64,000 nt of DNA from Rhizobium sp. BK376. GTDB taxonomy: Bacteria; Pseudomonadota; Alphaproteobacteria; Rhizobiales; Rhizobiaceae. Under the pieces are notes generated by a model, which had not been told where the DNA came from, searched no databases, and saw only the letters and a list, made by a program, of their open reading frames with translations. The stretch covers positions 371,045 to 435,044 of the forward strand of contig NZ_SLZG01000003.1 of the NCBI RefSeq assembly GCF_004341625.1. Direction: 5' to 3'. Of the stretch, positions 1 through 64,000 are shown in pieces. The position numbers and the translations under genes are program-made. Positions within the stretch are counted from its first letter, which is position 1; every line of letters begins with the position of its first letter.

Positions 1-282
1 GCCGAGATGACACCCTTCGATCCGCTCGTCGGCGAATTCCGCGTGCATTATGCCGGCTTCTTCGACCCCGGCTTCGGCCACGCCCCCGCCGGCGGCCGCG
101 GCAGCCGCGCAGTGCTGGAAGTGCGCAGCCACGAAGTCCCCTTCATCCTCGAAGACGGCCAGATCGTCGGCCGCCTGGTCTACGAACACATGCTGGAACA
201 CCCGCGCAGCCTCTACGGATCAGGCCTCGGCTCGAACTATCAGGCGCAGGGACTGAAGCTGTCGAAGCATTTCCGCCTGTGA
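1..282 (+). CDS. dcd: dCTP deaminase, C-terminal part (5' end outside window)
   Basis: The reading frame is open from base 1, so the gene begins upstream and only the last ~93 residues are seen. They contain the stretch SRAVLEVRSHEVPFILEDGQ followed by a nucleotide-binding tail ending QGLKLSKHF, which I recognise as the end of the long rhizobial 2'-deoxycytidine 5'-triphosphate deaminase. The enzyme deaminates dCTP to dUTP in pyrimidine deoxynucleotide synthesis in the cytoplasm. The family in rhizobia is about 360 residues, longer than the E. coli protein; the catalytic part is not in the window. The stop codon lies 57 bases before the tRNA-Gly gene. Confidence 0.85.
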   Translation, partial: AEMTPFDPLVGEFRVHYAGFFDPGFGHAPAGGRGSRAVLEVRSHEVPFILEDGQIVGRLVYEHMLEHPRSLYGSGLGSNYQAQGLKLSKHFRL

Positions 283-339
283 TCTCACGTCAGCGAGCCT
301 TGACAGCAGCGGGGAACTGTTGAAATTCTGTCTGGCATC

Positions 340-413
340 GCGGGTGTAGCTCAATGGTAGAGCAGCAGCTTCCCAAGCTGAATACGAGGGTTCGATTCCC
401 TTCACCCGCTCCA
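340..413 (+). tRNA. tRNA-Gly (anticodon CCC), with encoded CCA
   Basis: Cloverleaf read by eye: acceptor GCGGGTG (340-346) pairs with CACCCGC (403-409), discriminator T, then encoded CCA (411-413). The D arm is GCTC/GAGC, the anticodon loop is TTCCCAA giving anticodon CCC, and the T arm carries GGTTCGATTCC. The first anticodon-stem pair is a G-A mismatch, as I recall for other rhizobial tRNA-Gly genes. The 3' end of this gene is the left attachment site of the accessory block that follows. Confidence 0.95.
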
Positions 414-414
414 A
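395..414 (+). repeat. Left att-type direct repeat inside tRNA-Gly 3' end
   Basis: The last 19 bases of the tRNA plus one base form a 20-base segment that recurs at 8494-8513 in the same orientation with a single mismatch (C400 versus A8499). Extended leftward to 27 bases the copies still differ at only 3 positions. This is the footprint expected from site-specific integration into a tRNA 3' end. Confidence 0.85.
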
Positions 415-1492
415 TCGCCCGAAAGCATATTGCCACCTCGGCCTGGGCCGGGGCTGCGAGGTAGGCATGGGTGAAGACCCAATCCCAATAAGTGTTCGAC
501 GTGATATCCGCTTTCTCGTATGGGTCTGCGTGCAAATCGAACATTTTCGACAGGCGCAGCTTGACGAATGACTCTGCCCAAACCTGCATAGTGCCGGGCG
601 CGCGCTGTTCTTCGAAGACGAGCTTCCAATTTTCATAGCGTAAGCCCACCAGGTCGCCATCGTCATTGAAATAGAGGAATTCGTGACGCGCGCTGTCAGG
701 GGACTTGCCGGTCAGATGGTCCAGCTGATTGAAGCCGTCGAGATGGTTTTTGTACTGCTCACCGTCGATCGTCGTTCCGTTGAGCAATCGTTGCGTGATA
801 TCCGTATCGCCTGTGGCGGCAAGCAGTGTTGGGAACCAGTCCATGCCGGAGAAAATGCCGTTAAGCTGGATCGCCTGCTTGATGTGCCCTGGCCAGCGGA
901 CCATTGCCGGCACCCGGTGGGCGCCTTTCCAGTTAGATGTTTTTTCGTTGCGGTAAGGCGAGTTGGCGGCGTCCGGCCAGGTGTTTTCGTGTGGGCCGTT
1001 ATCGGTCGTATAGACCACGATCGTATTGTTGGCGATGCCCATGTCGTCGAGCGACTTCAGCGCTGTGGCATAGCCTTTGTCCCTGAGCGCCGAGGCTATG
1101 GTCAGGTCATTCGCCTGTAGGCCGATGGGCGCACCAGGCAGGCCAACTTTGGAGAGGCCGGTTCGCAATGTCGACTGGCCCCTAATGAACGTCGAACGAC
1201 CGGCGATGCAGCTCTGTTCGGCATAATAATCGGTGAAGATAGCACCCTCTTGTGGGATGCGATCGATGTTAGGCGTCCGGTATCCAACCACTCCCATGGT
1301 GTAGGCTCAGATGTTGGTTTGTCCGATTTCGTCACCAAAGGTGACAAGGATGTTGGGTTTGTCGGATGCGTTTGTCGCCTGTTGTGCATAGGCCGAGCCG
1401 CTTAACAGCAGGAGCCTTAGCGCCGCTGGTCTGCCAGAAAATCTCATCGATCGAGCCTCCGAAGGTTCACGGTTGTGATTGGGGGAAGCCAC
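414..1492 (-). pseudogene. Arylsulfatase pseudogene (nonsense codon, internal deletion, lost 3' end)
   Basis: Two same-frame pieces read as one sulfatase. The first (1492-1307) has a signal-like N-terminus and KPNILVTFGDEIGQTNI, then hits TGA at 1307-1309. The second continues in frame with AYTMGVVGYRTPNIDRI and contains SCIAGRS, the C-x-A-x-R formylglycine motif. Between GYATAL and KSLDDMGIANNT (near base 1063) roughly 130-150 residues normally present in this family, including metal/substrate residues, are absent in frame. The conserved end (YWDWVFTHAYLAAPAQA) breaks off at about base 414, where the tRNA begins, and the frame then runs antisense through the tRNA. Three independent lesions make it inactive. 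Confidence 0.85.
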
Positions 1493-1799
1493 GTCAGCAA
1501 TCAGCTATGCTTGCGTGAGCGCGCTGATTAACGAACTGTTGCGCGGAGACGAGCCGATGCGGAAGTGCAGTAAAGTAAATCTTCGCGTAAACATCAGTGA
1601 TTGCTGGACGGATTCGCTTCGGGATTGGCGACAATGCACGCATCGAGAAGTTATCAAATAGCCGAATCTGGCGCGATCACAGCGATCACAGCAAAGAGCC
1701 GACTACTGCCTTAGCAGGATCGCGCCAATGGCGGACGACGGTGACGGGGACACCTCTGGATTCAAGATGCCGTTTCCACGTTATTTGCCTTCGCTCGGC
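1493..1799. other. Intergenic, no supported gene
   Basis: 307 bases between the start of the sulfatase pseudogene and the end of the intact sulfatase gene, both leftward. Short open frames exist, but none has a convincing ribosome site or recognisable sequence. No terminator with a T-run was seen. Confidence 0.5.
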
Positions 1800-4265
1800 T
1801 TACTGATCCGGATCCTCCGGCTCGACGGCCACCGATGCGTCGCCGCCCTTGAGATCCAGATCTACCTCGCCAATCGTGCCGTTGAAGGCGAAAGGCATCC
1901 GGTCGGAATAGTCATCGAGTATGGGGGTACCTCTGTCCTCACCGACGTCAAGCGTTTCGTCTACGGAGTAGATGAACGGAATGGTGTGATCGATCCTGGT
2001 TTGTGCGACCTGGCTGCCGTCGACCGAAAGGACATAGGTTCCTCCTTTGCCGAATTCCCCTTTCTTTCCGTCATAGGCGAAATCAAGTCCGATGGTGTGG
2101 TCGCCCGGTGCAAGTTTGTCGGCTCCGGAAATTCGGATTCCGTCGCCCGGCTGCTGGCTGTTCTTGTAGACCCAGGTCGGCTTTCCATCGATCATCAGCA
2201 GACCCCAGCCGGCGAAGCGTCCGCCTTGGGTGATGATCACCCCTTCGCCGCCGTCGGAGGGCACGGTCAGCTTTGAGGTGATGGTGAAGGAGGTATTCTT
2301 GACGGCCGGTGCGGTTCCCTCCGGAATGCGCACCGTCCCCTGATGATAGACGAAGTGGGTGCGGCCGCGGGTGAGGCTCGGCCTCTGGAACATCGCCTCG
2401 ACCGTTGCCTGCGGACTGAAGTTCAGCGGCAGGGCGTTGTTGCGTCCCGCCTCAGCCCACCAGAGTTCCTTCATCTCGTTAAGCTTGTCAGGCATCGTGG
2501 CGGCAAGATCCTTTGCCTGACTGAAGTCCTCGTCGACGTGATAGAGTTCCCATTTGAAGCTTGCTTCCGTCACGCCCTTCGGCTCCGGCTCCCAGGCAAA
2601 GACGAGCGGCGTCGTCGAAGCCATCCAGCCGTCGTGATAGATGCCGCGGTTACCGAACATCTCGAAGAGTTGCGTCGTCCGCTGCGACGGCGCTTTGGCA
2701 TCTGCCCAGGTGTACTCCATGGAAACGCCGTCGATCGGAAGCTGCTTTACCCCATTGATCGAGTCTGGCGCTTGAACGCCAGCGGCCTGCAGGATGGTCG
2801 GCATGATGTCGGTCACGTAATGGAACTGTTGTCTGAGGCCGCCGGCATCCTTGATCCGCGCCGGCCAGCTCATAACCATGCCATTGCGCGTTCCACCGAA
2901 ATGCGAGGCATAACGCTTCGTCCATTGGAAAGGGGTGTCAAAGGCCCAGGACCAGGCGACCGGCATATGGTTATAGTGCAGCGGACCACCGAGTTCGTCC
3001 TTGATCGAATAGAGGTAGTCGAAGCTCTCCTTCGCGCCGTTGCCGATGACGCCGATCTCGTTGGCCGTACCCTGAAGGCTGCCTTCGGCGCTGCTGCCGT
3101 TGTCACCTTCGATGAAGATGATCAGCGTGTTATCGAGCTTGCCTTCCTTCTTCACCTCGTCGATCACGCGGCCGATATTGTGGTCGTCATAGGCAAGATA
3201 GGCGGCATAGATCTCCGCCATATGCGAAAACAGCTCCTTGTGCTTGGTATCAAGGGAGTCCCAGGCGGGAAGGTTGGCAGGCCGCGGCGTTAGAACGGCG
3301 TCCTGCGGAATGACACCCAGCTTCTTCTGGCGCTCGAAGGTCTCCTCGCGAAGCTTGTCCCAGCCCTGGTCGAACTGCCCTTTGAATTTCGCGGTCCATT
3401 CCTTCGGCGCGTGGTGCGGCGCGTGGGTCGCTCCGGGCACGTAATAGGCGAAGAACGGCTTGTCCGGCGCAAGAGAGTTCTGTTGCTGCAGCCAGTGGAC
3501 GGCCTGGTCGGCAAGATCGGAATCCAGGTGATAATTCGCCTTCGCCGCGCCGGTCAGTTTCTCCTTCGGCTCGATTGGCGTGGTGTTTTCGAAGACCGTC
3601 GGGTCCCATTGGTTCACGTCGCCGCCGATGAAACCATAGAAGTAGTCGAAGCCCAGCCCGGTCGGCCAGAGGTCGAAGGGTCCGACAGCGCTGCTCTGCC
3701 ATGCCGGCACGTTATGGTTCTTGCCGAACCAGGCGGTGTTGTAGCCGTTCCCCCGCAGGATCTCGGCGACAGTTCCCGCGCTCTTCGGCATCAGGGAGTC
3801 ATAGCCGGGATAGCCGAGGCTGCGCTCCATGATGATGCCCGTGTGGACATTGTGCTGGTCGCGACCCGTCAGCAGCGCCGCCCGCGTCGGGGAGCAAAGG
3901 GCCGTCGTGTTGAATTCGTTGTATTTGATGCCGCTCGCCGCCAGGGAGTCTAGCGTAGGTGTTGCTACAGGTCCGCCGAACGTGCTCGAAGCGCCGAAAC
4001 CGACATCGTCGGTCATGATTAGAAGCACGTTGGGAGCGCCCTTCGGTGCCAAGACCGGTTGCGGGAAGTCCGATTTCGAATCCGATGTCGTCCGCCCGAT
4101 CGTCCCTCTGAATTGGGGATCGGGATAGGGGAGGACCGAGACGGAAGACGGACCCGACTGGGCGCTTTGCGCAAAGGCAGGAGCAGGGTGGGCGACCGCG
4201 ATCAACGCGGCGATGACGCTTACGAGAGAAATAAACCCCTGCTTTTCGATTTTCGAACGTGCCAT
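1800..4265 (-). CDS. Exported arylsulfatase (type I, formylglycine)
   Basis: 821 residues. An N-terminal signal peptide (about 1-32, ending AFA-QS) directs it to the periplasm. The sulfatase core starts near residue 78 with PNVLLIMTDDVGFG, whose Asp86/Asp87 would bind the metal, and C-S-P-T-R (Cys124-Arg128) is the site converted to formylglycine for sulfate-ester hydrolysis; the modifying enzyme is not in this window. Residues after about 600 form a beta-rich C-terminal domain typical of the ~780-820 residue arylsulfatases. A GAGG ribosome site lies 9 bases before the ATG. It is the last gene of a leftward cluster with two DUF1254 proteins, 60 bases downstream of the second. The natural substrate cannot be told from sequence; sulfur scavenging from sulfate esters is the usual role. 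Confidence 0.9.
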   Translation of the reverse strand: MARSKIEKQGFISLVSVIAALIAVAHPAPAFAQSAQSGPSSVSVLPYPDPQFRGTIGRTTSDSKSDFPQPVLAPKGAPNVLLIMTDDVGFGASSTFGGPVATPTLDSLAASGIKYNEFNTTALCSPTRAALLTGRDQHNVHTGIIMERSLGYPGYDSLMPKSAGTVAEILRGNGYNTAWFGKNHNVPAWQSSAVGPFDLWPTGLGFDYFYGFIGGDVNQWDPTVFENTTPIEPKEKLTGAAKANYHLDSDLADQAVHWLQQQNSLAPDKPFFAYYVPGATHAPHHAPKEWTAKFKGQFDQGWDKLREETFERQKKLGVIPQDAVLTPRPANLPAWDSLDTKHKELFSHMAEIYAAYLAYDDHNIGRVIDEVKKEGKLDNTLIIFIEGDNGSSAEGSLQGTANEIGVIGNGAKESFDYLYSIKDELGGPLHYNHMPVAWSWAFDTPFQWTKRYASHFGGTRNGMVMSWPARIKDAGGLRQQFHYVTDIMPTILQAAGVQAPDSINGVKQLPIDGVSMEYTWADAKAPSQRTTQLFEMFGNRGIYHDGWMASTTPLVFAWEPEPKGVTEASFKWELYHVDEDFSQAKDLAATMPDKLNEMKELWWAEAGRNNALPLNFSPQATVEAMFQRPSLTRGRTHFVYHQGTVRIPEGTAPAVKNTSFTITSKLTVPSDGGEGVIITQGGRFAGWGLLMIDGKPTWVYKNSQQPGDGIRISGADKLAPGDHTIGLDFAYDGKKGEFGKGGTYVLSVDGSQVAQTRIDHTIPFIYSVDETLDVGEDRGTPILDDYSDRMPFAFNGTIGEVDLDLKGGDASVAVEPEDPDQ

Positions 4266-4325
4266 GGTCTTTGCCTCACTTCGAGGGAAGGGCCTCTGAA
4301 TTACTGAGACGGATCAATCTTTGGA

Positions 4326-5852
4326 TCACGATGCGAGTTCGAAATCCGCGAGCTTGAACGTCTTGTTGTTGAAGGCATCGGTCGGGCCATAGAAGCGCAC
4401 CGCAGGCAGTGGCCGCTTGCCCGCCGTCGGGATCCAGTTCGCCTCCAGACCCTCGGGCGCTTTCGGACCGACATAGATGCTGACGCCGCCGTCGGCGTTC
4501 TTCTTCATCTTGTCGAGATCGTAGGAGGACAGCGTCGTCCGATCCAAATCGCTATAGATGAAGGACATGGTGGCGCGATCGTAAACGGTGATCGCCCAGA
4601 ACTGCTTGACCGGCATCTCGGCGGGAATGTCGAGTTTGTAGAGCTGGCCGGCTTCGAGCAGATTTCCATCCTTGTCCGCCATCGCCATCATGTATTGCGT
4701 GGCCGGCGCGTCGCTCAGCATTTTCGGCATGTAAGTGCACCAGAAATACTCTGCCGCCCGCGGCAGGAGATCGACATAGTCGTCGTAGATGAAGGAGAAG
4801 GCCTTGTTGTTGTCGGCCTGGAGCAGCGAGACGTAGTGGCGATCCGGCCAGTAGCGCATCGTATCCGGCGTGTGGTCGTACCAGTCCTGAAGGTAGAACC
4901 AGACATCGACCACCGCCTGGTTCATCGCCCGCTTCGCCGTCTCATCCGGCGCAAATGGCTTGCCCTTCTCGATGCCGAGGGATTTCAGCATGCCCATCAT
5001 CACCTTGTCATGCTCCCTCACGGGCTCGACGCTCATGATGGCATGCATGTCTTCGAAGTGCCGCTCGTCATAGAACGGCAGGGTCGGGTAACGCTGATCG
5101 ATCGGGTCGACGAACTTCTGCTGCGGCGGATTGCCGGCCTCGCTGAGATAGTACATCCGCAGCCGCTGGGCATAGGTGTGGGCGTCGGTCGCAGTCTTGC
5201 CCGCTGCCGGGACCGAACGGAAGGCGAAGGCAATGCGATAGTTCGGCGAGGCGACGTGGAGATATCCGTCCGGCACCGCTTCCGCATAGCCCGGAGGCGT
5301 GAACAGGAGCTTTGCGCCATTGCCCCGGTCAATACCTGAGGGCCCGACATCGGCGATCGTGAACTGCCAGGCGTCGACGACCTGGCCGTAGAGGCTGCCA
5401 TCCGGTCCGGCGGCGGGCACTTCCAGGACGACCGGCCCTTTCCGCAGGTCGGTGTAGGCGGCGATATAGGGCGTCGTGCTATTGGCGGTGATGGCTTCGA
5501 GCTTTGGCGTCCCGACCGCCGAATAGGCAATGATGTCGTTGTCCTTCATGCCGAGACTGTCGAAGGCGGCGCGGCGTATCGAATAGATCGCGATCGCAGG
5601 CATGTTCCAGAGCACTGCCTCGAATGCCCGCTGGTATTTGATCTGGTAGTCGAAATCTCTGGTCGACGGCGTGGACCCGCTCGCTGGCTGTCCGCCCAAC
5701 GGATTCTGTCCATCCTGAGCCATTGCCGGCGTAGGCACTGCCAGCGCAGGAGGCATTGAGACGAGCGCCGCAACGGAAACGGTTGCCGCTGTGCGTGTCA
5801 GGAGTTCGCGCCGATTGAGGAGCCGGTGTTCGGCAAGATCATCGCTGTTCAT
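4326..5852 (-). CDS. Exported DUF1254/DUF1214 protein
   Basis: 508 residues. The N-terminus has NRRELLTRTAATVSVAALVS, a twin-arginine-like signal followed by a hydrophobic stretch and an Ala-rich cleavage region. The mature part has the DUF1254 region first (AVLWNMPAIAIYSIRRA) and the DUF1214 region last (FWAITVYDRATMSFIYS, then NWIPT near the end). The family is a periplasmic or cell-envelope beta-rich protein of undefined biochemistry. I chose the ATG at 5852 because GGAGG sits 7 bases upstream; an upstream in-frame GTG at 5870 overlaps the previous gene's stop and lacks such a site. It lies between another DUF1254 gene and the sulfatase, so a joint periplasmic function is inferred. Confidence 0.85.
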   Translation of the reverse strand: MNSDDLAEHRLLNRRELLTRTAATVSVAALVSMPPALAVPTPAMAQDGQNPLGGQPASGSTPSTRDFDYQIKYQRAFEAVLWNMPAIAIYSIRRAAFDSLGMKDNDIIAYSAVGTPKLEAITANSTTPYIAAYTDLRKGPVVLEVPAAGPDGSLYGQVVDAWQFTIADVGPSGIDRGNGAKLLFTPPGYAEAVPDGYLHVASPNYRIAFAFRSVPAAGKTATDAHTYAQRLRMYYLSEAGNPPQQKFVDPIDQRYPTLPFYDERHFEDMHAIMSVEPVREHDKVMMGMLKSLGIEKGKPFAPDETAKRAMNQAVVDVWFYLQDWYDHTPDTMRYWPDRHYVSLLQADNNKAFSFIYDDYVDLLPRAAEYFWCTYMPKMLSDAPATQYMMAMADKDGNLLEAGQLYKLDIPAEMPVKQFWAITVYDRATMSFIYSDLDRTTLSSYDLDKMKKNADGGVSIYVGPKAPEGLEANWIPTAGKRPLPAVRFYGPTDAFNNKTFKLADFELAS

Positions 5853-5866
5853 TGGAAATCCTCCGT

Positions 5867-7303
5867 TCACTGAACCGGATCGACCTGAGGAAGGTCGTAC
5901 TTTCCGGAAAGCACTTCCTCCTTCGGCTGGTAGAGGCGCAAGATCATGTAGAACGGCCCTGTTGGTGCGGGCAGCCAGTTGGCGGCGAACGCGCCATCCG
6001 GTTCGGTCGATTGCAAAGGCACATCGAAGGAACCGTCGGCGTTCACCTTGAGGCCCTTGGTATCGGTGCCGAGCTTGTATCGCCGGATGGGATTGTCGAC
6101 GAGCATCTTGTCGGCGGCGTTGTAGACCGTCAGCGACCAGAAGGCGTTGACGGGCGGCGCTTTGGCGAAATGGATAACGTACTTCTTGCTGCCTTCGAGT
6201 TGTTCGCCCTTGGAATCCGTCGAGCGCAATGGATACATCGCCTCCTTCTCGCCCTGACCACCGAGATAGGGGCCGGCAACGAGAGCACGCAGAGGATAGG
6301 TATAACCGAAATCATCGAGGCCGCGGACCCAGCTCCATCCGTTGCGTTCCGTGCCAGAACTGGATAGCGCGGAAACGGCCACTTTCGGCCCATCCTTCAG
6401 AGCGCGGATCAGCGCATCACGCTGTTGCTGGCTAAGCTTTGAATCGTCGAAGCCATCCTTGGTGAGACCGAAGCGGGCGAACTGGCCGAACAGGGCGGCG
6501 TCTTGCGGGGGCACCGCGTTGGACTTCAGTGCAAAGGCCAGTTGCTTGTAGAAGCCGAGAGGATCGTCACCGACATCAGGCATGTCCGGCAACTTGGCAG
6601 CAGCGGCGACATAGCTGGAATTCTTCCATTCCTTCAGCGGTCGGAGCGTGAACTGCTCTTGCAGCTTGACCAGGGGCTTCATGTCCTCGCCCTGATTGAC
6701 GCGCAGGCGACCCCAGAGCCAGACCTTGTCAGTTCCGACATCAAGCCGCTTCACGCCTTTCGGCAATTCGCCCTTCCAGCCTGGTGGCACCAGCGCATAG
6801 TTACCTTCCTTGGTGCCGGTCGCCCTGCGTCCGATATAGTGCTCGAGGTTCTGCCACATGTCGAAGACGTCGACGACGTAGTAGCGGTCGTTGGTATCGG
6901 GCACGTGCAGAATAAACGGTTCCTTGCCGAGATCGACGACCGCGCTGAGATAGAGCGTGTCGTTATTGGCGGTCGGCATGTCCTTGGCGTCAGGCGTTGC
7001 GAGCAGCGTTGCCCAACCGATCTGGTTGAGGGGCGCTCTGTAACTGGTGGGTGGTTTCGGCGCCGGGACGTCGCTGTACTCCCGAGCCACCCGCTCCATG
7101 CGAACGAGAGGATAACCCCAGATGTAGGCTGAAAGCCCGGTCTGGTAGGCATCCGCCTCCAGCCCAGCTTCTATGTTCTCCTTGCTCGTCGGAAGATTGA
7201 GAAGCTCGTCTTTGTCGGCAGACTGGGAAAAGGCGTTCGTCGCAATGGTGAGGATCGTGCCTGCCATAAGGGAAGCAAGCGCAAGCGTTCGAATTGCGGA
7301 CAT
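5867..7303 (-). CDS. Exported DUF1254/DUF1214 protein, first gene of operon
   Basis: 478 residues from the ATG at 7303 (MSAIRTLALASLM...), which gives a clean Sec signal peptide ending NAFSQ; a longer reading to 7351 adds 16 residues that spoil the signal. DUF1254 motifs are YIWGYPLVRMERV near the start and ANNDTLYLSAVVDLGKEPF; DUF1214 motifs are FWSLTVYNAADKMLVDNP and NWLPAPTGPFYMILRLY near the end. The stop lies 14 bases before the next gene's ATG, so the pair is co-transcribed. It resembles the protein at 54836 more than its own operon neighbour (shared GYPLV, NADTLY/NNDTLY and NWLPAP blocks). Function unknown. The 285 bases upstream hold no gene I can support. Confidence 0.85.
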   Translation of the reverse strand: MSAIRTLALASLMAGTILTIATNAFSQSADKDELLNLPTSKENIEAGLEADAYQTGLSAYIWGYPLVRMERVAREYSDVPAPKPPTSYRAPLNQIGWATLLATPDAKDMPTANNDTLYLSAVVDLGKEPFILHVPDTNDRYYVVDVFDMWQNLEHYIGRRATGTKEGNYALVPPGWKGELPKGVKRLDVGTDKVWLWGRLRVNQGEDMKPLVKLQEQFTLRPLKEWKNSSYVAAAAKLPDMPDVGDDPLGFYKQLAFALKSNAVPPQDAALFGQFARFGLTKDGFDDSKLSQQQRDALIRALKDGPKVAVSALSSSGTERNGWSWVRGLDDFGYTYPLRALVAGPYLGGQGEKEAMYPLRSTDSKGEQLEGSKKYVIHFAKAPPVNAFWSLTVYNAADKMLVDNPIRRYKLGTDTKGLKVNADGSFDVPLQSTEPDGAFAANWLPAPTGPFYMILRLYQPKEEVLSGKYDLPQVDPVQ

Positions 7304-7589
7304 TGGAAACCTCTTGCAGATCGGTGAACAGGCGACCTGTCGAGATGACACGCATCAATTCGCGCGCGGAAGTACGTTACGGTAAATCAAAGCGTAAACT
7401 GGGCTGGGAGAAAGCAGCGCTGCTAGTCCGCTTTGGGCCGAAAGGCGACCGCAGGCACAGCTCGGGCGCAACGTTCCAGCGCGGGAACCAGTTGCCCGGT
7501 CCGTCAATGTCACTGCCGCGCATGGCGAATCAAAAATTGCTTGATTAGCTGTCGGTGTGCATGCGTCTGCGTACGCTACGACCACTCTT

Positions 7590-7856
7590 TCAATCGCGAG
7601 GTAGCTTACCCAGAAACAGCCTGTTGCCTATTCGGTTTCCACATCGATTGCACTTTAGGCGCGGACAGACTTCAGCAAGCGCGATGCCTTTGCCACATCG
7701 ACGGGCGACGTCCCATCGATCGATCGCTACTTGGTTTCCACAATGAACACAACGAGCGAATAGGACATACCATTCCGGAAGGCTGGCCAGAGTTGCCATG
7801 TCAAACTCCGGATCGCCATCATACGGCGTTAGATTGATCCCGCGCCCGTGCTTCAT
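7590..7856 (-). CDS. Small protein with two CxxC pairs (zinc-finger-like)
   Basis: 88 residues. Two cysteine pairs, CVHC and CNRC, about 34 residues apart, would allow zinc binding. No family recognised. The start at 7856 overlaps the end of the upstream small gene by 38 bases and has no strong ribosome site; an internal ATG at 7799 (MATLASLPEWYVLF) is an alternative. It appears to be the third gene of a leftward cassette behind a LexA-type promoter. Confidence 0.5.
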   Translation of the reverse strand: MKHGRGINLTPYDGDPEFDMATLASLPEWYVLFARCVHCGNQVAIDRWDVARRCGKGIALAEVCPRLKCNRCGNRIGNRLFLGKLPRD

Positions 7857-8064
7857 TTTTGTCCGGGCTCGGTTGCCATCCTCGGGTGAAGCCGGGGCTC
7901 ATCGTGTTCGTCGCGATGGCCAGCTGCATACGGAGATGATGGACGTCGGCCAGCAGCGTTGCGACGGCCGCTTTTGCATCCTCGTCGTGATAGGCCAGAA
8001 CAGCCTCGATCTCCCACTTGAGATCATGCTCAGTGGTCGCGATATCGTGCTTTTCCGGTAACAT
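7819..8064 (-). CDS. Small hypothetical protein in LexA-box cassette
   Basis: 81 residues, MLPEKHDIATTEHDLKWEIE and onward, acidic and predicted helical, ending in a basic tail. The ATG at 8064 shares a base with the stop of the upstream 54-residue frame (TGATG), which argues for translational coupling and decides the start over a longer frame to 8136. No domain recognised. Confidence 0.55.
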   Translation of the reverse strand: MLPEKHDIATTEHDLKWEIEAVLAYHDEDAKAAVATLLADVHHLRMQLAIATNTMSPGFTRGWQPSPDKNEARARDQSNAV

Positions 8065-8228
8065 CAGTGTAGATCCAATGAAAGTTGCACAGGGCGCGGC
8101 AGCAATGGACCGCGAAGCTCGATGCGACTTTGCCATTCGGCGCGTCGCTCAATGTCACGTTGACGTGCGGCCTGCGACGCTGCAATGAACGTCATCGCAT
8201 TTTCGATAACCTTTTCTGTTTTCGTCAT
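8064..8228 (-). CDS. Tiny protein (54 aa), first gene of LexA-box cassette
   Basis: A 54-residue frame from the ATG at 8228, beginning MTKTEKVIENAMTFIAASQA and ending VQLSLDLH, mostly charged helix with a hydrophobic tail. Its stop overlaps the next start (TGATG at 8062-8066). It lies 14 bases downstream of a GAAC-N7-GAAC box and a plausible -35/-10 pair, so it would be the promoter-proximal product of an SOS-controlled cassette. Family unknown. Confidence 0.5.
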   Translation of the reverse strand: MTKTEKVIENAMTFIAASQAARQRDIERRAEWQSRIELRGPLLPRPVQLSLDLH

Positions 8229-8242
8229 CGGCGCCCCCGTAC

Positions 8243-8280
8243 GTTCACTTTATGTTCTCATTGAGAGACCTAAGAGTCAA
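8243..8280 (-). promoter_or_regulatory. Candidate LexA-controlled (SOS) promoter
   Basis: Reading leftward: -35 TTGACT (8275-8280), 17-base spacer, -10-like GAACAT (8252-8257), and overlapping the -10 the direct repeat GAAC-N7-GAAC (8243-8257), which is GTTC-N7-GTTC on the plus strand. GTTC-N7-GTTC is the established alphaproteobacterial LexA operator. The first downstream start codon is 14 bases away. About two such 8-base matches are expected by chance per 64 kb on both strands, so the support comes from its position. Confidence 0.55.
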
Positions 8281-8493
8281 GGTATGTGTCCGCTATCAGT
8301 CCTCGTCGTCATCAAAAAGGTGGTTTCTGTGAAAGCATCTGCGCCGCTGAAATGCCTTTTTCCTATAGATACTCCGCCCGGAGCGCGGGCAACTAGGTGC
8401 GCTATGCACTCTCAGAAATCGGTACTAATTGTGGTAATTTGGCAAGTAGTTCAATTAAATCCGGTAAATACAATGAGTTAAATGCGGAGTTTT

Positions 8494-8513
8494 ATTCCAT
8501 TCACCCGCTCCAA
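8494..8513 (+). repeat. Right att-type direct repeat
   Basis: Matches 19 of the 20 bases at 395-414 (end of tRNA-Gly) in the same orientation. It carries no other tRNA features, so it is a partial copy marking the right end of the inserted block. Confidence 0.8.
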
Positions 8514-8621
8514 ATTTCAGTACAAGCACATTATATAACGACTGCAGATCAGCCAGCATCTGCCTTTCAGGTTCCCGCCAGAGAGCTATGTCAAGCTCGG
8601 CGGAAAAGGAGATCGCTTCAG

Positions 8622-9176
8622 TTGAGAAAGATAAGTTTAACGAACTTCTTCAGGTTGAAGGCGATTTTTACGCGCGGTGTCCTTGAGATCGCAAGGAAGA
8701 CCAGAATTCCGCGCGGCACAACGATTATGTGGAAAGACGGCAGCGTAAAGCTTGGACAACGGGTCAAATTTCGCCGCGGCGTGGTTGTCGATGCCCAGAA
8801 GGACAGCATCGAGATAGGAAACAATGTCTCGCTGAACGACTATGTCATCCTGCTAGGACGCGGCGGGATCAAGATCGGCAATGATGTGCGGATTGCCGGA
8901 CATGTGATGGTCGTTTCCTTCGATCACAATTTCGATGACGTCACCCAGCCGATCCGGATGCAGGGTGTGACCAAGAAGCCGATCGTCATCGAAGACGATG
9001 TATGGATCGGCGGCGGCGCAAAGATACTCGGCGGCTCGCATATCGGCAAAGGCTGTGTCATCGGGGCCAATGCCGTCGTCAAGGGAGATACGAAGCCCTA
9101 CGGCGTCTACGTGGGCTCACCCGCCAGATTCTTGAAGTGGCGCGGCGACACGGCCAGCAGGAACGCCGCGGAATAG
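8622..9176 (+). CDS. Hexapeptide-repeat acyltransferase (left-handed beta helix)
   Basis: 184 residues from a TTG at 8622, chosen because AAGGAG lies about 10 bases upstream and because earlier in-frame starts would run across the island junction. Repeated [I/V]-G-x-x-x-x motifs (IEIGNNVSLNDY, IKIGNDVRIAGH, WIGGGAKILGG, HIGKGCVIGANAVV) build the beta helix, and the C-terminus GVYVGSPARFLKW is the usual CoA-dependent acetyltransferase tail; HNFDDVTQPI carries the expected catalytic His region. It probably acetylates a sugar in surface polysaccharide. First chromosomal gene to the right of the island. Confidence 0.8.
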   Translation: MRKISLTNFFRLKAIFTRGVLEIARKTRIPRGTTIMWKDGSVKLGQRVKFRRGVVVDAQKDSIEIGNNVSLNDYVILLGRGGIKIGNDVRIAGHVMVVSFDHNFDDVTQPIRMQGVTKKPIVIEDDVWIGGGAKILGGSHIGKGCVIGANAVVKGDTKPYGVYVGSPARFLKWRGDTASRNAAE

Positions 9177-9212
9177 CCGTCACCGTCGAAGCCCGACGGA
9201 ATCATAATTCCC

Positions 9213-9249
9213 CAAAAGAAAACGGGCGGAACACGTGGTGCTCCGCCCG
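9213..9249 (-). terminator. Rho-independent terminator, end of chemoreceptor gene
   Basis: On the minus strand an 8-base stem (CGGGCGGA with TCCGCCCG, 9223-9230 and 9242-9249) with an 11-base loop is followed by a T-rich run (9213-9222). It lies 33 bases beyond the chemoreceptor stop. On the plus strand no T-run follows the stem. Confidence 0.75.
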
Positions 9250-9281
9250 CTTGCCGTGAGGCCTGTATTGCAGGCCCTATC

Positions 9282-11297
9282 TCAGAATTCCGTCCAGTCC
9301 GCATCCTTCGCCGGAGCGGCGGCGACAGCTGCGTTGCCGCCTCCGAAAGCACTCATCAGCTTCTGTCCAAGTGCACGGGCCGGCGAGGCGGTGGGGCGCG
9401 ATTTGCCTTCTTCGGCGGCGCGAACAGGGGCAATAGCCGGGCGCCGGGCGGCCGGCCGCGGTGCGTGACCTGCGGAGGTCTGTGTTGGCGATGCACGGAA
9501 GGTCTGGCCGCCATCCGTGCCGGTCAGGCGGAACTGGGCGAGCAGCGAGGTCAGGGCCGCAGCTTCCGAGGCAAGGCTGTGGCTCGCCGCCGTGCTTTCC
9601 TCGACCATCGCGGCATTCTGCTGCGTGCCGTGGTCCATCGTGTTGACGGCCGTGTTGATCTCCTGCAGGCCGGCCGACTGCTCGCGCGAGGCTTCTGCGA
9701 TCGCATGGACGTGCTGGTTGATTTCCTGCACTTCCGCCACGATCGTGTCGAGCGCCTTGCCGGTTTCGCCGACCAGGTTGACGCCGGTCTGGACATGGCC
9801 GCCCGAAGTGGTGATCAGCGACTTGATCTCCTTGGCAGCATTGGCCGAGCGCTGTGCAAGCTCGCGCACTTCCTGTGCGACGACAGCAAAGCCCTTGCCG
9901 GCCTCGCCTGCGCGGGCAGCTTCGACGCCGGCATTCAGCGCCAGAAGGTTGGTCTGGAAGGCGATATCGTCGATGACGCCGATGATATTGCCGATCTCGA
10001 CGGAGGACTGCTCGATCTGCTGCATGGCGCGAACCGCATTGCGGACGATCTCGCCGGATTTTTCAGCGCCGGCCCGGGTGCGGGCAACGAGCTGGCTTGC
10101 TTCCTCGGCACGCTTTGCGGCGTCCTTGACCGTCGTCGTGATCTGTTCGAGCGCCGCTGCGGTTTCCTCGACGGAGGCTGCCTGCTGTTCGGTGCGCTTC
10201 GAAAGCTCGTCTGCGGAACCGCGGATCTCGTTTGCGCCGGCGTTGATGGCGCGGGCATTCGAGCCGACCGTCTGCAGGGTCTCGTTCAGCTTGTCGACGG
10301 AATTGTTGAAATCCTGGCGAAGGGCATCGAGATGTTCGACGAACTGCGTGTCGATGCGCGTGACGAGGTCGCCGTCGGCGAGCCGCTTCAGGCCATCGCC
10401 CAGCGCCTCCACGGCCCTTTGCAGCGAGGCGGCTTCAGAAATCCGCTGTGCCTCGCGCTGCGTACGTTCGCTTTCCGTGAGGCTGCGATCGGCGTCTGCC
10501 TGGGCTTCCAGACGGGCGCGCTCGATGGCGTTGTCCCGGAAGACGGAGACGGCAGATGCCATCTGGCCGATTTCGTCGCCGCGGTCGCGGCCGTCGATCT
10601 CGTCCCTGGTATCGCCTTCAGCCAGCGATACCATGCGGCGATGCAGGCGCGTCAGCGGCGAAGCGATCCCGGCCTGAGCGACATAGACGCCGAGCGCCAT
10701 CGCGGCGAGCGTCAGCGTGCCGAGGATGCCGAGGCTCCAGTCGATCGCCATATTGACGCGGGCAGAGACGGCGTCGGCACCCTTGTTCATGCGGTCGGTC
10801 AGGGCGTTGTTGTTGGTCTGCATCTTCGGGATGAGAATGTTCATCTTGTCGTAGAGCGCCGTCATCGAGGCAGTCGCTGCCTTGGTGTCGCCGGCCTTGC
10901 GCTGGTCGGCAACCTTGGCTGCCAGATCGTTCAGCTCGTCCATCCCGGTCAGGATTTCATCCATCTGGGCCTTCTGAGCCGGCACCAGCGCTTCCGCCTG
11001 CGACAGACGGTTCTTGGCTTCGTCGAAACGGCTCTTCGAGGCGATAGTCGCCTTGTATGCGTCGCTGCTCGGGTCGAAGGCGAGCAGCAGGCTCGTCTGC
11101 AACACCGATGTCAGCACCGACGTGCTCGACCGTGTTCCAAGCGTTGCGGCAACCGCCTCGCGATCGAGGAAGGTGCTGTAGGTCTGGTCCGCCCTGCGGA
11201 ACTCGCTGACGACGTAAAGCAGGCCGATGAAGGATATCGCGCCCAGCAGAACGATCACGGAAAGAATTTTGGTCTTGATCTTAAGACTTTTGAACAT
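9282..11297 (-). CDS. Methyl-accepting chemotaxis protein
   Basis: 671 residues from the ATG at 11297. Order: short cytoplasmic lead, TM1 (about 10-30, ILSVIVLLGAISFIGLLYVV), a ~155-residue helical periplasmic sensor, TM2 (about 190-210), a HAMP domain with a second HAMP-like stretch (LADGDLVTRI), then the signalling hairpin with the conserved tip IDDIAFQTNLLALNAGVEAA. The C-terminus ends D-W-T-E-F, the x-W-x-x-F tether for CheR/CheB, so this is a full-length receptor that can be adapted. Ligand unknown. The protein will sit in the inner-membrane receptor array. A terminator follows. Confidence 0.95.
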   Translation of the reverse strand: MFKSLKIKTKILSVIVLLGAISFIGLLYVVSEFRRADQTYSTFLDREAVAATLGTRSSTSVLTSVLQTSLLLAFDPSSDAYKATIASKSRFDEAKNRLSQAEALVPAQKAQMDEILTGMDELNDLAAKVADQRKAGDTKAATASMTALYDKMNILIPKMQTNNNALTDRMNKGADAVSARVNMAIDWSLGILGTLTLAAMALGVYVAQAGIASPLTRLHRRMVSLAEGDTRDEIDGRDRGDEIGQMASAVSVFRDNAIERARLEAQADADRSLTESERTQREAQRISEAASLQRAVEALGDGLKRLADGDLVTRIDTQFVEHLDALRQDFNNSVDKLNETLQTVGSNARAINAGANEIRGSADELSKRTEQQAASVEETAAALEQITTTVKDAAKRAEEASQLVARTRAGAEKSGEIVRNAVRAMQQIEQSSVEIGNIIGVIDDIAFQTNLLALNAGVEAARAGEAGKGFAVVAQEVRELAQRSANAAKEIKSLITTSGGHVQTGVNLVGETGKALDTIVAEVQEINQHVHAIAEASREQSAGLQEINTAVNTMDHGTQQNAAMVEESTAASHSLASEAAALTSLLAQFRLTGTDGGQTFRASPTQTSAGHAPRPAARRPAIAPVRAAEEGKSRPTASPARALGQKLMSAFGGGNAAVAAAPAKDADWTEF

Positions 11298-11712
11298 GAT
11301 TTGCCCATCTGGGTGTAATCGCGCCACACGACGGAGCGCGCGGACATCAACCCGAAGGCAACGATGTGTAACGCGCGGAACCTGATGCACGCAGGTGAAA
11401 CCGAAATATTGGATATCCTTGCAAACAAGGCGCAAACGACTTGCGTCATGCGATCGGTCTTGGGGCCGATGTCGTTTCGGTACAAATAGAGTCGATATTG
11501 ATTAATTGAGCCCTAAGAATCCGCAGCAATAAATCCTGATAGTGATGATGTTCCCGATTTTTTGGCAGTTGGGTTGTGGATGCCGTCAGGGTGAGCGGCG
11601 GCTCTGCTGCGTGGCAGACGTTGGAACGCCATTATTTCCTGCCAGAACTCCGTAGCTAAACCACCGGGTTTCATATTTCGATGCATCCCTGAATACGTTG
11701 GTGTAATCATGG
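11298..11712. other. Intergenic between divergent genes
   Basis: 415 bases separating the leftward chemoreceptor from the rightward phosphatase-like gene. No gene could be supported. A near-match to a CtrA box (TTAA-N7-CTAA, 11502-11516) is present with one deviation from TTAA-N7-TTAA; I would not rely on it. Confidence 0.4.
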
Positions 11713-12075
11713 TTGAAACACGCAATACGACGTGAATTTCCATCGAGGTCCGACATCAAAAACGTTTTATTTGTATGCAGCCAGAATAAACTGCGCAGCC
11801 CGACCGCAGAGCAGGTGTTCTCAGGATGGGAGAACATCGAGGTTTCGTCCGCAGGAACGAACAACGACGCCTGCAATCCGCTGAGCAGCGACCAGATCGA
11901 GTGGGCCGATATAATATTCGTGATGGAGAAATCGCACCGCAACAAGGTTTTGCGACAATATAAGAAGTCGCTCATCGGCAAGCGGTTGGTGTGTCTCGAT
12001 ATCCCCGACGACTATGACTACATGGACCCGGCACTCATCCGAATACTTGAGGCAAAAATTCCAAGGTATCTCTAG
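11713..12075 (+). CDS. Low-molecular-weight phosphotyrosine phosphatase-like protein
   Basis: 120 residues. The segment NVLFVCSQNKLRSPTAEQVF contains C-x5-R-S, the phosphate-binding loop of LMW protein tyrosine phosphatases, and VMEKSHRNK follows; DIPDDYDYMDP supplies the acidic region near the end. The family usually starts at M-K-N-V-L-F; here the equivalent codon is ATC (11755-11757), preceded by GAGG at a normal distance. I therefore annotate the upstream TTG at 11713 and flag the start as unsettled. Predicted cytoplasmic; substrate unknown. Confidence 0.75.
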   Translation: MKHAIRREFPSRSDIKNVLFVCSQNKLRSPTAEQVFSGWENIEVSSAGTNNDACNPLSSDQIEWADIIFVMEKSHRNKVLRQYKKSLIGKRLVCLDIPDDYDYMDPALIRILEAKIPRYL

Positions 12076-12135
12076 CGACGGCCGCCATGGTGTGCGTTTC
12101 GCGGATAGCGTTATTACAGTATGGAGATGCCTTCA

Positions 12136-14058
12136 CTAAGACTTCCGTACCACGGGCACATGCGGGGTCTTGTGCCAGAAGAATGGGTTGGATCGCAGCT
12201 CGAAAACGGCGCGCCACGCGGCTAGCGACACCAGCATCCAGTAGAAGGGCACCATCATCCAGCGCCAGCCGATATGGCGCTTCTCGTGCTCGATCATCGC
12301 CGCGGTCCCGAGAACCAGGAAGGTCGCATAGCTGCCGACTATATTGACGAAGTCGATGGCAAACAGCGCCCGGGTCGCAAGCGGGAGATCGTCGGTCGGA
12401 ACGGCAAGCATGTCGATAACGGAGCGAACAAGAAACGCCAGGATGAGCGGATGCGCCAGCGATGAGAGCAGCATGCCGCCGATCAGCAATTGGAATACGA
12501 CGAAACCACGCATTCCCATCTCGCGACGCAGGGCCGCGGGATCGCGCATCATCACCAGCCAGGTCTGCAGCCAGCCCTTGAACCAGCGCGTGCGCTGCCG
12601 TGTCCAGACGCCCACAGTGACGGGGGCGTCCTCCACGGTCTGGCGGCGGATCACGTCGGCGCGATAGCCGAGGCGATAGAGCCGCATGCCGAGATCGGCG
12701 TCCTCGGTCACGTTGAACGGATCCCAGCCGCCGACGGCTCGCAATATATCGGTGCGAAAATGGTTGGACGTTCCGCCGAGCGGCATCGGCATGCGGTGTG
12801 TCGCAAGCATCGGCAGCAGCGAGCGGAAGAGGGCGGAATATTCAAGCGAGAAAAGCGCGCTGATCCAGGATTCCCGTCCGTTCGCGTTGACAAGCGGCGC
12901 CTGCAGGCAGGCGATGTTGTCGGGCGCGCTGGAAAAGCGGGCGTGGGCTTCGCGCAATTGCTGCGGATGAGGCCGATCCTCCGCGTCGTAGACGGCAAGA
13001 TAGGTGCCACGCGCGCCGGCAAGCGCGTAGGTCAGCGCCTTCGGTTTGGTCCGCGGCTGCGACGGAGGCACTTCGATGATCTCGAATTGCGGGCCTGGCT
13101 TCTCCGCCTTCAGCGCCGCGATGGTCTCGATGTCGTCGGCCTCGCAGACAAGCTTGATATCCAGAAGGGACGCGGGCCAGTCGAGCCGTTTCAGGGTAGC
13201 GATCAATTGCCCCGCGATATCGGCTTCACGATATAGCGCGACCATGACGGTGTAGATCGGAAGCGGCCCGTCACCCGGAAGGCTCGATGAGCGCCGGCGT
13301 CGTTTGCGCTGTAGCACCGCGCCGGCGCGCAACAATAGCGCAGCGAAATAGAGAAGCGACAGGAAGACATGCAGCGAGAGTTGTACCGCTTGGCTGACGA
13401 GCAATCCGGCAATCAGCAGGCTTGCGGCAACGCCGGTATAGAAGCCCTGATTGCCGTGAAAGACGACGCGGGCGCTGAAACGCGGCTGGCTTTCGAATAG
13501 CCCGGCGATCGTATCACGTACGCGCCTTGCCGAACCGGCCCGCCAGACGGCTTTTCGCATGGTGGACGGGCTGGCGATCGCCAGCGAATCCTTGAGACCC
13601 GGCAGGCGGGCGATCGACGACCGTATATCGCCAATCCGCCAGGCCTCGGGAGCGATAGCGATCGTCGGGGCATGGCGCGAATGGGTCAGCCGCAGCATCC
13701 TTGGCCGGATCAACTGGCTGTCCAGCGAGGGACTGTCAACGATCGCACCATCCTCGACCGTTTCGACGAAAGGCAGGCGCAACGCCCGGGCGAGGGCGGC
13801 GTAATACGCCTTTTCCTCCACCAGCCCGCTTGCGATGAGTTCCTGCTCGATGCTCGTGCCGTTGGCAATCGCCCGCTGTGCCGCCGCCTCGATGTAGGGC
13901 TTGCCGATCCCGAGCTCACTGAGCGCAGAGATCTCCTGCTGCAAAAAGGAAGGCAACTCGTCAGAAGACGCAGAGCCGACGCCCGCGGCTGGCGATACGA
14001 CCTCCGGTGCAACGGTCCGGACTATGGTCAATTGCGGTGGATATTCCCCGATACGCAT
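12136..14058 (-). CDS. Membrane family-2 glycosyltransferase with N-terminal MshEN-like domain
   Basis: 640 residues. Residues ~40-150 resemble the type II secretion/MshE N-terminal fold (SELGIGKPYIEAAAQRAI, LVEEKAYYAALARALRLPFV), which in some proteins binds c-di-GMP. Two TM helices follow (~205-250), then a GT-2 catalytic region with Asp308/Asp309 (CEADD), DAED (358-361), TED (451-453) and QRTRW (488-492), the processive-type signature set, and C-terminal TM helices (~505-620). It looks like the XagB/cellulose-synthase-like group that exports a beta-glycan while synthesising it. A divergent solute-binding-protein gene lies 60 bases away. The polymer is not known. Confidence 0.8.
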   Translation of the reverse strand: MRIGEYPPQLTIVRTVAPEVVSPAAGVGSASSDELPSFLQQEISALSELGIGKPYIEAAAQRAIANGTSIEQELIASGLVEEKAYYAALARALRLPFVETVEDGAIVDSPSLDSQLIRPRMLRLTHSRHAPTIAIAPEAWRIGDIRSSIARLPGLKDSLAIASPSTMRKAVWRAGSARRVRDTIAGLFESQPRFSARVVFHGNQGFYTGVAASLLIAGLLVSQAVQLSLHVFLSLLYFAALLLRAGAVLQRKRRRRSSSLPGDGPLPIYTVMVALYREADIAGQLIATLKRLDWPASLLDIKLVCEADDIETIAALKAEKPGPQFEIIEVPPSQPRTKPKALTYALAGARGTYLAVYDAEDRPHPQQLREAHARFSSAPDNIACLQAPLVNANGRESWISALFSLEYSALFRSLLPMLATHRMPMPLGGTSNHFRTDILRAVGGWDPFNVTEDADLGMRLYRLGYRADVIRRQTVEDAPVTVGVWTRQRTRWFKGWLQTWLVMMRDPAALRREMGMRGFVVFQLLIGGMLLSSLAHPLILAFLVRSVIDMLAVPTDDLPLATRALFAIDFVNIVGSYATFLVLGTAAMIEHEKRHIGWRWMMVPFYWMLVSLAAWRAVFELRSNPFFWHKTPHVPVVRKS

Positions 14059-14118
14059 GACTCTGCTACACCATCACCATGGCGGTGACGCCCCTGCTAT
14101 CCCCGAGGGTGGATCATA

Positions 14119-15006
14119 TTGAGACGCGCGCTACTTTCATCCCTAAATTTTAAGGGGTTTTTAAGATTTTACAGCCTAGGCGCGATTTTAGTTGCATTTC
14201 TCCTCTCTGTGCCGGTCGCCCATGCGGAACCCGTCTCATCAGGTCTGCCCATCCTCTTTGACGCTCGCGAACGTCTTCCCAAACCCGATCTTTCCACCCT
14301 CGTCAGGCTGCGGTTCCTGACCTCGGTCGACTTTCCCCCCTTCAATTTCACCGACCAGAGCGGCAAGCTCGCGGGTTTCCATATCGATTTGATCAGGGAG
14401 ATCTGCGACGAACTGGGCGTTTCGGAAAAATGCCAGATCCAGGCAATGCCCTTTGGCGATCTCCAGACGGCGCTCACCGCTTCCCAGGGGGATGCCGTCA
14501 TTGCGGGCATTGCTGTGACGCCGGAATTGCGCAAGCAATATGCCTTTTCGCGGCCCTATCTGATGCTGCCGGCCCGTTTCATCCGCAATCTGAGCAAGCC
14601 GCTCGATGGCACGACCGCGGCTGCCCTTGCCGGCCATCCAGTCGGCGTGGTCAAGGGCACGGCGCATGAAGCCATGCTCGCCGCCTATTTCCCGGCGATC
14701 AAGTCCGTTCCCTTCGATAGCAAGGAAGCACTGCTTTCTGCGGTTAGGGATGGCAAGGTTGATGCGGCATTCGCCGATGGATTGCAATTTTCCTTCTGGG
14801 CATCATCGCCTGCTTCGGAAAAATGCTGCGCCCTATTCGATGGCCCCTATGTCTCGCAGCAATTCCTGAGCGAAGGCATGACCATCATGCTGCGCCAGCA
14901 GGATGCGGACCTCACGGCAGCCATCAACCACGCGCTGGCGACCCTGTCGCGCACCGGCCGCCTGCAGGAAATTTACCTGCGCTATTTTCCCCACGGGCTA
15001 TACTGA
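14119..15006 (+). CDS. Periplasmic solute-binding protein (family 3 type)
   Basis: 295 residues from a TTG preceded by GAGGGTGG. A signal peptide (about 1-36, ending AHA-EP) leads to a family-3 binding fold: RFLTSVDFPPFNF, GKLAGFHIDLIREICDELG, GDAVIAGIAVTPELRKQYAFSRPY and the hinge VGVVKGTAHEAM. Such proteins bind amino acids or related ligands; no permease or ATPase gene lies nearby, so it may act as an orphan sensor or serve a distant transporter. A link to the divergent glycosyltransferase is only positional. Confidence 0.8.
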   Translation: MRRALLSSLNFKGFLRFYSLGAILVAFLLSVPVAHAEPVSSGLPILFDARERLPKPDLSTLVRLRFLTSVDFPPFNFTDQSGKLAGFHIDLIREICDELGVSEKCQIQAMPFGDLQTALTASQGDAVIAGIAVTPELRKQYAFSRPYLMLPARFIRNLSKPLDGTTAAALAGHPVGVVKGTAHEAMLAAYFPAIKSVPFDSKEALLSAVRDGKVDAAFADGLQFSFWASSPASEKCCALFDGPYVSQQFLSEGMTIMLRQQDADLTAAINHALATLSRTGRLQEIYLRYFPHGLY

Positions 15007-15077
15007 TCTGGCTGAGATCAAAGCGTTTTCGCTTTTCTTCGAATAGTAAAACCGCGGCCGCACCTTTGCTGGGTTTG

Positions 15078-15491
15078 CTAGCCCTTGCGATAGCGGGCAA
15101 TGGCGCTGCGCTCGATGGCGGCACAGGTCAGCTTGTCGAGCCCGAGCCGATCGCGCAACAGGCTAAGCAGCCGCAATTCCTCGGCTTTGACGGAAAAATC
15201 CGCAGAAGCGACTTCGACGGCCAGCGCATAGGCGGTGTCGTAGAGGCGCGGCGAAAGCGTATCGCGCACCGTTTCCAGAACAATATCCAGCCCTTCCGGC
15301 CCGGAGAGCAGTTTGGCGCAATCGCGGGACACCGAGATCAGGTTCTCGTCATCGAAACCCTTGAAGACGGGCAGCGCCTGGATCAATTCGCCGATCCTGC
15401 TGAGCTCGCGGTCATTCATGGTCCGATCTACGGCTGATGCCATGACCATGACGTAGATCAGGGCTTCTTGAGCGGAAAGCGGGTGGTTCAT
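15078..15491 (-). CDS. TerB-like (tellurite resistance fold) protein
   Basis: 137 residues, all-helical. It has the TerB-type pattern: ALIYVMVMASAVDRTMNDREL at the start, followed by helices with DENLISVSRDCAKLLS, ALAVEVASADFSVKAEELRL and LRDRLGLDKL. The acidic helix-loop motifs (VDRTMNDRE and ASADFSVKAEE) are where TerB proteins bind metal. Its role in rhizobia is not established; tellurite resistance should not be assumed. Stands alone. Confidence 0.7.
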   Translation of the reverse strand: MNHPLSAQEALIYVMVMASAVDRTMNDRELSRIGELIQALPVFKGFDDENLISVSRDCAKLLSGPEGLDIVLETVRDTLSPRLYDTAYALAVEVASADFSVKAEELRLLSLLRDRLGLDKLTCAAIERSAIARYRKG

Positions 15492-15631
15492 CGTTCGGGC
15501 TATCCTTTTGACGGTCGCACCAAGTTAGAAAGTCCGGTTGCCCGTTGCAAGCCTTCCCGCTCATATCGGCCATCCGGCCTAAAATCGGGCCTCCCGCTCA
15601 AACCGGCCCCCCGCACAAATCGGCCCCTGGT

Positions 15632-17134
15632 TCAAATCGGATTGAGCGGATCTTCCACTGGCGGCGCGGGTGCCAGCGTGGACTTCGCGCCCTTGCGTGG
15701 ATCGCTGCCGTAGATGCCGCGCTTCTGGTCGCGCGCTTCCTGATTGGCGTCCGAAAGCGATGCGCCCGGCGCCGGCTCTGCCCAGCCGTTGCGCACCAGC
15801 CAGTCGCTGAGATCGGTCTTGGCATAGCGGCAGGAGGCAACCGTGTCGGTTTGACCGGCAGACTCGGGCATATCGCAATCGACGGTGCGGCCTCGCAGGA
15901 ACATGCGCAGCGCCGTGCGCGCTGTCGCCCCGCAGGGCCAGGTCTTGCCGCTGTCATCGACACAGATTCGGCCGGGATCTGTCGGCAGAACCCCCTGGAG
16001 CTGGATTTTCCTGCCGCCGATCGTCAGCTCGCCGGCGCGATTGGAAAAGGGACGTACCAGCTGTACGGTCTTGCCGGGTGTCGCGTTTTGCGGCGCGGGC
16101 GCCGCCGGGCCTTCAGGTGCTGCCGGCTGCGTCTGAGATCCATCCGGCGTCGCGGGCGCTGCCGGCGCCTGCCGAGCGCTCTTCTTCGCCGCATCCGCCA
16201 GTTCGGACGGGGATAGGCCCGTCTCCGGCGATGCGGGCAGCTGCGGCGCCACAGATGGCTGTTGCGGTAGCGGAGATTGCTGTTGTGGTATCGGAGATGG
16301 CGGTTGCACCGCAACGGTCCGACCCGGAACGGGCGTTGTGGTCGCGGGCGCTGCGGGCACAGGCGCCATGACTGCGGACGTCGGGACCGGATCGATGTGG
16401 AGCTCATCCTTTCCGGGGTGACCGAGGCTGGCCGTCACGACGTTCCTGGCAGCTATCTCCGATGGGCTTTGTGGCCGCGGAATCGGGATCGCGACCGATG
16501 CCTCTTTCGATGTCGCCTTGTAGGGATGGCCGGGCACAGCGGCAGCAACCGCCGCCGCCGGCGATGAATTTGGAGAAGGCTGCGGGGCGGGAGAGGGCAA
16601 AGGCTTGTCAACGGCGGGCTCTGATGTCGCCACCGATTTGCTTTCCTCCGGCTTGCTGCTTTCTGCAGGTTTGACGACGACCGGCGGCGGGGAAGCCTTG
16701 GCGTGCGCGTCGCCGGGCGGAGTGGGTGCCGGAGATGGCACCGCCGCGGGCTTGCTTTCCGCCGTCGCCTGAGGAGCAGCGGCCTGTGTCACCGTCGCAG
16801 GCGGCGCGGTAACCGGTGCGGCTGCCGGGGCCGGCGGATTGTTCGCCTTGGTATTATCTGCCGGCGTCACAGCCTTGGCTGCTTCGGTCGCCGGCGCAGG
16901 TGATGTTGCTGCAGGAGGCGTTGAAGGTGCCGGGGGAGGCGTTGCAGTCGCCGGCGATGCCGAGGCGACAGGTGCCGGTGGCGCAGCAGGAGCGGCGGCG
17001 GGAGTATTTTCCGCAACCTTCACCGGCCGCGGCGCGATGATCCATCCGCGGATTTCAAACTGGACTCCGATCAGCGTCAGCCAGGAGCCCACAACCATTC
17101 CCGCCAGTCCGGCCAGCCAAATCTCTCGACGCAT
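15632..17134 (-). CDS. Membrane-anchored protein with Pro/Ala linker and thermonuclease (SNase) fold
   Basis: 500 residues in three parts: one TM segment (about 7-27), a ~310-residue linker rich in Pro, Ala and Ser, and a C-terminal staphylococcal-nuclease-like domain (about 360-475) with GGRKIQLQGVLP, ARTALRMFLRGRTVDCDMP and WLVRNGWAEPAPG. The Arg/Glu catalytic set of true SNases is not obvious, so activity is uncertain. Such tethered domains sit in the periplasm. It starts 15 bases after the S24-type regulator gene ends and is probably co-transcribed with it. Confidence 0.75.
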   Translation of the reverse strand: MRREIWLAGLAGMVVGSWLTLIGVQFEIRGWIIAPRPVKVAENTPAAAPAAPPAPVASASPATATPPPAPSTPPAATSPAPATEAAKAVTPADNTKANNPPAPAAAPVTAPPATVTQAAAPQATAESKPAAVPSPAPTPPGDAHAKASPPPVVVKPAESSKPEESKSVATSEPAVDKPLPSPAPQPSPNSSPAAAVAAAVPGHPYKATSKEASVAIPIPRPQSPSEIAARNVVTASLGHPGKDELHIDPVPTSAVMAPVPAAPATTTPVPGRTVAVQPPSPIPQQQSPLPQQPSVAPQLPASPETGLSPSELADAAKKSARQAPAAPATPDGSQTQPAAPEGPAAPAPQNATPGKTVQLVRPFSNRAGELTIGGRKIQLQGVLPTDPGRICVDDSGKTWPCGATARTALRMFLRGRTVDCDMPESAGQTDTVASCRYAKTDLSDWLVRNGWAEPAPGASLSDANQEARDQKRGIYGSDPRKGAKSTLAPAPPVEDPLNPI

Positions 17135-17149
17135 AACAAGAAAACTTTC

Positions 17150-17815
17150 CTATTGGCTCGCCCATATAATCCGGGCGATCCATTCGACGTCCGATAGTTC
17201 CAGGCTGCGATTGGGGTGATCGGGATTGAGCGAAAGCAGCTCTATGCTGCGCGGGCTCTGGCGCAGCAGCACCTTGGCCATCACTTCGCCCTCCCGTGTC
17301 TTGACGACGACACGGTCGTTGCGGCGCACCTGCGCGCCGGGCTCGACGATCAGCACGTCGCCGTCGCGGTAGAGCGGCATCATGCTGTCGCCCTGGACTT
17401 CCAGCGCATAGACGCCGGCCTTCTGCGAGGGTGCGGCGGGAAATTCCACGACGTCCCAGCCCTGGCCGGCGGGAAAGCCGCCATCGTCGAAAAAGCCGCC
17501 GGCGCCCGCCTGCGCAAAGCCGAGCAGGGGAATGGAGCCTCCCTGCGGGGGGAAAGCGCCTTCCGGAATGCCGCCCGCAAGCGGCATCGGCCGCATGAGG
17601 CCGAGAAATTCCTCCATGCTGGCGCCGGTTGCGTCGAGCACCTTGGCGATCGATTCCGTCGAAGGCCAGCGCAGCCGCCCGTCGATGCTCAGCCGCTTGG
17701 ATTTGTTGAAGGAGGTCGGGTCGAGGCCTGCACGCCGCGCAAGGCCGGACGGCGTCAGATCATGCCGCTCGGCAAGTCTGTCGATCGCCCCCCATATCTG
17801 CTCGTGTGACAGCAT
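17150..17815 (-). CDS. HTH plus S24 peptidase transcriptional regulator (LexA/CI-like)
   Basis: 221 residues. The N-terminal helix-turn-helix (about 5-70) has TPSGLARRAGLDPTSFNKSK. The C-terminal S24 domain has GDSMMPLYRDGD with Ser144 as nucleophile and Lys181 (EVMAKVLL) as general base; Ala-Gly bonds at 103-106 (AQAGAGG) are possible self-cleavage sites. It is therefore a repressor that could be inactivated by RecA-stimulated autoproteolysis, like phage CI. Unlike a prophage repressor it sits among housekeeping genes, upstream of the SNase-like protein. Confidence 0.85.
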   Translation of the reverse strand: MLSHEQIWGAIDRLAERHDLTPSGLARRAGLDPTSFNKSKRLSIDGRLRWPSTESIAKVLDATGASMEEFLGLMRPMPLAGGIPEGAFPPQGGSIPLLGFAQAGAGGFFDDGGFPAGQGWDVVEFPAAPSQKAGVYALEVQGDSMMPLYRDGDVLIVEPGAQVRRNDRVVVKTREGEVMAKVLLRQSPRSIELLSLNPDHPNRSLELSDVEWIARIIWASQ

Positions 17816-17894
17816 CGTCGCTCAAGGCCCGGAAAGCCGGCACGCCCGGCACATCTTCAGTCAGGCCTGAGATTAGCCGAGGCCTGTCTGCGAG

Positions 17895-17939
17895 TAAAGG
17901 GTTTGACAGGAATAAAATCCTTTATTAGCTCTTTGTTAA
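17895..17939. promoter_or_regulatory. Candidate control region of the S24 regulator
   Basis: TAAAGG (17895-17900) and CCTTTA (17919-17924) form a separated inverted repeat, with a second short palindrome AGGA-N6-TCCT between them (17907-17920). A CtrA-like TTAG-N7-TTAA lies at 17925-17939. It is 80 bases upstream of the regulator's start, in a position suitable for autorepression. Read by eye only. Confidence 0.3.
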
Positions 17940-17967
17940 CGGTTCGCCGATCACGCGAGATTGCCGT

Positions 17968-18615
17968 TCAAGCAACCATCGCCATGTTGATGCGGCCGAG
18001 CTGGATGACGGCCTGCGTGCGGCTGTCCACATTGAGCTTCAACAGGATTGCCGAAACATGCGCCTTGATGGTCGCTTCGGAAACGCCGAGTTCATAGGCG
18101 ATCTGCTTGTTGAGCAGCCCTTCGGCCAGCATGGTGAGTACGCGGCTCTGCTGCGGCGTCAATGTCTGCAGGCGGCGCACGAGGTCGGCGATATCGGGGT
18201 CCTGTTCCTGGCCTTCCTGATAGTTGGAGGGCGTAAAGATATCGCCGGCAAGCACCGCCTGGATGCCGCGGCGGATATCGTCGATGCCGGAGGATTTGGA
18301 AATGAAGCCGGAAGCGCCGAATTCGAGCGCCCGGCGGATCGTGGTGGAATCGTCACTCGCCGATACGATCACGATCGGGAGGCTCGCAAATTCGGCCCTG
18401 AGCGCCATCAGCCCGGAAAAGCCGCTGCTGCCGGGCATCGAGAGATCCAGCAGCATGAGATCCGCCTCGACATGGGCGGAGGCCGCGGCGCGCGCCGCCT
18501 GGAAATCGCCGGCCTCGACGATGATCTGCTCCCCCTCCATGCCGCCGACCGCCTGCCGTAGCGCGCCGCGAAACAGCGGATGGTCGTCCGCAATGATGAT
18601 GGTTTGCTCGCTCAT
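17968..18615 (-). CDS. LuxR/NarL-type response regulator
   Basis: 215 residues from the ATG at 18615, preceded by GGGAGGGGG. The receiver domain (1-120) has the acidic pair Asp10/Asp11, phosphoacceptor Asp57 (LMLLDLSMPG), and SAS and K (FISKSSG) at the switch positions. The C-terminal HTH (about 150-212) reads LTPQQSRVLTMLAEGLLNKQIAYELGVSEATIKAHVS, a LuxR-type DNA-binding domain. No histidine kinase gene is adjacent, so it is an orphan regulator here. Confidence 0.92.
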   Translation of the reverse strand: MSEQTIIIADDHPLFRGALRQAVGGMEGEQIIVEAGDFQAARAAASAHVEADLMLLDLSMPGSSGFSGLMALRAEFASLPIVIVSASDDSTTIRRALEFGASGFISKSSGIDDIRRGIQAVLAGDIFTPSNYQEGQEQDPDIADLVRRLQTLTPQQSRVLTMLAEGLLNKQIAYELGVSEATIKAHVSAILLKLNVDSRTQAVIQLGRINMAMVA

Positions 18616-18672
18616 TGAAGCCCCCTCCCAAGAGCTTGGCCACCCCCTTGCGGATGCGGCCTGCATCACATT

Positions 18673-19101
18673 TTATTCATATAACGCCCGGGTCTTCTGC
18701 GGAAGAGGCTTGTCGGTCTGCTCCTCGTTCTGGAATTCCTTCACCATGCCCATGAAGCTGCGCATCATCCGCTCCATGATCCCGATAGAGCGGTCGACTT
18801 CGGCGTCGGTGGGCAGCGTCGACTTGCCCTCGTTCGCAGCGACGGACTTCTCCAGCGCCGTCACGCGGTCGGAGAGGCGGTCGAGTTCGGCGTCATAGGC
18901 CGCACGTTCGTCGGCCGCCATGCGGCAGACGAGGTTGCCGTCCTTGTCCTGGCAGATCGACATGGCGCCCGTCTGCTTGTCGAGGCGGACGAAGTGATCG
19001 CCGCTGCGCTGCAGCTCGAAGCGTGCCGCATCCGGCTCGGCGGCGCCGGCGCAGAGCGGAAAGAGGAACGCCAGACATGCTGTTGCCATTGCCTTGGTCA
19101 T
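18673..19101 (-). CDS. Conserved exported protein with coiled coil, function unknown
   Basis: 142 residues with a signal peptide (about 1-20, CAGA-AEPD). The mature part has two cysteines in SICQDKDGNLVCRM that may form a disulphide, then a charged helical stretch (AERAAYDAELDRLSDRVTALEKSV type) likely to be a coiled coil. GGAGGATGAC immediately precedes the ATG. It lies 57 bases upstream of the response regulator gene and may share its transcript. I recognise the pattern from rhizobial genomes but no function. Confidence 0.7.
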   Translation of the reverse strand: MTKAMATACLAFLFPLCAGAAEPDAARFELQRSGDHFVRLDKQTGAMSICQDKDGNLVCRMAADERAAYDAELDRLSDRVTALEKSVAANEGKSTLPTDAEVDRSIGIMERMMRSFMGMVKEFQNEEQTDKPLPQKTRALYE

Positions 19102-19213
19102 GTCATCCTCCGGATTTTTAAGAGCACAGATGCAAATATTCGCCTTCGTCCGTGGACATCCGCGCCGCTTTTCGGCAAAGCGCTAGCGACAGCCACTCCC
19201 TGGCCCGAAGAGG

Positions 19214-19570
19214 ATGATGACCGTGACGTCAGTCGTTTACAAGATCGTACCGGACGCGCTCTGGCAGGAAGCCAGACAAAGCGGAGTTTTTAAGGGCGCG
19301 AGCATCGATCTGACCGACGGTTTCATCCATCTCTCGACGGCAGTCCAGGCCAAGGAGACCGCCGCCCGGTATTTTGCCGGCCAGTCCGGCCTGCTGCTGG
19401 TGGCGATGGATGCCGCGTCCCTCGGCGACAAGCTTGTCTTCGAGCCCTCGCGCGGCGGCGATCTCTTCCCGCATCTCTATGGCGAATTGCCGCTGACGTC
19501 GGTGCTCTGGGAAAAGCCGCTGCTGATTGGCGCTGACGGCGCGCATGTCTTTCCGGAGATGGGTGAATGA
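19214..19570 (+). CDS. DUF952 family protein
   Basis: 118 residues with DUF952 hallmarks: VVYKIVPDALWQEARQSGVF, DGFIHLSTAVQAKETAARYF and GGDLFPHLYGELPLTSVLW. The fold resembles ADP-ribosyltransferase-like proteins, with a conserved His (FIHLS) in the pocket; enzymatic role unproven. Its stop overlaps the pyrD start (ATGA at 19567-19570), so the two are translationally coupled, an arrangement I recall in other rhizobia. Confidence 0.85.
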   Translation: MMTVTSVVYKIVPDALWQEARQSGVFKGASIDLTDGFIHLSTAVQAKETAARYFAGQSGLLLVAMDAASLGDKLVFEPSRGGDLFPHLYGELPLTSVLWEKPLLIGADGAHVFPEMGE

Positions 19571-20655
19571 TCGGCGCCTTGAAGGATATCGGCCGGCGCG
19601 GCCTTTTCATGTTCGACCCGGAAACGGCGCATGGCATGTCGATCGCCGCGCTGAAATCCGGCCTCGTTCCGGCCTGCCGGACGAGAAGCGATCCACGCCT
19701 GCGTCAGACGGTCGCCGGTCTCGATTTCGAAAACCCTCTCGGCATGGCGGCGGGCTACGACAAGAATGCCGAGGTTCCGGAAGCGCTTCTGCGCCTCGGC
19801 TTCGGCTTCACCGAAATCGGCACCGTCACGCCGAAGGCGCAAGCAGGCAATCCCCGCCCGCGCATCTTCCGGCTGGTCGAGGATGACGGCGTCATCAACC
19901 GTCTCGGCTTCAACAATGAAGGCCATGAGGCTGCCTTCCGGCGCCTCTCCTCGATCCGCGGCAAGGGCATCATCGGCGTCAATATCGGCGCCAACAAGGA
20001 CAGCACTGATCGCGTCAGCGACTACGTGACCGGCATCCGCCGCTTCTATTCCGTCGCGCGCTATTTCACCGCCAATATCTCCTCGCCCAACACGCCCGGC
20101 CTGCGTGATCTGCAGGCGCGCGAGAGCTTGGCTGCTTTGCTGTCGGCCGTGCTTGCCGCCCGCGACGAGGAAGCGGCAAAGGCCGGCCGGAAAATTCCGG
20201 TCTTCCTGAAGATCGCACCCGATCTGACAGAGGAGGGCATGGACGATATCGCAGCCGAAGCGCTGGCCCATGACCTCGACGGGCTGATCGTCTCCAACAC
20301 GACGCTGTCCCGCGACGGGTTGAAAGACCAGCGGCAGGCAAAGGAGGCAGGCGGCCTCTCGGGCAAGCCGGTCTTTGCAAAGTCGACGACTGTCCTTGCC
20401 AAGATGCGCCGGCGCGTCGGCCCGGCCATGCCGATCATCGGCGTCGGCGGTGTCTCGTCCGCCGAGACGGCGCTGGAAAAGATCCGTGCGGGTGCGGATC
20501 TGGTGCAGCTCTATTCCTGCATGGTCTACGAAGGCCCCGGCCTGCCGGGCAAGATCGTTGCCGGCCTTTCGACATTGCTCGACCGCGAGCGCGTCAATTC
20601 GATCCGCGACCTGCGCGATACCAAGCTGGATTACTGGGCCGATCGGCCAATCTGA
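19567..20655 (+). CDS. pyrD: Dihydroorotate dehydrogenase (quinone), class 2
   Basis: 362 residues, the normal length. It oxidises dihydroorotate to orotate in pyrimidine synthesis and passes electrons to membrane quinone through FMN. Visible motifs: the N-terminal membrane-associated helices with FDPETAHGMSIAAL, GLDFENPLGMAAGYDKNAEVP, GFGFTEIGTVTPKAQAGNP, NRLGFNNEG, ISSPNTPGLRDLQ, VFLKIAPDL, GLIVSNTT, and PIIGVGGVSS plus GADLVQLYS for FMN phosphate. The catalytic Ser is in the NISSPNTPG loop. The last 25 bases overlap the convergent MATE gene. Confidence 0.97.
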   Translation: MIGALKDIGRRGLFMFDPETAHGMSIAALKSGLVPACRTRSDPRLRQTVAGLDFENPLGMAAGYDKNAEVPEALLRLGFGFTEIGTVTPKAQAGNPRPRIFRLVEDDGVINRLGFNNEGHEAAFRRLSSIRGKGIIGVNIGANKDSTDRVSDYVTGIRRFYSVARYFTANISSPNTPGLRDLQARESLAALLSAVLAARDEEAAKAGRKIPVFLKIAPDLTEEGMDDIAAEALAHDLDGLIVSNTTLSRDGLKDQRQAKEAGGLSGKPVFAKSTTVLAKMRRRVGPAMPIIGVGGVSSAETALEKIRAGADLVQLYSCMVYEGPGLPGKIVAGLSTLLDRERVNSIRDLRDTKLDYWADRPI

Positions 20656-21992
20656 CTAGCAAATGTCTGGTCGGCCCTCGGCTTGACCAGCATCATCAGG
20701 AAGACGCCGCGGAAGAGCAGAAAGCCGTTGAGCGACAACCAGAGCCCGAGGTTTCCAAGCCAGGGAACGAAGATCGCAAGCGCGATGAGATAGCCGGCAA
20801 AGGCCATCAGCATGCGGTTGCGCATGTCGCGAGACCATGTGGCGCCGATGAAGACACCGTCCATGAGATAGGCAAGCGCGCCGGTCATTCCTGTGATCGC
20901 CGCCAGCGGCAGGTAGCTCTCGGCCGCTGAGCGCACATCCTCCGAGGTGGTGAGCGCGGCGATGATGTCAGGCCCGAATGCGAGGAAGAAGAGGCCGGCA
21001 ATCGCAGCCAGGCTGAAGGACCATCCCATGGTGAGCCTCACTCCGCGGTCGAAGGCGGGACGGTAGCCCGCACCGATCGCCCGGCCGGTGATCTGCTCGG
21101 CGGCATTGGCAAGACCGTCCAGGTAGAAAGCGGAAATCAGCACGAAATTCATCAGCACCGCATTGGCCGCAAGCGTGACCGCGCCGAAATGGCTGCCGAT
21201 CCGCGTCATCAGCGTGAATGCGCCGAGGAGAACGAAGGTGCGGATCAGGATGTCGCGGTTCAGCGCGAAAAGCTCGCCCAGCTTCTGCCGCGACAGCAGC
21301 TCCGATCGCGACGGCCGTCTCGAGCCGGAAAATTCATTGAGCACGATCGCAAGGCCGGTCACCGCGCCGACGGTTTCGCCAAGCAACGTTCCCCAGGCGA
21401 CGCCTGCAACACCCCAGCCGAGGCCAAGGCCGAGCGCGATGGCAAGCAGGATGTTGATGCCGTTGATCAGCGTCTGCAGGATGAGCCCGATCTTGCCCTG
21501 TCCGCGTCCGAGCACGAAGCCGAGGATCGCATAATTGGCGAGCGCCACGGGGCCGGAAAGAATGCGGATGGAGAAATAGGTGCGCGTGGCATCCGCCACG
21601 CCGCCTTCCGGTCCCATCAGCTTCAGCCCCAGCCACAGCAGAATGGGCGAGAGCACCAGCAGCAGCACGCCGCAGGCGATGGCTGACAGAAGCGCACGCC
21701 AGAAGACGGCCTGCTGTTCATGCAGGTCACCGCGGCCATAGGCCTGCGCCGTCAGGCCCGTGGTCGAGGAGCGCAGGAAATTGAAGCTGGCGAAGATCAG
21801 GTCGAAGAGAACGGCGCCGATCGCAAGACCGGCCAGCGATTCCGCCTGCCCAAGACGTCCGACGACGGCGGTGCCGGTCAGGCCTAGCAGCGGCGTCGTC
21901 ATGAAGGCAAGCGTCATCGGCACGGCGATCGACAGCACCAGCCGGTGCGTCACATCGAACGCCAGCCTATTGTCCCGTGCCCCCTGATCCAT
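20631..21992 (-). CDS. MATE family multidrug/Na+ efflux transporter
   Basis: 453 residues, twelve predicted TM helices in two six-helix halves, inner membrane. The start IAVPMTLAFMTTPLLGLTGTAVVGRLG and the second-half ADQ-less but MATE-typical LLGAFTLMTRIGSHFG and ANAAEQITGRAIGAG fit the DinF branch. It exports drugs or metabolites using an ion gradient; substrate unknown. It follows the CAP-domain gene by 18 bases in a leftward operon and its 3' end overlaps pyrD by 25 bases on the opposite strand. Confidence 0.9.
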   Translation of the reverse strand: MDQGARDNRLAFDVTHRLVLSIAVPMTLAFMTTPLLGLTGTAVVGRLGQAESLAGLAIGAVLFDLIFASFNFLRSSTTGLTAQAYGRGDLHEQQAVFWRALLSAIACGVLLLVLSPILLWLGLKLMGPEGGVADATRTYFSIRILSGPVALANYAILGFVLGRGQGKIGLILQTLINGINILLAIALGLGLGWGVAGVAWGTLLGETVGAVTGLAIVLNEFSGSRRPSRSELLSRQKLGELFALNRDILIRTFVLLGAFTLMTRIGSHFGAVTLAANAVLMNFVLISAFYLDGLANAAEQITGRAIGAGYRPAFDRGVRLTMGWSFSLAAIAGLFFLAFGPDIIAALTTSEDVRSAAESYLPLAAITGMTGALAYLMDGVFIGATWSRDMRNRMLMAFAGYLIALAIFVPWLGNLGLWLSLNGFLLFRGVFLMMLVKPRADQTFASQIGRSAQ

Positions 21993-22010
21993 GTCGCTGC
22001 CTTCCCGTCA

Positions 22011-22520
22011 TCATACGGCGTTTGAAGACAGCACCATGGACCAATAGGGAAGGTTGTTGGAAGAGGGATCGCGCGCCAGTGCAACACCAAGGCCGGTATA
22101 GTGGCCAAGCATGTTTTCGAGATGGTGCGGCGAGTGGATCCAGGCGTTGACCACCGCATCGACGGTCTGCTGACCCTCGGCAATGTTTTCCGCAGCGGGC
22201 AGCTTGACGCCGCTTGCCTTCACGCGGCGGCCGAAATCGTCGCCGAAGCCGATGAAATGCGCCATCTTCTTCAGGCTTGCCATGCGCTTTGCCTGATAGA
22301 GCGCGGCGGCCTTGGCGGCCGGATCGATTGCAAGCGCCGGCAGGCCATTCTTGGCGCGCAGCGCGTTGACGAGCGGAAGTGCGGCCGCCGTCTGGTCGTT
22401 GCCGGGCGCATTATACACCTGCGGCGACTGGGTCGCACAGCTTGCAGCACCGGCAGCAAGCGCAAGGGCGGTGAAGCGCAGCGCGCTACGGCGTGTGAAA
22501 AGGGTGGTTTCTATGGTCAT
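22011..22520 (-). CDS. CAP/SCP-domain (YkwD-like) exported protein
   Basis: 169 residues. The N-terminus has TRRSALRFTALALAAGAASC, a twin-arginine-like, possibly lipobox-ending signal (A-A-S-C). The CAP fold is marked by LVNALRAKNGLPALAIDP, KMAHFIGFGDDFGRRV, AENIAEGQQTVDAVVNAWIH and SPHHLENML, with the paired His and Glu of the CAP cavity. Such proteins are common in bacterial envelopes; activity is not established. The upstream gene's stop is one base before this ATG. Confidence 0.85.
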   Translation of the reverse strand: MTIETTLFTRRSALRFTALALAAGAASCATQSPQVYNAPGNDQTAAALPLVNALRAKNGLPALAIDPAAKAAALYQAKRMASLKKMAHFIGFGDDFGRRVKASGVKLPAAENIAEGQQTVDAVVNAWIHSPHHLENMLGHYTGLGVALARDPSSNNLPYWSMVLSSNAV

Positions 22521-22521
22521 G

Positions 22522-22788
22522 TCAGCGATTGTAGTTGAAGAGACGAAGGACGATGAAGATCGGGATCACGATGGTCGCGCCCAGGATAAGATAGTCGCCG
22601 AACTTGCCGAGCGCGGCAAAGCCGGTGTGCCAGATGTCGAGCACGACATGCCGGATATTGTAGATCAGATCCATTGGCTGCCAGCCCATGACCTTCATCA
22701 CGAAGCCGACGATCAGCGACACCACGATCAGCTTGACGATCGTACGGGCGGGCGAATCCCCGAGAAATCTGTTCATCTGATCCGACAT
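22522..22788 (-). CDS. DUF6460 small membrane protein
   Basis: 88 residues with two hydrophobic segments, around 20-40 (LIVVSLIVGFVMKVMGW) and 62-82 (YLILGATIVIPIFIVLRLF). The NRFLGDSP-start and MGWQP motif match a rhizobial family I know as DUF6460; its function is unknown. The ATG at 22788 has AGGAG 7 bases upstream. Its stop is separated by one base from the CAP protein's start, giving a three-gene leftward unit with the MATE exporter. Confidence 0.75.
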   Translation of the reverse strand: MSDQMNRFLGDSPARTIVKLIVVSLIVGFVMKVMGWQPMDLIYNIRHVVLDIWHTGFAALGKFGDYLILGATIVIPIFIVLRLFNYNR

Positions 22789-22932
22789 TCGCAATCTCCT
22801 GTTTGCCCTGGGATAAGGCCACGAATCGAACGTCGCAAGCGCTTTTGCGGCATTGCGGGGCTCTGCCTGAAATAGGACTTGAGTTTTTTTGTGGCCACCG
22901 CCAGATAGCGGCTGTTCCCAACAGGTTTTTTC

Positions 22933-23877
22933 ATGCCCAGAGCCCAGCTATCTTCCGGCGACGTTACAGCCGATCGCCGCGCCGATTATGCCAAGATGCT
23001 GGATGAGAGCGGCGATCCGGCCGCGGCAGCCGAACTTATGGAACAGGCACTGGAACTGGCGCCTGCCTGGGCCGCCGGCTGGCATCAGCTGGGAACCTAC
23101 CGCGAAAAGGCGAAGGACGCCGCCGGCGCTGCCGCAGCCTTCGAAAGGGTGCTGGCGCTCGATCCCGACGATATATTCGGCGCGCGGCTGAAGCTTGCTG
23201 TTTTGGGCGCGACCGAAATGCCTGATGTCCCGCCCAGCCGCTATGTCGAACGTCTCTTCGATGACTACGCCGATCGCTTCGAGAAATCGCTGGTCGAGAA
23301 GCTGGATTATACGGTGCCTCAGAAGCTCGCGGCGCTGATATCGGAAGCCTTGGCCATCCCCCGGCATTTCCGCCTTGCGATTGATCTCGGCTGCGGCACC
23401 GGATTGCTCGGCCCTGAAATCCGGGCCAGCGTCGACCGGCTGGAAGGGTTCGACCTCTCACAGAACATGCTGGCAAAGGCGGATGCCAAGGGCGTCTACG
23501 ACCATCTCGCCCAGGCGGATCTCTCCCTGCCGCCGGCTAGCTCGGGCGTCACAGGCGAAGGCCTTGTGGCCCATCGCGCCGACCTGATTACTGCCGCAGA
23601 CGTCCTGATGTATCTCGGCAATCTCGAAAGCGTCTTTGCGATCGCAGGCGAGCTGGCCTTGCCGAAGGCAGTCTTTGCCTTTTCGGTCGAGGATGGCGGG
23701 GAGGGCGATGGGGTGCAACTGCGCCACTCCCTGCGTTATGCCCATTCGGAAACCTATGTCAGGGCACTTTGCGACAGGCATGGCTTCGGCGTCGTCGAGC
23801 TTGCCAGAACCACCATTCGCAAAGATGGCGGAAAACCCATTTCCGGCATCCTGTTCGTTACGCGGAAATCGCCCTGA
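22933..23877 (+). CDS. TPR-containing SAM-dependent methyltransferase
   Basis: 314 residues. Residues ~15-90 hold two tetratricopeptide units (DYAKMLDESGDPAAAAELME, WHQLGTYREKAKDAAGAAAA). The methyltransferase domain follows: LAIDLGCGTGLLGPEIR is motif I for S-adenosylmethionine, GFDLSQNML motif II, and DLITAADVLMYLGNLE the post-I acidic region. The combination is seen in a group of alphaproteobacterial methyltransferases with unknown substrates. Stand-alone gene, divergent from the DUF6460 operon. Confidence 0.85.
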   Translation: MPRAQLSSGDVTADRRADYAKMLDESGDPAAAAELMEQALELAPAWAAGWHQLGTYREKAKDAAGAAAAFERVLALDPDDIFGARLKLAVLGATEMPDVPPSRYVERLFDDYADRFEKSLVEKLDYTVPQKLAALISEALAIPRHFRLAIDLGCGTGLLGPEIRASVDRLEGFDLSQNMLAKADAKGVYDHLAQADLSLPPASSGVTGEGLVAHRADLITAADVLMYLGNLESVFAIAGELALPKAVFAFSVEDGGEGDGVQLRHSLRYAHSETYVRALCDRHGFGVVELARTTIRKDGGKPISGILFVTRKSP

Positions 23878-24093
23878 AGGAACGATTCTTGCGAAGTTAA
23901 AATAGGTCAGTATTGCTTACGTATTTTGCTTGCGAAGATGGCGGGAAGTCCCGATAATCCGCGCCAATAGCTGGAGAGAACAGCGTCATAGACGCCTGTG
24001 GACCGCTCGGCTGGATTTCACCTCACATGACCCGCCACGCTCAAGCCTGCCTTGAAGCGTTCTTGAACTCGTCCGCCGTTGGAGAATGACGAC

Positions 24094-24729
24094 ATGGCCC
24101 AGCTCATCAGTGCCCTTGGTTTTGGAAATACAGCTGCCACGCGTCATACGCCGATCGAAGACGTGCAGGGCGTCTTTTCCGGCAGCCTCGTCTCCGCAAT
24201 CGGCCTCTACCTGCTGGCAAGCGCGGGTCTGCTGACGGGCAGCACCGCCGGCGTCGCCTTCCTCCTGCACTATGCGTTCGGCATCAATTTCGGCCTTGCC
24301 TTCTTCCTGCTCAACCTGCCGTTCTTCTACCTCTCCTGGAAGCAGCTCGGCATGGCCTTCACGACGAAGACCTTCATCGCCATCGGCCTGACCTCGCTCC
24401 TGACGACGCTGCAGCCGAAGGTGATGGCGATTGCCGCCATCCATCCGGCCTGGGCGGCACTCGTCGGCGGTCTCCTTCTCGGTTACGGATTGCTGGCGCT
24501 CTATCGCCATCGCGCCAGCCTCGGCGGCGTCGGCATTCTCGGCATTTATGTTCAGGAGCGCTTCGGCATCCGTGCCGGTCTCGTCCAGATGGGGATCGAC
24601 CTTTGCGTGCTGGCGACTGCCTTCTTCGTCACGACGCCACCGGTCATTCTCTACTCCGTCTTCGGCGCTGTCGTGATGAATCTCTTCATCGCGATCAACC
24701 ATCGGTCGGATCGCTACGTCGCGCTCTGA
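24094..24729 (+). CDS. YitT family membrane protein
   Basis: 211 residues, about six TM helices, with the YitT/DUF161 pattern near the N-terminus (ASAGLLTGSTAGVAFLLHYA). The ATG at 24094 has GGAG nine bases upstream; a TTG at 24079 is the alternative. Related proteins are thought to be small-molecule transporters of the inner membrane, substrate unknown. Confidence 0.85.
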   Translation: MAQLISALGFGNTAATRHTPIEDVQGVFSGSLVSAIGLYLLASAGLLTGSTAGVAFLLHYAFGINFGLAFFLLNLPFFYLSWKQLGMAFTTKTFIAIGLTSLLTTLQPKVMAIAAIHPAWAALVGGLLLGYGLLALYRHRASLGGVGILGIYVQERFGIRAGLVQMGIDLCVLATAFFVTTPPVILYSVFGAVVMNLFIAINHRSDRYVAL

Positions 24730-24851
24730 TGCGCCGAGCCCAAACCCCCGCCTATGCCCCCAAGCCCATGCCAATGATAAACTATTCGTAACTTGCCACT
24801 CGTCTGGCGCAGGAGGACAATTCTCTTGCGCCGGATAGATGAGGTGAAGAT

Positions 24852-25019
24852 ATGTCAGAGTTGGAAAAGCTTGTCAGACGCCGCATGCAGGAAGAATACG
24901 CCAAGGGTTCTTCTGCGGAAAAGATCGCACAGGTTGTCCGGGAAATATTCGAAAACGTCCATGCGTCCCGCGAGCAGCAACATGCCGGCGCGACGGAAAA
25001 GGGCGCTGACCACGCCTGA
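24852..25019 (+). CDS. Small charged protein (55 aa)
   Basis: A 55-residue frame, MSELEKLVRRRMQEEYAKGS and onward, ending GADHA. It is highly charged and probably helical; GAGGTGAAGAT provides a ribosome site just before the ATG, and a strong stem-loop (25029-25053) follows the stop. The composition and flanking signals argue for a real gene. No family recognised. Confidence 0.55.
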   Translation: MSELEKLVRRRMQEEYAKGSSAEKIAQVVREIFENVHASREQQHAGATEKGADHA

Positions 25020-25028
25020 TTGAAGGTC

Positions 25029-25053
25029 ACCGACCCGATTTATTCGGGTCGGT
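25029..25053 (+). terminator. Stem-loop after the 55-aa gene
   Basis: Perfect 10-base arms, ACCGACCCGA and TCGGGTCGGT, around a 5-base loop, 9 bases beyond the stop. A weak T-tract follows only after 10 bases, so it may be a terminator or an mRNA-stabilising hairpin. Confidence 0.6.
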
Positions 25054-25108
25054 CATGTGCTGTTTTCGCCGTGCCAACAACGTTGCCGCCGGCGCAAAAG
25101 GAAATTTC

Positions 25109-25570
25109 TTACGCAGCCTTCGTGGCCGCATCGATCGGATGCTGTGCACGGAAGCTGACGGCAAGACGGTTCCAGATATTGATCGCGCCGATGGCGACGG
25201 TGATCTTCGTCATTTCCTCTTCTGAGAACTGCGCCTTGAGCGCCTCGTAGTCGGCATCCGGAGCGCCGGTTTCCGAAATCTTCGTCACGGCATCGACCCA
25301 GCCGAGCAGGGCGCGTTCGCGCGCGTCATAGATCGGGGATTCCCGCCAGACGCACATCAGGTTGATCCACTGTTCGGAAAGCCCATCATGGCGCGCTTCC
25401 TTGACATGCATGTCGACGCAATAGGCGCAGCCGTTGATCTGCGATGCGCGCAGCTTGATCAGGTGGATGAAGCGGCGGTCGAGGCCGGAGGTCTGGACAT
25501 ACTGTTCCAGGGCGGCGACGGCCTTATAGGCATCAGCAGAAGCTTTGGCGAAGTTGAAACGGGGTTGCAT
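25109..25570 (-). CDS. AhpD/carboxymuconolactone-decarboxylase family protein
   Basis: 153 residues. CAYCVDMHVKEAR contains the C-x-x-C plus H signature of alkylhydroperoxidase AhpD-like proteins, with LIKLRASQINGCAYC just before. Such proteins reduce peroxides or act as thiol-disulphide enzymes in the cytoplasm. GGAGAAAACACC precedes the ATG. It lies 27 bases downstream of an Rrf2 regulator gene and is presumably controlled by it. Confidence 0.88.
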   Translation of the reverse strand: MQPRFNFAKASADAYKAVAALEQYVQTSGLDRRFIHLIKLRASQINGCAYCVDMHVKEARHDGLSEQWINLMCVWRESPIYDARERALLGWVDAVTKISETGAPDADYEALKAQFSEEEMTKITVAIGAINIWNRLAVSFRAQHPIDAATKAA

Positions 25571-25597
25571 GGTGTTTTCTCCTTTGGTCGCGAGCCC

Positions 25598-26098
25598 TCA
25601 GCGGCTCGCTTTGCGTTCGTGAAGTTCAAGAAAGGCGCAGCCGCGAGCGGCAATGCCGCCGTCGTCGTCTGCATTCAGCTCAGCCACAAGGTCGGCAATT
25701 GACACCTTGGCGAGTTCGGCGCGATAGGCCTTTTCGGCCCTCAGCATGGCTGCACTGACCTGGCAGAGCTTGGTAAAGTAGCGGCCAGGCAATGGATTCG
25801 GTCCACGCTGCCGGATTTCGCTGCAGCGGAAGGCTGGCTGCGGTCCTTCGACGGCAAGGACGATGTCGAGCAGCGAAATTTCCCTAGGCGCCTTCGCCAG
25901 CCGATAGCCGCCCTTCGGCCCGGGCACGGTATTGACGAGGCCTGCGCCCGAGAGCGCCTGCAGGTGTTTCAGCAGATAGCTCACCGAAACGCCGTGAAAT
26001 TCCGCAAGGGCCGCCGCCGACAGCACGCCTTCTTCCGAAAGGCCGGAAAGCACCGCCACGCAATGGATTGCCTGTTCGACACCGTCACCGAGTTTCAT
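25598..26098 (-). CDS. Rrf2-family transcriptional regulator
   Basis: 166 residues from the ATG at 26098 (AGGAG six bases upstream). Winged-helix region with VLSAAALAEFHGVSVSYLLKHLQALSGAGLV and GPKGGYRLAKAP, the Rrf2 wing. Only one cysteine (FRCSEI) lies in the usual cluster-binding loop and another sits near the C-terminus, so an Fe-S cluster of the IscR/NsrR kind is unlikely. A perfect palindrome overlaps its upstream region and should be its operator. Controls itself and the AhpD-like gene. Confidence 0.88.
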   Translation of the reverse strand: MKLGDGVEQAIHCVAVLSGLSEEGVLSAAALAEFHGVSVSYLLKHLQALSGAGLVNTVPGPKGGYRLAKAPREISLLDIVLAVEGPQPAFRCSEIRQRGPNPLPGRYFTKLCQVSAAMLRAEKAYRAELAKVSIADLVAELNADDDGGIAARGCAFLELHERKASR

Positions 26099-26110
26099 GA
26101 CCATCTCCTA

Positions 26111-26133
26111 TCATGGATAATATTTATCCATGA
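26111..26133. promoter_or_regulatory. Perfect palindrome, likely Rrf2 operator
   Basis: Arms TCATGGATAA and TTATCCATGA are exact reverse complements around a central TAT, 12 bases upstream of the Rrf2 start. A 10-base perfect arm is very unlikely by chance at this position, and Rrf2 regulators commonly bind such AT-rich dyads to repress their own operon. Confidence 0.75.
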
Positions 26134-26211
26134 TTCGGCGCACGTGTCAAGAAGCCGGACATCATCGCCGCCGGGCCGACGAAATGCCCGCCGCTTTCCA
26201 AATTCATCGTC

Positions 26212-26355
26212 CTACTGGGAGCTCGCCGGGCTGGAGCTTTCCGAAGGGTCCTTACCCTTGTGCAAATGAGAGCTCGACAGCGAATAGCCCACGCAAATGA
26301 CGAAGCCGACCGCAAGCGCGGCAATCATCAAGCGGTTTCCGAACTTCGAATCCAT
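26212..26355 (-). CDS. Small single-pass membrane protein (47 aa)
   Basis: 47-residue frame starting MDSKFGNRLMIAALAVGFVI, one TM helix (about 8-25), then a Ser-rich hydrophilic tail. AAAGGTGC lies just before the ATG. No family recognised; the charge and hydrophobicity pattern is that of a genuine small membrane protein. Divergent from the helicase gene. Confidence 0.55.
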   Translation of the reverse strand: MDSKFGNRLMIAALAVGFVICVGYSLSSSHLHKGKDPSESSSPASSQ

Positions 26356-26481
26356 GCAGCACCTTTGCCGTGACTGTCACAGGAAAACACGCCCGCATGT
26401 CAGATGTTCCGAAACGAGCTCTTGGTCAGGACTGCGAGTTGACTTGTCCCATAGGAGGGATCTGCTTCAATTCTCTCCTAT

Positions 26482-29010
26482 TTGAACTACATTCATGCCG
26501 TGGATCAGATCGATGTCGAAACCAGCGTCAGCCTGCCCGTCCCTTTCACCCGCTGGTTTGCGGAAAAGGGCTGGCAGCCGCGCGCCCATCAGCTGGAGCT
26601 GCTCGCCCGCACCGAAGCCGGCGAAAGCACGCTTCTGATCGCGCCGACCGGTGCCGGCAAGACGCTGGCCGGCTTTCTCCCCTCGCTCACCGATCTGACC
26701 CGCCGCGGCAAGATTCCGCCCGGCTCGGCCTTCACTGGCATCCACACGCTCTACATCTCGCCGCTGAAGGCGCTCGCCGTCGACATCGAGCGCAATCTGA
26801 CAAAGCCCGTGACCGAGATGGGTCTGTCCGCCACCATCGAAAACCGCACCGGCGACACGCCAAATGCCAAGCGCCAGCGCCAGAAACTGTCACCGCCCGA
26901 TATCCTTTTGACGACGCCGGAGCAGGTGGCCCTGCTCTTGGCGAATGGCGAAGCGGAACGCTTCTTCAAGGATTTGAAATACGTCATCTTCGACGAATTG
27001 CATTCGCTGGTCACGTCAAAACGTGGCCATATGCTTTCCCTTGGTCTTGCCCGGCTTCGCAAGCTGGCGCCCGGGCTGCAGACGATCGGCCTGTCCGCAA
27101 CGGTAGCCGAACCGATGGACCTGCAGAAATGGCTGGTGGCGCAACAGGAAGGTTGCGAGCATCACGCGGGCCTCGTCATGGTCGAAGGCGGCGCCAAGCC
27201 GGATATTTCCATCCTGCACACCGAGGAGCGTATCCCCTGGTCCGGCCATTCGGCCAAATACGCCATTCCTGACGTCTACAGGCAGCTGCTCGATCACAAG
27301 ACGACGCTGCTCTTCGTCAACACCCGCTCCCAGGCCGAAATGCTGTTCCAGGCGCTCTGGACCGTCAATGACGACAACCTGCCGATCGCGCTGCATCACG
27401 GCTCGCTCGATGTCGCCCAGCGCCGCAAGGTCGAGGCCGCTATGGCTGCGAACAAGCTCCGGGCCGTCGTCGCCACCTCGACGCTCGATCTCGGCATCGA
27501 CTGGGGCGACGTCGATCTCGTCATCCATGTCGGTGCACCCAAGGGTGCGTCGCGCCTTGCCCAGCGCATCGGCCGTGCCAATCACCGCATGGACGAACCT
27601 TCCAAGGCAATCCTCGTTCCCGCCAACCGCTTCGAGGTGATGGAGTGCCAGGCAGCCCTCGACGCGAACTATATCGGCGCGCAGGACACGCCGCCCGTCG
27701 GCCGCGGTGCGCTCGATGCACTCGCCCAGCATGTGCTAGGCATGGCCTGCGCCGAACCCTTCGACATGCTGCAGCTCTACGACGAGATCGTGAGTGCCTC
27801 GCCCTATGCCGATCTCTCCTGGGAAACCTTCGAGCGCATCGTCGATTTCGTCGCGACCGGCGGCTATGCGCTGCGCACCTACGAGCGCTATGCCCGTATC
27901 CGCAAGACGCCTGAAGGGCTCTGGCGCGTTTCCAACCCGCAGGTCGCCCAGCAATATCGCCTCAATCTTGGCACCATCGTTGAAAGCCCGATGCTGAATC
28001 TCAGAATGGTCAAGCGCGGGGAGGGCGGGCGCATCGGCCGCGGCGGCGCCACGCTCGGCAAGATGGAGGAATACTTCTTCGAGCAGCTGTCATCAGGCGA
28101 CACCTTCATCTTCTCTGGCAAAGTGCTGCGCTTCGAAGGTATCCGCGAGAACGAGGCCTTGGCGAGCCAGGCCTTCTCGAACGACCCGAAGATTCCCTCC
28201 TATGCCGGCGGCAAATTCCCGCTTTCCACCTATCTCGCCGATCAGGTCCGTACCATGCTCTCCGATCCGGATCGCTGGAGCCATCTGCCGGATCAGGTGC
28301 GCGACTGGCTGGCGATCCAGCAGGAAAAATCGATACTGCCGAAGCGCGACGAGTTGTTGATCGAGACGTTTCCGAGGGGAAGCCGCGCCTACATGGTCGC
28401 CTATCCCTTCGAGGGGAGGCTGGCGCACCAGACGCTCGGCATGCTGCTGACCCGCCGGCTGGAACGCGCCGGCGCCAAGCCGCTCGGCTTCGTGGCGACG
28501 GACTATTCGCTCGGCATCTGGGGCCTCGAGGACATGGGGGAGATGATCGCGAACGGCAAGCTCGACCTGTCGGAACTCTTCGACGAGGACATGCTGGGCG
28601 ACGATCTTGAGGCCTGGCTCGACGAATCATTCCTCCTGAAGCGCACCTTCCGCAATTGCGCCGTGATTGCGGGCTTGATCGAGCGCCGTCATCCCGGCAA
28701 GGAAAAGACCGGGCGGCAGGTGACTGTCTCCGCCGACCTCATCTACGACGTGCTGCGCAGCCACGAGCCCGACCATATCCTGCTGCAGGCGACGAGACAG
28801 GATGCGGCGACCGGGCTTTTGGATATTTCACGGATCGGCGATATGCTGAGGCGAATCAAGGGCCACATCACCCACCGGGCGCTGGACCATATTTCGCCTC
28901 TTGCCGTGCCTGTTATGCTGGAGATCGGCAAGGAAGCGGTGCCGGGCGAGGCGCATGACCATCTGCTGGCGGAAGCTGCGGACGATCTGATTGCCGAGGC
29001 GATGGCGTGA
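26482..29010 (+). CDS. Lhr-type ligase-associated DEXH-box helicase
   Basis: 842 residues. Walker A APTGAGKT (54-61), DEXH-box DELH, motif III SAT (TIGLSATVAEP) and motif VI QRIGRANHR mark a superfamily-2 helicase; the long C-terminal half with winged-helix and DUF-type regions (ESPMLNLRMVKRG, KMEEYFFEQL) is that of the bacterial Lhr2 group. In many alphaproteobacteria this gene sits with an ATP-dependent DNA ligase and the nuclease PdeM in a damage-response cluster; here PdeM follows at 29385 but no ligase is present. The start is uncertain: TTG at 26482 or GTG at 26500, neither with a good ribosome site. Confidence 0.9.
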   Translation: MNYIHAVDQIDVETSVSLPVPFTRWFAEKGWQPRAHQLELLARTEAGESTLLIAPTGAGKTLAGFLPSLTDLTRRGKIPPGSAFTGIHTLYISPLKALAVDIERNLTKPVTEMGLSATIENRTGDTPNAKRQRQKLSPPDILLTTPEQVALLLANGEAERFFKDLKYVIFDELHSLVTSKRGHMLSLGLARLRKLAPGLQTIGLSATVAEPMDLQKWLVAQQEGCEHHAGLVMVEGGAKPDISILHTEERIPWSGHSAKYAIPDVYRQLLDHKTTLLFVNTRSQAEMLFQALWTVNDDNLPIALHHGSLDVAQRRKVEAAMAANKLRAVVATSTLDLGIDWGDVDLVIHVGAPKGASRLAQRIGRANHRMDEPSKAILVPANRFEVMECQAALDANYIGAQDTPPVGRGALDALAQHVLGMACAEPFDMLQLYDEIVSASPYADLSWETFERIVDFVATGGYALRTYERYARIRKTPEGLWRVSNPQVAQQYRLNLGTIVESPMLNLRMVKRGEGGRIGRGGATLGKMEEYFFEQLSSGDTFIFSGKVLRFEGIRENEALASQAFSNDPKIPSYAGGKFPLSTYLADQVRTMLSDPDRWSHLPDQVRDWLAIQQEKSILPKRDELLIETFPRGSRAYMVAYPFEGRLAHQTLGMLLTRRLERAGAKPLGFVATDYSLGIWGLEDMGEMIANGKLDLSELFDEDMLGDDLEAWLDESFLLKRTFRNCAVIAGLIERRHPGKEKTGRQVTVSADLIYDVLRSHEPDHILLQATRQDAATGLLDISRIGDMLRRIKGHITHRALDHISPLAVPVMLEIGKEAVPGEAHDHLLAEAADDLIAEAMA

Positions 29011-29123
29011 TCTCCCCTGAAAGGGAGATCGTAAAAGGAGCCCACAAGGATGAACCCAATAAAATGCTCGAATAGTCAAAATAACAGTTGATTGCTGACT
29101 TAAGCTTGAAGAGGCCTTTGGGC

Positions 29124-29324
29124 ATGGAGACGAAAAATAAGGGGAAACAAGAAAACCCTTACGGCGACCCCCGTGAGATTATTAAGTGGCGAATGCTGCG
29201 ATTTTTTCTTTTTGTTTTGATACTCAGCCCCCTCCTCTGGCTAACCAGGGGAGAAGACGAAAAAAAGCCAGTTCAGGAACCTGCTAAACAAGGCCAAGCC
29301 GGCTACTCGGCAACAGCCCATTGA
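29124..29324 (+). CDS. Small membrane protein between helicase and PdeM
   Basis: 66 residues with GAAGAGG nine bases before the ATG. One TM helix (about 26-43, FFLFVLILSPLLWLT) is flanked by a polar, Lys-rich N-terminus and a charged tail. Not recognised. It interrupts an otherwise tight helicase-PdeM pair and is visibly AT-richer than its neighbours. Confidence 0.5.
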   Translation: METKNKGKQENPYGDPREIIKWRMLRFFLFVLILSPLLWLTRGEDEKKPVQEPAKQGQAGYSATAH

Positions 29325-29384
29325 TACTCCCACTCGTGACAGAGGTCGGCCCCTCGGTCTCGACACTGGAAAGAAACAGACGTG

Positions 29385-30113
29385 ATGCATCGCCTAGCCC
29401 TTGCGGCCCGCACGACAATGACGACCGACATTGCCCCCGGCGTGGACACATCGGTCCACGGCGTCGCTGCCGTCTGCGATCCGCGCGGCGCTCTCTATCT
29501 GCCCGATGACGGCATCCTTGTCGTGTCCGACCTGCATCTGGAAAAGGGCGCAGCCTTTGCCCGCCGTGGCATAATGCTGCCGCCCTATGACACGTTGGCG
29601 ACGCTGACCGTGCTTTCAGCCGTCATTTCCCGCTACGATCCGAAGCTCGTTATCTCGCTCGGCGACAATTTCCATGATCGCGTCGGCTCCGCGCATCTGC
29701 CCGATGCCTTCCGCGGGCGTATCGTCGAGATGGCGCGTGGCCGTGAATGGGTCTGGATCAATGGCAACCACGATCCCGATGGAACCGTGGACCTGCCGGG
29801 CAATTCCGTCGACGAGATGCAGTATAACGGCCTGACCTTCCGCCACGAGCCCAGGGGCGGCCTGCAGAAGGGCGAGATATCGGGCCACCTGCACCCGTCG
29901 GCGACGGTTCGCCGCCGCGACAGGGCAATCCGCCGTCCCTGTTTCGCGACCGACGGCGCCCGCCTGCTGATGCCGGCCTTCGGTGTCATGAGCGGCGGCC
30001 TGGATCTGCGCCACAAGGCGATGCACGGCCTCTTCGATCATGCCGCGCTGATCGCCCATCTGCTCGGCCGCGACCGCATCTATTCGGTCAGGTTCGGGCG
30101 GCTTTCGGCCTGA
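29385..30113 (+). CDS. pdeM: Ligase-associated metallophosphoesterase PdeM
   Basis: 242 residues. All calcineurin-type metal motifs are visible: VVSDLHLEKG (D-x-H), LGDNFHD (G-D-x), NGNHD (G-N-H-D) and GHLHP (G-H-x-H), with a C-terminal FGVMSGGLD. This is the PdeM group, an endonuclease-like phosphoesterase found with Lhr-type helicases and ligases. ATG at 29385 or the adjacent GTG. No strong ribosome site is seen. Together with the helicase it suggests a DNA-repair function. Confidence 0.88.
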   Translation: MHRLALAARTTMTTDIAPGVDTSVHGVAAVCDPRGALYLPDDGILVVSDLHLEKGAAFARRGIMLPPYDTLATLTVLSAVISRYDPKLVISLGDNFHDRVGSAHLPDAFRGRIVEMARGREWVWINGNHDPDGTVDLPGNSVDEMQYNGLTFRHEPRGGLQKGEISGHLHPSATVRRRDRAIRRPCFATDGARLLMPAFGVMSGGLDLRHKAMHGLFDHAALIAHLLGRDRIYSVRFGRLSA

Positions 30114-30170
30114 CGCATCCAAATTTGTTTCAGTAGCATGCCACTATCCAACGCGATCACAGGAGCCAGC

Positions 30171-30638
30171 ATGCGACTTCCGTCCTTTGCCCTTGCATTG
30201 TTCTTCGGCCTATCCGCCATCACCACCCAGGCCCTTGCAGCCGGCTTCGAGACGCCCGAAGCGCTGCTGAAGGCGCTCTACAGCAATCAGGGCAAATCGA
30301 CGGACGGCCCCACGCCCTATGCGCCTTATTTCTCCGATCACCTGAACGGTCTCTTTCAGGACGACCTCAAGAAGACCCAGCCCGGCGATGTCGGCGCCAT
30401 CGATTTCGATCCCGTCATCGCAGGCCAGGATGGAAAAGCCACGCATGTGAAGATCGGCAAGCCTGACGTCGATGGCGATAACGCCAAGGTGGTCGTCAAT
30501 TTCGAGAATGGAGGGCCGGTGACGCTCTACTACACGCTGGTGCGCGAACATGGCGGCTGGAAGGTCGACGACATCGCCGACAAGGCGGGGGACAATTCCT
30601 GGTCGCTCGGCGACATCTTCGCAAACGCCCAATACTGA
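30171..30638 (+). CDS. Exported DUF3828-like protein
   Basis: 155 residues from the ATG at 30171 (AGGAG five bases upstream, and this start gives a proper signal peptide MRLPSFALALFFGLSAIT... ending ALA-AG). The mature part, with YFSDHLNGLFQDDL, IDFDPVIAGQD and WKVDDIAD, resembles the DUF3828/periplasmic NTF2-like proteins. Function unknown. Short gap to the convergent hydrolase gene. Confidence 0.75.
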   Translation: MRLPSFALALFFGLSAITTQALAAGFETPEALLKALYSNQGKSTDGPTPYAPYFSDHLNGLFQDDLKKTQPGDVGAIDFDPVIAGQDGKATHVKIGKPDVDGDNAKVVVNFENGGPVTLYYTLVREHGGWKVDDIADKAGDNSWSLGDIFANAQY

Positions 30639-30650
30639 CGGGCATCCGGC

Positions 30651-31616
30651 TTATCCCGGAAGCGTCGCCAAGGCCTCCGCATCGCGCCGCTGCGGCCAGG
30701 GATTGACGGCGTCGCGCAGCCAGAGAACCGTGTCCAGCCAGAACCCTGCCGCATGACGGGCATGGAAAAGGCTGAAATGGCCGATCGCATCCAGGCCGAA
30801 ATCCGATGGCTCGAGGGCAGCCTGTGCCACCTCCGCATGCCGATAGTAGCTCAGCCCGCGGCGGACGGCCGCTGCGGTTCCGATATCGTCGTCCGAGACT
30901 GTCACAGCGAGGATCGATGCCTCGACCGCATCGAAGCGGGCGATGACATCGCCTCTTTCCGGGACAGGGTGGCTGCGTTCCATCCGCGCGCCGCGAAAAC
31001 TCCATTCATTGGCGACGCCGGCCGGCAGGTCTTCGAGCCAGCCGAGCCGCTTTCCGGGAAAATAGCCGAAAACGGCGGTTAGAACAGGCATCACGATATG
31101 CCACTTCCAGACGAGGCGCATGCGATGCGCCGGCGCGTAGTCGCGCCAATAGGCATATTGCGCGCCGACCGTCAGCATCCGGTCGATGAGACCGGCATGA
31201 TCAGAAAGGCCCGGCAAAAAGCCGCCGATGCTGTGACCGACCACCAGGAGCGGCAGCTCGCAATTTCGCTCATGCATGGCAATCAACGCTGCATCGAAAT
31301 CGAGTTCGCCCCAGTCCCGCCATCGATAGCTGCAGCCGCGCAATCGCGGCGGTCTCGATAGCCCGATGCCGCGATAATCGTAGGTCAGGACGTCGAATCC
31401 ATGTTCGGCGAGGAACCGCGCATAGTAGTGATAATAGCGAGCAAGCACGCCGGTCGCCGGGTTGATGATGACGTTGCCGCAGCTACTTCCGCCCGCCGCG
31501 CGCCAGATATGGCCCCGAAGAACCACACCGTCGCGGCACCGGATATCGATCGGTTCAGCATCGGATGCCAACGCATGCTTCGTCGTGCTCGGCCCGCGCT
31601 CAGCCACCTGTTCCAT
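30651..31616 (-). CDS. Alpha/beta hydrolase
   Basis: 321 residues from the ATG at 31616 (MEQVAERGPS...). Nucleophile elbow GHSIGG, preceded by strand LPLLVVG; oxyanion region NPATGVLARYYHYYARFLAEHGFDVLTYDYRGIGLS; the catalytic His is probably in GHFSLFHARH near the end. Substrate unknown, perhaps an ester or lactone. It is divergent from a TetR-type regulator whose operator-like palindrome lies between them, so regulation by that protein is likely. Confidence 0.85.
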   Translation of the reverse strand: MEQVAERGPSTTKHALASDAEPIDIRCRDGVVLRGHIWRAAGGSSCGNVIINPATGVLARYYHYYARFLAEHGFDVLTYDYRGIGLSRPPRLRGCSYRWRDWGELDFDAALIAMHERNCELPLLVVGHSIGGFLPGLSDHAGLIDRMLTVGAQYAYWRDYAPAHRMRLVWKWHIVMPVLTAVFGYFPGKRLGWLEDLPAGVANEWSFRGARMERSHPVPERGDVIARFDAVEASILAVTVSDDDIGTAAAVRRGLSYYRHAEVAQAALEPSDFGLDAIGHFSLFHARHAAGFWLDTVLWLRDAVNPWPQRRDAEALATLPG

Positions 31617-31679
31617 ACCGTCGGTCCCGTCGATCCACTTCAGATAGGGAAACACTCTAGCGATCCGATATTGCCGTTG

Positions 31680-31697
31680 ATACTCACTAGTCGGTAT
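31680..31697. promoter_or_regulatory. Imperfect palindrome, likely TetR operator
   Basis: ATAC-TC-ACTAGT-CG-GTAT: 14 of 18 positions match the reverse complement, centred on ACTAGT, 10 bases before the TetR-family start codon and about 64 bases before the divergent hydrolase start. TetR regulators normally bind such a dyad between divergent genes. Confidence 0.6.
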
Positions 31698-31707
31698 ACT
31701 TGGGGAC

Positions 31708-32286
31708 ATGAAGACCGCACCCGAAACCACCCGCGACCGCATCGTGACCGCCGCTGCAAAGCTCTTCTATGGAGAGGGCATTCGCGCCGTCAGCGTCGAT
31801 GCCGTTGCGGAAAAGGCTGGTGTCACCAAGCGCACGCTCTATTACCATTTCGATAGCAAGGACGAACTGATCGCCGCCTATCTCGAAGGCCGCGATCAGC
31901 CAAACCTGGCTTTGTTCCAGAAATGGTTTGCCGAAGCCGAAGGCGGGGTGGACGTGAAGGTCAGGGCGATCTTCCAGCAGCTGGCGAAGTCGGCGCGCCA
32001 CCCGAAATGGAAAGGCTGCGGCTTCCTGCGCACCTCGGCGGAACTGGCCAATATGCCCGGTCACCCGGCCATGAAGATCGGCGCTCAACACAAGAAGCGG
32101 GTAGAGAATTGGCTGACGGAGATTTTCGAGGCCGAATCCATCCTTGATGCCCGCAAGCTTGGCCGCCAGGTCGTGCTGTTGCTCGACGGCAGCTTTGCCG
32201 TGGTGCTCATGCACAGGGACCCGTCTTACATGGAGACGGCCGGCGAGGCGGCTGCGGCGCTGGTTGCCGCAGCTCTGCGGGGTTGA
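31708..32286 (+). CDS. TetR/AcrR family transcriptional regulator
   Basis: 192 residues. The N-terminal HTH (about 10-56, RDRIVTAAAKLFYGEGIRAVSVDAVAEKAGVTKRTLYYHF) is classic TetR. The C-terminal ligand-binding half contains GCGFLRTSAELA, a cysteine-bearing motif common in the subgroup controlling hydrolases or reductases. Probably represses itself and the divergent alpha/beta hydrolase. Confidence 0.92.
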   Translation: MKTAPETTRDRIVTAAAKLFYGEGIRAVSVDAVAEKAGVTKRTLYYHFDSKDELIAAYLEGRDQPNLALFQKWFAEAEGGVDVKVRAIFQQLAKSARHPKWKGCGFLRTSAELANMPGHPAMKIGAQHKKRVENWLTEIFEAESILDARKLGRQVVLLLDGSFAVVLMHRDPSYMETAGEAAAALVAAALRG

Positions 32287-32295
32287 GCGGTCCGA

Positions 32296-32859
32296 TCAGG
32301 CCGCGTTCTTCACCGGTTCGTAGCGCAGGATCACACCGCCGGTCTTCAGCGGCTTTGCCTCCAGCAGCTTCAGCGGCACCTGCTCGCTCGCCGGCTTGAA
32401 ATGCGGATTGCCGCTGCCGAGGATGAGGGGCACGAGACAGATGCGGTATTCATCGACCAGCCCGGCCCTGGCGAGCGAGTCCGCGAGTTCAGCGCTGCCG
32501 AAGACGAAGATCGTCTTGCCCGGCCGCTGCTTGAGCGCCTTCAACTCTTCAACGGGGTCGCGGACCACGCGGCTGTTGTTCCATTCGGCCCTATCCATTG
32601 TGCGGGATGCGACGATCTTCGAAATTCCGTTCATATATTCCTTGATCTCCGGCGTTTCCGTCGCCGTCGGCCAGTAGGCGGCCATGCCCTCGTAGGTCTT
32701 GCGGCCGAAGACCAGCATGTCGCCCTCGTTTCCCAGGCCCCGTGCGTAGTGTTCGAGTTCATCGCCCCAGGCCAGCATATGGAAATCGATCGCCCACGGC
32801 GCCGTTCCCTCGAAATAGCCGTCAAGCGTCATCAGGTTCCAGACAACAAGCTTTCTCAT
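32296..32859 (-). CDS. Dihydrofolate-reductase-like (RibD C-terminal) protein
   Basis: 187 residues from the ATG at 32859 (GGAGGAAGAG upstream). MRKLVVWNLMTLDGYFEG and LVFGRKTYEGMAAYWPT fit the DHFR/RibD-C superfamily, with IFVFGSAELADSLARAGLVDEYRICLVPLILGSG at the end. An NADPH-dependent reductase of unknown substrate, often placed next to a regulator. Here it is divergent from an HxlR regulator 115 bases away. Confidence 0.85.
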   Translation of the reverse strand: MRKLVVWNLMTLDGYFEGTAPWAIDFHMLAWGDELEHYARGLGNEGDMLVFGRKTYEGMAAYWPTATETPEIKEYMNGISKIVASRTMDRAEWNNSRVVRDPVEELKALKQRPGKTIFVFGSAELADSLARAGLVDEYRICLVPLILGSGNPHFKPASEQVPLKLLEAKPLKTGGVILRYEPVKNAA

Positions 32860-32910
32860 CTCTCTTCCTCCGCTTCGAGATACTGCACCAAGATTAAAAC
32901 TGGTTGCAAA

Positions 32911-32957
32911 AAGCAAGCACTTGCAGGCTAAGTAAACCGATGGCAAAATGCAAGCAG
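32911..32957. promoter_or_regulatory. Candidate HxlR operators
   Basis: GCAAG-CA-CTTGC (32913-32924) is an exact small palindrome, and the half-site GCAAGCA recurs at 32950-32956, 37 bases away, both upstream of the HxlR gene and of the divergent reductase gene. Pattern read by eye; HxlR proteins bind paired dyads. Confidence 0.4.
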
Positions 32958-32974
32958 TTTCTTTGGAGATTCGA

Positions 32975-33469
32975 ATGGACGCGATTCACCGCTCCGGCTG
33001 CCCGATCAACCTGACGCTCGAGGTCCTTGGCGACCGCTGGAGCTTGATCATCATCCGCGATATCATGTTCGGCAATCGCCGGCATTTTCGCGAGCTGCTG
33101 CAGAATTCGGAGGAGGGGATCGCCTCCAACATCCTCGCCGACCGGCTGAAGCGGCTGGTAGAGCGTGGCCTGCTGACGCGCAGCGATGATCCGACGCACA
33201 AGCAAAAGGCCATCTACAGCCTGACCGAAATGGCAATCGAACTCGTGCCGCTCTTTGCCCATATGGGCGCCTGGGGCCGCAAGCACCTGCCCGTGTCGGA
33301 AGAACTCTCGATCCGTGCGGAACTGCTGGAAAAGGGCGGCCAGCCCCTATGGGACGATTTCATGGACGAGCTCAGGGAGACCCACCTCGGCATACCATTG
33401 CCGCCTGGAAAGCCTTCCGTGCTGGAACGGCTGACGGCCGCCTACCTGGAAGTGATGGCGCGCAAGTAG
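32975..33469 (+). CDS. HxlR-family transcriptional regulator
   Basis: 164 residues, ATG at 32975 with GGAG seven bases upstream. The winged HTH carries the HxlR hallmark GCPINLTLEVLGDRWSLIIIRDI with Cys9 and FRELLQNSEEGIASNILADRLKRLVERGLL. The cysteine is a candidate redox sensor. Controls itself and probably the divergent DHFR-like reductase, as is usual for this family. Confidence 0.9.
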   Translation: MDAIHRSGCPINLTLEVLGDRWSLIIIRDIMFGNRRHFRELLQNSEEGIASNILADRLKRLVERGLLTRSDDPTHKQKAIYSLTEMAIELVPLFAHMGAWGRKHLPVSEELSIRAELLEKGGQPLWDDFMDELRETHLGIPLPPGKPSVLERLTAAYLEVMARK

Positions 33470-33658
33470 CGCGTCGTCATTCGCCGACACTGCCTGACCC
33501 TGCTGAAGAACCGTCTGCCCCGATTTCGAGTGCGGCGTGGACACCGGCTCCCGATATACATCGGGTGTACGCAGCCTAGACCACCGGATGATTACATCCG
33601 CTCTGCCAGCGGTGGTACTCAAGCACATCCGAAAACGTATGGTCTTCAGGAGGCAAAG

Positions 33659-34576
33659 ATGAGCTTGGACAATACCTTACATCCCGCCAAATCGGGACGC
33701 GAAGAACTGGTTCCGTCGCGCTACGCGGTGCGGATCGGCGAGATTGACGTACTTGTCATCAGCGATGGCGTGCTGCCGCTGCCAACCGCAATGTTGGGAC
33801 ACAATGCCAAGCCGGCCGATCGTGCGGCCTGGCTCGGCGATATGTTCCTGCCGCAGGACGCCTTCGATTGGGCACTGAATGTGGTCGTGGTGCGCAGCGG
33901 CGACCAGACCATCCTCATCGACGCCGGGCTGGGATTGGACCCGGACCTGAACTTGCCGCGGGCAGGGCAGTTGATCAGGCGACTGGAGGCGGTCGGCATC
34001 GATCTTGGATCCGTCACCGACGTGGTGCTGACCCACATGCACATGGACCATGTTGGCGGGCTTCTCGTCGACGGCGTGAAGGAACGGCTGCGTCCGGACC
34101 TCAGGATCCACGTGGCAGCAGCCGAGGTCAAATTCTGGGAAGAGCCCGATTTCTCCCACGTCTCGATGCCGCCGGGTTTTCCGGACGCGCTTCGGGCGGC
34201 CGCCAAGAAGTTCCGGAAAGAGTATGAGAGCCACCTGCGGCTGTTCGATGACGAGTACAAGGTTGCGCCGGGCGTGGTCGTCTCCCGCACCGGCGGCCAC
34301 ACTCCCGGGCACAGCGTGGTCCGCGTGGCCTCGGGCAAAGACCGCCTGATGTTTGCCGGCGACGCCGTGTTCGCTGTTGGCTTCGAACACCCCGATTGGT
34401 TCAATGGTTTCGAACATGATCCTGAAGAGGCGGCCCGCGTTCGCGTCCGGCTTCTGCGGGAACTGGCAGAGACCGGCGAGCTGCTTGTCGCCACGCATAT
34501 GCCGTTCCCCTCCGTCGGCCATGTTGCCGTCGATGGCGACGCCTTCCGTTGGGTACCGGTCTTCTGGGACTACTGA
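33659..34576 (+). CDS. MBL-fold metallo-hydrolase (lactonase-like)
   Basis: 305 residues; AGGAGG just before the ATG decides the start. T-H-M-H-M-D-H-V-G is the HxHxDH zinc motif; further ligands are in TGGHTPGHS and GDAVF, and THMPFPSVGH near the end supplies the last His. This pattern fits the N-acyl-homoserine-lactonase/parathion-hydrolase-like branch of metallo-beta-lactamase-fold enzymes; the substrate is not certain. Stands alone with its own stem-loop downstream. Confidence 0.88.
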   Translation: MSLDNTLHPAKSGREELVPSRYAVRIGEIDVLVISDGVLPLPTAMLGHNAKPADRAAWLGDMFLPQDAFDWALNVVVVRSGDQTILIDAGLGLDPDLNLPRAGQLIRRLEAVGIDLGSVTDVVLTHMHMDHVGGLLVDGVKERLRPDLRIHVAAAEVKFWEEPDFSHVSMPPGFPDALRAAAKKFRKEYESHLRLFDDEYKVAPGVVVSRTGGHTPGHSVVRVASGKDRLMFAGDAVFAVGFEHPDWFNGFEHDPEEAARVRVRLLRELAETGELLVATHMPFPSVGHVAVDGDAFRWVPVFWDY

Positions 34577-34603
34577 GCGCTTATTGCGTTACAGCGAAAC
34601 GAA

Positions 34604-34639
34604 ACGAGGCAGCGCACCACTAGTCGATCGCTGCCTCGT
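34604..34639. terminator. Stem-loop between convergent genes
   Basis: Perfect 11-base arms ACGAGGCAGCG and CGCTGCCTCGT around a 14-base loop, between the stops of the MBL-fold gene (right) and the TIGR02186 gene (left). On the minus strand TTTCGTTTCG follows. Could terminate both directions. Confidence 0.65.
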
Positions 34640-34669
34640 GCGTCACTGCCGAGTTTGCGATTACGCGCT

Positions 34670-35476
34670 CTAGTTTTTCCGGAAGACGAAGCTTGCCGTC
34701 CATCCCGTGATGACGGCGAGCAATACGGCAAAGCAGCCGTAGGTGATCGGCCGCTCATGCGCGGCGTCGGTGATGGTCTGCTCGATGCCTGTCTTGATGA
34801 CGCGCAGCGGCAGGGTTCTTTCCACGACGAACTTGCCGCTCTTGAAGAGATAGGCATGGACCGTGTGCACGCCGTTCGGCACGTCGGCCGGCAGGCGCAA
34901 GGTTGCCCTGAACAGGCTGGAGCTGACGAAGCGGACGCCGGCGGGATCGCGGACATAGAGGCCTCCGGCCTCCTGCAGTCGCCGGAAGGCATCGCGGAAT
35001 TCCGTCAGGTCGCTGGCATTGTTGCTGACGAAGCCGATCGGCGTCAGCGGAATATGATCCATGCCGATGCCGTGGTCGTTGAGCGAAAGCGGCGTGGTGA
35101 TGCTGTCGATGGCGCGGGTGCTGGAAAGCGAATAGGCCTCGGGCACGCGCTCGAAAGTCATGGACCGGGTGTTGACCCAGATGCCGAAGACCCGCTCCTT
35201 TCTGCGAACAGTGGCGTTCTCCCGCGGCCCTTCCAGGACGACGACGATGTCATATTGCCCGATCGCCAGCAGCAACTGATCGGTGTTCGACAGCGCGCCA
35301 AAAATCGTCAGGTCCGCGCCGGTAAAATCGGAAGTGATGGCGATCTCGCTGGTGGAGGTGCCGATCTCCATGTCCTCGCGCGACGAGGTCGACGTTGACG
35401 GCTGGTCGAGCAGCACCTGGGCTTGCACAGCAATAGGCGCAATGAGCAGCGCAAGGGCAACCAGGACAGGACGCAT
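34670..35476 (-). CDS. TIGR02186 family membrane protein
   Basis: 268 residues, ATG at 35476 overlapping the upstream stop by one base (TGATG). Signal peptide (about 1-20), a long periplasmic beta-rich part with ERVFGIWVNTRSMTFERVPEAY, and a single C-terminal TM helix (FAVLLAVITGWTASFVF). I recognise the alphaproteobacterial TIGR02186 family, always next to a TauE/SafE permease. It probably assists that transporter. Confidence 0.85.
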   Translation of the reverse strand: MRPVLVALALLIAPIAVQAQVLLDQPSTSTSSREDMEIGTSTSEIAITSDFTGADLTIFGALSNTDQLLLAIGQYDIVVVLEGPRENATVRRKERVFGIWVNTRSMTFERVPEAYSLSSTRAIDSITTPLSLNDHGIGMDHIPLTPIGFVSNNASDLTEFRDAFRRLQEAGGLYVRDPAGVRFVSSSLFRATLRLPADVPNGVHTVHAYLFKSGKFVVERTLPLRVIKTGIEQTITDAAHERPITYGCFAVLLAVITGWTASFVFRKN

Positions 35477-36399
35477 CAACGGCCCGCCCCCTCGATGACG
35501 ACGGAATAGATATCGGCAGGTGTGACGACCAGCCCCACCGCAAGGCGAAGGCCGACGGCAAGCACCAGCAGGCCGAGAAGCGCGCGCAGCTGTTCGCCGC
35601 GCAGCCTCTGGCCGACGCGCACGCCATATTGCGCGCCGATCACGCCGGCGACCATTAGCACGAAGGCAAGCACGATATCGACCGAATAGTTCGTCGCGGC
35701 CTGCACGACGGTCGTATAGGCGGTCACGAAGATGATCTGGAACAGCGAGGTGCCGACCACGACATTGGTCGGGATGCGCAGCAGGTAGATCATGGCAGGC
35801 ACCATGATGAAGCCGCCGCCGACGCCCATGACCGAGGTGAGGATGCCGATCCCGAAGCCGAGCGCGATGACAGGAATGACGCTGAGATAGATCTTGGATT
35901 TCTTGAAGCGCATCTTCAGCGGCAGCCGGTGCACCCAGTTGTGGCCTGGCCTTCTCGCCGCGGACGGTTCGTTGCGCGCGGCGCGGCGCATGGCGTTCAG
36001 GCTCTCCCAGAGCATCAGCCCGCCGATCGTGCCGAGAAAGACGACATAGAGCAGCGAGATGATGAGATCGAGCTGGCCGATGCGTCTGAGCAGCGAGAAT
36101 ATCCAGATGCCGACGGTCGCGCCGACCAGACCGCCGATGAGCAGCACCGTGCCGAGCTTCATGTCCAGCGTGCCGCGCCGGAAATGCGTGAGCGCGCCCG
36201 AGATCGAGGAGGCAACCACCTGGTTGGCTCCCGTGGCGACCGCAACGACGGGCGGGATGTTGTAGAAGATCAGAAGCGGCGTGATGAGAAAGCCGCCACC
36301 GACGCCGAACATGCCGGACAGGAATCCGACGGCCGCACCCATGCCGAGGATGATGAAGATATTCACCGAGAGTTCGGCGATCGGCAGGTAGATTGTCAC
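35476..36399 (-). CDS. TauE/SafE family sulfite/sulfonate exporter-like permease
   Basis: 307 residues, about eight TM helices. GMFGVGGGFLITPLL and its second-half counterpart SVMGVGGGFIMVPAMIYLL are the internal TauE repeat motifs, and GANQVVASSISGALTHFRRG follows. The family moves sulfite, sulfoacetate or other organosulfur anions across the inner membrane. Translationally coupled to the TIGR02186 gene, so both act together. Confidence 0.9.
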   Translation of the reverse strand: MTIYLPIAELSVNIFIILGMGAAVGFLSGMFGVGGGFLITPLLIFYNIPPVVAVATGANQVVASSISGALTHFRRGTLDMKLGTVLLIGGLVGATVGIWIFSLLRRIGQLDLIISLLYVVFLGTIGGLMLWESLNAMRRAARNEPSAARRPGHNWVHRLPLKMRFKKSKIYLSVIPVIALGFGIGILTSVMGVGGGFIMVPAMIYLLRIPTNVVVGTSLFQIIFVTAYTTVVQAATNYSVDIVLAFVLMVAGVIGAQYGVRVGQRLRGEQLRALLGLLVLAVGLRLAVGLVVTPADIYSVVIEGAGR

Positions 36400-36690
36400 G
36401 GCCTGTCCCCGTTATCGGCGCCAGTGAGACCAGGCGCCTTTTGAATTTTCCCCGTTTGAATGACCGATCCTATCGTGAAATCATTGCCAGAGGTTTAGTA
36501 AAATGCGTTATGCCGCGGCGCGATCAGGCAAGCGCCTGTCAAGCGGCTGCAGCGCTCCCCCAGGGGGCAAGTGATTGCCACCCGCGGGCAAAATGACTGC
36601 ATGACGGAATATGACATTGAAAATTTGCGACAAGCCGCACAACCCGTGGCATAAGGGCGCCCGAAACTCCCAAGGCGACCTATCCAGACT

Positions 36691-38319
36691 ATGATCCGTA
36701 TCGAAAATATCAGCAAGCAGCTCAGCCACCGCATTCTCTTCATCGAAGCGTCAGCAGCCCTCAACAAGGGCGAGAAGATCGGTCTCGTCGGCCCGAACGG
36801 CGCCGGCAAGACCACGGTTTTTCGGATGATCAACGGCGAAGAGCTTCCCGACGAGGGGCAGGTGGCGGTCGAGCGCGGCGTCACCATCGGCTATTTCAAC
36901 CAGGATGTCGGCGAGATGTCCGGGCAGAGCGCGGTTTCGGCCGTCATGGATGGCGCAGGCCCCGTCAGCGTCGTTGCTGCCGAATTGCGCGAGCTGGAAG
37001 CCGAGATGGTCGATCCGGATAAGCTCGACGAGATGGACCGGATCATAGAGCGTTACGGCGAGGTGCAGGCGCGCTATGAAGAGCTCGACGGCTACGCCCT
37101 GGAGGGCCGCGCCCGCGAGGTTCTGGCGGGCCTGAGCTTCAGCCAGGAAATGATGGACGGCGATGTCGGCAAGCTGTCGGGCGGCTGGAAGATGCGCGTG
37201 GCGCTCGGCCGCATCCTCCTCATGCGCCCCGACGTCATGCTTCTCGACGAACCGAGCAACCATCTGGATCTCGAAAGCCTGATCTGGCTGGAGCAGTTCC
37301 TGAAGGATTATGACGGCGCATTGCTGATGACCTCGCACGACCGCGAGTTCATGAACCGCATCGTCACCAAGGTCATCGAAATCGACGGCGGCACGCTCAC
37401 CAGCTTTTCCGGCGACTATGAATTCTACGAGCAGCAGCGGGCGCAGAACGAAAGGCAGCAGCAGGCGCAGTTCGAGCGCCAGCAGGCGATGCTTGCCAAG
37501 GAAATCAAGTTTATCGAGCGCTTCAAGGCGCGCGCCTCGCATGCCTCGCAGGTGCAGAGCCGCGTTAAGAAACTGGAGAAGATCGACCGCGTCGAGCCGC
37601 CGAAGCGCCGCCAGACGGTCGCCTTCGAATTCCAGCCCGCGCCGCGCTCAGGCGAAGACGTGGTCAGCCTGAAGAACGTGCACAAGAAATATGGCAGCCG
37701 CAGCATCTACGAGGGCCTCGATTTCGTCGTGCGCCGTCGCGAGCGCTGGTGCATCATGGGCATCAACGGCGCCGGCAAGTCGACGCTTCTGAAGCTGGTG
37801 ACGGGGTCGACCGAGCCGGACCAGGGCAGCGTCGCCCTCGGCGCCAGCGTCAAGATGGGCTATTTCGCCCAGCACGCTATGGACCTGCTGGATGGCGAGC
37901 GCACCGTGTTCCAGTCGCTGGAGGACGCGTTTCCGCAGGCAGGACAGGGGCCGCTGCGCGCGCTGGCCGGCTGCTTCGGCTTTTCCGGCGACGATGTCGA
38001 AAAGAGATGCCGGGTCCTGTCGGGCGGCGAGAAGGCGCGCCTCGTCATGGCGATCATGCTCTTCGACCCGCCGAACCTGCTCGTTCTCGACGAGCCCACC
38101 AACCACCTCGACCTCGACACCAAGGAAATGCTCATCAAGGCGCTGTCCGAGTATGAGGGCACGATGCTCTTCGTCTCGCACGATCGCCATTTCCTGGCTG
38201 CACTCTCCAACCGCGTGCTCGAACTGACGCCAGAGGGCATCCACCAATATGGCGGCGGCTACACGGAATATGTCGAGCGCACCGGCTACGAGGCTCCCGG
38301 CCTGCCGTTAGCCCGCTAA
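36691..38319 (+). CDS. ABC-F family ATPase
   Basis: 542 residues with two ABC domains and no membrane segment. First half: Walker A GPNGAGKT (34-41), signature LSGGWKMRVAL, Walker B VMLLDEPSNHLDLES. Second half: GINGAGKST, LSGGEKARLVMA, LLVLDEPTNHLDL. Linker KEIKFIERFKARASHASQVQSRVKKLEKI is the charged helical arm that reaches the ribosome P/E site. This is the YbiT/EttA-type group acting in translation or ribosome rescue rather than transport. Not obviously linked to neighbours. Confidence 0.93.
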   Translation: MIRIENISKQLSHRILFIEASAALNKGEKIGLVGPNGAGKTTVFRMINGEELPDEGQVAVERGVTIGYFNQDVGEMSGQSAVSAVMDGAGPVSVVAAELRELEAEMVDPDKLDEMDRIIERYGEVQARYEELDGYALEGRAREVLAGLSFSQEMMDGDVGKLSGGWKMRVALGRILLMRPDVMLLDEPSNHLDLESLIWLEQFLKDYDGALLMTSHDREFMNRIVTKVIEIDGGTLTSFSGDYEFYEQQRAQNERQQQAQFERQQAMLAKEIKFIERFKARASHASQVQSRVKKLEKIDRVEPPKRRQTVAFEFQPAPRSGEDVVSLKNVHKKYGSRSIYEGLDFVVRRRERWCIMGINGAGKSTLLKLVTGSTEPDQGSVALGASVKMGYFAQHAMDLLDGERTVFQSLEDAFPQAGQGPLRALAGCFGFSGDDVEKRCRVLSGGEKARLVMAIMLFDPPNLLVLDEPTNHLDLDTKEMLIKALSEYEGTMLFVSHDRHFLAALSNRVLELTPEGIHQYGGGYTEYVERTGYEAPGLPLAR

Positions 38320-38364
38320 TAAGATCGAGAGGCCGGCGCGATCAGCCGGCTTCGCTTCCCCGTC

Positions 38365-38706
38365 TCAGCGATTGTTGCCGCCCCAGGATTGCAGGCAGGA
38401 AATGACTGCGCATCCGCCGTCGCGGCTCGGGATAACAGATTGCCTTGCTTCCGTCCCGGTGCCGCAGAGGGAGCCATTGCTCACATAGCGATCGTAAAGC
38501 TGCGCTCCGCTCCTCGATGGATAGCGGAAGATGACTGCCCGCTCCTTGTCGAGAGTGTCCTGGATGGCCGAACATGTCATGGACCCGGAGTTGTATCGGC
38601 TGATGGCAAGCGCATCGCCAGCCGGAAACGCGAGTACCGCCGCCAGATAGCCCGCGCGACTGCAGAGCAGACGCTGCAGTCGAAGACGCTTTGATATTGC
38701 AGACAT
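38365..38706 (-). CDS. Small exported cysteine-rich protein, function unknown
   Basis: 113 residues from the ATG at 38706 (AGGAAAG upstream); a longer reading adds 61 residues with no ribosome site. After a basic, hydrophobic N-terminus (signal-like, to about 34), the mature part has RYNSGSMTCSAIQ and YDRYVSNGSLCGTG, then GGCAVISCLQS. I recall the RYNS/YDRYVSxxxxC pattern in small rhizobial secreted proteins; cysteines probably form disulphides. No function known. Confidence 0.6.
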   Translation of the reverse strand: MSAISKRLRLQRLLCSRAGYLAAVLAFPAGDALAISRYNSGSMTCSAIQDTLDKERAVIFRYPSRSGAQLYDRYVSNGSLCGTGTEARQSVIPSRDGGCAVISCLQSWGGNNR

Positions 38707-39068
38707 AAGGCTTTCCTTCCGCGCAATGATCGTGGTCGAGCGCAGCTGGGGCGGCGCTGCGATCTTCAATGACAAATAGAAAACCGCTCCAGAAATCCAG
38801 ATCGCAGGAATCGCAGCAAACGGACTAGCTGAACACGTTTTCGTGCGCGCAGGGAGGTCCACGACGCATATGTATTCCAGAAAAAGCATCAGAGTGGCGC
38901 AGTATATCTTGAATTAAATTGAAATTGATTAAAATTTTACCAATTAAAAATTAACGTTACTATTAATACTGAAGTATTGCTCCGTACAATACTATTGCCT
39001 TTAACCGATCGTTTACATAATCGTTCGCCCATTAACGGTTTGTTAAGCGTTACCGGAGAGGCCCCAAA
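38707..39068. other. AT-rich promoter region between divergent genes
   Basis: 362 bases, strikingly AT-rich from about 38895 to 39000 (runs of AATTAAA-like sequence), upstream of the repeat-protein gene. It contains the CtrA box listed separately. An AT-rich, probably bent stretch and a CtrA site together suggest a strongly regulated promoter for the rightward gene. Confidence 0.6.
39032..39046 (+). promoter_or_regulatory. Perfect CtrA box
   Basis: TTAA-CGGTTTG-TTAA exactly fits the alphaproteobacterial CtrA consensus TTAA-N7-TTAA. It lies 22 bases upstream of the ATG of the His/Gly/Asp repeat protein, a position where CtrA could act directly on transcription. A ribosome site GGAGAGG lies between it and the start. 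Confidence 0.65.
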
Positions 39069-40097
39069 ATGAAACGTCATGGTATTTTGATTGCAGCAAG
39101 CATTGCACTTTTGATGGGCGGCAGCAGCCTGGCACAGGCGCGGACGGCCAATTGCTCGGATGCCGGAGCGGGATCCGTAGAATGCGTGGTCAATCGGCCG
39201 GTGAACACAATTCCGGCGGCCAAGGGATTTGAAGACTTCGGTAGCCGGAATGGGCGCGGTCCCAATTCCGGCAGCTCGACCGGCGGCAAGACCTCCGGCA
39301 ATGACAGCGCATCCAATTCAGCCGGCGACAAGGGATCCTCGAACGACGACAAGGGCGGCGGCAACAGCCAGGGCAATGGCGACCAGGGCAACGGCAACCA
39401 AAGTGGTGGCGACCAGGGCAAGGGTGATCAAGGCGATGGTGACCACGGCAAGGGCGACCATGGCCACGGCGACCACGGCAAGGGCGACCACGGCAAGGGC
39501 GACCACGGCAAGGGCGACCATGGCAAGGGCGACCACGGCCACGGCGACCACGGCAAGGGTGATCACGGCAAGGGTGACCACGGCAAGGGCGACCATGGCC
39601 ACGGCGACCATGGCCACGGCGACCACGGCAAGGGCGACCACGGCAAGGGTGACCACGGCAAGGGCGACCACGGCAAGGGTGACCACGGCAAGGGCGATCA
39701 CGGCAAGGGTGATCACGGCAAGGGCGACCACGGCAAGGGTGATCACGGCAAGGGCGACCACGGCAAGGGTGACCACGGCAAGGGTGATCACGGCAAGGGC
39801 GACCACGGCAAGGGCGACCACGGCAAGGGCGACCATGGCAAGGGCGACCACGGCCACGGCGACCACGGCAAGGGCGACCACGGCAAGGGTGATCACGGCA
39901 AGGGCGACCACGGCCACGGCGACCACGGCAAGGGCGACCACGGCAAGGGTGACCACGGCAAGGGCGACCACGGCAAGGGCGACCATGGCAAGGGCGACCA
40001 TGGCAAGGGCGACCATGGCAAGGGCGACCATGGCAAGGGCGACCATGGCAAGGGTGACCACGGCCAGAACAGCGGTAGCGGTCACACCCCGCTCTGA
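39069..40097 (+). CDS. Secreted Gly-Asp-His-Gly-Lys repeat protein
   Basis: 342 residues. Signal peptide 1-24 (ending AQA-R), a Ser/Asn/Gly-rich region to residue 123, then residues 124-333 made only of five-residue units G-D-H-G-[K/H/Q], 42 of them, and a 9-residue tail. About one residue in five of the array is His and another fifth Asp, so the protein could bind transition metals or act as a hydrated surface polymer or matrix protein. No cell-wall anchor is visible. A CtrA box controls the promoter region. No homologue recognised; repeats of this kind are fast-evolving and length-variable. Confidence 0.85.
   Translation: MKRHGILIAASIALLMGGSSLAQARTANCSDAGAGSVECVVNRPVNTIPAAKGFEDFGSRNGRGPNSGSSTGGKTSGNDSASNSAGDKGSSNDDKGGGNSQGNGDQGNGNQSGGDQGKGDQGDGDHGKGDHGHGDHGKGDHGKGDHGKGDHGKGDHGHGDHGKGDHGKGDHGKGDHGHGDHGHGDHGKGDHGKGDHGKGDHGKGDHGKGDHGKGDHGKGDHGKGDHGKGDHGKGDHGKGDHGKGDHGKGDHGKGDHGKGDHGHGDHGKGDHGKGDHGKGDHGHGDHGKGDHGKGDHGKGDHGKGDHGKGDHGKGDHGKGDHGKGDHGKGDHGQNSGSGHTPL
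39438..40067 (+). repeat. 42 tandem copies of a 15-bp coding repeat
   Basis: 630 bases divisible into 42 units of 15 bases, each encoding G-D-H-G-K, six with a terminal His instead of Lys and the last with Gln. Units differ mainly at silent sites (GGC/GGT, GAC/GAT, CAC/CAT), forming higher-order blocks, consistent with slippage or unequal exchange. The reading frame on the opposite strand is also open, purely because of the period. Confidence 0.97.
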
Positions 40098-40223
40098 TTG
40101 CCGCACCGCACCGCCGGAAGTGAAGAGCGCTTATCGGCCGGCTTGAGTTGCGAGCCGACACCGACCGGAAATCATGATGCGCGCGAAGGGAGACCGTCGC
40201 GAGCAGGGCCGCTTGACATGCAC

Positions 40224-40258
40224 AAAGGCCCGGCGGAGGATTCCGACCGGGCCTTTTT
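40224..40258. terminator. Bidirectional terminator between repeat gene and podJ
   Basis: Stem AAAGGCCCGG (40224-40233) with CCGGGCCTTT (40247-40256), 13-base loop, T-run on both strands. It separates the rightward repeat-protein gene and the leftward podJ. Confidence 0.85.
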
Positions 40259-40277
40259 GGGTAGAGCGCAATAGCGC

Positions 40278-43200
40278 TTACTTGTTCTTGGCCAGCAATG
40301 CCTTGACGACCTTGTCCGTCACCTTGCCGTCAGGCTCCATGCCGATCGACTTCTGGAAGCTCTTCAGCGCGGCGACCGTCTTTTCGCCCATCGAGCCATC
40401 CGGCGGGCCGGCGTCGAAGCCGTTATTGTTGAGGATGGCCTGGATGTTGCGGATCGCCTTCTTCATGTCGACCGAGGCGGTGTGGACGCCCTTGCCGGTC
40501 CAATCGTCGGGAATGTCGGCGCTGTTGGCCTTGCTGTCGACCGGCTGCGGCTTCCAGGTGTCGACCGCGGTGCGGGCGGCGTTCAGCTGGTCCGGTTTCA
40601 TGGCGTTGGCGACTTCGTCGCGCTTCTGCGCCGCATCCTTGTCGCCGCCCTTGGCTGCAATGGCGAACCACTTGTAGGATTGGCCGAGATCCTGCTTCAC
40701 GCCGTTTCCGCGGGCATAAAGGATCGCAAGGTTGAACTGGCTGTCCGATATGCCGAGATTGGCGGCCTTCGTGAACCAGTCGGCCGCCGTATTGTAGTCC
40801 TGCGGGCCGGTAGCGCCTGACGCATACAGGACTGCGAGGTTGTGCATCGCGCTGGCATTGCCGGCATTGGCGGCGCGCTCATAATAATCCTTGGCCTTGG
40901 CAAGGTCGCGATCGACGCCGTTGCCCTTCTCATAAAGGCTGGCCAGGCGATATTGCGCCGGCGCAAAGCCGCGATCGGCCGAAAGCTGGTACCAGCTGGC
41001 TGCCTGCTTCATGTCCGCCGGCACGCCGCGGCCGTCTGTGAAGAGCGCGCCGACTTCAAAGAGCGCCAGCGGATCGCCGTTCTTTGCCGCATCGGCAAGC
41101 GCAGGCGGCTGGATGGTGCTGGGAACGATGATCGACGGCTGGGCAGGAGCGCCGGGTGCCGTTGCCGTCGTTGCTGCCGGAGCGGCTGCCTGCGGTGCGG
41201 CGGCCGTGACATCAGGGGCAGCCGGCGCCGGCGTGCTGGGCACAAAGCCGGATGCGCCCTGCGCAGGGGCCGCAGCGCTAGGCGGCGTGAACGTCTCGCC
41301 CCCGGCATCGAGCGGGCTTGCCGACGTCAGGTGATTTTCCGTTCCAGCCGGAGGGACGCCAACGGGCGGCTGGGCAGCCGGCAGCTGTACGTTCTCATCG
41401 ATCGAGGGCGGCATTGCGGCTACATTGCCGAGATTGGCCTGAGCTACCGGTGCCGTTGGCGTAGCGACGGGCTTCGCCGGGTTCTCGGTGGCCGAGGTCA
41501 GGGCGGAGATTTCAGCCGGCGGCGGCGCTTTCTTGCCATGCGTCAGCGTGTTGACGAGCGGGAAGGCCATGATCGCTAGAAGCGCTGCGCCGATGGCAAG
41601 CAGGATAGGCCGGCGGAAGCGCGAGAATGCCTTGCCGCCTTTGTTGCCGCCGTCCTTGGCGTTGGGCGAGATGCGCTGCGTCTGGTCCACTTCCATTGCA
41701 GCCGCCTGTGCGGCGCGACGGGCAGCGGCGATATAGTCGGCACGTTCGCTTTCGCTCGGGGCCTTGGCATTGCCGGAACGGGCCGCCGTCTGGCTGGCGC
41801 GGACGCGCTCGAGGATCTTGCGAACATCAGGCGCGCCCGAGCCCGGCTCCAGCAACTCGTTGGCTTCCTCCGACGGCATGACATCGACCGGATCGATCGA
41901 GGGGGCCGGATCGATCATAGGGCGCTCGCCGGTTACAGCAGCCGGTTCCGCGGCCTTGCGGCCGGAGAGAAACCGCTTTCCGAGGCTGGCGAACAGGCTG
42001 GACTTGATGCCGGCCTTCTTTGCTTCCGCCTTGATTTCCGCCATCGCTGCGGCGTCCATCGCCGTGCTCGCAGCGGCAGCTGCCATCGACGCTGCAACCG
42101 GCTGTTCCGCGACCGTCGAGGTGCGGATGATCGGGGCCGGGCGCACCGGGGCAGCCGTCATGACCGGCGCGTTTGCCGCGCTCGCATAGGCCTGATGGCT
42201 CTGCTCTTCCTCGACATGAAACGGATCGACATTGTATTCGGCTGCCGGCATGCGCGGCGCGGGCCGGCTGCTTTCCCGGCTTGTTTCCATGTGGTCCAGC
42301 CGGTCGGCGATCTGTACGAGCGTGCCGTGCAGCGCTTCGAAGGTCCGATGCGTCCGCTCGTCGCTGTTGCGGCTGATATCCTCGAGATGCCGCAGATCTT
42401 CGGCAAGTGCCGCGATCGCCGACATGTCGGCGGCCGGGACGGCACTGCCGCCAAGCGTTCCATTGCGGGAATAGGCCTCGACGACAGCTTCCGCCGCCTG
42501 CCGGGCCGCCTCGATAATATATTCGTCGCTGGTCGCCATATAGTCTTCGAGCGCGCCCATGCGGCGGTCGAACTCGGCGGGGAACTCGCCGCCGGCGTCG
42601 CCGCGCGGTTCGCTGATCATCCGGGAGAGATAGGCGATCTGCTCCTCCAGACCGCGCAGCGCATGCGAATCCGTCGGGGCTGCGGCCGTGCTGGCCTCAA
42701 GTCTGTCGGCGATATCGGCGAGCCGGCTTTCCAGCCGGTAGACCACATCCTCATCGAGGGCCGAGGCGGGAGGTGCGGGCTGGAAATCGATCGCTTCGAT
42801 ACGGCGGGCGAGGTAGTCGAGGCGTTCCGCCAGCACATCGTTGACCGAGCCATGCTCGAGCGCGTCGATCTTCTGCGAGATATCGGCAAGATGACGCGTC
42901 AGGTCCGGCTGCGGTTCTGCTTTCTGCGAGCGCTCCATCAGGTAGGAGAGCTGGTCGAGGCGCTCTTCGAGCTTTGCGACCGATTCCCCGTTGCCGAGTT
43001 CCTCGATGCGCATGGTCAGCGCTTCGATCCGGTGCGCGAGGTCGTCGACCGGCTGCTGCTGCGCGGTCTGGCGGCCCATGAGGTCGATCTGGTCGCCGAG
43101 ATTGGCAAGGCGGCCTTCCAGACGCTGGATCAGCATGGGATCGGCGGCATTCGCGGCTGTCCGGCCGGTGGCGGCAATGGCCCGGCTGATCTCGTCCAGC

Positions 43201-44228
43201 CGCATGTCGATTGCGGAGAATTGTTCGCTGAGCGCGACGCCCTGCGGCTGCATCATATTGCCAAGCTGCTCCATGGCCGTGGCGATGGAGATCAGCTTCT
43301 GTTCCAGCGCATGCACGGCCGGGCTGTCATTCATGCCGCCGAGCTGGCGCTTCATGTCGTCGAGACGATAGGCAAGAGAAACCAGCTCTTCCTGCAGGCC
43401 CGATGTATCGAGCGCCTGCAGCCGGTCTTCGATGCCGTCCCAGCGGTTTTCCATGCCGCGCACGGAATCCTCGCGGGCAAGCCCGTCCATCAGCGAGCGC
43501 AGTTCTTCAAATTCCGTTTTCAGCCCTGCCGTTTCCGGCGCCCCGCCCGTATGACCGAGCTGGTTGATGCTCTCGGCAAGCCGCGCCAGGTCGTCACGCA
43601 CGTCGCCGGCGAAGTTGCGATCCTCGGCATTGGCCTTGATGGCGCGGATTTCTGCCCTGAGCGCGCTCATCTCGCGCCCGACGCCGTCGGCGATATCCTG
43701 CTTCAGGTCCTTGCGGAGGCTGACGAGAGCCTGCGCGATCTCTGTCATCGCATCCGGGTTTGCAAGCGGGCTTGCCGGGCGCTGCGGGGCAGGCGCGGCC
43801 GTTCGCTGCGCCGGCCGCTCGAAGGAGCGCGAAGCAAAGGACTGCGGTTCGGGATGGGAAGGCTCGTCGTGGCGGCTATAGCTGCGTTCGCGGCTCGCCT
43901 CAAGCGCGCGCTGGCGCTGGCGGATTTCCGTGAGCGGGTCGGGCCGGCTGATGGGCTCCGGGCGCTGCTCGGCGCGAGCCGGCCGTTCCTGGCCGCGGCT
44001 GCCATAGGCGTCGCGTTCGCCGCGGGCTGCCATCGGCGCCCTTTCGGCATAGGCCACGCGATCGGTAGCGGCAGCATAGGCAGGCGCCGTGCGCTGGCGT
44101 GCGTCGTGCACGCCACCTGATCCCATCAGTCCCTCGATACGAGCTTCCAGTCCCTCGATCGTGCGGCTCAACGCATCGAGAGAGGTCCTGTCGCTCATGC
44201 CGGGAGGATTTGATCGCGATCCGCTCAT
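40278..44228 (-). CDS. podJ: Polar organising protein PodJ-like
   Basis: 1316 residues. N-terminal start MSGSRSNPPGMSDRTSLDAL with a long, predicted coiled-coil cytoplasmic part (to about 870), one TM helix (about 875-895, LLAIGAALLAIMAFPLV), a Pro/Ala-rich periplasmic linker, Sel1-type helical repeats (about 1060-1195, GDPLALFEVGALFTDGRG and following) and a C-terminal peptidoglycan-binding domain (about 1256-1312, DAGPPDGSMGEKTVAALKSF). This is the architecture of PodJ, which marks the old or new pole and recruits cell-cycle kinases in Caulobacter and Agrobacterium. The assignment is by architecture and recalled N-terminus, not by search. Confidence 0.88.
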   Translation of the reverse strand: MSGSRSNPPGMSDRTSLDALSRTIEGLEARIEGLMGSGGVHDARQRTAPAYAAATDRVAYAERAPMAARGERDAYGSRGQERPARAEQRPEPISRPDPLTEIRQRQRALEASRERSYSRHDEPSHPEPQSFASRSFERPAQRTAAPAPQRPASPLANPDAMTEIAQALVSLRKDLKQDIADGVGREMSALRAEIRAIKANAEDRNFAGDVRDDLARLAESINQLGHTGGAPETAGLKTEFEELRSLMDGLAREDSVRGMENRWDGIEDRLQALDTSGLQEELVSLAYRLDDMKRQLGGMNDSPAVHALEQKLISIATAMEQLGNMMQPQGVALSEQFSAIDMRLDEISRAIAATGRTAANAADPMLIQRLEGRLANLGDQIDLMGRQTAQQQPVDDLAHRIEALTMRIEELGNGESVAKLEERLDQLSYLMERSQKAEPQPDLTRHLADISQKIDALEHGSVNDVLAERLDYLARRIEAIDFQPAPPASALDEDVVYRLESRLADIADRLEASTAAAPTDSHALRGLEEQIAYLSRMISEPRGDAGGEFPAEFDRRMGALEDYMATSDEYIIEAARQAAEAVVEAYSRNGTLGGSAVPAADMSAIAALAEDLRHLEDISRNSDERTHRTFEALHGTLVQIADRLDHMETSRESSRPAPRMPAAEYNVDPFHVEEEQSHQAYASAANAPVMTAAPVRPAPIIRTSTVAEQPVAASMAAAAASTAMDAAAMAEIKAEAKKAGIKSSLFASLGKRFLSGRKAAEPAAVTGERPMIDPAPSIDPVDVMPSEEANELLEPGSGAPDVRKILERVRASQTAARSGNAKAPSESERADYIAAARRAAQAAAMEVDQTQRISPNAKDGGNKGGKAFSRFRRPILLAIGAALLAIMAFPLVNTLTHGKKAPPPAEISALTSATENPAKPVATPTAPVAQANLGNVAAMPPSIDENVQLPAAQPPVGVPPAGTENHLTSASPLDAGGETFTPPSAAAPAQGASGFVPSTPAPAAPDVTAAAPQAAAPAATTATAPGAPAQPSIIVPSTIQPPALADAAKNGDPLALFEVGALFTDGRGVPADMKQAASWYQLSADRGFAPAQYRLASLYEKGNGVDRDLAKAKDYYERAANAGNASAMHNLAVLYASGATGPQDYNTAADWFTKAANLGISDSQFNLAILYARGNGVKQDLGQSYKWFAIAAKGGDKDAAQKRDEVANAMKPDQLNAARTAVDTWKPQPVDSKANSADIPDDWTGKGVHTASVDMKKAIRNIQAILNNNGFDAGPPDGSMGEKTVAALKSFQKSIGMEPDGKVTDKVVKALLAKNK

Positions 44229-44577
44229 CTTTTGCTCGCTTCGACGTTGAGCCCTTAATGGGCCACTTCCTGTTCAATCCGACTGCCGTCCTCCTGATCC
44301 GAGGCAAAGGCTATCGGCAACCGTCTGGCAAGGATTAGCTTATTAGACTTTCCTCAAGCTGACGGCCGGGCGGCGTTCCCTGGAAAACGCGAGACAATAA
44401 AGGGAAACACGGATCACCACTTTCACCGCGCACAATTCATTAGACGTGGTAAACAAGCGGTTAATTTCCGTCGGATTTTTTTAACCTTTTGTTGCGAGTT
44501 GGCCATTCGCTCCGCAACCAGGCCGGCATTTGCAATTTCTAAAATTAGTATCGACACAAATAAAACTATAAATTGCC
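44229..44577. other. Intergenic region upstream of podJ
   Basis: 349 bases between the podJ start and the end of the glycerophosphodiesterase gene. Contains a CtrA-like site (listed) and AT-rich stretches; no gene supported. Confidence 0.5.
44450..44464 (-). promoter_or_regulatory. CtrA-like site upstream of podJ
   Basis: On the plus strand TAAA-CAAGCGG-TTAA, one base off the TTAA-N7-TTAA consensus, about 222 bases before the podJ start. In Caulobacter podJ is cell-cycle controlled, which makes the site of interest, but one mismatch and the distance limit confidence. Confidence 0.35.
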
Positions 44578-45315
44578 CTAGGCCAGAAGCTTGGGATCAT
44601 CGAGCATGATCGCATCGGGCAGACTTTCGGCAATCCTTGCAAGCCCATCGCCATCCACCTTGCCGACGGGGTAAGGCGGATATTCCGGCAGCGGTACGCT
44701 GCGGGGCTGGCCGACCATGATTGCGAGCCGCAATCCGCTCTCGCGCACCGATTTCGCTCTCTCTTCGGTCAGCGCCCCCTGCCAGAGCCGGAACCAGTTC
44801 GCGCCTGCGAGCCGGGCGTTGACAGCCGAATCCGGATCACTGACAAGCGCGAGGATCGCCATGTCGGCCGCCATTCCCCGTGCCGCCCGGATCAGCGCGA
44901 CATCGCGTAAGCCGAGGATGGTGCGCGCGGTCGCGCCGGCGGAGGCCACGGAAGCGATAATGGCTGGAAGATGGGTCTCCTCCATCAGCTTCACATCCAG
45001 CAGCAGGCCGAGCGGATACGATGCGGATATGGCCTCCGGCAGCGTCATCACGGAGGGCAGCAATTGCCGCAAAGTCGCAAGGTCAAGCTCGGCAACGGTA
45101 CGCGGATCGCCGCATAGCCGCTGCAGATCGGCGTCATGGACGCAGACGTGCACACCATCCGCCGTCACCCTCACGTCGGTTTCGACCGCATCGGCGCCGG
45201 CCGCCTCTGCCGCGCGAAAGGCCTCCGCACTGTTTTCCGCCGCCAGCAGCGCGCCGCCGCGATGGGCGATGACGAGCGGTTTGTGCGAGGCATCCGTCCA
45301 TGATCCGAAAGTCAT
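44578..45315 (-). CDS. Glycerophosphodiester phosphodiesterase
   Basis: 245 residues, TIM-barrel. VIAHRGGALLAAENSAEAF carries the catalytic His-Arg and Glu (HRG...EN), ADAVETDVRVTADGVHVCVHD supplies the metal-binding E-x-D and second His, and GLLLDVK follows. Hydrolyses glycerophosphodiesters to glycerol-3-phosphate and an alcohol; no signal peptide, so cytoplasmic (UgpQ-like). Lies alone between podJ and the PCMT-like gene. Confidence 0.9.
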   Translation of the reverse strand: MTFGSWTDASHKPLVIAHRGGALLAAENSAEAFRAAEAAGADAVETDVRVTADGVHVCVHDADLQRLCGDPRTVAELDLATLRQLLPSVMTLPEAISASYPLGLLLDVKLMEETHLPAIIASVASAGATARTILGLRDVALIRAARGMAADMAILALVSDPDSAVNARLAGANWFRLWQGALTEERAKSVRESGLRLAIMVGQPRSVPLPEYPPYPVGKVDGDGLARIAESLPDAIMLDDPKLLA

Positions 45316-45398
45316 CGGTATTTCACCTGGGCTATGAAGAAGGATCCGCTTTTGTCCGATTCAAGTGTCGGCCTTGCGACAGGGCCTAGTACCAGGGC

Positions 45399-46244
45399 CT
45401 AGTAATCAAGCTCGTCGGATGAAAACCAGACGTCGCGATAGACCGCCATGGCACTATCGTCGGGAGCGCGGCTTTCGGTCGGCCATAGCGAGCGTACGCG
45501 CCGTGCGTCACGTCCGTTTGGCGTGCGAACGCATTCGTCGGTGCTTGATGCGCCAACGCAGGGAATGAACCAGGATGGCATCAACGGCTTTGCCCGAAAT
45601 CCGGCGTCAGTCCGGGTGACGAGCATGGCAAGGCCGATGTCGTCGGCAGGGCGCCAGGGAAAGATCATCCGCCCGCCCGGGCGCAGCGCCTTCAGCCAGG
45701 AAAGCGGCGGACGGGCGACGCCGGCATTGACATAGATGACGTCAGAGGGCGGAAGGGGCTGTATAGTCGCGTCCGCCTGGATGATATCGACGCCCTCGAA
45801 GGGGACGAGATTGTCCCGCGCCCGGTTCGCCAGGCCATCCTCTCTCTCGAAGCCATAGACATGCCCGTTCGGCAGCACCAGCATCGACAGCAACGCGGTA
45901 TAGTATCCCGCGCCCGCGCCTATATGGGTGACGGTCTCGCCGCTTTGGGGCGCGACCGCGCCGATCCATGCTGCATGCAGAAACGGCTCGCCATTGTTGA
46001 TGCCCTTGCCGACGTCGAGCGCAACCAGCGCATTCTGGTAAAGGTAGATCGGGTCGGCGCTCGGCGTTTCAAAATATTGCGACCCGACCATGATGTGCCA
46101 GGGACCGGGCGGCAGGAAAGCCTCTCGTGGTACGATCTCGAATATCCGCTCCAGACGCGGATCGGCGGACTTGCTCGCCGCCGCCATCAGCCTGGCATAG
46201 AAATGCCTGATCTCGTCGAGTGTCGCTCTGCCTGTCGCAGGCAT
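45399..46244 (-). CDS. Protein-L-isoaspartate methyltransferase-like protein
   Basis: 281 residues from the ATG at 46244 (GGAGG six bases upstream). Motif I VTHIGAGAGYYTALLS binds S-adenosylmethionine, IFEIVPREAFLPPGPW and NGHVYGFEREDGLANRARDNL fit the PCMT family. It may repair isoaspartyl residues, but the C-terminal ~70 residues are divergent and the usual substrate-binding Ser is not clearly seen, so it might be a different methyltransferase. Confidence 0.75.
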   Translation of the reverse strand: MPATGRATLDEIRHFYARLMAAASKSADPRLERIFEIVPREAFLPPGPWHIMVGSQYFETPSADPIYLYQNALVALDVGKGINNGEPFLHAAWIGAVAPQSGETVTHIGAGAGYYTALLSMLVLPNGHVYGFEREDGLANRARDNLVPFEGVDIIQADATIQPLPPSDVIYVNAGVARPPLSWLKALRPGGRMIFPWRPADDIGLAMLVTRTDAGFRAKPLMPSWFIPCVGASSTDECVRTPNGRDARRVRSLWPTESRAPDDSAMAVYRDVWFSSDELDY

Positions 46245-46456
46245 GGTCGTCCTCCATAAGCCCGTCGGTGGAATTTGACGCGGGATACCATCATTCGGAG
46301 TTGTATTTGCCGCAAGCGATTTTCTTGTTGTGATGTTGTAATGCTGCCGTCGATTGGCAAGGATAGTGTTTGATCGCATAAATTTGACGTTTACGCGCAC
46401 GTCAATATTTTATATGCATTATGGCCGCCGGCTTGCGAATTGGAGGATTTGAGACA

Positions 46457-48253
46457 ATGCCCACCTACAAGGCCCCTGTGAACGATACGCTTTTCGTTCT
46501 CAACGACGTTCTCGGGCTGGAGCGTTATAACAATCTTCCCGGTTTTGCCGACGCTACCCCTGACATGATCGAGGCCATCCTCGGCGAGGCGGCGAAGATG
46601 GCGGAGGAGGTTCTGTTTCCGCTGAACTATTCCGGCGATCAGGAAGGCTGCACCCGCCACGCTGACGGCACTGTCTCGACACCGAAGGGCTTCAAGCACG
46701 CTTACGACGCCTATCGCGAAGGCGGCTGGATCGGGCTTGCCGTGCCGCAAGAGTTCGGTGGCCAGGGGCTGCCCTATACGCTGCATGCTGCAGTCTGCGA
46801 ATACACCTCTGCTGCCAACATGTCGCTGATGATGTACCCTGGTCTGACGCAGGGCGCGATTGCCGCCATCCTCGCTCATGGCTCGGACGAGCAGAAAAAG
46901 ACCTATTTGCAAAAGATGGTCGAGGGCACATGGTCCGGCACGATGAACCTGACCGAACCGCATTGCGGCACGGATCTCGGCCTTTTGCGCACCAAGGCGG
47001 TGCCGCAAGCCGATGGAAGCTACAAGATCACAGGCCAGAAGATCTTCATTTCTGCCGGCGAACACGACATGACGGACAATATCGTCCATCTGGTGCTCGC
47101 CCGCATCGAAGGCGCGCCCGAGGGTACCAGGGGTATCTCGCTCTTCATCGTCCCGAAGTTCATGGTCGGCGAGGATGGTTCGCTCGGCGCGCGCAACGGC
47201 GTTTCCTGCGGTGCGATCGAGCATAAGATGGGCATCCATGCAAACGCCACCTGTGTCATGAATTACGACGAGGCGACCGGCTATCTGATCGGCGCTGAAA
47301 ACCGCGGCCTCAACGCCATGTTCGTGATGATGAACGAAGCCCGCGTCAGCGTCGGCCTGCAGGGTGTCTCGGTCGCCGAGATCGCTTATCAGAATGCCGT
47401 CGCCTATGCCCGCGACCGGCTCCAGGGCCGCTCGCTCTCCGGCCCCAAGGCGCCGGACAAAAAGGCCGACCCGATCATCGTTCATCCGGATATCCGCCGC
47501 TCGCTGATGACCATGCGCGCCTTCAACGAGGCCGGCCGCGCCTTCCTGCTCTGGACTGCTCTGAAGTCTGATATTGCCCACCGCGCGACGGACGAAAAGG
47601 AGCGCCAGACCGCCGACGATATCCTTAGTCTTGTCACCCCGATCCTGAAGGGTGTGATGACCGACAAGGGCTTCGAGCATGCGGTCATGGCGCAGCAGGT
47701 CTTCGGCGGCCATGGCTATATCGAGGAAAACGGCATGAGCCAGTATGTCCGCGATGCCCGCATCACCATGATCTATGAGGGCGCCAACGGCATCCAGGCG
47801 CTCGATCTTGTCGGCCGCAAGCTCGGCCTCAACGGCGGCCGTGCCGTCATGGCGCTCTTCAAGGAAATCGGCGATTTCTGCGAGGAAAACCGCAATGACG
47901 AAAAGCTCTCCTTCTTCACCAAGCAGTTGAAAAAGGGCTTGAACGACGTGCAGGCCGCGACCATGTGGTTCATGCAGCATGCCATGGCCAAGCCCGACAA
48001 TGCCGGCGCCGGCTCGACCGATTATATGCACCTCTTCGGCCTTGTCGTTCTCGGCTATATGTGGGCAAAGATGGCAAAGGCGGCAACGGAAGGGCTTGCC
48101 GCAGGCGAGACCGCCCGCGAGGAGTTCCTGCGCAACAAGCTCGTGACCGCGCGCTTCTTCATGGAGCGCATCATGCCGGAGACCGCGCTGCGCAAGGCCC
48201 GCATCGAAACCGGTGCGGAAACGATGATGACGCTGAGCGCCGAGGCGTTTTGA
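46457..48253 (+). CDS. Acyl-CoA dehydrogenase (DmdC/FadE-like, large type)
   Basis: 598 residues from the ATG at 46457 (GGAGG ten bases upstream), matching the ~590-600 residue class. FAD-binding and active-site motifs: GLAVPQEFGGQGLPYTLHAAV, GTMNLTEPHCGTDLGLLRTKA, GQKIFISAGEHDMTDNIV, and EGANGIQALDLVGRKL with the catalytic Glu in MIYEGANG. It introduces the first double bond in acyl-CoA degradation. First gene of a rightward operon with a thiolase and a FadB-like protein. An unrelated-length antisense frame is a shadow. Confidence 0.92.
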   Translation: MPTYKAPVNDTLFVLNDVLGLERYNNLPGFADATPDMIEAILGEAAKMAEEVLFPLNYSGDQEGCTRHADGTVSTPKGFKHAYDAYREGGWIGLAVPQEFGGQGLPYTLHAAVCEYTSAANMSLMMYPGLTQGAIAAILAHGSDEQKKTYLQKMVEGTWSGTMNLTEPHCGTDLGLLRTKAVPQADGSYKITGQKIFISAGEHDMTDNIVHLVLARIEGAPEGTRGISLFIVPKFMVGEDGSLGARNGVSCGAIEHKMGIHANATCVMNYDEATGYLIGAENRGLNAMFVMMNEARVSVGLQGVSVAEIAYQNAVAYARDRLQGRSLSGPKAPDKKADPIIVHPDIRRSLMTMRAFNEAGRAFLLWTALKSDIAHRATDEKERQTADDILSLVTPILKGVMTDKGFEHAVMAQQVFGGHGYIEENGMSQYVRDARITMIYEGANGIQALDLVGRKLGLNGGRAVMALFKEIGDFCEENRNDEKLSFFTKQLKKGLNDVQAATMWFMQHAMAKPDNAGAGSTDYMHLFGLVVLGYMWAKMAKAATEGLAAGETAREEFLRNKLVTARFFMERIMPETALRKARIETGAETMMTLSAEAF

Positions 48254-48264
48254 CGGGGGCCCCC

Positions 48265-48284
48265 CTTCTCCCCGAGGGGAGAAG
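48265..48284. repeat. GC-rich palindrome in fad operon gap
   Basis: CTTCTCCCC-GA-GGGGAGAAG, perfect 9-base arms, in the 77-base gap between the acyl-CoA dehydrogenase and thiolase genes. Same sequence theme as the hairpins at 51899-51964. Probably a REP-like mobile palindrome acting as an mRNA hairpin. Confidence 0.75.
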
Positions 48285-48330
48285 AGAAGACGAATTCAAC
48301 GGCCCGACGGCCGCCAGGGAGAAGACTGAA

Positions 48331-49539
<1,209 letters not shown>

Positions 49540-49545
49540 GGGCTA

Positions 49546-49637
49546 ACCCTCCCCCTTTTGGGGAGGGTCGAGCGTAAGCGAGGGGAGGGGTTTCACCGCA
49601 AATTCCCCTCTCCAACCCCTCCCCACCAGGGGAGGGG
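49546..49637. repeat. Compound GC-rich hairpin repeat in fad operon gap
   Basis: ACCCTCCCC (49546-49554) pairs with GGGGAGGGT (49560-49568) around a 5-base loop; downstream another CCCCTCCCC/GGGGAGGGG hairpin lies at about 49616-49637, and the AGGGGAGGGGTTT block (49580-49592) is complementary to it. Related rhizobial intergenic palindromes are known from many genomes. In a polycistronic mRNA it would form a strong structure between the thiolase and FadB-like genes. Confidence 0.7.
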
Positions 49638-49675
49638 CTTTGCCGCAAAGATCGTCCGGGAAAAGGAAATCCCAC

Positions 49676-51889
49676 ATGACCACCTACACGAACTTCACCG
49701 TCGAAACCGACGCCGACAATATCGCCCTCGTCACCTGGGACATGCCCGGCAAGTCGATGAATGTCTTCACCGAGGAGGTGATGGACGAGCTGAACGCCAT
49801 CGTCGTGGAAACGAGCGCCGACACTACTCTCAAGGGCGTGGTCATCACGTCAGGCAAGTCCACCTTCTCCGGCGGTGCCGATCTTTCGATGATCAAATCG
49901 ATGTTCACCTTCTACAACGAGGAGAAGGCGAAGGACCCGGCTGCGGCAGCGCAAAAACTCTTCGATCTCGTCGGGCAGATGACCGGCCTCTTCCGCAAGC
50001 TGGAAACCTCGGGCAAGCCTTGGGTCTCGGCGATCAACGGCACCTGCATGGGTGGCGCCTTCGAAATGTCGCTTGCCTGCCACGGCCGGGTCGTCTCCAA
50101 TTTGAAGAGCGTCAAGATCGCGCTGCCCGAGGTGAAGGTCGGCATCTTCCCCGGCGCCGGCGGCACGCAGCGAATCTCGCGGTTGACGGATGCGCAATCG
50201 GCGCTGCAGATGATGACGACGGGCCAGTCGCTGAACGGCGCCCGCGCCAAGGCGATGAACCTCGTGCATCAGGTCGTCGAACCGGACCAGTTGATCATAG
50301 CCGCAAAGCAGATGATCAAGGACGGTCTGAAACCCATCGCTCCCTGGGACGAAAAGGGCTTCAAGGTGCCTGGCGGCGGCATCTGGACGCCAGCTTCCGC
50401 CCAGCTCTGGCCGGCAGCGCCCGCCATCCTCCGCCGCGAGACCGCAGGCAATTATCCCGCCGCACTCGCGATACTGAAATGCGTCTATGAAGGCCTGCAG
50501 GTACCCTTCGACACAGGCCTCAAGATCGAGCAGCGCTATTTCACCCAGGTACTGCAGTCGACCGAAGCCTTCTCGATGATCCGCTCGCTGTTCATCTCCA
50601 TGCAGGAACTCGGCAAGGGCGCCCGTCGCCCGGCCGGCATCCCCAAGGCAGAGCTGAAGCATGTCGGCATCGTCGGCGCCGGTTTCATGGGTGGTGCGAT
50701 CGCCTATGTCACGGCTGCAGCGGGCATCCGGGTCACGCTCATCGACCGCGAGATCGAGGCCGCCACCAAGGGCAAGTCGCATTCCGAGACCCTGGTCAAG
50801 GATTCTATTGGTAAGGGAAGGCTGACGCAGGAAGAGGCCGCAGCCCTTCTCGGCAACATCACGCCCTCGGCCGAATATGCGGACCTGAAGGATGCCGATC
50901 TCGTCATCGAAGCCGTCTTCGAGGACCGTGAGGTGAAGAAGGCGGTCATCGAGGCGGTCGAGGCTATCCTGCCGGAAACGGCGATCTTCGCCTCCAACAC
51001 TTCGACGCTGCCGATCACAGGCCTTGCGAAAAACTCGAAGCGGCCGGACCAGTTCATTGGCATCCACTTCTTCTCGCCGGTCGAGAAGATGATGCTGACC
51101 GAGGTTATAACAGGCAAGGAGACGGGAGACCGCGCCCTTGCAGTCGCGCTCGATTTCGTCGCCGCGATCAGGAAGACGCCAATCGTCGTCAACGACACGC
51201 GCGGCTTCTATGTCAACCGCTGCGTCTTCCGCTACATCCACGAAGCCTATGACATGCTGATCGAAGGCGTCCCGCCGGCCATGATCGAGAATGCCGCCAA
51301 GATGGCCGGCATGCCGGTCGGTCCGCTATCGCTCAACGACGAAGTCGCGATCGACCTTTCCCAGAAGATCCTGAAGGCGTCAGTCGCCGATCTCGGCCCC
51401 GCGGCCGTCGCCCCGGAACATATGAAGCTTATCAACAGGATGGTCGACGAGCTCGACCGCCGTGGCCGCAAGAACGGCAAGGGCTTCTATGATTATCCCG
51501 CGAAACCGGCCAAGAAGTCGCTTTGGCCCGGCCTCAAGGAGTTCTACCCGCAGAAGAAGGCTTCCGAAGTCGACGTGACAGTGCTGAAACAGCGCCTGCT
51601 GGTGACCATCGCGCTCGAAGCCGCCCGCACCATGGAGGAGGGCATCGTCACCGATCCGCGCGAGGCAGACGTCGGCTCTATCCTCGGCTTCGGCTTTGCG
51701 CCCTACACCGGCGGCACGCTCTCCTATATCGACGGCATGGGCGTAAAGGCCTTCGTCACGCTCTGCGAAAAGTTAGCTACGGCTTACGGAGATCATTTCA
51801 AGCCGACCGCGCTGCTGAAGGACATGACCGCCAAGGGCGAGACCTTCTACGGCCGGTTTGATCCCTATGGAAAGAAGCAGGCCGCTTAG
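49676..51889 (+). CDS. FadB/FadJ-like bifunctional enoyl-CoA hydratase/3-hydroxyacyl-CoA dehydrogenase
   Basis: 737 residues. Crotonase half: KSTFSGGADLSMIKSM and the CoA/oxyanion region NGTCMGGAFEMSLACHGRV plus PEVKVGIFPGAGGTQR (catalytic Glu). Dehydrogenase half: VGIVGAGFMGGAIAYVTAAAG (NAD-binding), ASNTSTLPIT, IHFFSPVEKMMLTEVI (catalytic His) and the C-terminal domain with GFYDYP. It hydrates enoyl-CoA and oxidises 3-hydroxyacyl-CoA. Third gene of the beta-oxidation operon; start at ATG 49676, 136 bases after the thiolase. Confidence 0.95.
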   Translation: MTTYTNFTVETDADNIALVTWDMPGKSMNVFTEEVMDELNAIVVETSADTTLKGVVITSGKSTFSGGADLSMIKSMFTFYNEEKAKDPAAAAQKLFDLVGQMTGLFRKLETSGKPWVSAINGTCMGGAFEMSLACHGRVVSNLKSVKIALPEVKVGIFPGAGGTQRISRLTDAQSALQMMTTGQSLNGARAKAMNLVHQVVEPDQLIIAAKQMIKDGLKPIAPWDEKGFKVPGGGIWTPASAQLWPAAPAILRRETAGNYPAALAILKCVYEGLQVPFDTGLKIEQRYFTQVLQSTEAFSMIRSLFISMQELGKGARRPAGIPKAELKHVGIVGAGFMGGAIAYVTAAAGIRVTLIDREIEAATKGKSHSETLVKDSIGKGRLTQEEAAALLGNITPSAEYADLKDADLVIEAVFEDREVKKAVIEAVEAILPETAIFASNTSTLPITGLAKNSKRPDQFIGIHFFSPVEKMMLTEVITGKETGDRALAVALDFVAAIRKTPIVVNDTRGFYVNRCVFRYIHEAYDMLIEGVPPAMIENAAKMAGMPVGPLSLNDEVAIDLSQKILKASVADLGPAAVAPEHMKLINRMVDELDRRGRKNGKGFYDYPAKPAKKSLWPGLKEFYPQKKASEVDVTVLKQRLLVTIALEAARTMEEGIVTDPREADVGSILGFGFAPYTGGTLSYIDGMGVKAFVTLCEKLATAYGDHFKPTALLKDMTAKGETFYGRFDPYGKKQAA

Positions 51890-51898
51890 CCGGCTTTC

Positions 51899-51964
51899 CT
51901 CTTCTCCCCGCGGGGGAGAAGAGACCAAGCCACCTCCGCCCAGCCCTCTTCTCGCGGGGAGAAG
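51899..51964. repeat. Paired GC-rich palindromes after fad operon
   Basis: Hairpin 1 (51899-51923) has arms CTCTTCTCCCC and GGGGAGAAGAG. Hairpin 2 (51947-51964) has CTTCTC...GGAGAAG arms. Both share the CTTCTCCCC theme of 48265-48284. They lie between convergent FadB-like and cyclase genes, where they could terminate both. Confidence 0.7.
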
Positions 51965-51974
51965 GGGGGAGCCA

Positions 51975-52751
51975 TCAACGCCTCACAAGCACCCTTGCCG
52001 TCACCGACTGCTCGATCCCCTTCAGCGTAAGCAGGCGCGTCTCGGTCCCGCTCATAAGGTCGGGCTCGCGGCCAGCCGTCTCACACGACACCAGGATCTC
52101 GCCCGCTGTGGCCTTGGATTCCAGCCTTGCCGCTAGGTTGACCGCGCCGCCGATCGCGGTGAAATCGCTGCGGAAGGTGGAAAACTCGCCGATCTCGACA
52201 TCGCCGCTATGGATACCGACGCCGACGCCCAGCTTCTCATCAGGCATTCCCTCCAGATCCAGGTTCAAGGCGTCGAGCGCTGCGCTGCAGCTCTTCTGGA
52301 TGTCGAGCGCGGCCATGATCGCCGCATAGGCGTGATCCCTGTTGGCGATCGGAAAATTGAAGATCGCCATCAGCCCGTCGCCCATCTGCTTGTTGACGAT
52401 GCCGTCATGCGCCCAGATCGCCTGCGCGCAGAGATCCTGAAAAAGGCTGACGATCTCGCTGAGGCGGACTACCTCGATGCGCTCCGACAGTGCCGTGAAC
52501 CCCCTGATATCTGCAAACAGAATGGTGGCGTTGGCGGTTATGTGACGCTGCTTTTTGACGTAGCGAAACGAACGCTCGCAGATCGTGCAGATGTTAGGGT
52601 TCATCTTGCTGCGGGTGATGCCGAAGGCGCGCAGGGGAAGGGCGAGCGGCCCGCGGATCGGGATCGGCACGCGCATCTGGTCCCAGCACCCCCGGCAGAT
52701 GAGGGCGTTGGCATGATGGGTTGATCCGATCTGATCGGAAACTATTGTCAT
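51975..52751 (-). CDS. Class III adenylate/guanylate cyclase with N-terminal CxxC pairs
   Basis: 258 residues, no TM helix. Four cysteines in two pairs (Cys19-x-x-Cys22, Cys55-x-x-Cys58) precede the catalytic domain and could form a zinc ribbon or redox sensor. Cyclase motifs: FADIRGFTALSERI with metal Asp81, KQMGDGLMAIF with Asp125 and Lys121, and IGGAVNLAARLE with the transition-state Asn205/Arg209. The position that usually carries an adenine-recognising Asp (IGD in many cyclases) is Gly202. Makes cAMP or cGMP, activity not certain. Confidence 0.85.
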   Translation of the reverse strand: MTIVSDQIGSTHHANALICRGCWDQMRVPIPIRGPLALPLRAFGITRSKMNPNICTICERSFRYVKKQRHITANATILFADIRGFTALSERIEVVRLSEIVSLFQDLCAQAIWAHDGIVNKQMGDGLMAIFNFPIANRDHAYAAIMAALDIQKSCSAALDALNLDLEGMPDEKLGVGVGIHSGDVEIGEFSTFRSDFTAIGGAVNLAARLESKATAGEILVSCETAGREPDLMSGTETRLLTLKGIEQSVTARVLVRR

Positions 52752-52903
52752 CTTCCGCTATCCGTCCCCCCGAATGGCTCGCTGGTTTATGACAGCTTGA
52801 GCTTGTGCCATCCTTCAGATTTTTGCAACTGTTGAAATATTAGGGTTATCGGAAGTAATTGGGATATCCGCCCTGTGGCCCACGGCATGGCAGGCTTGCA
52901 AAA

Positions 52904-52925
52904 CATTACACCATATGGTGTAATG
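52904..52925. promoter_or_regulatory. Perfect palindromic operator of ArsR-type regulator
   Basis: 22-base perfect palindrome with arms CATTACACCAT and ATGGTGTAATG, ending 5 bases before the ATG of the ArsR-type gene. The site therefore overlaps the promoter/ribosome region and should mediate autorepression of the ArsR-SRPBCC operon. Confidence 0.8.
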
Positions 52926-52930
52926 TAGGC

Positions 52931-53266
52931 ATGGATCACTTGACGGATATATTGACGGCGATTTCGCATCCCACGCGCCGCGCGATCATCGGGCAGCTGG
53001 CCAATGGGCCGGCGCGCTTCCTGGATATCGCAAAACCCTTCGACACGGCCCTGAACGCGGTGACGAAACACCTGAAGCTCTTGGAAAGGGCCGGCCTGAT
53101 CGAACGCCGGAAACAGGGCCGCGAAGTCTTCATCTCGTTCCGGGCCGAACCGCTTCGCGAGGTGGCTGAATGGATGAACGAATACGAGCACTTCTGGAAC
53201 GAGCGCCTCGATCAATTCGAGGGTTACTTCAAGGAGAGGAACAGGGAGGAGAAAGACAGCAAATGA
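52931..53266 (+). CDS. ArsR-family transcriptional regulator
   Basis: 111 residues from the ATG at 52931. Winged HTH with DILTAISHPTRRAIIGQLANGPARFLDIAKPF and LNAVTKHLKLLERAGLIERRKQGREVF. No metal-binding Cys motif (no ELCVCDL), so it is the SRPBCC-associated type rather than a metal sensor. Overlaps the next gene (ATGA at 53263-53266) and sits just behind a perfect palindrome that should be its operator. Confidence 0.92.
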   Translation: MDHLTDILTAISHPTRRAIIGQLANGPARFLDIAKPFDTALNAVTKHLKLLERAGLIERRKQGREVFISFRAEPLREVAEWMNEYEHFWNERLDQFEGYFKERNREEKDSK

Positions 53267-53697
53267 GGGCAACTGCAGAAACCGTGGCAATCAAGCTCGA
53301 ACGGACGATCCCGGCGTCGCCGGGCAAGGTATTCGATGCCTGGCTCGATCCCAGCATTCCCGGCACACCCTGGCATGGAAACGAGAAACTGATCGTCGAT
53401 CCCACGGTCGATGGGCTCTGGTACTGGCTCTCCCTCGGCAGCACGCCGCACTATGGGCGGTTCCTTGACATGGAACGGCCGGGCCTGATCCGCATATCCT
53501 GGATGTCGCCAAATACGCTGGGCCTGGAATCGACGGTCACCGTCACATTCGAGCAGGATGGCGAGGGCACGCTCCTGACCCTGGTGCACTCCGGCCTGCC
53601 CAACGACGAGATGGCAAGGGCTCACGAGAAGGGCTGGGGCGCCATCTCCGAACGATTCAGCGACATCTTTGCCGGCGGATCGCGCCGCAGTGCCTGA
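53263..53697 (+). CDS. SRPBCC (AHSA1-like) domain protein
   Basis: 144 residues. START-like fold: VAIKLERTIPASPGKVFDAWLDP, IVDPTVDGLWYWLSL, GRFLDMERPGLIRISWMSP and TLVHSGLPNDEMARAHEKGW, typical of AHSA1-type proteins that bind small hydrophobic ligands. Coupled to the ArsR regulator by a 4-base overlap, a very common pairing. The ligand it might report is unknown. Confidence 0.9.
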   Translation: MRATAETVAIKLERTIPASPGKVFDAWLDPSIPGTPWHGNEKLIVDPTVDGLWYWLSLGSTPHYGRFLDMERPGLIRISWMSPNTLGLESTVTVTFEQDGEGTLLTLVHSGLPNDEMARAHEKGWGAISERFSDIFAGGSRRSA

Positions 53698-53753
53698 TAG
53701 CCGCCCGTCCATCAATCAGGCGCGATGACGCCCAATTGCTCGAGGAATTAGCC

Positions 53754-54629
53754 ATGACCGATACCCCGCCCGACGATGTGATCCGCCTCTGGCCCGAGGG
53801 GCCGCCGACCAGGCTGGAGGGCGTGGGGCCGGAAATCATCTTCAGCAAACCGGTCGGCACGGCCAGGTCCGCGACGATGCTGCGCAACGTGTCGGAGCCG
53901 ACGCTCAGCGTCTTCAGGCCGGAAAGGCCGAACGGCGTCGGCGTGATCGTCTGCCCCGGCGGCGGCTGGCGCATCCTGGCGATGGAGCACGAGGGGACTG
54001 ACGTCGCAAGCTGGCTGACGGCTGCGGGCTACACCGCCTTTCTGCTGAAATACCGGGTGCATGGCACGCCGGAAGCGCCTGAAGACTACGAAGCCTGGGA
54101 GCAGGCACTGATATCAGGCATCGACATGCCGCAGCGAGGGCGCAAGGCGCTGCGCGGCATGGACGAGGTGACGCCATACGGGATATTTGATGCTGCCCGG
54201 CAAGCCGCCGCTGACGACGGCCGCCGCGCCATCGCCATCGTGCGCGAACGGGCGGCAGAATGGGGGCTCTCGGCGGACAAGGTCGGCATGATCGGCTTCT
54301 CCGCCGGCGCGTTTCTGGTAACCGATGTGGCGCTCGATCCGCGCGCAGCCCCGCTCGCCTTCGCAGCACCGATCTATGGCGGCGAAACCCGGGGACGTCA
54401 GGTGCCTGAAGATGCCCCGCCGCTCTTCACCGTCGTCGCGCAGGACGACATCGTCGCCTACCGCATGGTCGAACGCCTCTATTCCGACTGGACCGACGCC
54501 GATCGCTCCGCCGAAATGCACATCTACCGCCGGGGCGAGCACGGCTTCGGCATGGCGAAGCAGGGGATGCCATCGGACGGATGGATCAATCTGTTTCGCG
54601 ATTGGCTGGCGGATTTGGGCTTGAGCTAA
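53754..54629 (+). CDS. Alpha/beta hydrolase (esterase-like)
   Basis: 291 residues. GVGVIVCPGGGWRIL is the oxyanion HGG-like region, IGFSAGAFLVT is the nucleophile elbow (Ser in GFSAG), and EHGFGMAKQGM supplies the catalytic His; Asp probably in VVAQDDIVAY. This is the dienelactone/BD-FAE-like esterase pattern. ATG at 53754 with GAGGAATTAGCC upstream. No obvious partner. Confidence 0.85.
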   Translation: MTDTPPDDVIRLWPEGPPTRLEGVGPEIIFSKPVGTARSATMLRNVSEPTLSVFRPERPNGVGVIVCPGGGWRILAMEHEGTDVASWLTAAGYTAFLLKYRVHGTPEAPEDYEAWEQALISGIDMPQRGRKALRGMDEVTPYGIFDAARQAAADDGRRAIAIVRERAAEWGLSADKVGMIGFSAGAFLVTDVALDPRAAPLAFAAPIYGGETRGRQVPEDAPPLFTVVAQDDIVAYRMVERLYSDWTDADRSAEMHIYRRGEHGFGMAKQGMPSDGWINLFRDWLADLGLS

Positions 54630-54835
54630 TCGTCAAGCAAGCCCCGTCGATATCTGCTCCCCCGTCAGAAGCGGTCACGCCACAGCCGCTGCGCCTGCTC
54701 AAGCCCCCAATTTCGGCTAAGCCCTACGTTGTATTTCTCATTTATTTAGGCGATGCTAATGTTGCGAGGGGTGGCTTAAACGTCGGGCAAGCCAATTCAG
54801 GCTCCGGAACGTAAGCCAATACATCGGGGGAGAAA

Positions 54836-56272
54836 ATGAAAGTCACACGTCGTACCGTGTCGCTCGGCGGCATTGCCTTGCTTGCTGCAACCTCGCTTTC
54901 ACCTGCACATGCCGTCGATGATCCGCTCGTCGATCCCTTCGAGGGGAGAAGCGATTTCTGGCTCGCCGTCGATGCGTATATCTACGGCTATCCGTTGGTA
55001 ACGATGGAGATGACGCGTCGGGTGGTGACCAACGTCCCCAAGGTCAAGGGTACGAAAGGGCCGATGGGGCAGATCATCAAGCTGCGTGAATATCCCGATG
55101 CATCGTTCAAGGATGTCACGGCGCCGAATGCGGATACGCTCTACACGACGGCATTCATCGATGTGGAGAAGGAACCCTGGGTCTTTTCGATCCCTGACAT
55201 GAAGGACCGGTATTTCCTGTTTCCCATGCTTGACGGATGGACCACGGTCTTCCAGGTGCCGGGCAAGAGAACGACGGGCGGCGGAGCGCAAACCTATGCG
55301 ATCACCGGTCCCGGATGGAAGGGCGAACTCCCCGACGGCGTCACGGAATACAAGTCGCCGACCAGCATCGTCTGGATACTCGGACGCATCTATTGCACCG
55401 GCACGCCGGAGGACTACAAGGAAGTCCACGCCTTGCAGGATGAATGCAAGCTCGTCCCGCTCAGCAGCTACGGCAAGGAGTGGCAACCGCCGCTCGGCAA
55501 GGTCGATCCCAAGATCGATATGAAGGCAGCGGTCCGCGACCAGGTCAACCGGATGAATGCGGTCGAATATTTCACGCTACTCGCTGAGCTTTTGAAGGCC
55601 AATCCGCCCTCTGACGCCGACGCCGACATGGTTGCCAGGATGGCAGAAATCGGGATCGTGCCGGGGCAGGATTTCGACAAGAGCAAGCTGGATGCGCATT
55701 TCATCAAGCGCATCCCCGAAATCGCATTCGGGCGCATCATGCTGCACTTCAAGGCAAGCGACGGCGACATCAAGGATGTTAACGGCTGGGGCTACACGAC
55801 CAAGACAGGCATCTACGGAACGGATTATGTGCAGCGGGCTCTGATTGCGGCCATCGGGCTTGGCGCCAACCGTCCCGAGGATGCCATCTATCCGACCTCG
55901 ACGAAATCGAAGGACAGAGTTCTCGCCCGCGCCTATCGCGGGTCGGAAAATTATATCCTGACCTTTCCCAAGGACCAGATGCCGCCCGTGCGGGGGTTCT
56001 GGTCGATAACGATGTATAACGACAAGTATTTCTTCGTCGAAAATCCGCTCAACCGCTATTCGATCAGTGCGCGGCAGGATCTGAAGGCCAATCCGGATGG
56101 TTCGGTCGACATATACATCCAGAACAAATCTCCCGGCGCCGACAAGGAATCCAACTGGCTGCCCGCACCAAAGGAAAAGTTCATCCTGATGATGCGGCTC
56201 TATTGGCCGGACGACAAATCGCCGTCGATCCTCGATGGATCATGGGTGATACCCTCAGTCACGAAGGCGTGA
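54836..56272 (+). CDS. Exported DUF1254/DUF1214 protein, third copy in window
   Basis: 478 residues. Signal peptide with a twin-arginine-like start (TRRTVSLGGIALLAAT), ending AHA. DUF1254: YIYGYPLVTMEMTRRV, NADTLYTTAFIDVEKEPW; DUF1214: FWSITMYNDKYFFVENPLNRY and NWLPAPKEKFILMMRLYWP. Same length and order as the island copy at 5867-7303, which shares YPLV, KEPW/KEPF and NWLPAP blocks, while the copy at 4326 is more distant. Function unknown; envelope. GGGGGAGAAA precedes the ATG. Confidence 0.88.
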   Translation: MKVTRRTVSLGGIALLAATSLSPAHAVDDPLVDPFEGRSDFWLAVDAYIYGYPLVTMEMTRRVVTNVPKVKGTKGPMGQIIKLREYPDASFKDVTAPNADTLYTTAFIDVEKEPWVFSIPDMKDRYFLFPMLDGWTTVFQVPGKRTTGGGAQTYAITGPGWKGELPDGVTEYKSPTSIVWILGRIYCTGTPEDYKEVHALQDECKLVPLSSYGKEWQPPLGKVDPKIDMKAAVRDQVNRMNAVEYFTLLAELLKANPPSDADADMVARMAEIGIVPGQDFDKSKLDAHFIKRIPEIAFGRIMLHFKASDGDIKDVNGWGYTTKTGIYGTDYVQRALIAAIGLGANRPEDAIYPTSTKSKDRVLARAYRGSENYILTFPKDQMPPVRGFWSITMYNDKYFFVENPLNRYSISARQDLKANPDGSVDIYIQNKSPGADKESNWLPAPKEKFILMMRLYWPDDKSPSILDGSWVIPSVTKA

Positions 56273-56332
56273 CAGCGGACCAAGAGATCGCAAGGGAGGG
56301 CCGGCCGGCATCCCTTGCGATGACGCCCGAGG

Positions 56333-56737
56333 TCAGTTCACGGGTGTGAGAACCGGAGCGCCCTTGTTCTTGAGCAGCACGACGACGAATTTCGCCGGCT
56401 TCGTCTTGCTCGCATTGCGGCCGACCACGTGAATGTCGGAAGGACCTTCGTAGTAGGTCTCCCCCGGCGACAGGGTGACTTCCTTTTCTCCCTTCACCTG
56501 CATCACGATCTGGCCTTCCAGAACGTAGACGAAGGCGTTGGCGTCATGCTTGTGGATGGGATCGGCGGCTCCCGGTCCATATTCGACCAATATCATCAGC
56601 CCCTCCTTGCCCGGATAGTTTGGCAGGTCCTTTTGCATGAGCGGCGTGACGTGGACTTCATTTTCGGCGGCAACCGCCAAGGTGCCGGGCAGGCAAAGTG
56701 CAGCCGACACAACGAGCCTTAACAAAGTTGAATTCAT
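56333..56737 (-). CDS. Exported cupin-domain protein
   Basis: 134 residues from the ATG at 56737 (AGGGACT upstream). Signal peptide (about 1-23, VAA-ENE). The single cupin has HKHDANAFVYVLEG (motif 1, H-x-H, E) and PGETYYEGPSDIHVVGRN (motif 2). Metal-dependent sugar or small-molecule binding or a dioxygenase-like enzyme of the periplasm. Convergent with the DUF1254 gene at 54836 (stops 60 bases apart). Confidence 0.85.
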   Translation of the reverse strand: MNSTLLRLVVSAALCLPGTLAVAAENEVHVTPLMQKDLPNYPGKEGLMILVEYGPGAADPIHKHDANAFVYVLEGQIVMQVKGEKEVTLSPGETYYEGPSDIHVVGRNASKTKPAKFVVVLLKNKGAPVLTPVN

Positions 56738-56780
56738 GGTCGTAGTCCCTGTGGTTGTTGATGAGAGCGGGGCACAGATT

Positions 56781-57497
56781 TCATAAATCCAGCAACGAAT
56801 CCCCGGGCGCGATGTGCGGCACCCGTTGCGAAGTCGAGCCGACGAAGGTGGTGGTTTCGGCAAGCGGCGCCCGGCCCGTGCGGATGTAGGGTTCCTTGAC
56901 GTCCTCGTAGCCGATCGACATGCCGCAGAAGAGCATGAGCCCTTCGGGCGGCGACAGGATCTCGGCAACGGTCTTGCGATAGACCGACCAGGCCATCTGG
57001 GTGCAGCTGTGCAACCCTTCGCCGCGCAGAAGCAGCATGACTGTTTGAAGATACATGCCGAGATCGGCCCATTGGGGGAAACCGAGATCGCGGCTGACGT
57101 AGCAGAACAGGGCGGCGGGCGCGCCAAAGCACTTCCAGTTCGCGGAAGCCGCTCTCTGGCTCGCCTCCCAGTCGCCATCGGCAATGCCGAGCGCGCTGTA
57201 GCGCTCATGACCGAAGGTGGACCGGCGTTCGCGATAGGGAGACTTCAGCGCGGACGGGTACATTTCATATTCCCGCTCGTCCCAGGGGTCCCCTGCGACC
57301 ACGCGTTTGCCGGCGCGCTTCTTCAGCTCGGCAAGCGGCGCGCCCGTCACCACATAGATGTTCCACGGCTGGATATTCGATCCGGACGGAGCCCAGGCAG
57401 CAGCGGAAAACACGCGCTCCAGCACCTCGCTCGGGACCTCCCGATCGACAAACCCACGCACCGCCCGCCGGCTTTTGACAGCCTCATACACGTCCAT
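56781..57497 (-). CDS. Nitroreductase family protein
   Basis: 238 residues from the ATG at 57497. FMN-binding nitroreductase fold: VKSRRAVRGFVDREVPSEVLERVFSAAAWAPSGSNIQPW at the start, GEGLHSCTQMAW in the middle and MSIGYEDVKEP near the end. Reduces nitroaromatics or quinones with NAD(P)H. It precedes the exported cupin gene on the same strand by 43 bases, so the two could be one transcript. Confidence 0.9.
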   Translation of the reverse strand: MDVYEAVKSRRAVRGFVDREVPSEVLERVFSAAAWAPSGSNIQPWNIYVVTGAPLAELKKRAGKRVVAGDPWDEREYEMYPSALKSPYRERRSTFGHERYSALGIADGDWEASQRAASANWKCFGAPAALFCYVSRDLGFPQWADLGMYLQTVMLLLRGEGLHSCTQMAWSVYRKTVAEILSPPEGLMLFCGMSIGYEDVKEPYIRTGRAPLAETTTFVGSTSQRVPHIAPGDSLLDL

Positions 57498-57916
57498 GAC
57501 CACTCGCCTTCTCTGCTATGCCCTTGGCAACCAGAAAGGTACCAAGCCGGGATAGGCGGACCAATTCTGCGGAGTGTTTGGCGAGGCACGACGTTTGATC
57601 AGGCGAAGGCATACGGAAGGTTAGGTGAAGTCATGCCGGCGCCGAGGTTAATTCGGGTTTAGCGGATGGATTCGGGGGTGTGCGTCTGGATGGCGAACCG
57701 GAGAAGACTTGCTGCGGTCTGCTCGTCGAACCGCCGCAAGGCGTCGCCGTCACCCTCTCATGGTTACTTCCGGCCGAAAGTGGCGAAATGATAATGCCGT
57801 TTAATTCCTTTCACCCATAAGACAATCATGTGACTCTAGGTGCAGAAATATTGACTCATTTCACCAATGACGCTCAATTGTTGAGGCCCGACTCAATCTA
57901 AGGTGACGTTGCTGCA
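57498..57916. other. Intergenic region with promoter of the ATPase-nuclease gene
   Basis: 419 bases between divergent genes, changing from high GC to visibly AT-rich after about 57780. No gene supported. Near-palindrome ACTTCCGGCCGAAAGT at 57766-57781. The promoter is listed separately. Confidence 0.5.
57851..57885 (+). promoter_or_regulatory. Candidate promoter and overlapping dyad of ATPase-nuclease gene
   Basis: TTGACT (57851-57856), 17-base spacer, TCAATT (57874-57879). A dyad CTCAA-TTG-TTGAG (57873-57885) overlaps the -10, 31 bases before the ATG. Reasonable for a regulated promoter; read by eye. Confidence 0.45.
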
Positions 57917-59959
57917 ATGAAGGAAATTCAACTACCGAGAGATGCCCTTCAGCGCGTTGATCTAGGAAAGGCATTTGCTGAGTACGATATAATTAGACGG
58001 TCAGCCGAGTTGTTCGTGTCGACGCCCGCAACACTTGCGGCGCTCAACAAATCTAACAATAGTTGTTTTTTTATTGGAAGGCGCGGCAGCGGAAAAACAG
58101 CTATTACAATAGAAATGGAGAGGAAGTCTCCACGCACGGTCACCATACTTCCTCAAATATTTGACCTAATCAAACTTCCGCTCGACGTCGCTGATTTTAA
58201 GGACACAAGGCAACGGCCATTCAAATCCCTCGTCTACGCGGTAGAAAGAGCGCTCCTCGGTGAATTAATAAAGCAATGGATTAAGGATAAAAAATTCGAC
58301 TATGGAAGCGCACCGGATGTCGTCCAAAAAGAGCGTACGCTCATCGAGAATTTGGACTTCGAAGAGCGGTTTCTCAATCTATGCGACGAGATTTTCCAAG
58401 CTTTTCAGTCGGACAACGAAAGACTATGGCTGCGACAAATTAAGAGACGAGACGAACTTTTTAGAGCGATACAAGTTTACGGCGACGATGCTAACTATCA
58501 CTATACCTTTCTTATTGATCGTCTCGATGAGTCGTGGGATGGGTCTGATACGGCGATTATTTGCCTGATGGCACTTATGCACGCGTCAGTGCGTCTCATT
58601 GCTAGCAATCCGTGCATTAAGCCATGTGTGTTTATTCGCGAAAATATTTACGATAGGATAAAAGCCGTCGACAATGAGTTTTCGAGGCTCGAGACGTCAG
58701 TAGTGTTTTTAGAGTGGACGGAAGCAAAGCTCGCTGAGTTCGTTGCACGACGTCTAGTTCACCCCTTCAATACAAAACCTAAGTTAGTCGATGCGTGGGG
58801 CTATTTCTTTCAAGAGGATAAGCCCGGTGACGCTATACAGCGCGTGATGGCATTGAGCCAACATCGACCGCGCGATGTGCTTATGTTGTGTGACTACGCA
58901 ATTAAATCAGCGATAAATGAAAACCATCAAAAAATACAAGATTCTGATCTTAGAGATGCTGAAAAGAGATACAGTACGAGTAGATTGAAGGATTTGGGGG
59001 ATGAGTATGCGGAAAATTATCCGAATATAAGCGTTATTATCGAGTATTTCTTTGGACTTGGCAATGAATTTACCATCTCTGCAATCGAGGATTTTATACA
59101 AAAACTATTACTTGAAGAAAAAATAAACAAGCATTGCAGTTCATGGTTCTACGATTATACCGTGCCGTTCAGATTTGTTGAGCTGTTTTATTCAATCGGA
59201 TTTCTGGGACTGAGGGGAAAGCGAGGAGTCGTTTACAAAGATACCGGCGCGGACGCTAACACCAAGCCGTTGATTGATCATGCGACCACCTTCGTTGTCC
59301 ACCCGACCTATTCTGCGGCCCTGAATCTTCGTCCGATTGTACTGAGTAATCTCTCAGAAGAAACAATACTACAGCATGAAGGAATTCTGGAGGACCTGCC
59401 TGATAGTTTTGGCTTGGACGAGTACAAGGAAACATTGAAAAAGACACTTGAAGATTTAAAGACTCTTCCCGTGGGAAGTGAGGGAGCAACTAGATTTGAA
59501 GATATCGTGGGCACGGTCATTAAGCTATGTTTTTTTAGGTACCTGACTAACGTGCAAGCAAAAGAGCGGACATACGACAGTTCTGTTATTAGGGACTGGA
59601 TTGCATCAAATAGAGCGCCAAGCGGGTTCTGGGAGATGATTAGGCAAAAGCATGGTGCAACGCAGGTAGTGTGGGAATGCAAGAACTACGAAGATCTTCA
59701 CTCTGATGATTTTCATCAGGTCCAGTACTATCTGAATAAAACTTCTGGCTACTTTGGGATAATCGCGTACCGAGGCGATAAGATAAAAGACAGCTATTTT
59801 AAGCACATATCGGCGATCGCAAATAAGAATGACAACGGCATAGTCATGCCGATCACTCAAAAGGATCTAGAGGTATTCCTTCGACAGGCAATTAAAGGCA
59901 CGTCGAAGGAGAACCACATTCAAGACAGATATGACAATATCATCAGAATGATCTCATAA
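57917..59959 (+). CDS. P-loop ATPase fused to PD-(D/E)XK nuclease-like domain (candidate defence protein)
   Basis: 680 residues. The N-terminal ATPase has Walker A G-R-R-G-S-G-K-T (54-61) and a Walker B-like FLIDRLDESWDG with LIDRLDE at 199-205, resembling the Sll1717-type P-loop ATPase group. A helical middle part follows. Residues ~525-625 fit a PD-(D/E)XK fold: Glu528 (RFEDIVG), Asp560 (RDWIASN) and Glu587-Cys-Lys589 (VVWECKN), then the alpha-helix DFHQVQYYLN. This pairing is typical of bacterial antiphage proteins, but I know of no described role for this exact gene. It is AT-rich, with codon use unlike its neighbours, so recently acquired. It stands alone. Confidence 0.75.
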   Translation: MKEIQLPRDALQRVDLGKAFAEYDIIRRSAELFVSTPATLAALNKSNNSCFFIGRRGSGKTAITIEMERKSPRTVTILPQIFDLIKLPLDVADFKDTRQRPFKSLVYAVERALLGELIKQWIKDKKFDYGSAPDVVQKERTLIENLDFEERFLNLCDEIFQAFQSDNERLWLRQIKRRDELFRAIQVYGDDANYHYTFLIDRLDESWDGSDTAIICLMALMHASVRLIASNPCIKPCVFIRENIYDRIKAVDNEFSRLETSVVFLEWTEAKLAEFVARRLVHPFNTKPKLVDAWGYFFQEDKPGDAIQRVMALSQHRPRDVLMLCDYAIKSAINENHQKIQDSDLRDAEKRYSTSRLKDLGDEYAENYPNISVIIEYFFGLGNEFTISAIEDFIQKLLLEEKINKHCSSWFYDYTVPFRFVELFYSIGFLGLRGKRGVVYKDTGADANTKPLIDHATTFVVHPTYSAALNLRPIVLSNLSEETILQHEGILEDLPDSFGLDEYKETLKKTLEDLKTLPVGSEGATRFEDIVGTVIKLCFFRYLTNVQAKERTYDSSVIRDWIASNRAPSGFWEMIRQKHGATQVVWECKNYEDLHSDDFHQVQYYLNKTSGYFGIIAYRGDKIKDSYFKHISAIANKNDNGIVMPITQKDLEVFLRQAIKGTSKENHIQDRYDNIIRMIS

Positions 59960-60117
59960 AGCAGTTGCGGCACGCAGGTGGGCGGAACCTAACTAGGTTT
60001 GAAGCAGCCGCACGAACCTGTCTTTATAGTGCGACGGTTCAGGTCGGCTAATGGTGAGGTCGCATTAGATCCAAAGCGGCCCTCGATATTCAATTGACGC
60101 CGCTGTTCTGGCGAGCC

Positions 60118-60143
60118 GGATAAGCGATAACAATCACTTATCC
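60118..60143. repeat. 26-base near-perfect palindrome
   Basis: Arms begin GGATAAG and end CTTATCC, with matching GAT/ATC further in; 20 or more of 26 positions pair. No T-run follows it. Lies 158 bases beyond the ATPase-nuclease stop. Confidence 0.6.
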
Positions 60144-60181
60144 TCCTCTACATCCCCACCCCCATCACCCATGCCTACAAT

Positions 60182-60236
60182 GCCCCCGCTTCCGTCGCCG
60201 GAGTGTTTCGCGAGACGTTCGCGGGCAGGCGGGGGC
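60182..60236. repeat. Long composite hairpin
   Basis: GCCCCCGC (60182-60189) pairs with GCGGGGGC (60229-60236), enclosing an inner CGCGA-GACGT-TCGCG hairpin (60210-60224). Stem base pairs are mostly G-C, so it should be very stable in RNA. Confidence 0.6.
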
Positions 60237-60468
60237 CGGCGCTTTCGTTTGATCCGTAACGTGCGGGAAGGGCGGAAGAGGTGAAAGTCGTGGGTAAGTA
60301 TCGGGTTACTGATGTCTGCCCTATCAAGCCTCCCCCGGGCAGCCGTGCCCGGTTCGGTTGAGCCGTGCAAGTGGCAGGATTTCCCGAAAGGAAATCGCGA
60401 ATGAAGCCATGCAGCGAGGCGAGGTGATCACCTGTAGGGGAGGGATGCCCCGAAAGAACGCCGAAGGC

Positions 60469-60522
60469 CACGCGAATGCGGAGCCACAGATTTATACAAA
60501 AATGAGGTTCCGCATTCGTGTG
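60469..60522. repeat. Inverted repeat with 14-base arms
   Basis: CACGCGAATGCGGA (60469-60482) and TCCGCATTCGTGTG (60509-60522) are reverse complements with one mismatch around a 26-base loop. The pattern is typical of dispersed rhizobial intergenic repeats. Confidence 0.6.
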
Positions 60523-60601
60523 GGCTCTCCGATCAATTGGAGCAACGCATGCGGCCGGATTGGCCGCGTGGATGATGGAGCATGTCCGGAAGGGGATGGC
60601 G

Positions 60602-60969
60602 ATGAAAAGCGAAGAGGAACGACGCCGGGAGATGGAGGAGGACAGGCGGCTCTTCATGCCCGGCCTTACCTATGGCGAGTACCGAAGGCTCACAGAGCGC
60701 GAGCAGCACCGCGCCTGTCAGAAGCTCACCAGCTCCCGGCCACCGTTCTCGGCTATTGGAAGAGCTGCAGCCTTTCCCCCTGTCGCCGCGCCAAGCGCTG
60801 CAAGGGGTTCCTGACGGAAGCGCAATATGAAGAGCGCTATCACCGTGCCTGTCCGCCCTGCGTCGGCAAGAGCGTGGAGCGCCATGCGGAAATCGTGAAG
60901 ACGCTCAATGCGCTGGTGGAGCGGGCGAAGGAACTGCAGCGGGCCAGGGAAGAAAAGGGCCGGAAATGA
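60602..60969 (+). pseudogene. Small cysteine-containing hypothetical gene, probably frameshifted
   Basis: Frame one starts with MKSEEERRREMEEDRRLFMP at 60602 (GGAAGGGG upstream) and looks natural to about residue 40 (LTEREQHRACQKL), then turns into Ala/Pro-rich, implausible sequence. One base to the left, a different frame continues with LPATVLGYWKSCSLSPCRRA, RCKGFLTEAQYEERYHRACP and ERHAEIVKTLNALVERAKEL to a stop at 60969. Joining the two through a one-base shift near 60714-60740 gives one coherent ~120-residue protein with four or more Cys. So a 1-base deletion or sequencing error is likely. Function unknown. Confidence 0.55.
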
Positions 60970-61036
60970 AAATCTGCGGTCAGCACCCGGACCGGACCCG
61001 GTACGGCGCAAGCCAGGCTAGCGCTGTGGGGGCGGC

Positions 61037-61738
61037 CTATCGCCCCGCCGCCTCGAAGGTCTCGCCGGCAGCGACGTCGGCCGCCAGCTTCACCACCCCT
61101 TGCGCCCCATCATGCGCGGCAAGCCAGCGGCTGACCTTGCAGGCCGCCTTGGCGTAGAGGTCGCGGGTCTGGGCGCTCTCCACCCAGGCGTCGCGGGTGG
61201 TCGGCATGTCTGCCTCCGGCTCGAGGATGCATCGGTCGGCAGTCCCTTCCGGTTTCAGGTAGCGCGGATCGTTGGAAATATTGACGGCAAGGCCCTCGTC
61301 GAACCATTGCGGAATGGCCTTGTTCCAGGTCTTCTCAAGCCCGAGCCGGCTGTGCAGCTCGATATGGGAAAGCTCGTGGGCGGCGATGACTGCGTTTTCG
61401 CCGCGCGGCGAGAGGAAGAGCGCCTTGTCGAGCAGCGCGATCCCATGCGATTTGCCGCCCATCGGGTCGTAGCAGGCATCGGTCTTGCAGATCAGGATGC
61501 GCGGATTGCCGTCGAGCGCGCCGTAAAATGTCTTCACCCGATCGCGCGCCTGCGCCACGATCGCCTGCGCGTCCTGGCGCTCCTGCGCCGTCATCGATTT
61601 TTCGAGATAGAGATTGCCGCCCATGTCGGCAAAGCCATAGCAGGAAGGGCAGGCGACGGCCGCAGCCGCCGGATAGGCAAAGGCGATTGCCGCAACCGCG
61701 GCGACAAGAAAGGCCACAAGGCCAAGAATCAGTCTCAT
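61037..61738 (-). CDS. Exported HExxH metallopeptidase-like protein
   Basis: 233 residues from the ATG at 61738 (GGAGGAGACATC upstream). Signal peptide (about 1-26). The zinc motif H-E-L-S-H in AAHELSHIELHSRLG is followed ~35 residues later by QWFDEGLAVNISND, the E of a gluzincin-type site. CPSCYGF and ICKTDACYDP supply cysteines. A periplasmic zinc protease or protease-like protein; substrate unknown. A region upstream of its start also encodes a DGC in the opposite direction. Confidence 0.82.
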   Translation of the reverse strand: MRLILGLVAFLVAAVAAIAFAYPAAAAVACPSCYGFADMGGNLYLEKSMTAQERQDAQAIVAQARDRVKTFYGALDGNPRILICKTDACYDPMGGKSHGIALLDKALFLSPRGENAVIAAHELSHIELHSRLGLEKTWNKAIPQWFDEGLAVNISNDPRYLKPEGTADRCILEPEADMPTTRDAWVESAQTRDLYAKAACKVSRWLAAHDGAQGVVKLAADVAAGETFEAAGR

Positions 61739-61921
61739 GATGTCTCCTCCACGCTCCCGGCGCACAGAGATAGGCGGCAGATTGTGGCAAGCTGGCGGCA
61801 AGGTGGCCGCCAGGCCTTTCAAGCGCATGAGCGGCAGAATTCTCCGGCAATCTCTAATTTATCATCCTACGATAACCCCATCGTAAGCTCTGCAGACCAC
61901 TATGGGCGCCAATCAACTATT

Positions 61922-63385
61922 ATGATCGGCTCCAGGGACAGCTTGGCATTGGCGATGCGCTTCGTTCATTTCAGACTCATTGGCCCCACCATTGCCGGCA
62001 TAGCACTGCTGATCCTCGGGATGGCGACCTTCCCCTATTATGGCGTCGCCCGGATCGATGCCGAGGCGCGGCATCGGCAGGAAGCGCTGGTCGAGCGCAA
62101 TATCGCGCTCTGGATCAGCGATATCGAATTTTCGCTGACCGCCTGGACCATCTGGGACGAGGCGATCGCAAATCTGGACAACACCTTCAATTTCGAATGG
62201 ACTGACCGCAACATCGGCGCTTCGCTAATCGGCACCTCGCGAACGCGCTTTGCGGCTGTTCTGAATTCCAGCGATGCGATCCTCTATTCGCGAACGGACG
62301 ATACGGTGAAAGCCCGCCCATTCTTCATGAGAGGGCCGGCCGCAATCGTAAAGGATGCGTCTCAGCTCGTGGCAAACGTGCGCGAAAGGGAACTCACGCC
62401 TGCCAAGCCCGGCATTCCCAAGCCCGTTGCCATCAGCCGAATAGAGGTTTTGGGGGAAGAGGCCGTTCTTCTTTCCGCCAGCCTGTTTCAGCCGGATTTC
62501 GGCACAGCCAAGCCGAAGGGCGATCGCGCGCCGATCCTGATCACGGCGATGCCGATCGCCGGCAGTCTGCAGGATTTTTTCGGAGAGCGCTTTCTGCTTG
62601 ACGACGCGCATGTCAGCCCGCTGTCGTCAGTTACATCAGACCGCGCCCGCGTAGAAATCGCCGTGGGTTCGGAAGGCGAGGTCGAGGTCCTCTCCTGGCG
62701 GCCGCCCGCACCGGCGGCGGATGTGCTTTACCAGTCGCTGCCGCTGATCGTGACCGTCAGCCTTGTTCTCCTGGCCGGCGGTTTCTTCCTCGTCCGTATG
62801 TCCCAGGGGACAGCGCAGATGCTGGTCAGCCGCGAGCGGCAGATGCGGCACGCGGCCACGCATGATTTCCTGACGGGCATCGCCAATCGCTCGCTGCTGG
62901 CTGAAGAATTCAAGACGCTGTCTGACGCCGGACCATTGATGGTCGTCTGCATCGATCTCGACGGCTTCAAGGGCGTCAACGATAGCCATGGTCATGCGAT
63001 GGGTGACGAGCTGTTGAAAGTCGTCGCCGCAAGGCTTCGGTCGGGAACGCGGGAGGAGGACCGGCTTTTCCGTCTGGGCGGCGACGAATTCGCGATCCTG
63101 ATGCCAGACCTGTCGCTTGCGGAAGCCGAGCAGGTTTGCCGCCGCCTGTCTGCCTCGCTCTCAAGCCCGATCGCCCTGCCGCGTTGCAATATTGCCATCG
63201 GCGCCTCGTTCGGGATCAGCGAGGTCGCGGACAAGGACACGACCTGCGATGCCGCCCTCAATGCGGCGGACGCCATGCTCTACCAGGCAAAGTCCCTCGG
63301 CCGCGGCAGCGTTGTCACGGCCTCGAACGTGGCCGCGTCAGGGTCCGAAAAGGATGTCCGTCGGTCGGCCGCGGCGCGCCGTTGA
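61922..63385 (+). CDS. Membrane diguanylate cyclase with periplasmic CHASE4-like sensor
   Basis: 487 residues from the ATG at 61922 (an open frame upstream is antisense to the protease gene and lacks sense). TM1 (about 19-39), a ~230-residue periplasmic sensor of CHASE4 type (NIALWISDIEFSLTAWTIWD...), TM2 (about 279-299), then a GGDEF domain. RLGGDEFAIL (GGDEF at about 387) is the active site, and R-E-E-D five residues before it is a canonical inhibitory I-site. Makes c-di-GMP; ligand unknown. No EAL domain. Confidence 0.9.
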   Translation: MIGSRDSLALAMRFVHFRLIGPTIAGIALLILGMATFPYYGVARIDAEARHRQEALVERNIALWISDIEFSLTAWTIWDEAIANLDNTFNFEWTDRNIGASLIGTSRTRFAAVLNSSDAILYSRTDDTVKARPFFMRGPAAIVKDASQLVANVRERELTPAKPGIPKPVAISRIEVLGEEAVLLSASLFQPDFGTAKPKGDRAPILITAMPIAGSLQDFFGERFLLDDAHVSPLSSVTSDRARVEIAVGSEGEVEVLSWRPPAPAADVLYQSLPLIVTVSLVLLAGGFFLVRMSQGTAQMLVSRERQMRHAATHDFLTGIANRSLLAEEFKTLSDAGPLMVVCIDLDGFKGVNDSHGHAMGDELLKVVAARLRSGTREEDRLFRLGGDEFAILMPDLSLAEAEQVCRRLSASLSSPIALPRCNIAIGASFGISEVADKDTTCDAALNAADAMLYQAKSLGRGSVVTASNVAASGSEKDVRRSAAARR

Positions 63386-63388
63386 ACG

Positions 63389-63871
63389 CTAGAGGTTGCG
63401 GTACATGACAAGCGCGTCGACATAGCCTTCGGTCGGATGAAGGAATGCGCCGGGGAGGCGGCCGACGACATCGAAGCCGACGGAGGTCCAGAGCTTTACC
63501 GCCCGCACATTGCTGCTGATGACGAAATTGAACTGCATCGCCCGAAATCCGCGCTCTCTGGCATGATCGAGCGAATGCTCGTGCATCCTGCGGGCAACGC
63601 CCTTTCCGCCGGCCGCGGGGTCGACCATATAGCCGCAATTGCAGACATGCCGTCCGCCACCCGCCTGGTTGGCCTTGATGTAATAGGTCCCGACGATAGC
63701 GCCCTGGTCTTCGGTAACGAACGTTTCGCGGTCCGGTCCCAGCCAGTAGGCAAGCGCATCCGCTTCGGAAAGATCAGGATCCAGCGCGTAAGTTTCCCCA
63801 GCGCGGATCGTCGGGCCTATAATCCCCCATATCGCGCTTCGATCACTCTCAACTACCGGGCGTATAAGCAT
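63389..63871 (-). CDS. GNAT family N-acetyltransferase
   Basis: 160 residues from the ATG at 63871 (MLIRPVVESD...), typical start for the family; an ATG at 63892 would add seven residues. Acetyl-CoA motif VDPAAGGKGVARRMHEHSLDHARERG carries the R/Q-x-x-G-x-G/A signature; ISSNVRAVKLWTSVGFDVVG follows. Transfers acetyl to an amine, target unknown. Only 3 bases separate its stop from that of the DGC gene (convergent). Confidence 0.88.
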   Translation of the reverse strand: MLIRPVVESDRSAIWGIIGPTIRAGETYALDPDLSEADALAYWLGPDRETFVTEDQGAIVGTYYIKANQAGGGRHVCNCGYMVDPAAGGKGVARRMHEHSLDHARERGFRAMQFNFVISSNVRAVKLWTSVGFDVVGRLPGAFLHPTEGYVDALVMYRNL

Positions 63872-63892
63872 GTTACCGTCCGTTCGCTCCAT

Positions 63893-64000
63893 AGAACACT
63901 TTAGATGCTCTAGCTCACCGCCTCCACGGTGAATAGCAGAAAGATTGGCGGATAATGTCGGGTGGCGTCCACCCCCTTCGTCCTTGGACTATCATCAACC
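63893..64000. other. Window edge, no feature seen
   Basis: 108 bases upstream of the GNAT gene. No gene, tRNA or clear promoter could be supported. Confidence 0.4.

Follow-up and report, generated by a model that had tools for sequence, protein, structure and literature searches.

What does a lone, AT-rich gene for a P-loop ATPase fused to a nuclease do among ordinary Rhizobium genes? The gene lies in a window of 64,000 nucleotides from Rhizobium sp. BK376 (contig NZ_SLZG01000003.1, positions 371,045 to 435,044). Our analysis gives this anonymous gene a place in a family of ATPase-nuclease fusions that is scattered widely; new here are its homology with TnpX of gamma-delta, the division into two groups and the varied domains found on one ATPase core.

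Results

An AT-rich gene in an ordinary neighbourhood

A sequence-only reading had placed the gene at 57851-59959, between GC-rich neighbours, with its own promoter and an overlapping dyad. The end of that span is correct, while the start is not: the ATG lies at 57917, 66 bases further 3' (Table 1). The compositional contrast is clear, with a GC content of 43.9% in the ORF (57917-59959) vs 61.3% in the remaining window; the window stretch of the gene's length with the lowest GC begins at 57786, and the minimum outside the gene is 53.8%. The regulatory features did not hold up. Four sigma-70-like sites occur in 57500-60300, all on the minus strand, against a chance expectation of 3.9, and the intergenic region of 221 bp holds four perfect 5-bp dyads (shuffle mean 1.9), a number equalled or exceeded in 51 of 300 shuffles. 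Promoter and dyad were therefore rejected as signs of independent regulation, since neither exceeds chance.

Eight of the ten neighbours scanned with Pfam carry ordinary metabolic or regulatory domains and two have no match; no recognisable defence gene was found among the ten, and no RNA partner appeared among Rfam matches in 57000-61000 (E up to 0.1). Calling the window a defence island was also abandoned: a PADLOC scan of 56 window ORFs matched 68 families in an uninterpretable pattern, and the 25 families listed were matched by one ORF each, with names that point to the gene itself, a cyclase and helicases of a general kind. An origin as an integron cassette was rejected because no attC-like site was found around the gene by our home-made scans, which are not a validated attC finder. 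On the left flank, similarity to five relatives on the nitroreductase/cupin side stops between 57629 and 57695; no clean empty site was found in relatives, and the right flank was compared in one relative, from a different genome, so that the left junction is placed only roughly.

Table 1. Features of the ATPase-nuclease gene in window coordinates. Counts refer to the 58-sequence alignment; those of the Walker motifs and of E587-x-K589 are partly selected for (see text).
Feature	Position	Strand	Basis
680-aa ORF, Sll1717-family AAA+ ATPase with predicted C-terminal PD-(D/E)XK nuclease	57917..59959	+	ATG start; profile match and predicted structure
AAA+ core, helical parts and winged-helix region, residues 7-478	57935..59350	+	fold match
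Walker A GRRGSGKT, residues 54-61	58076..58099	+	sequence; G54, R55, R56, G57, G59 and K60 in 58/58
Walker B LIDRLDE, residues 199-205	58511..58531	+	sequence; D201 and D204 in 58/58
RPRD motif, residues 317-320	58865..58876	+	58/58 sequences
Predicted PD-(D/E)XK nuclease domain, FokI/BspD6I-like fold, residues 499-680	59411..59956	+	structure prediction; PADLOC PDC-M36A match 507-654
E528, predicted catalytic, core helix 521-538	59498..59500	+	kept 56/58
D560, predicted metal ligand, core strand 558-565	59594..59596	+	kept 55/58
E587-C588-K589, (D/E)XK motif, core strand 583-589	59675..59683	+	E/D 55/58, K 56/58
Q601, conserved glutamine, helix following the (D/E)XK strand	59717..59719	+	kept 56/58

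An ATPase of the Sll1717 family

Relatives were collected as 69 loci fetched by pattern from genome and viral collections. The conservation alignment holds 58 distinct full-length sequences, from which loci whose match contains a stop or whose length falls outside 601-799 aa were dropped, as were duplicates; L061 and L067, which have stops in the match, are left out of it, and the tree includes L061 and not L067. A further alignment (A2) holds 55 sequences. Both Walker motifs are present where they had first been noticed, and G54, R55, R56, G57, G59, K60, D201 and D204 are invariant in all 58 sequences, a conservation that, like that of E587-x-K589, is partly selected for because the fetching patterns ran over those stretches (Walker B and E587-x-K589 in the genome collection, Walker A and Walker B in the viral one). 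E528, D560 and Q601 were in no fetching pattern. The RPRD motif is a candidate sensor-2 arginine motif.

The suspicion that the ATPase is of Sll1717 type is borne out by NCBIfam NF047389 (Sll1717 P-loop ATPase), which matches with 259.1 bits against a curated cut-off of 75 over the full model (positions 1-454 of 454), and which matches all 55 aligned sequences. The AlphaFold model presents an AAA+ plus winged-helix module whose nearest structures are SSO1545 (2fna, Z 13.1), Cdc6 (1fnn, Z 12.9), TnsC (7ufi, Z 12.1) and MuB (8xvb, Z 11.7), with CED-4 also among the nearest folds. Generic AAA+ proteins such as the proteasome ATPases come next, at Z 11.2 and below, and since they trail so closely the Cdc6/STAND placement is not sharp. 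The Cdc6 models stay under their cut-offs (ORC-CDC6-like PF24389, 25 bits vs 27; orc1-cdc6 TIGR02928, 13.7 vs 181.3), so the protein belongs to neither family, its similar fold notwithstanding. A viral fold library returned two matches with E up to 0.001, both large-virus ATPase proteins, and the full-protein profile searched against solved structures gave a best E of 0.015, mostly for short P-loop matches and RNase P chains, none of them convincing.

A predicted nuclease with a FokI-like fold

Residues 496-680 were modelled with a pLDDT of 93.1. The predicted fold is closest to Nt.BspD6I (Z 11.6 over 158 residues, 3.5 A) and FokI (Z 11.2), followed by MspJI (Z 9.6), AspBHI (8.7), Shedu (8.0), Hna (7.0) and Avs4 (6.7); Foldseek ranked an RPB5 chain (E 5.9e-4, TM 0.36) just above FokI (E 7.0e-4, TM 0.51). 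The set E528/D560/E587/K589, already singled out as consistent with a PD-(D/E)XK nuclease, is present and kept in 55-56 of the 58 sequences. The predicted fold, with E...D...(D/E)xK residues sitting on the elements where they would be expected, argues for membership of the PD-(D/E)XK superfamily.

The likeness to the FokI and Nt.BspD6I cleavage domains is one of fold, without a sequence match: a profile of the 55 nuclease domains found no such chain among solved structures with E up to 10. Within that limit it reported four chains, the best an RNase P protein at E 0.004, which we take as chance. The FokI and Nt.BspD6I enzymes carry domains for DNA recognition and are not known to contain an ATPase.

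Two groups of relatives

The tree, midpoint-rooted for drawing only, splits the relatives into two groups with 100/100 support. Group A, to which the window gene belongs, shows 39-65% identity and joins Pseudomonadota, Acidobacteriota, Actinomycetota and Planctomycetota (support 100/100); the window protein is 59-65% identical to full-length relatives. Group B contains TnpX of Tn1000 (gamma-delta) and the "HypX" of Enterobacterales plasmids.

TnpX is a full-length homologue with an Sll1717 ATPase, a C-terminal (D/E)xK nuclease and the same conserved residues, but is only about 24-26% identical to the window protein and rides a Tn3-family transposon. In the copies of the F plasmid and of DH5alpha its gene is next to those for a Tn3-family transposase and resolvase, and this position, compared with the Tn1000 layout given in PMC6340991, suggests that it is tnpX. 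HypX is likewise a full-length homologue (across residues 16-667), with 25-26% identity. It is found on plasmids of about 110 kb, two of which also exist as phage records, the two phage records with the gene being of Klebsiella phages; the equal size of the phage records suggests that these are phage-plasmids.

The same ATPase core occurs with other domains. Nuc_deoxyrib_tr-like N-termini (weak matches) precede the same ATPase in four of the five proteins scanned, and the same nuclease is carried by PDC-M36A proteins (4/4 scanned). In viral contigs, a single-protein scan gave 7 stretches and no relative, and an alignment-based search gave 14.

Mobile and variable settings

Among 148 genomes of the same genus, only that of the window has a full-length copy. 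GC is lower in the gene than in its flanks in 52 of 53 distinct loci (no stops in the match, at least 600 residues, flanks of 3,000 bases or more), and in the 49 of these with at least three other called genes of at least 250 aa it is the lowest-GC gene in 41 vs 7.2 expected, by home-made gene calls.

The surroundings of group A differ widely. L112 is a prophage-like viral contig with RusA and DUF968. L068 has an integron-type integrase (IntI4-like, 1.1e-21), 215-bp repeats on both sides and a 64-bp perfect inverted repeat, the sole report of our stricter attC scan; L061 has an IS110-type transposase and an attC-like site at 11050-11121, reported by the relaxed scan and missed by the stricter one. 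Defence-related or mobile neighbours also occur in L060 (integrase and AbiGi), L058 (PDC-S59 and Hp2), L066 (an adjacent type IV restriction-like HNH gene) and L057 (a HEPN gene). These neighbours were chosen by eye and have no matched control; four of ten lack a Pfam match and five of ten a PADLOC match. A recombinase named by eye beside L058 had no match among solved structures and was left uncounted. No mobile or defence sign was recognised in six of the 14 group-A loci, one of the six being on a 3.2-kb contig.

Relatives of the window gene lie in settings with no relation to one another, from a viral contig, an integron and an integrase island to the chromosome, and DNA similarity among them is largely limited to the ORF. 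The contexts are variable, often mobile and AT-rich rather than conserved, housekeeping and of normal GC. By these signs the window gene was horizontally acquired, and many of its relatives lie in mobile contexts.

Discussion

A probable anti-invader enzyme

From the computed domains, catalytic-residue conservation, mobile contexts, AT-richness, sporadic presence and the other domains seen on the same ATPase core, we consider it probable that this horizontally acquired gene is by itself a system against phages or plasmids, in which ATP-driven assembly of an AAA+ ATPase switch pairs FokI-type nuclease domains. Mechanistically, the N-terminal two thirds, winged-helix region included, would act as an AAA+ ATPase of the Cdc6/STAND kind, and the C-terminal 180 residues as a FokI/BspD6I-type nuclease. 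The ATPase would stay off until a sign of invasion appears, be it a protein of the phage or DNA of unusual structure; binding and hydrolysing ATP, it would then form a dimer or a ring, which might sit on DNA in the manner of Cdc6, TnsC and MuB, bringing nuclease domains together. The paired domains would cut the DNA of the invader or, with lower selectivity, that of the host cell, ending the infection. Counting against this reading are the phage sensitivity of laboratory strains with tnpX and the window neighbours, among which no recognisable defence gene was found.

Named systems share parts of this design. NF053860 (DS41_1), which we take from its name to represent DS-41, matches 53 of the 55 members under its cut-off; the window protein scores 54 bits, far under the 370 required, with the best stretch at residues 193-362, so that it shares a related ATPase core with DS-41 without belonging to it, and its C-terminal nuclease falls outside that stretch. 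DS-41 (DefensePredictor) is reported to be a validated antiphage system (PMC13092281). PADLOC PDC-M36A matches 53/55 sequences, and it matches the window protein (E 7.8e-15) only over profile positions 282-429 of 457: the C-terminal nuclease is common to both, whereas the N-terminus is another, which leaves the window protein outside that family as a whole. PDC-M28C (49/55) resembles the window ATPase. No papers on these two PADLOC candidates were found. Avs proteins also fuse a STAND-like ATPase to a PD-(D/E)XK nuclease, but their order is N-terminal effector, central STAND and C-terminal repeat sensor, whereas the window protein ends with its predicted nuclease and is not an Avs. No named system with this exact layout was found in the literature among the matches listed, as the sequence-only reading had suspected.

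An ATP-dependent type IV-like restriction enzyme, recognising modified or foreign DNA directly as MspJI or McrBC do rather than through an infection-triggered switch, is in our estimate unlikely. The nuclease fold close to MspJI, AspBHI and FokI is in its favour, as are the HNH gene beside L066 and the single-gene arrangement with no methylase among the ten window neighbours. Against it, the winged-helix region is the only recognisable candidate for a DNA reader, and the ATPase fold is nearest to Cdc6/STAND, with McrB absent among the 50 structure matches listed.

We regard as improbable a role in element maintenance or mobility, where a DNA-loading Cdc6/TnsC/MuB-like ATPase with a nuclease would aid the replication, resolution, insertion targeting or persistence of its element and would look defensive through travelling on mobile elements. 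Cdc6/Orc, TnsC and MuB are indeed among the closest folds, TnpX sits beside transposase and resolvase genes, and HypX lies on its large plasmids. However, relatives of the window gene occupy unrelated settings with mostly ORF-confined similarity, a Tn1000 transposase match was found in only 2 of the 69 fetched loci (one a fragment), and PDC-M36A proteins bear the same nuclease on another N-terminus. A decayed island relic without current function, as the gene's isolation among ordinary genes and its chance-level promoter might suggest, is very hard to credit given a full-length open frame, every conserved ATPase and nuclease residue and the 59-65% identity to full-length relatives.

The anti-invader reading can be extended, though the extension is doubtful, to both groups as members of a single family of immune enzymes, so far unrecognised and each encoded by one gene: the Cdc6/TnsC-like ATPase would assemble on the invading DNA itself (for example on replication or entry intermediates) and recruit FokI-type nuclease domains, mobile elements would carry the genes to exclude competitors, and tnpX would be the laboratory representative. 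Should the family prove defensive, many cloning strains would harbour a member, and group A would amount to a one-gene system, compact and distributed across phyla.

A member in laboratory strains

The F plasmid carries tnpX, as do DH5alpha, DH10B, TOP10, JM109 and other laboratory E. coli. No function for it was found in the literature among the matches listed, and no tested function was found for any member of either group; the present analysis supplies a testable idea for this passenger on a classical transposon. Laboratory E. coli carrying tnpX are routinely phage-sensitive, so the group-B cousin, at least, does not give broad protection at its native expression level. DH10B is reported to be sensitive to a T4 phage (PMC5843723). 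The same study describes one phage-resistant DH5alpha strain, with a genome of 4.83 Mb and five prophages (PMC5843723); the three DH5alpha records that we compared measure 4.58-4.61 Mb. TnpX was rejected as the cause of that resistance because DH10B, with an identical tnpX, is described as sensitive in the same report. As a separate observation, tnpX is annotated in pieces in one of the three DH5alpha records, NZ_CP045741.

Predicted fold of the window protein

All the motifs named in the sequence-only reading are found in the window protein: GRRGSGKT (residues 54–61), LIDRLDE (199–205), E528, D560, E587 and K589. NCBIfam assigns residues 16–469 to the Sll1717 P-loop ATPase family (259 bits, cut-off 75). 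In Pfam, an ORC-CDC6-like match was sub-threshold (25 bits vs 27), and two other, weaker matches were at chance level. The full AlphaFold model (55-row alignment, pLDDT 86.5, pTM 0.68) bears out the claimed P-loop ATPase, with an AAA+ core and a winged-helix region preceding a C-terminal domain. The folds nearest to the N-terminal part are SSO1545 (2fna, Z 13.1) and Cdc6 (1fnn, 12.9), followed by TnsC (7ufi, 12.1), MuB (8xvb, 11.7) and CED-4 (4m9s, 11.6); this placement is not sharp, since general AAA+ proteins come next, from Z 11.2 downward.

The claim of a PD-(D/E)XK nuclease is likewise upheld by the predicted fold. Modelled by itself (pLDDT 93.1), the C-terminal domain is nearest to Nt.BspD6I (Z 11.6, 158 residues, 3.5 Å) and then FokI (11.2), with EcoT38I (9.7), MspJI (9.6), AspBHI (8.7) and HindIII (8.0) further away and Shedu (8.0), Hna (7.0), NucC (6.8) and Avs4 (6.7) lower in the list. 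In the full-model list, the BspD6I small subunit (2p14, Z 11.1) aligns with residues 507–680 and FokI (2fok, Z 11.0) with residues 501–676. Foldseek placed FokI second (E 7.0e-4, TM 0.51), behind a chain (E 5.9e-4, TM 0.36) taken to be RPB5 on the strength of 1dzf, an RPB5 entry also listed. In the model, helix 521–538 carrying E528 is followed by strands 543–551 and 558–565, the latter with D560, by strand 583–589 with E587-x-K589, and by helix 596–603 with Q601, an order that fits the PD-(D/E)XK core pattern. No nuclease emerged when the sequences of solved structures were searched with a profile, so the nuclease assignment rests on fold and residue conservation.

Each half of the protein, Sll1717 ATPase and FokI-type nuclease, is already known, and fusing an ATPase to a nuclease is an established style of defence. 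As had been supposed for this layout, the matches listed from open-licence papers include no named system in which a FokI-type nuclease follows a Cdc6/STAND-like Sll1717 ATPase. The term Sll1717 is absent from the open-licence papers searched, and we found no tested function for relatives of the window protein. The ATPase type is not foreign to defence, since PMC12839542 describes STAND/ORC-Cdc6-type ATPases in BREX. PMC13092281 reports DS-41 to be a validated antiphage system, but the window protein scores below the threshold of the NCBIfam model bearing its name, the DS41_1 antiphage protein (54 vs 370 bits).

A shared ATPase core and a working model

Other proteins, encoded in the window's own genome and in further ones, carry some 280–310 residues ahead of the Sll1717 ATPase; four of five such N-termini scanned showed weak, below-cut-off similarity to nucleoside deoxyribosyltransferases (PF05014). 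The genome holds a second Sll1717-like ATPase with an N-terminal region of this weak kind (L005:25-2310, on contig G000:C19). PADLOC matches residues 507–654 of the window protein to the candidate PDC-M36A, and the same C-terminal nuclease was found on all four PDC-M36A proteins scanned. A common switch with changing effectors is a known pattern among defence ATPases.

FokI cleavage domains work as dimers, and Cdc6, TnsC and MuB undergo ATP-dependent assembly on DNA. In the simplest working model, ATP-driven assembly would pair nuclease domains on invading DNA, and the trigger would be a DNA structure or a phage protein. The RPRD motif at residues 317–320, kept in 58/58 sequences, may be a sensor-2 arginine motif.

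Relatives and sporadic occurrence

We fetched 55 homologue loci from the genome collection and 14 from the viral collection. A tree of 61 proteins, rooted at midpoint for drawing, splits into two groups (100/100): group A with 14 rows, including the window protein, and group B with 47, including TnpX of Tn1000 and HypX. Group A comprises relatives at 59–65% identity to the window protein (Pseudomonas, Marinobacter, Paraburkholderia, Lampropedia and one viral contig) and, at 39–45%, members of three further phyla (Acidobacteriota, Actinomycetota and Planctomycetota), one unplaced bacterium and another viral contig; stops in the match kept a Bacteroidetes MAG copy (L067, 44%) out of the tree. 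Identity of the window protein to group B is 19.7–24.3% over aligned columns.

Among 148 same-genus genomes, only that of the window has a full-length copy; eight others show partial matches only. Full-length relatives are also rare outside the genus. The class sample gave matches in 11/385 genomes, just one besides the window's own covering most of the protein (locus L007, residues 46–625, 26%). The phylum sample gave 20/398, again with one further nearly full-length relative (61%), itself the sole full-length match in its class (9/369 sampled genomes matching). Matches were found in 267 of 72,556 plasmid records, 186 of them over at least 80% of the protein, and in 2 of 50,697 phage records.

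Among close relatives within group A, similarity at the DNA level extends no further than the ORF ends or their immediate vicinity; the two Pseudomonas copies are the exception, sharing a few hundred bases further upstream. The gene has lower GC than its flanks in 52/53 loci (mean gap 12.2 points) and is the lowest-GC gene in 41/49, vs 7.2 expected, by home-made gene calls. The window gene is AT-rich, as had been noted (43.9% GC vs 61.3% in the remaining window, where no gene-length stretch falls below 53.8%); the promoter and overlapping dyad also proposed for it were not above chance. Its neighbours encode ArsR-type, AHSA1, hydrolase, DUF1254, cupin, nitroreductase, GGDEF and GNAT proteins by Pfam, and two scanned neighbour ORFs had no Pfam match.

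Directly right of the gene, a 362-bp stretch (60169-60530) recurs at 91% identity elsewhere in the genome (G000:C4:423353-423714), and three same-genus genomes among the matches listed contain weaker copies (70–71%). With 29-nt inverted arms at 60465-60526, it is possibly a small repeat element.

Neighbourhoods of group A

Mobile or defence signs at the group-A loci (Table) are suggestive and do not amount to an enrichment test: neighbours were picked by eye, ten per scan, with matches for 6/10 in Pfam and 5/10 in PADLOC. No such sign was recognised at six of the 14 loci (L059, L062-L065, L067).

Table. The window gene and features near group-A homologues
Locus	Coordinates	Strand	Feature
Window ORF	57917-59959	+	encodes 680 residues
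L112			viral contig with RusA and DUF968
L113			viral contig with XerD-like tyrosine recombinase (1e-8)
L068 (Neorhodopirellula)			integron-type integrase (IntI4, 1.1e-21)
L068	6739-11335		215-bp direct repeats: three before homologue, one after
L061 (Marinobacter changyiensis)	8877-11121		attC-like site after homologue; similar start sequence before it
L061			IS110-type transposase (IS621/ISCro4-like); DUF6602 gene
L060			phage-type integrase (9e-11); AbiGi (5.4e-56)
L058			PDC-S59 (6.7e-31); Hp2 (5.3e-39)
L066			HNH gene matching type IV restriction models
L057			HEPN gene

By eye, the L068 integrase appears split over two frames. A recombinase named by eye at L058 was not borne out by the solved-structure search. 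At two Actinomycetota loci, L066 and L109, a homologue or a remnant of one has a related HNH gene nearby (40 residues at 65% in L109).

tnpX of Tn1000 in laboratory E. coli

The gene taken to be tnpX comes after the Tn3-family transposase and resolvase genes, both on an F plasmid and in DH5alpha; the Tn1000 transposase was matched in 2/69 fetched loci (L074 and the fragment locus L111). tnpX DNA is present at 80% coverage or more in 115 of 5,426 complete E. coli genomes, and 124 of 129 matching records are at least 99% identical. Carriers among the matches listed include DH5alpha, DH10B, TOP10, JM83, XL1-Blue, F plasmids and some MG1655 stocks, and such laboratory strains are generally phage-sensitive. 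The name tnpX is used for the Tn1000 gene in PMC6340991.

DH10B carries tnpX and is reported to be sensitive to a T4 phage (PMC5843723), which argues against broad protection by this group-B cousin when natively expressed; the sensitivity of laboratory strains would still be compatible with a narrow role or one against plasmids. The 'phage-resistant DH5alpha' of PMC5843723 may be another strain: its genome of 4.83 Mb contains five prophages, whereas the three DH5alpha records examined measure 4.58–4.61 Mb.
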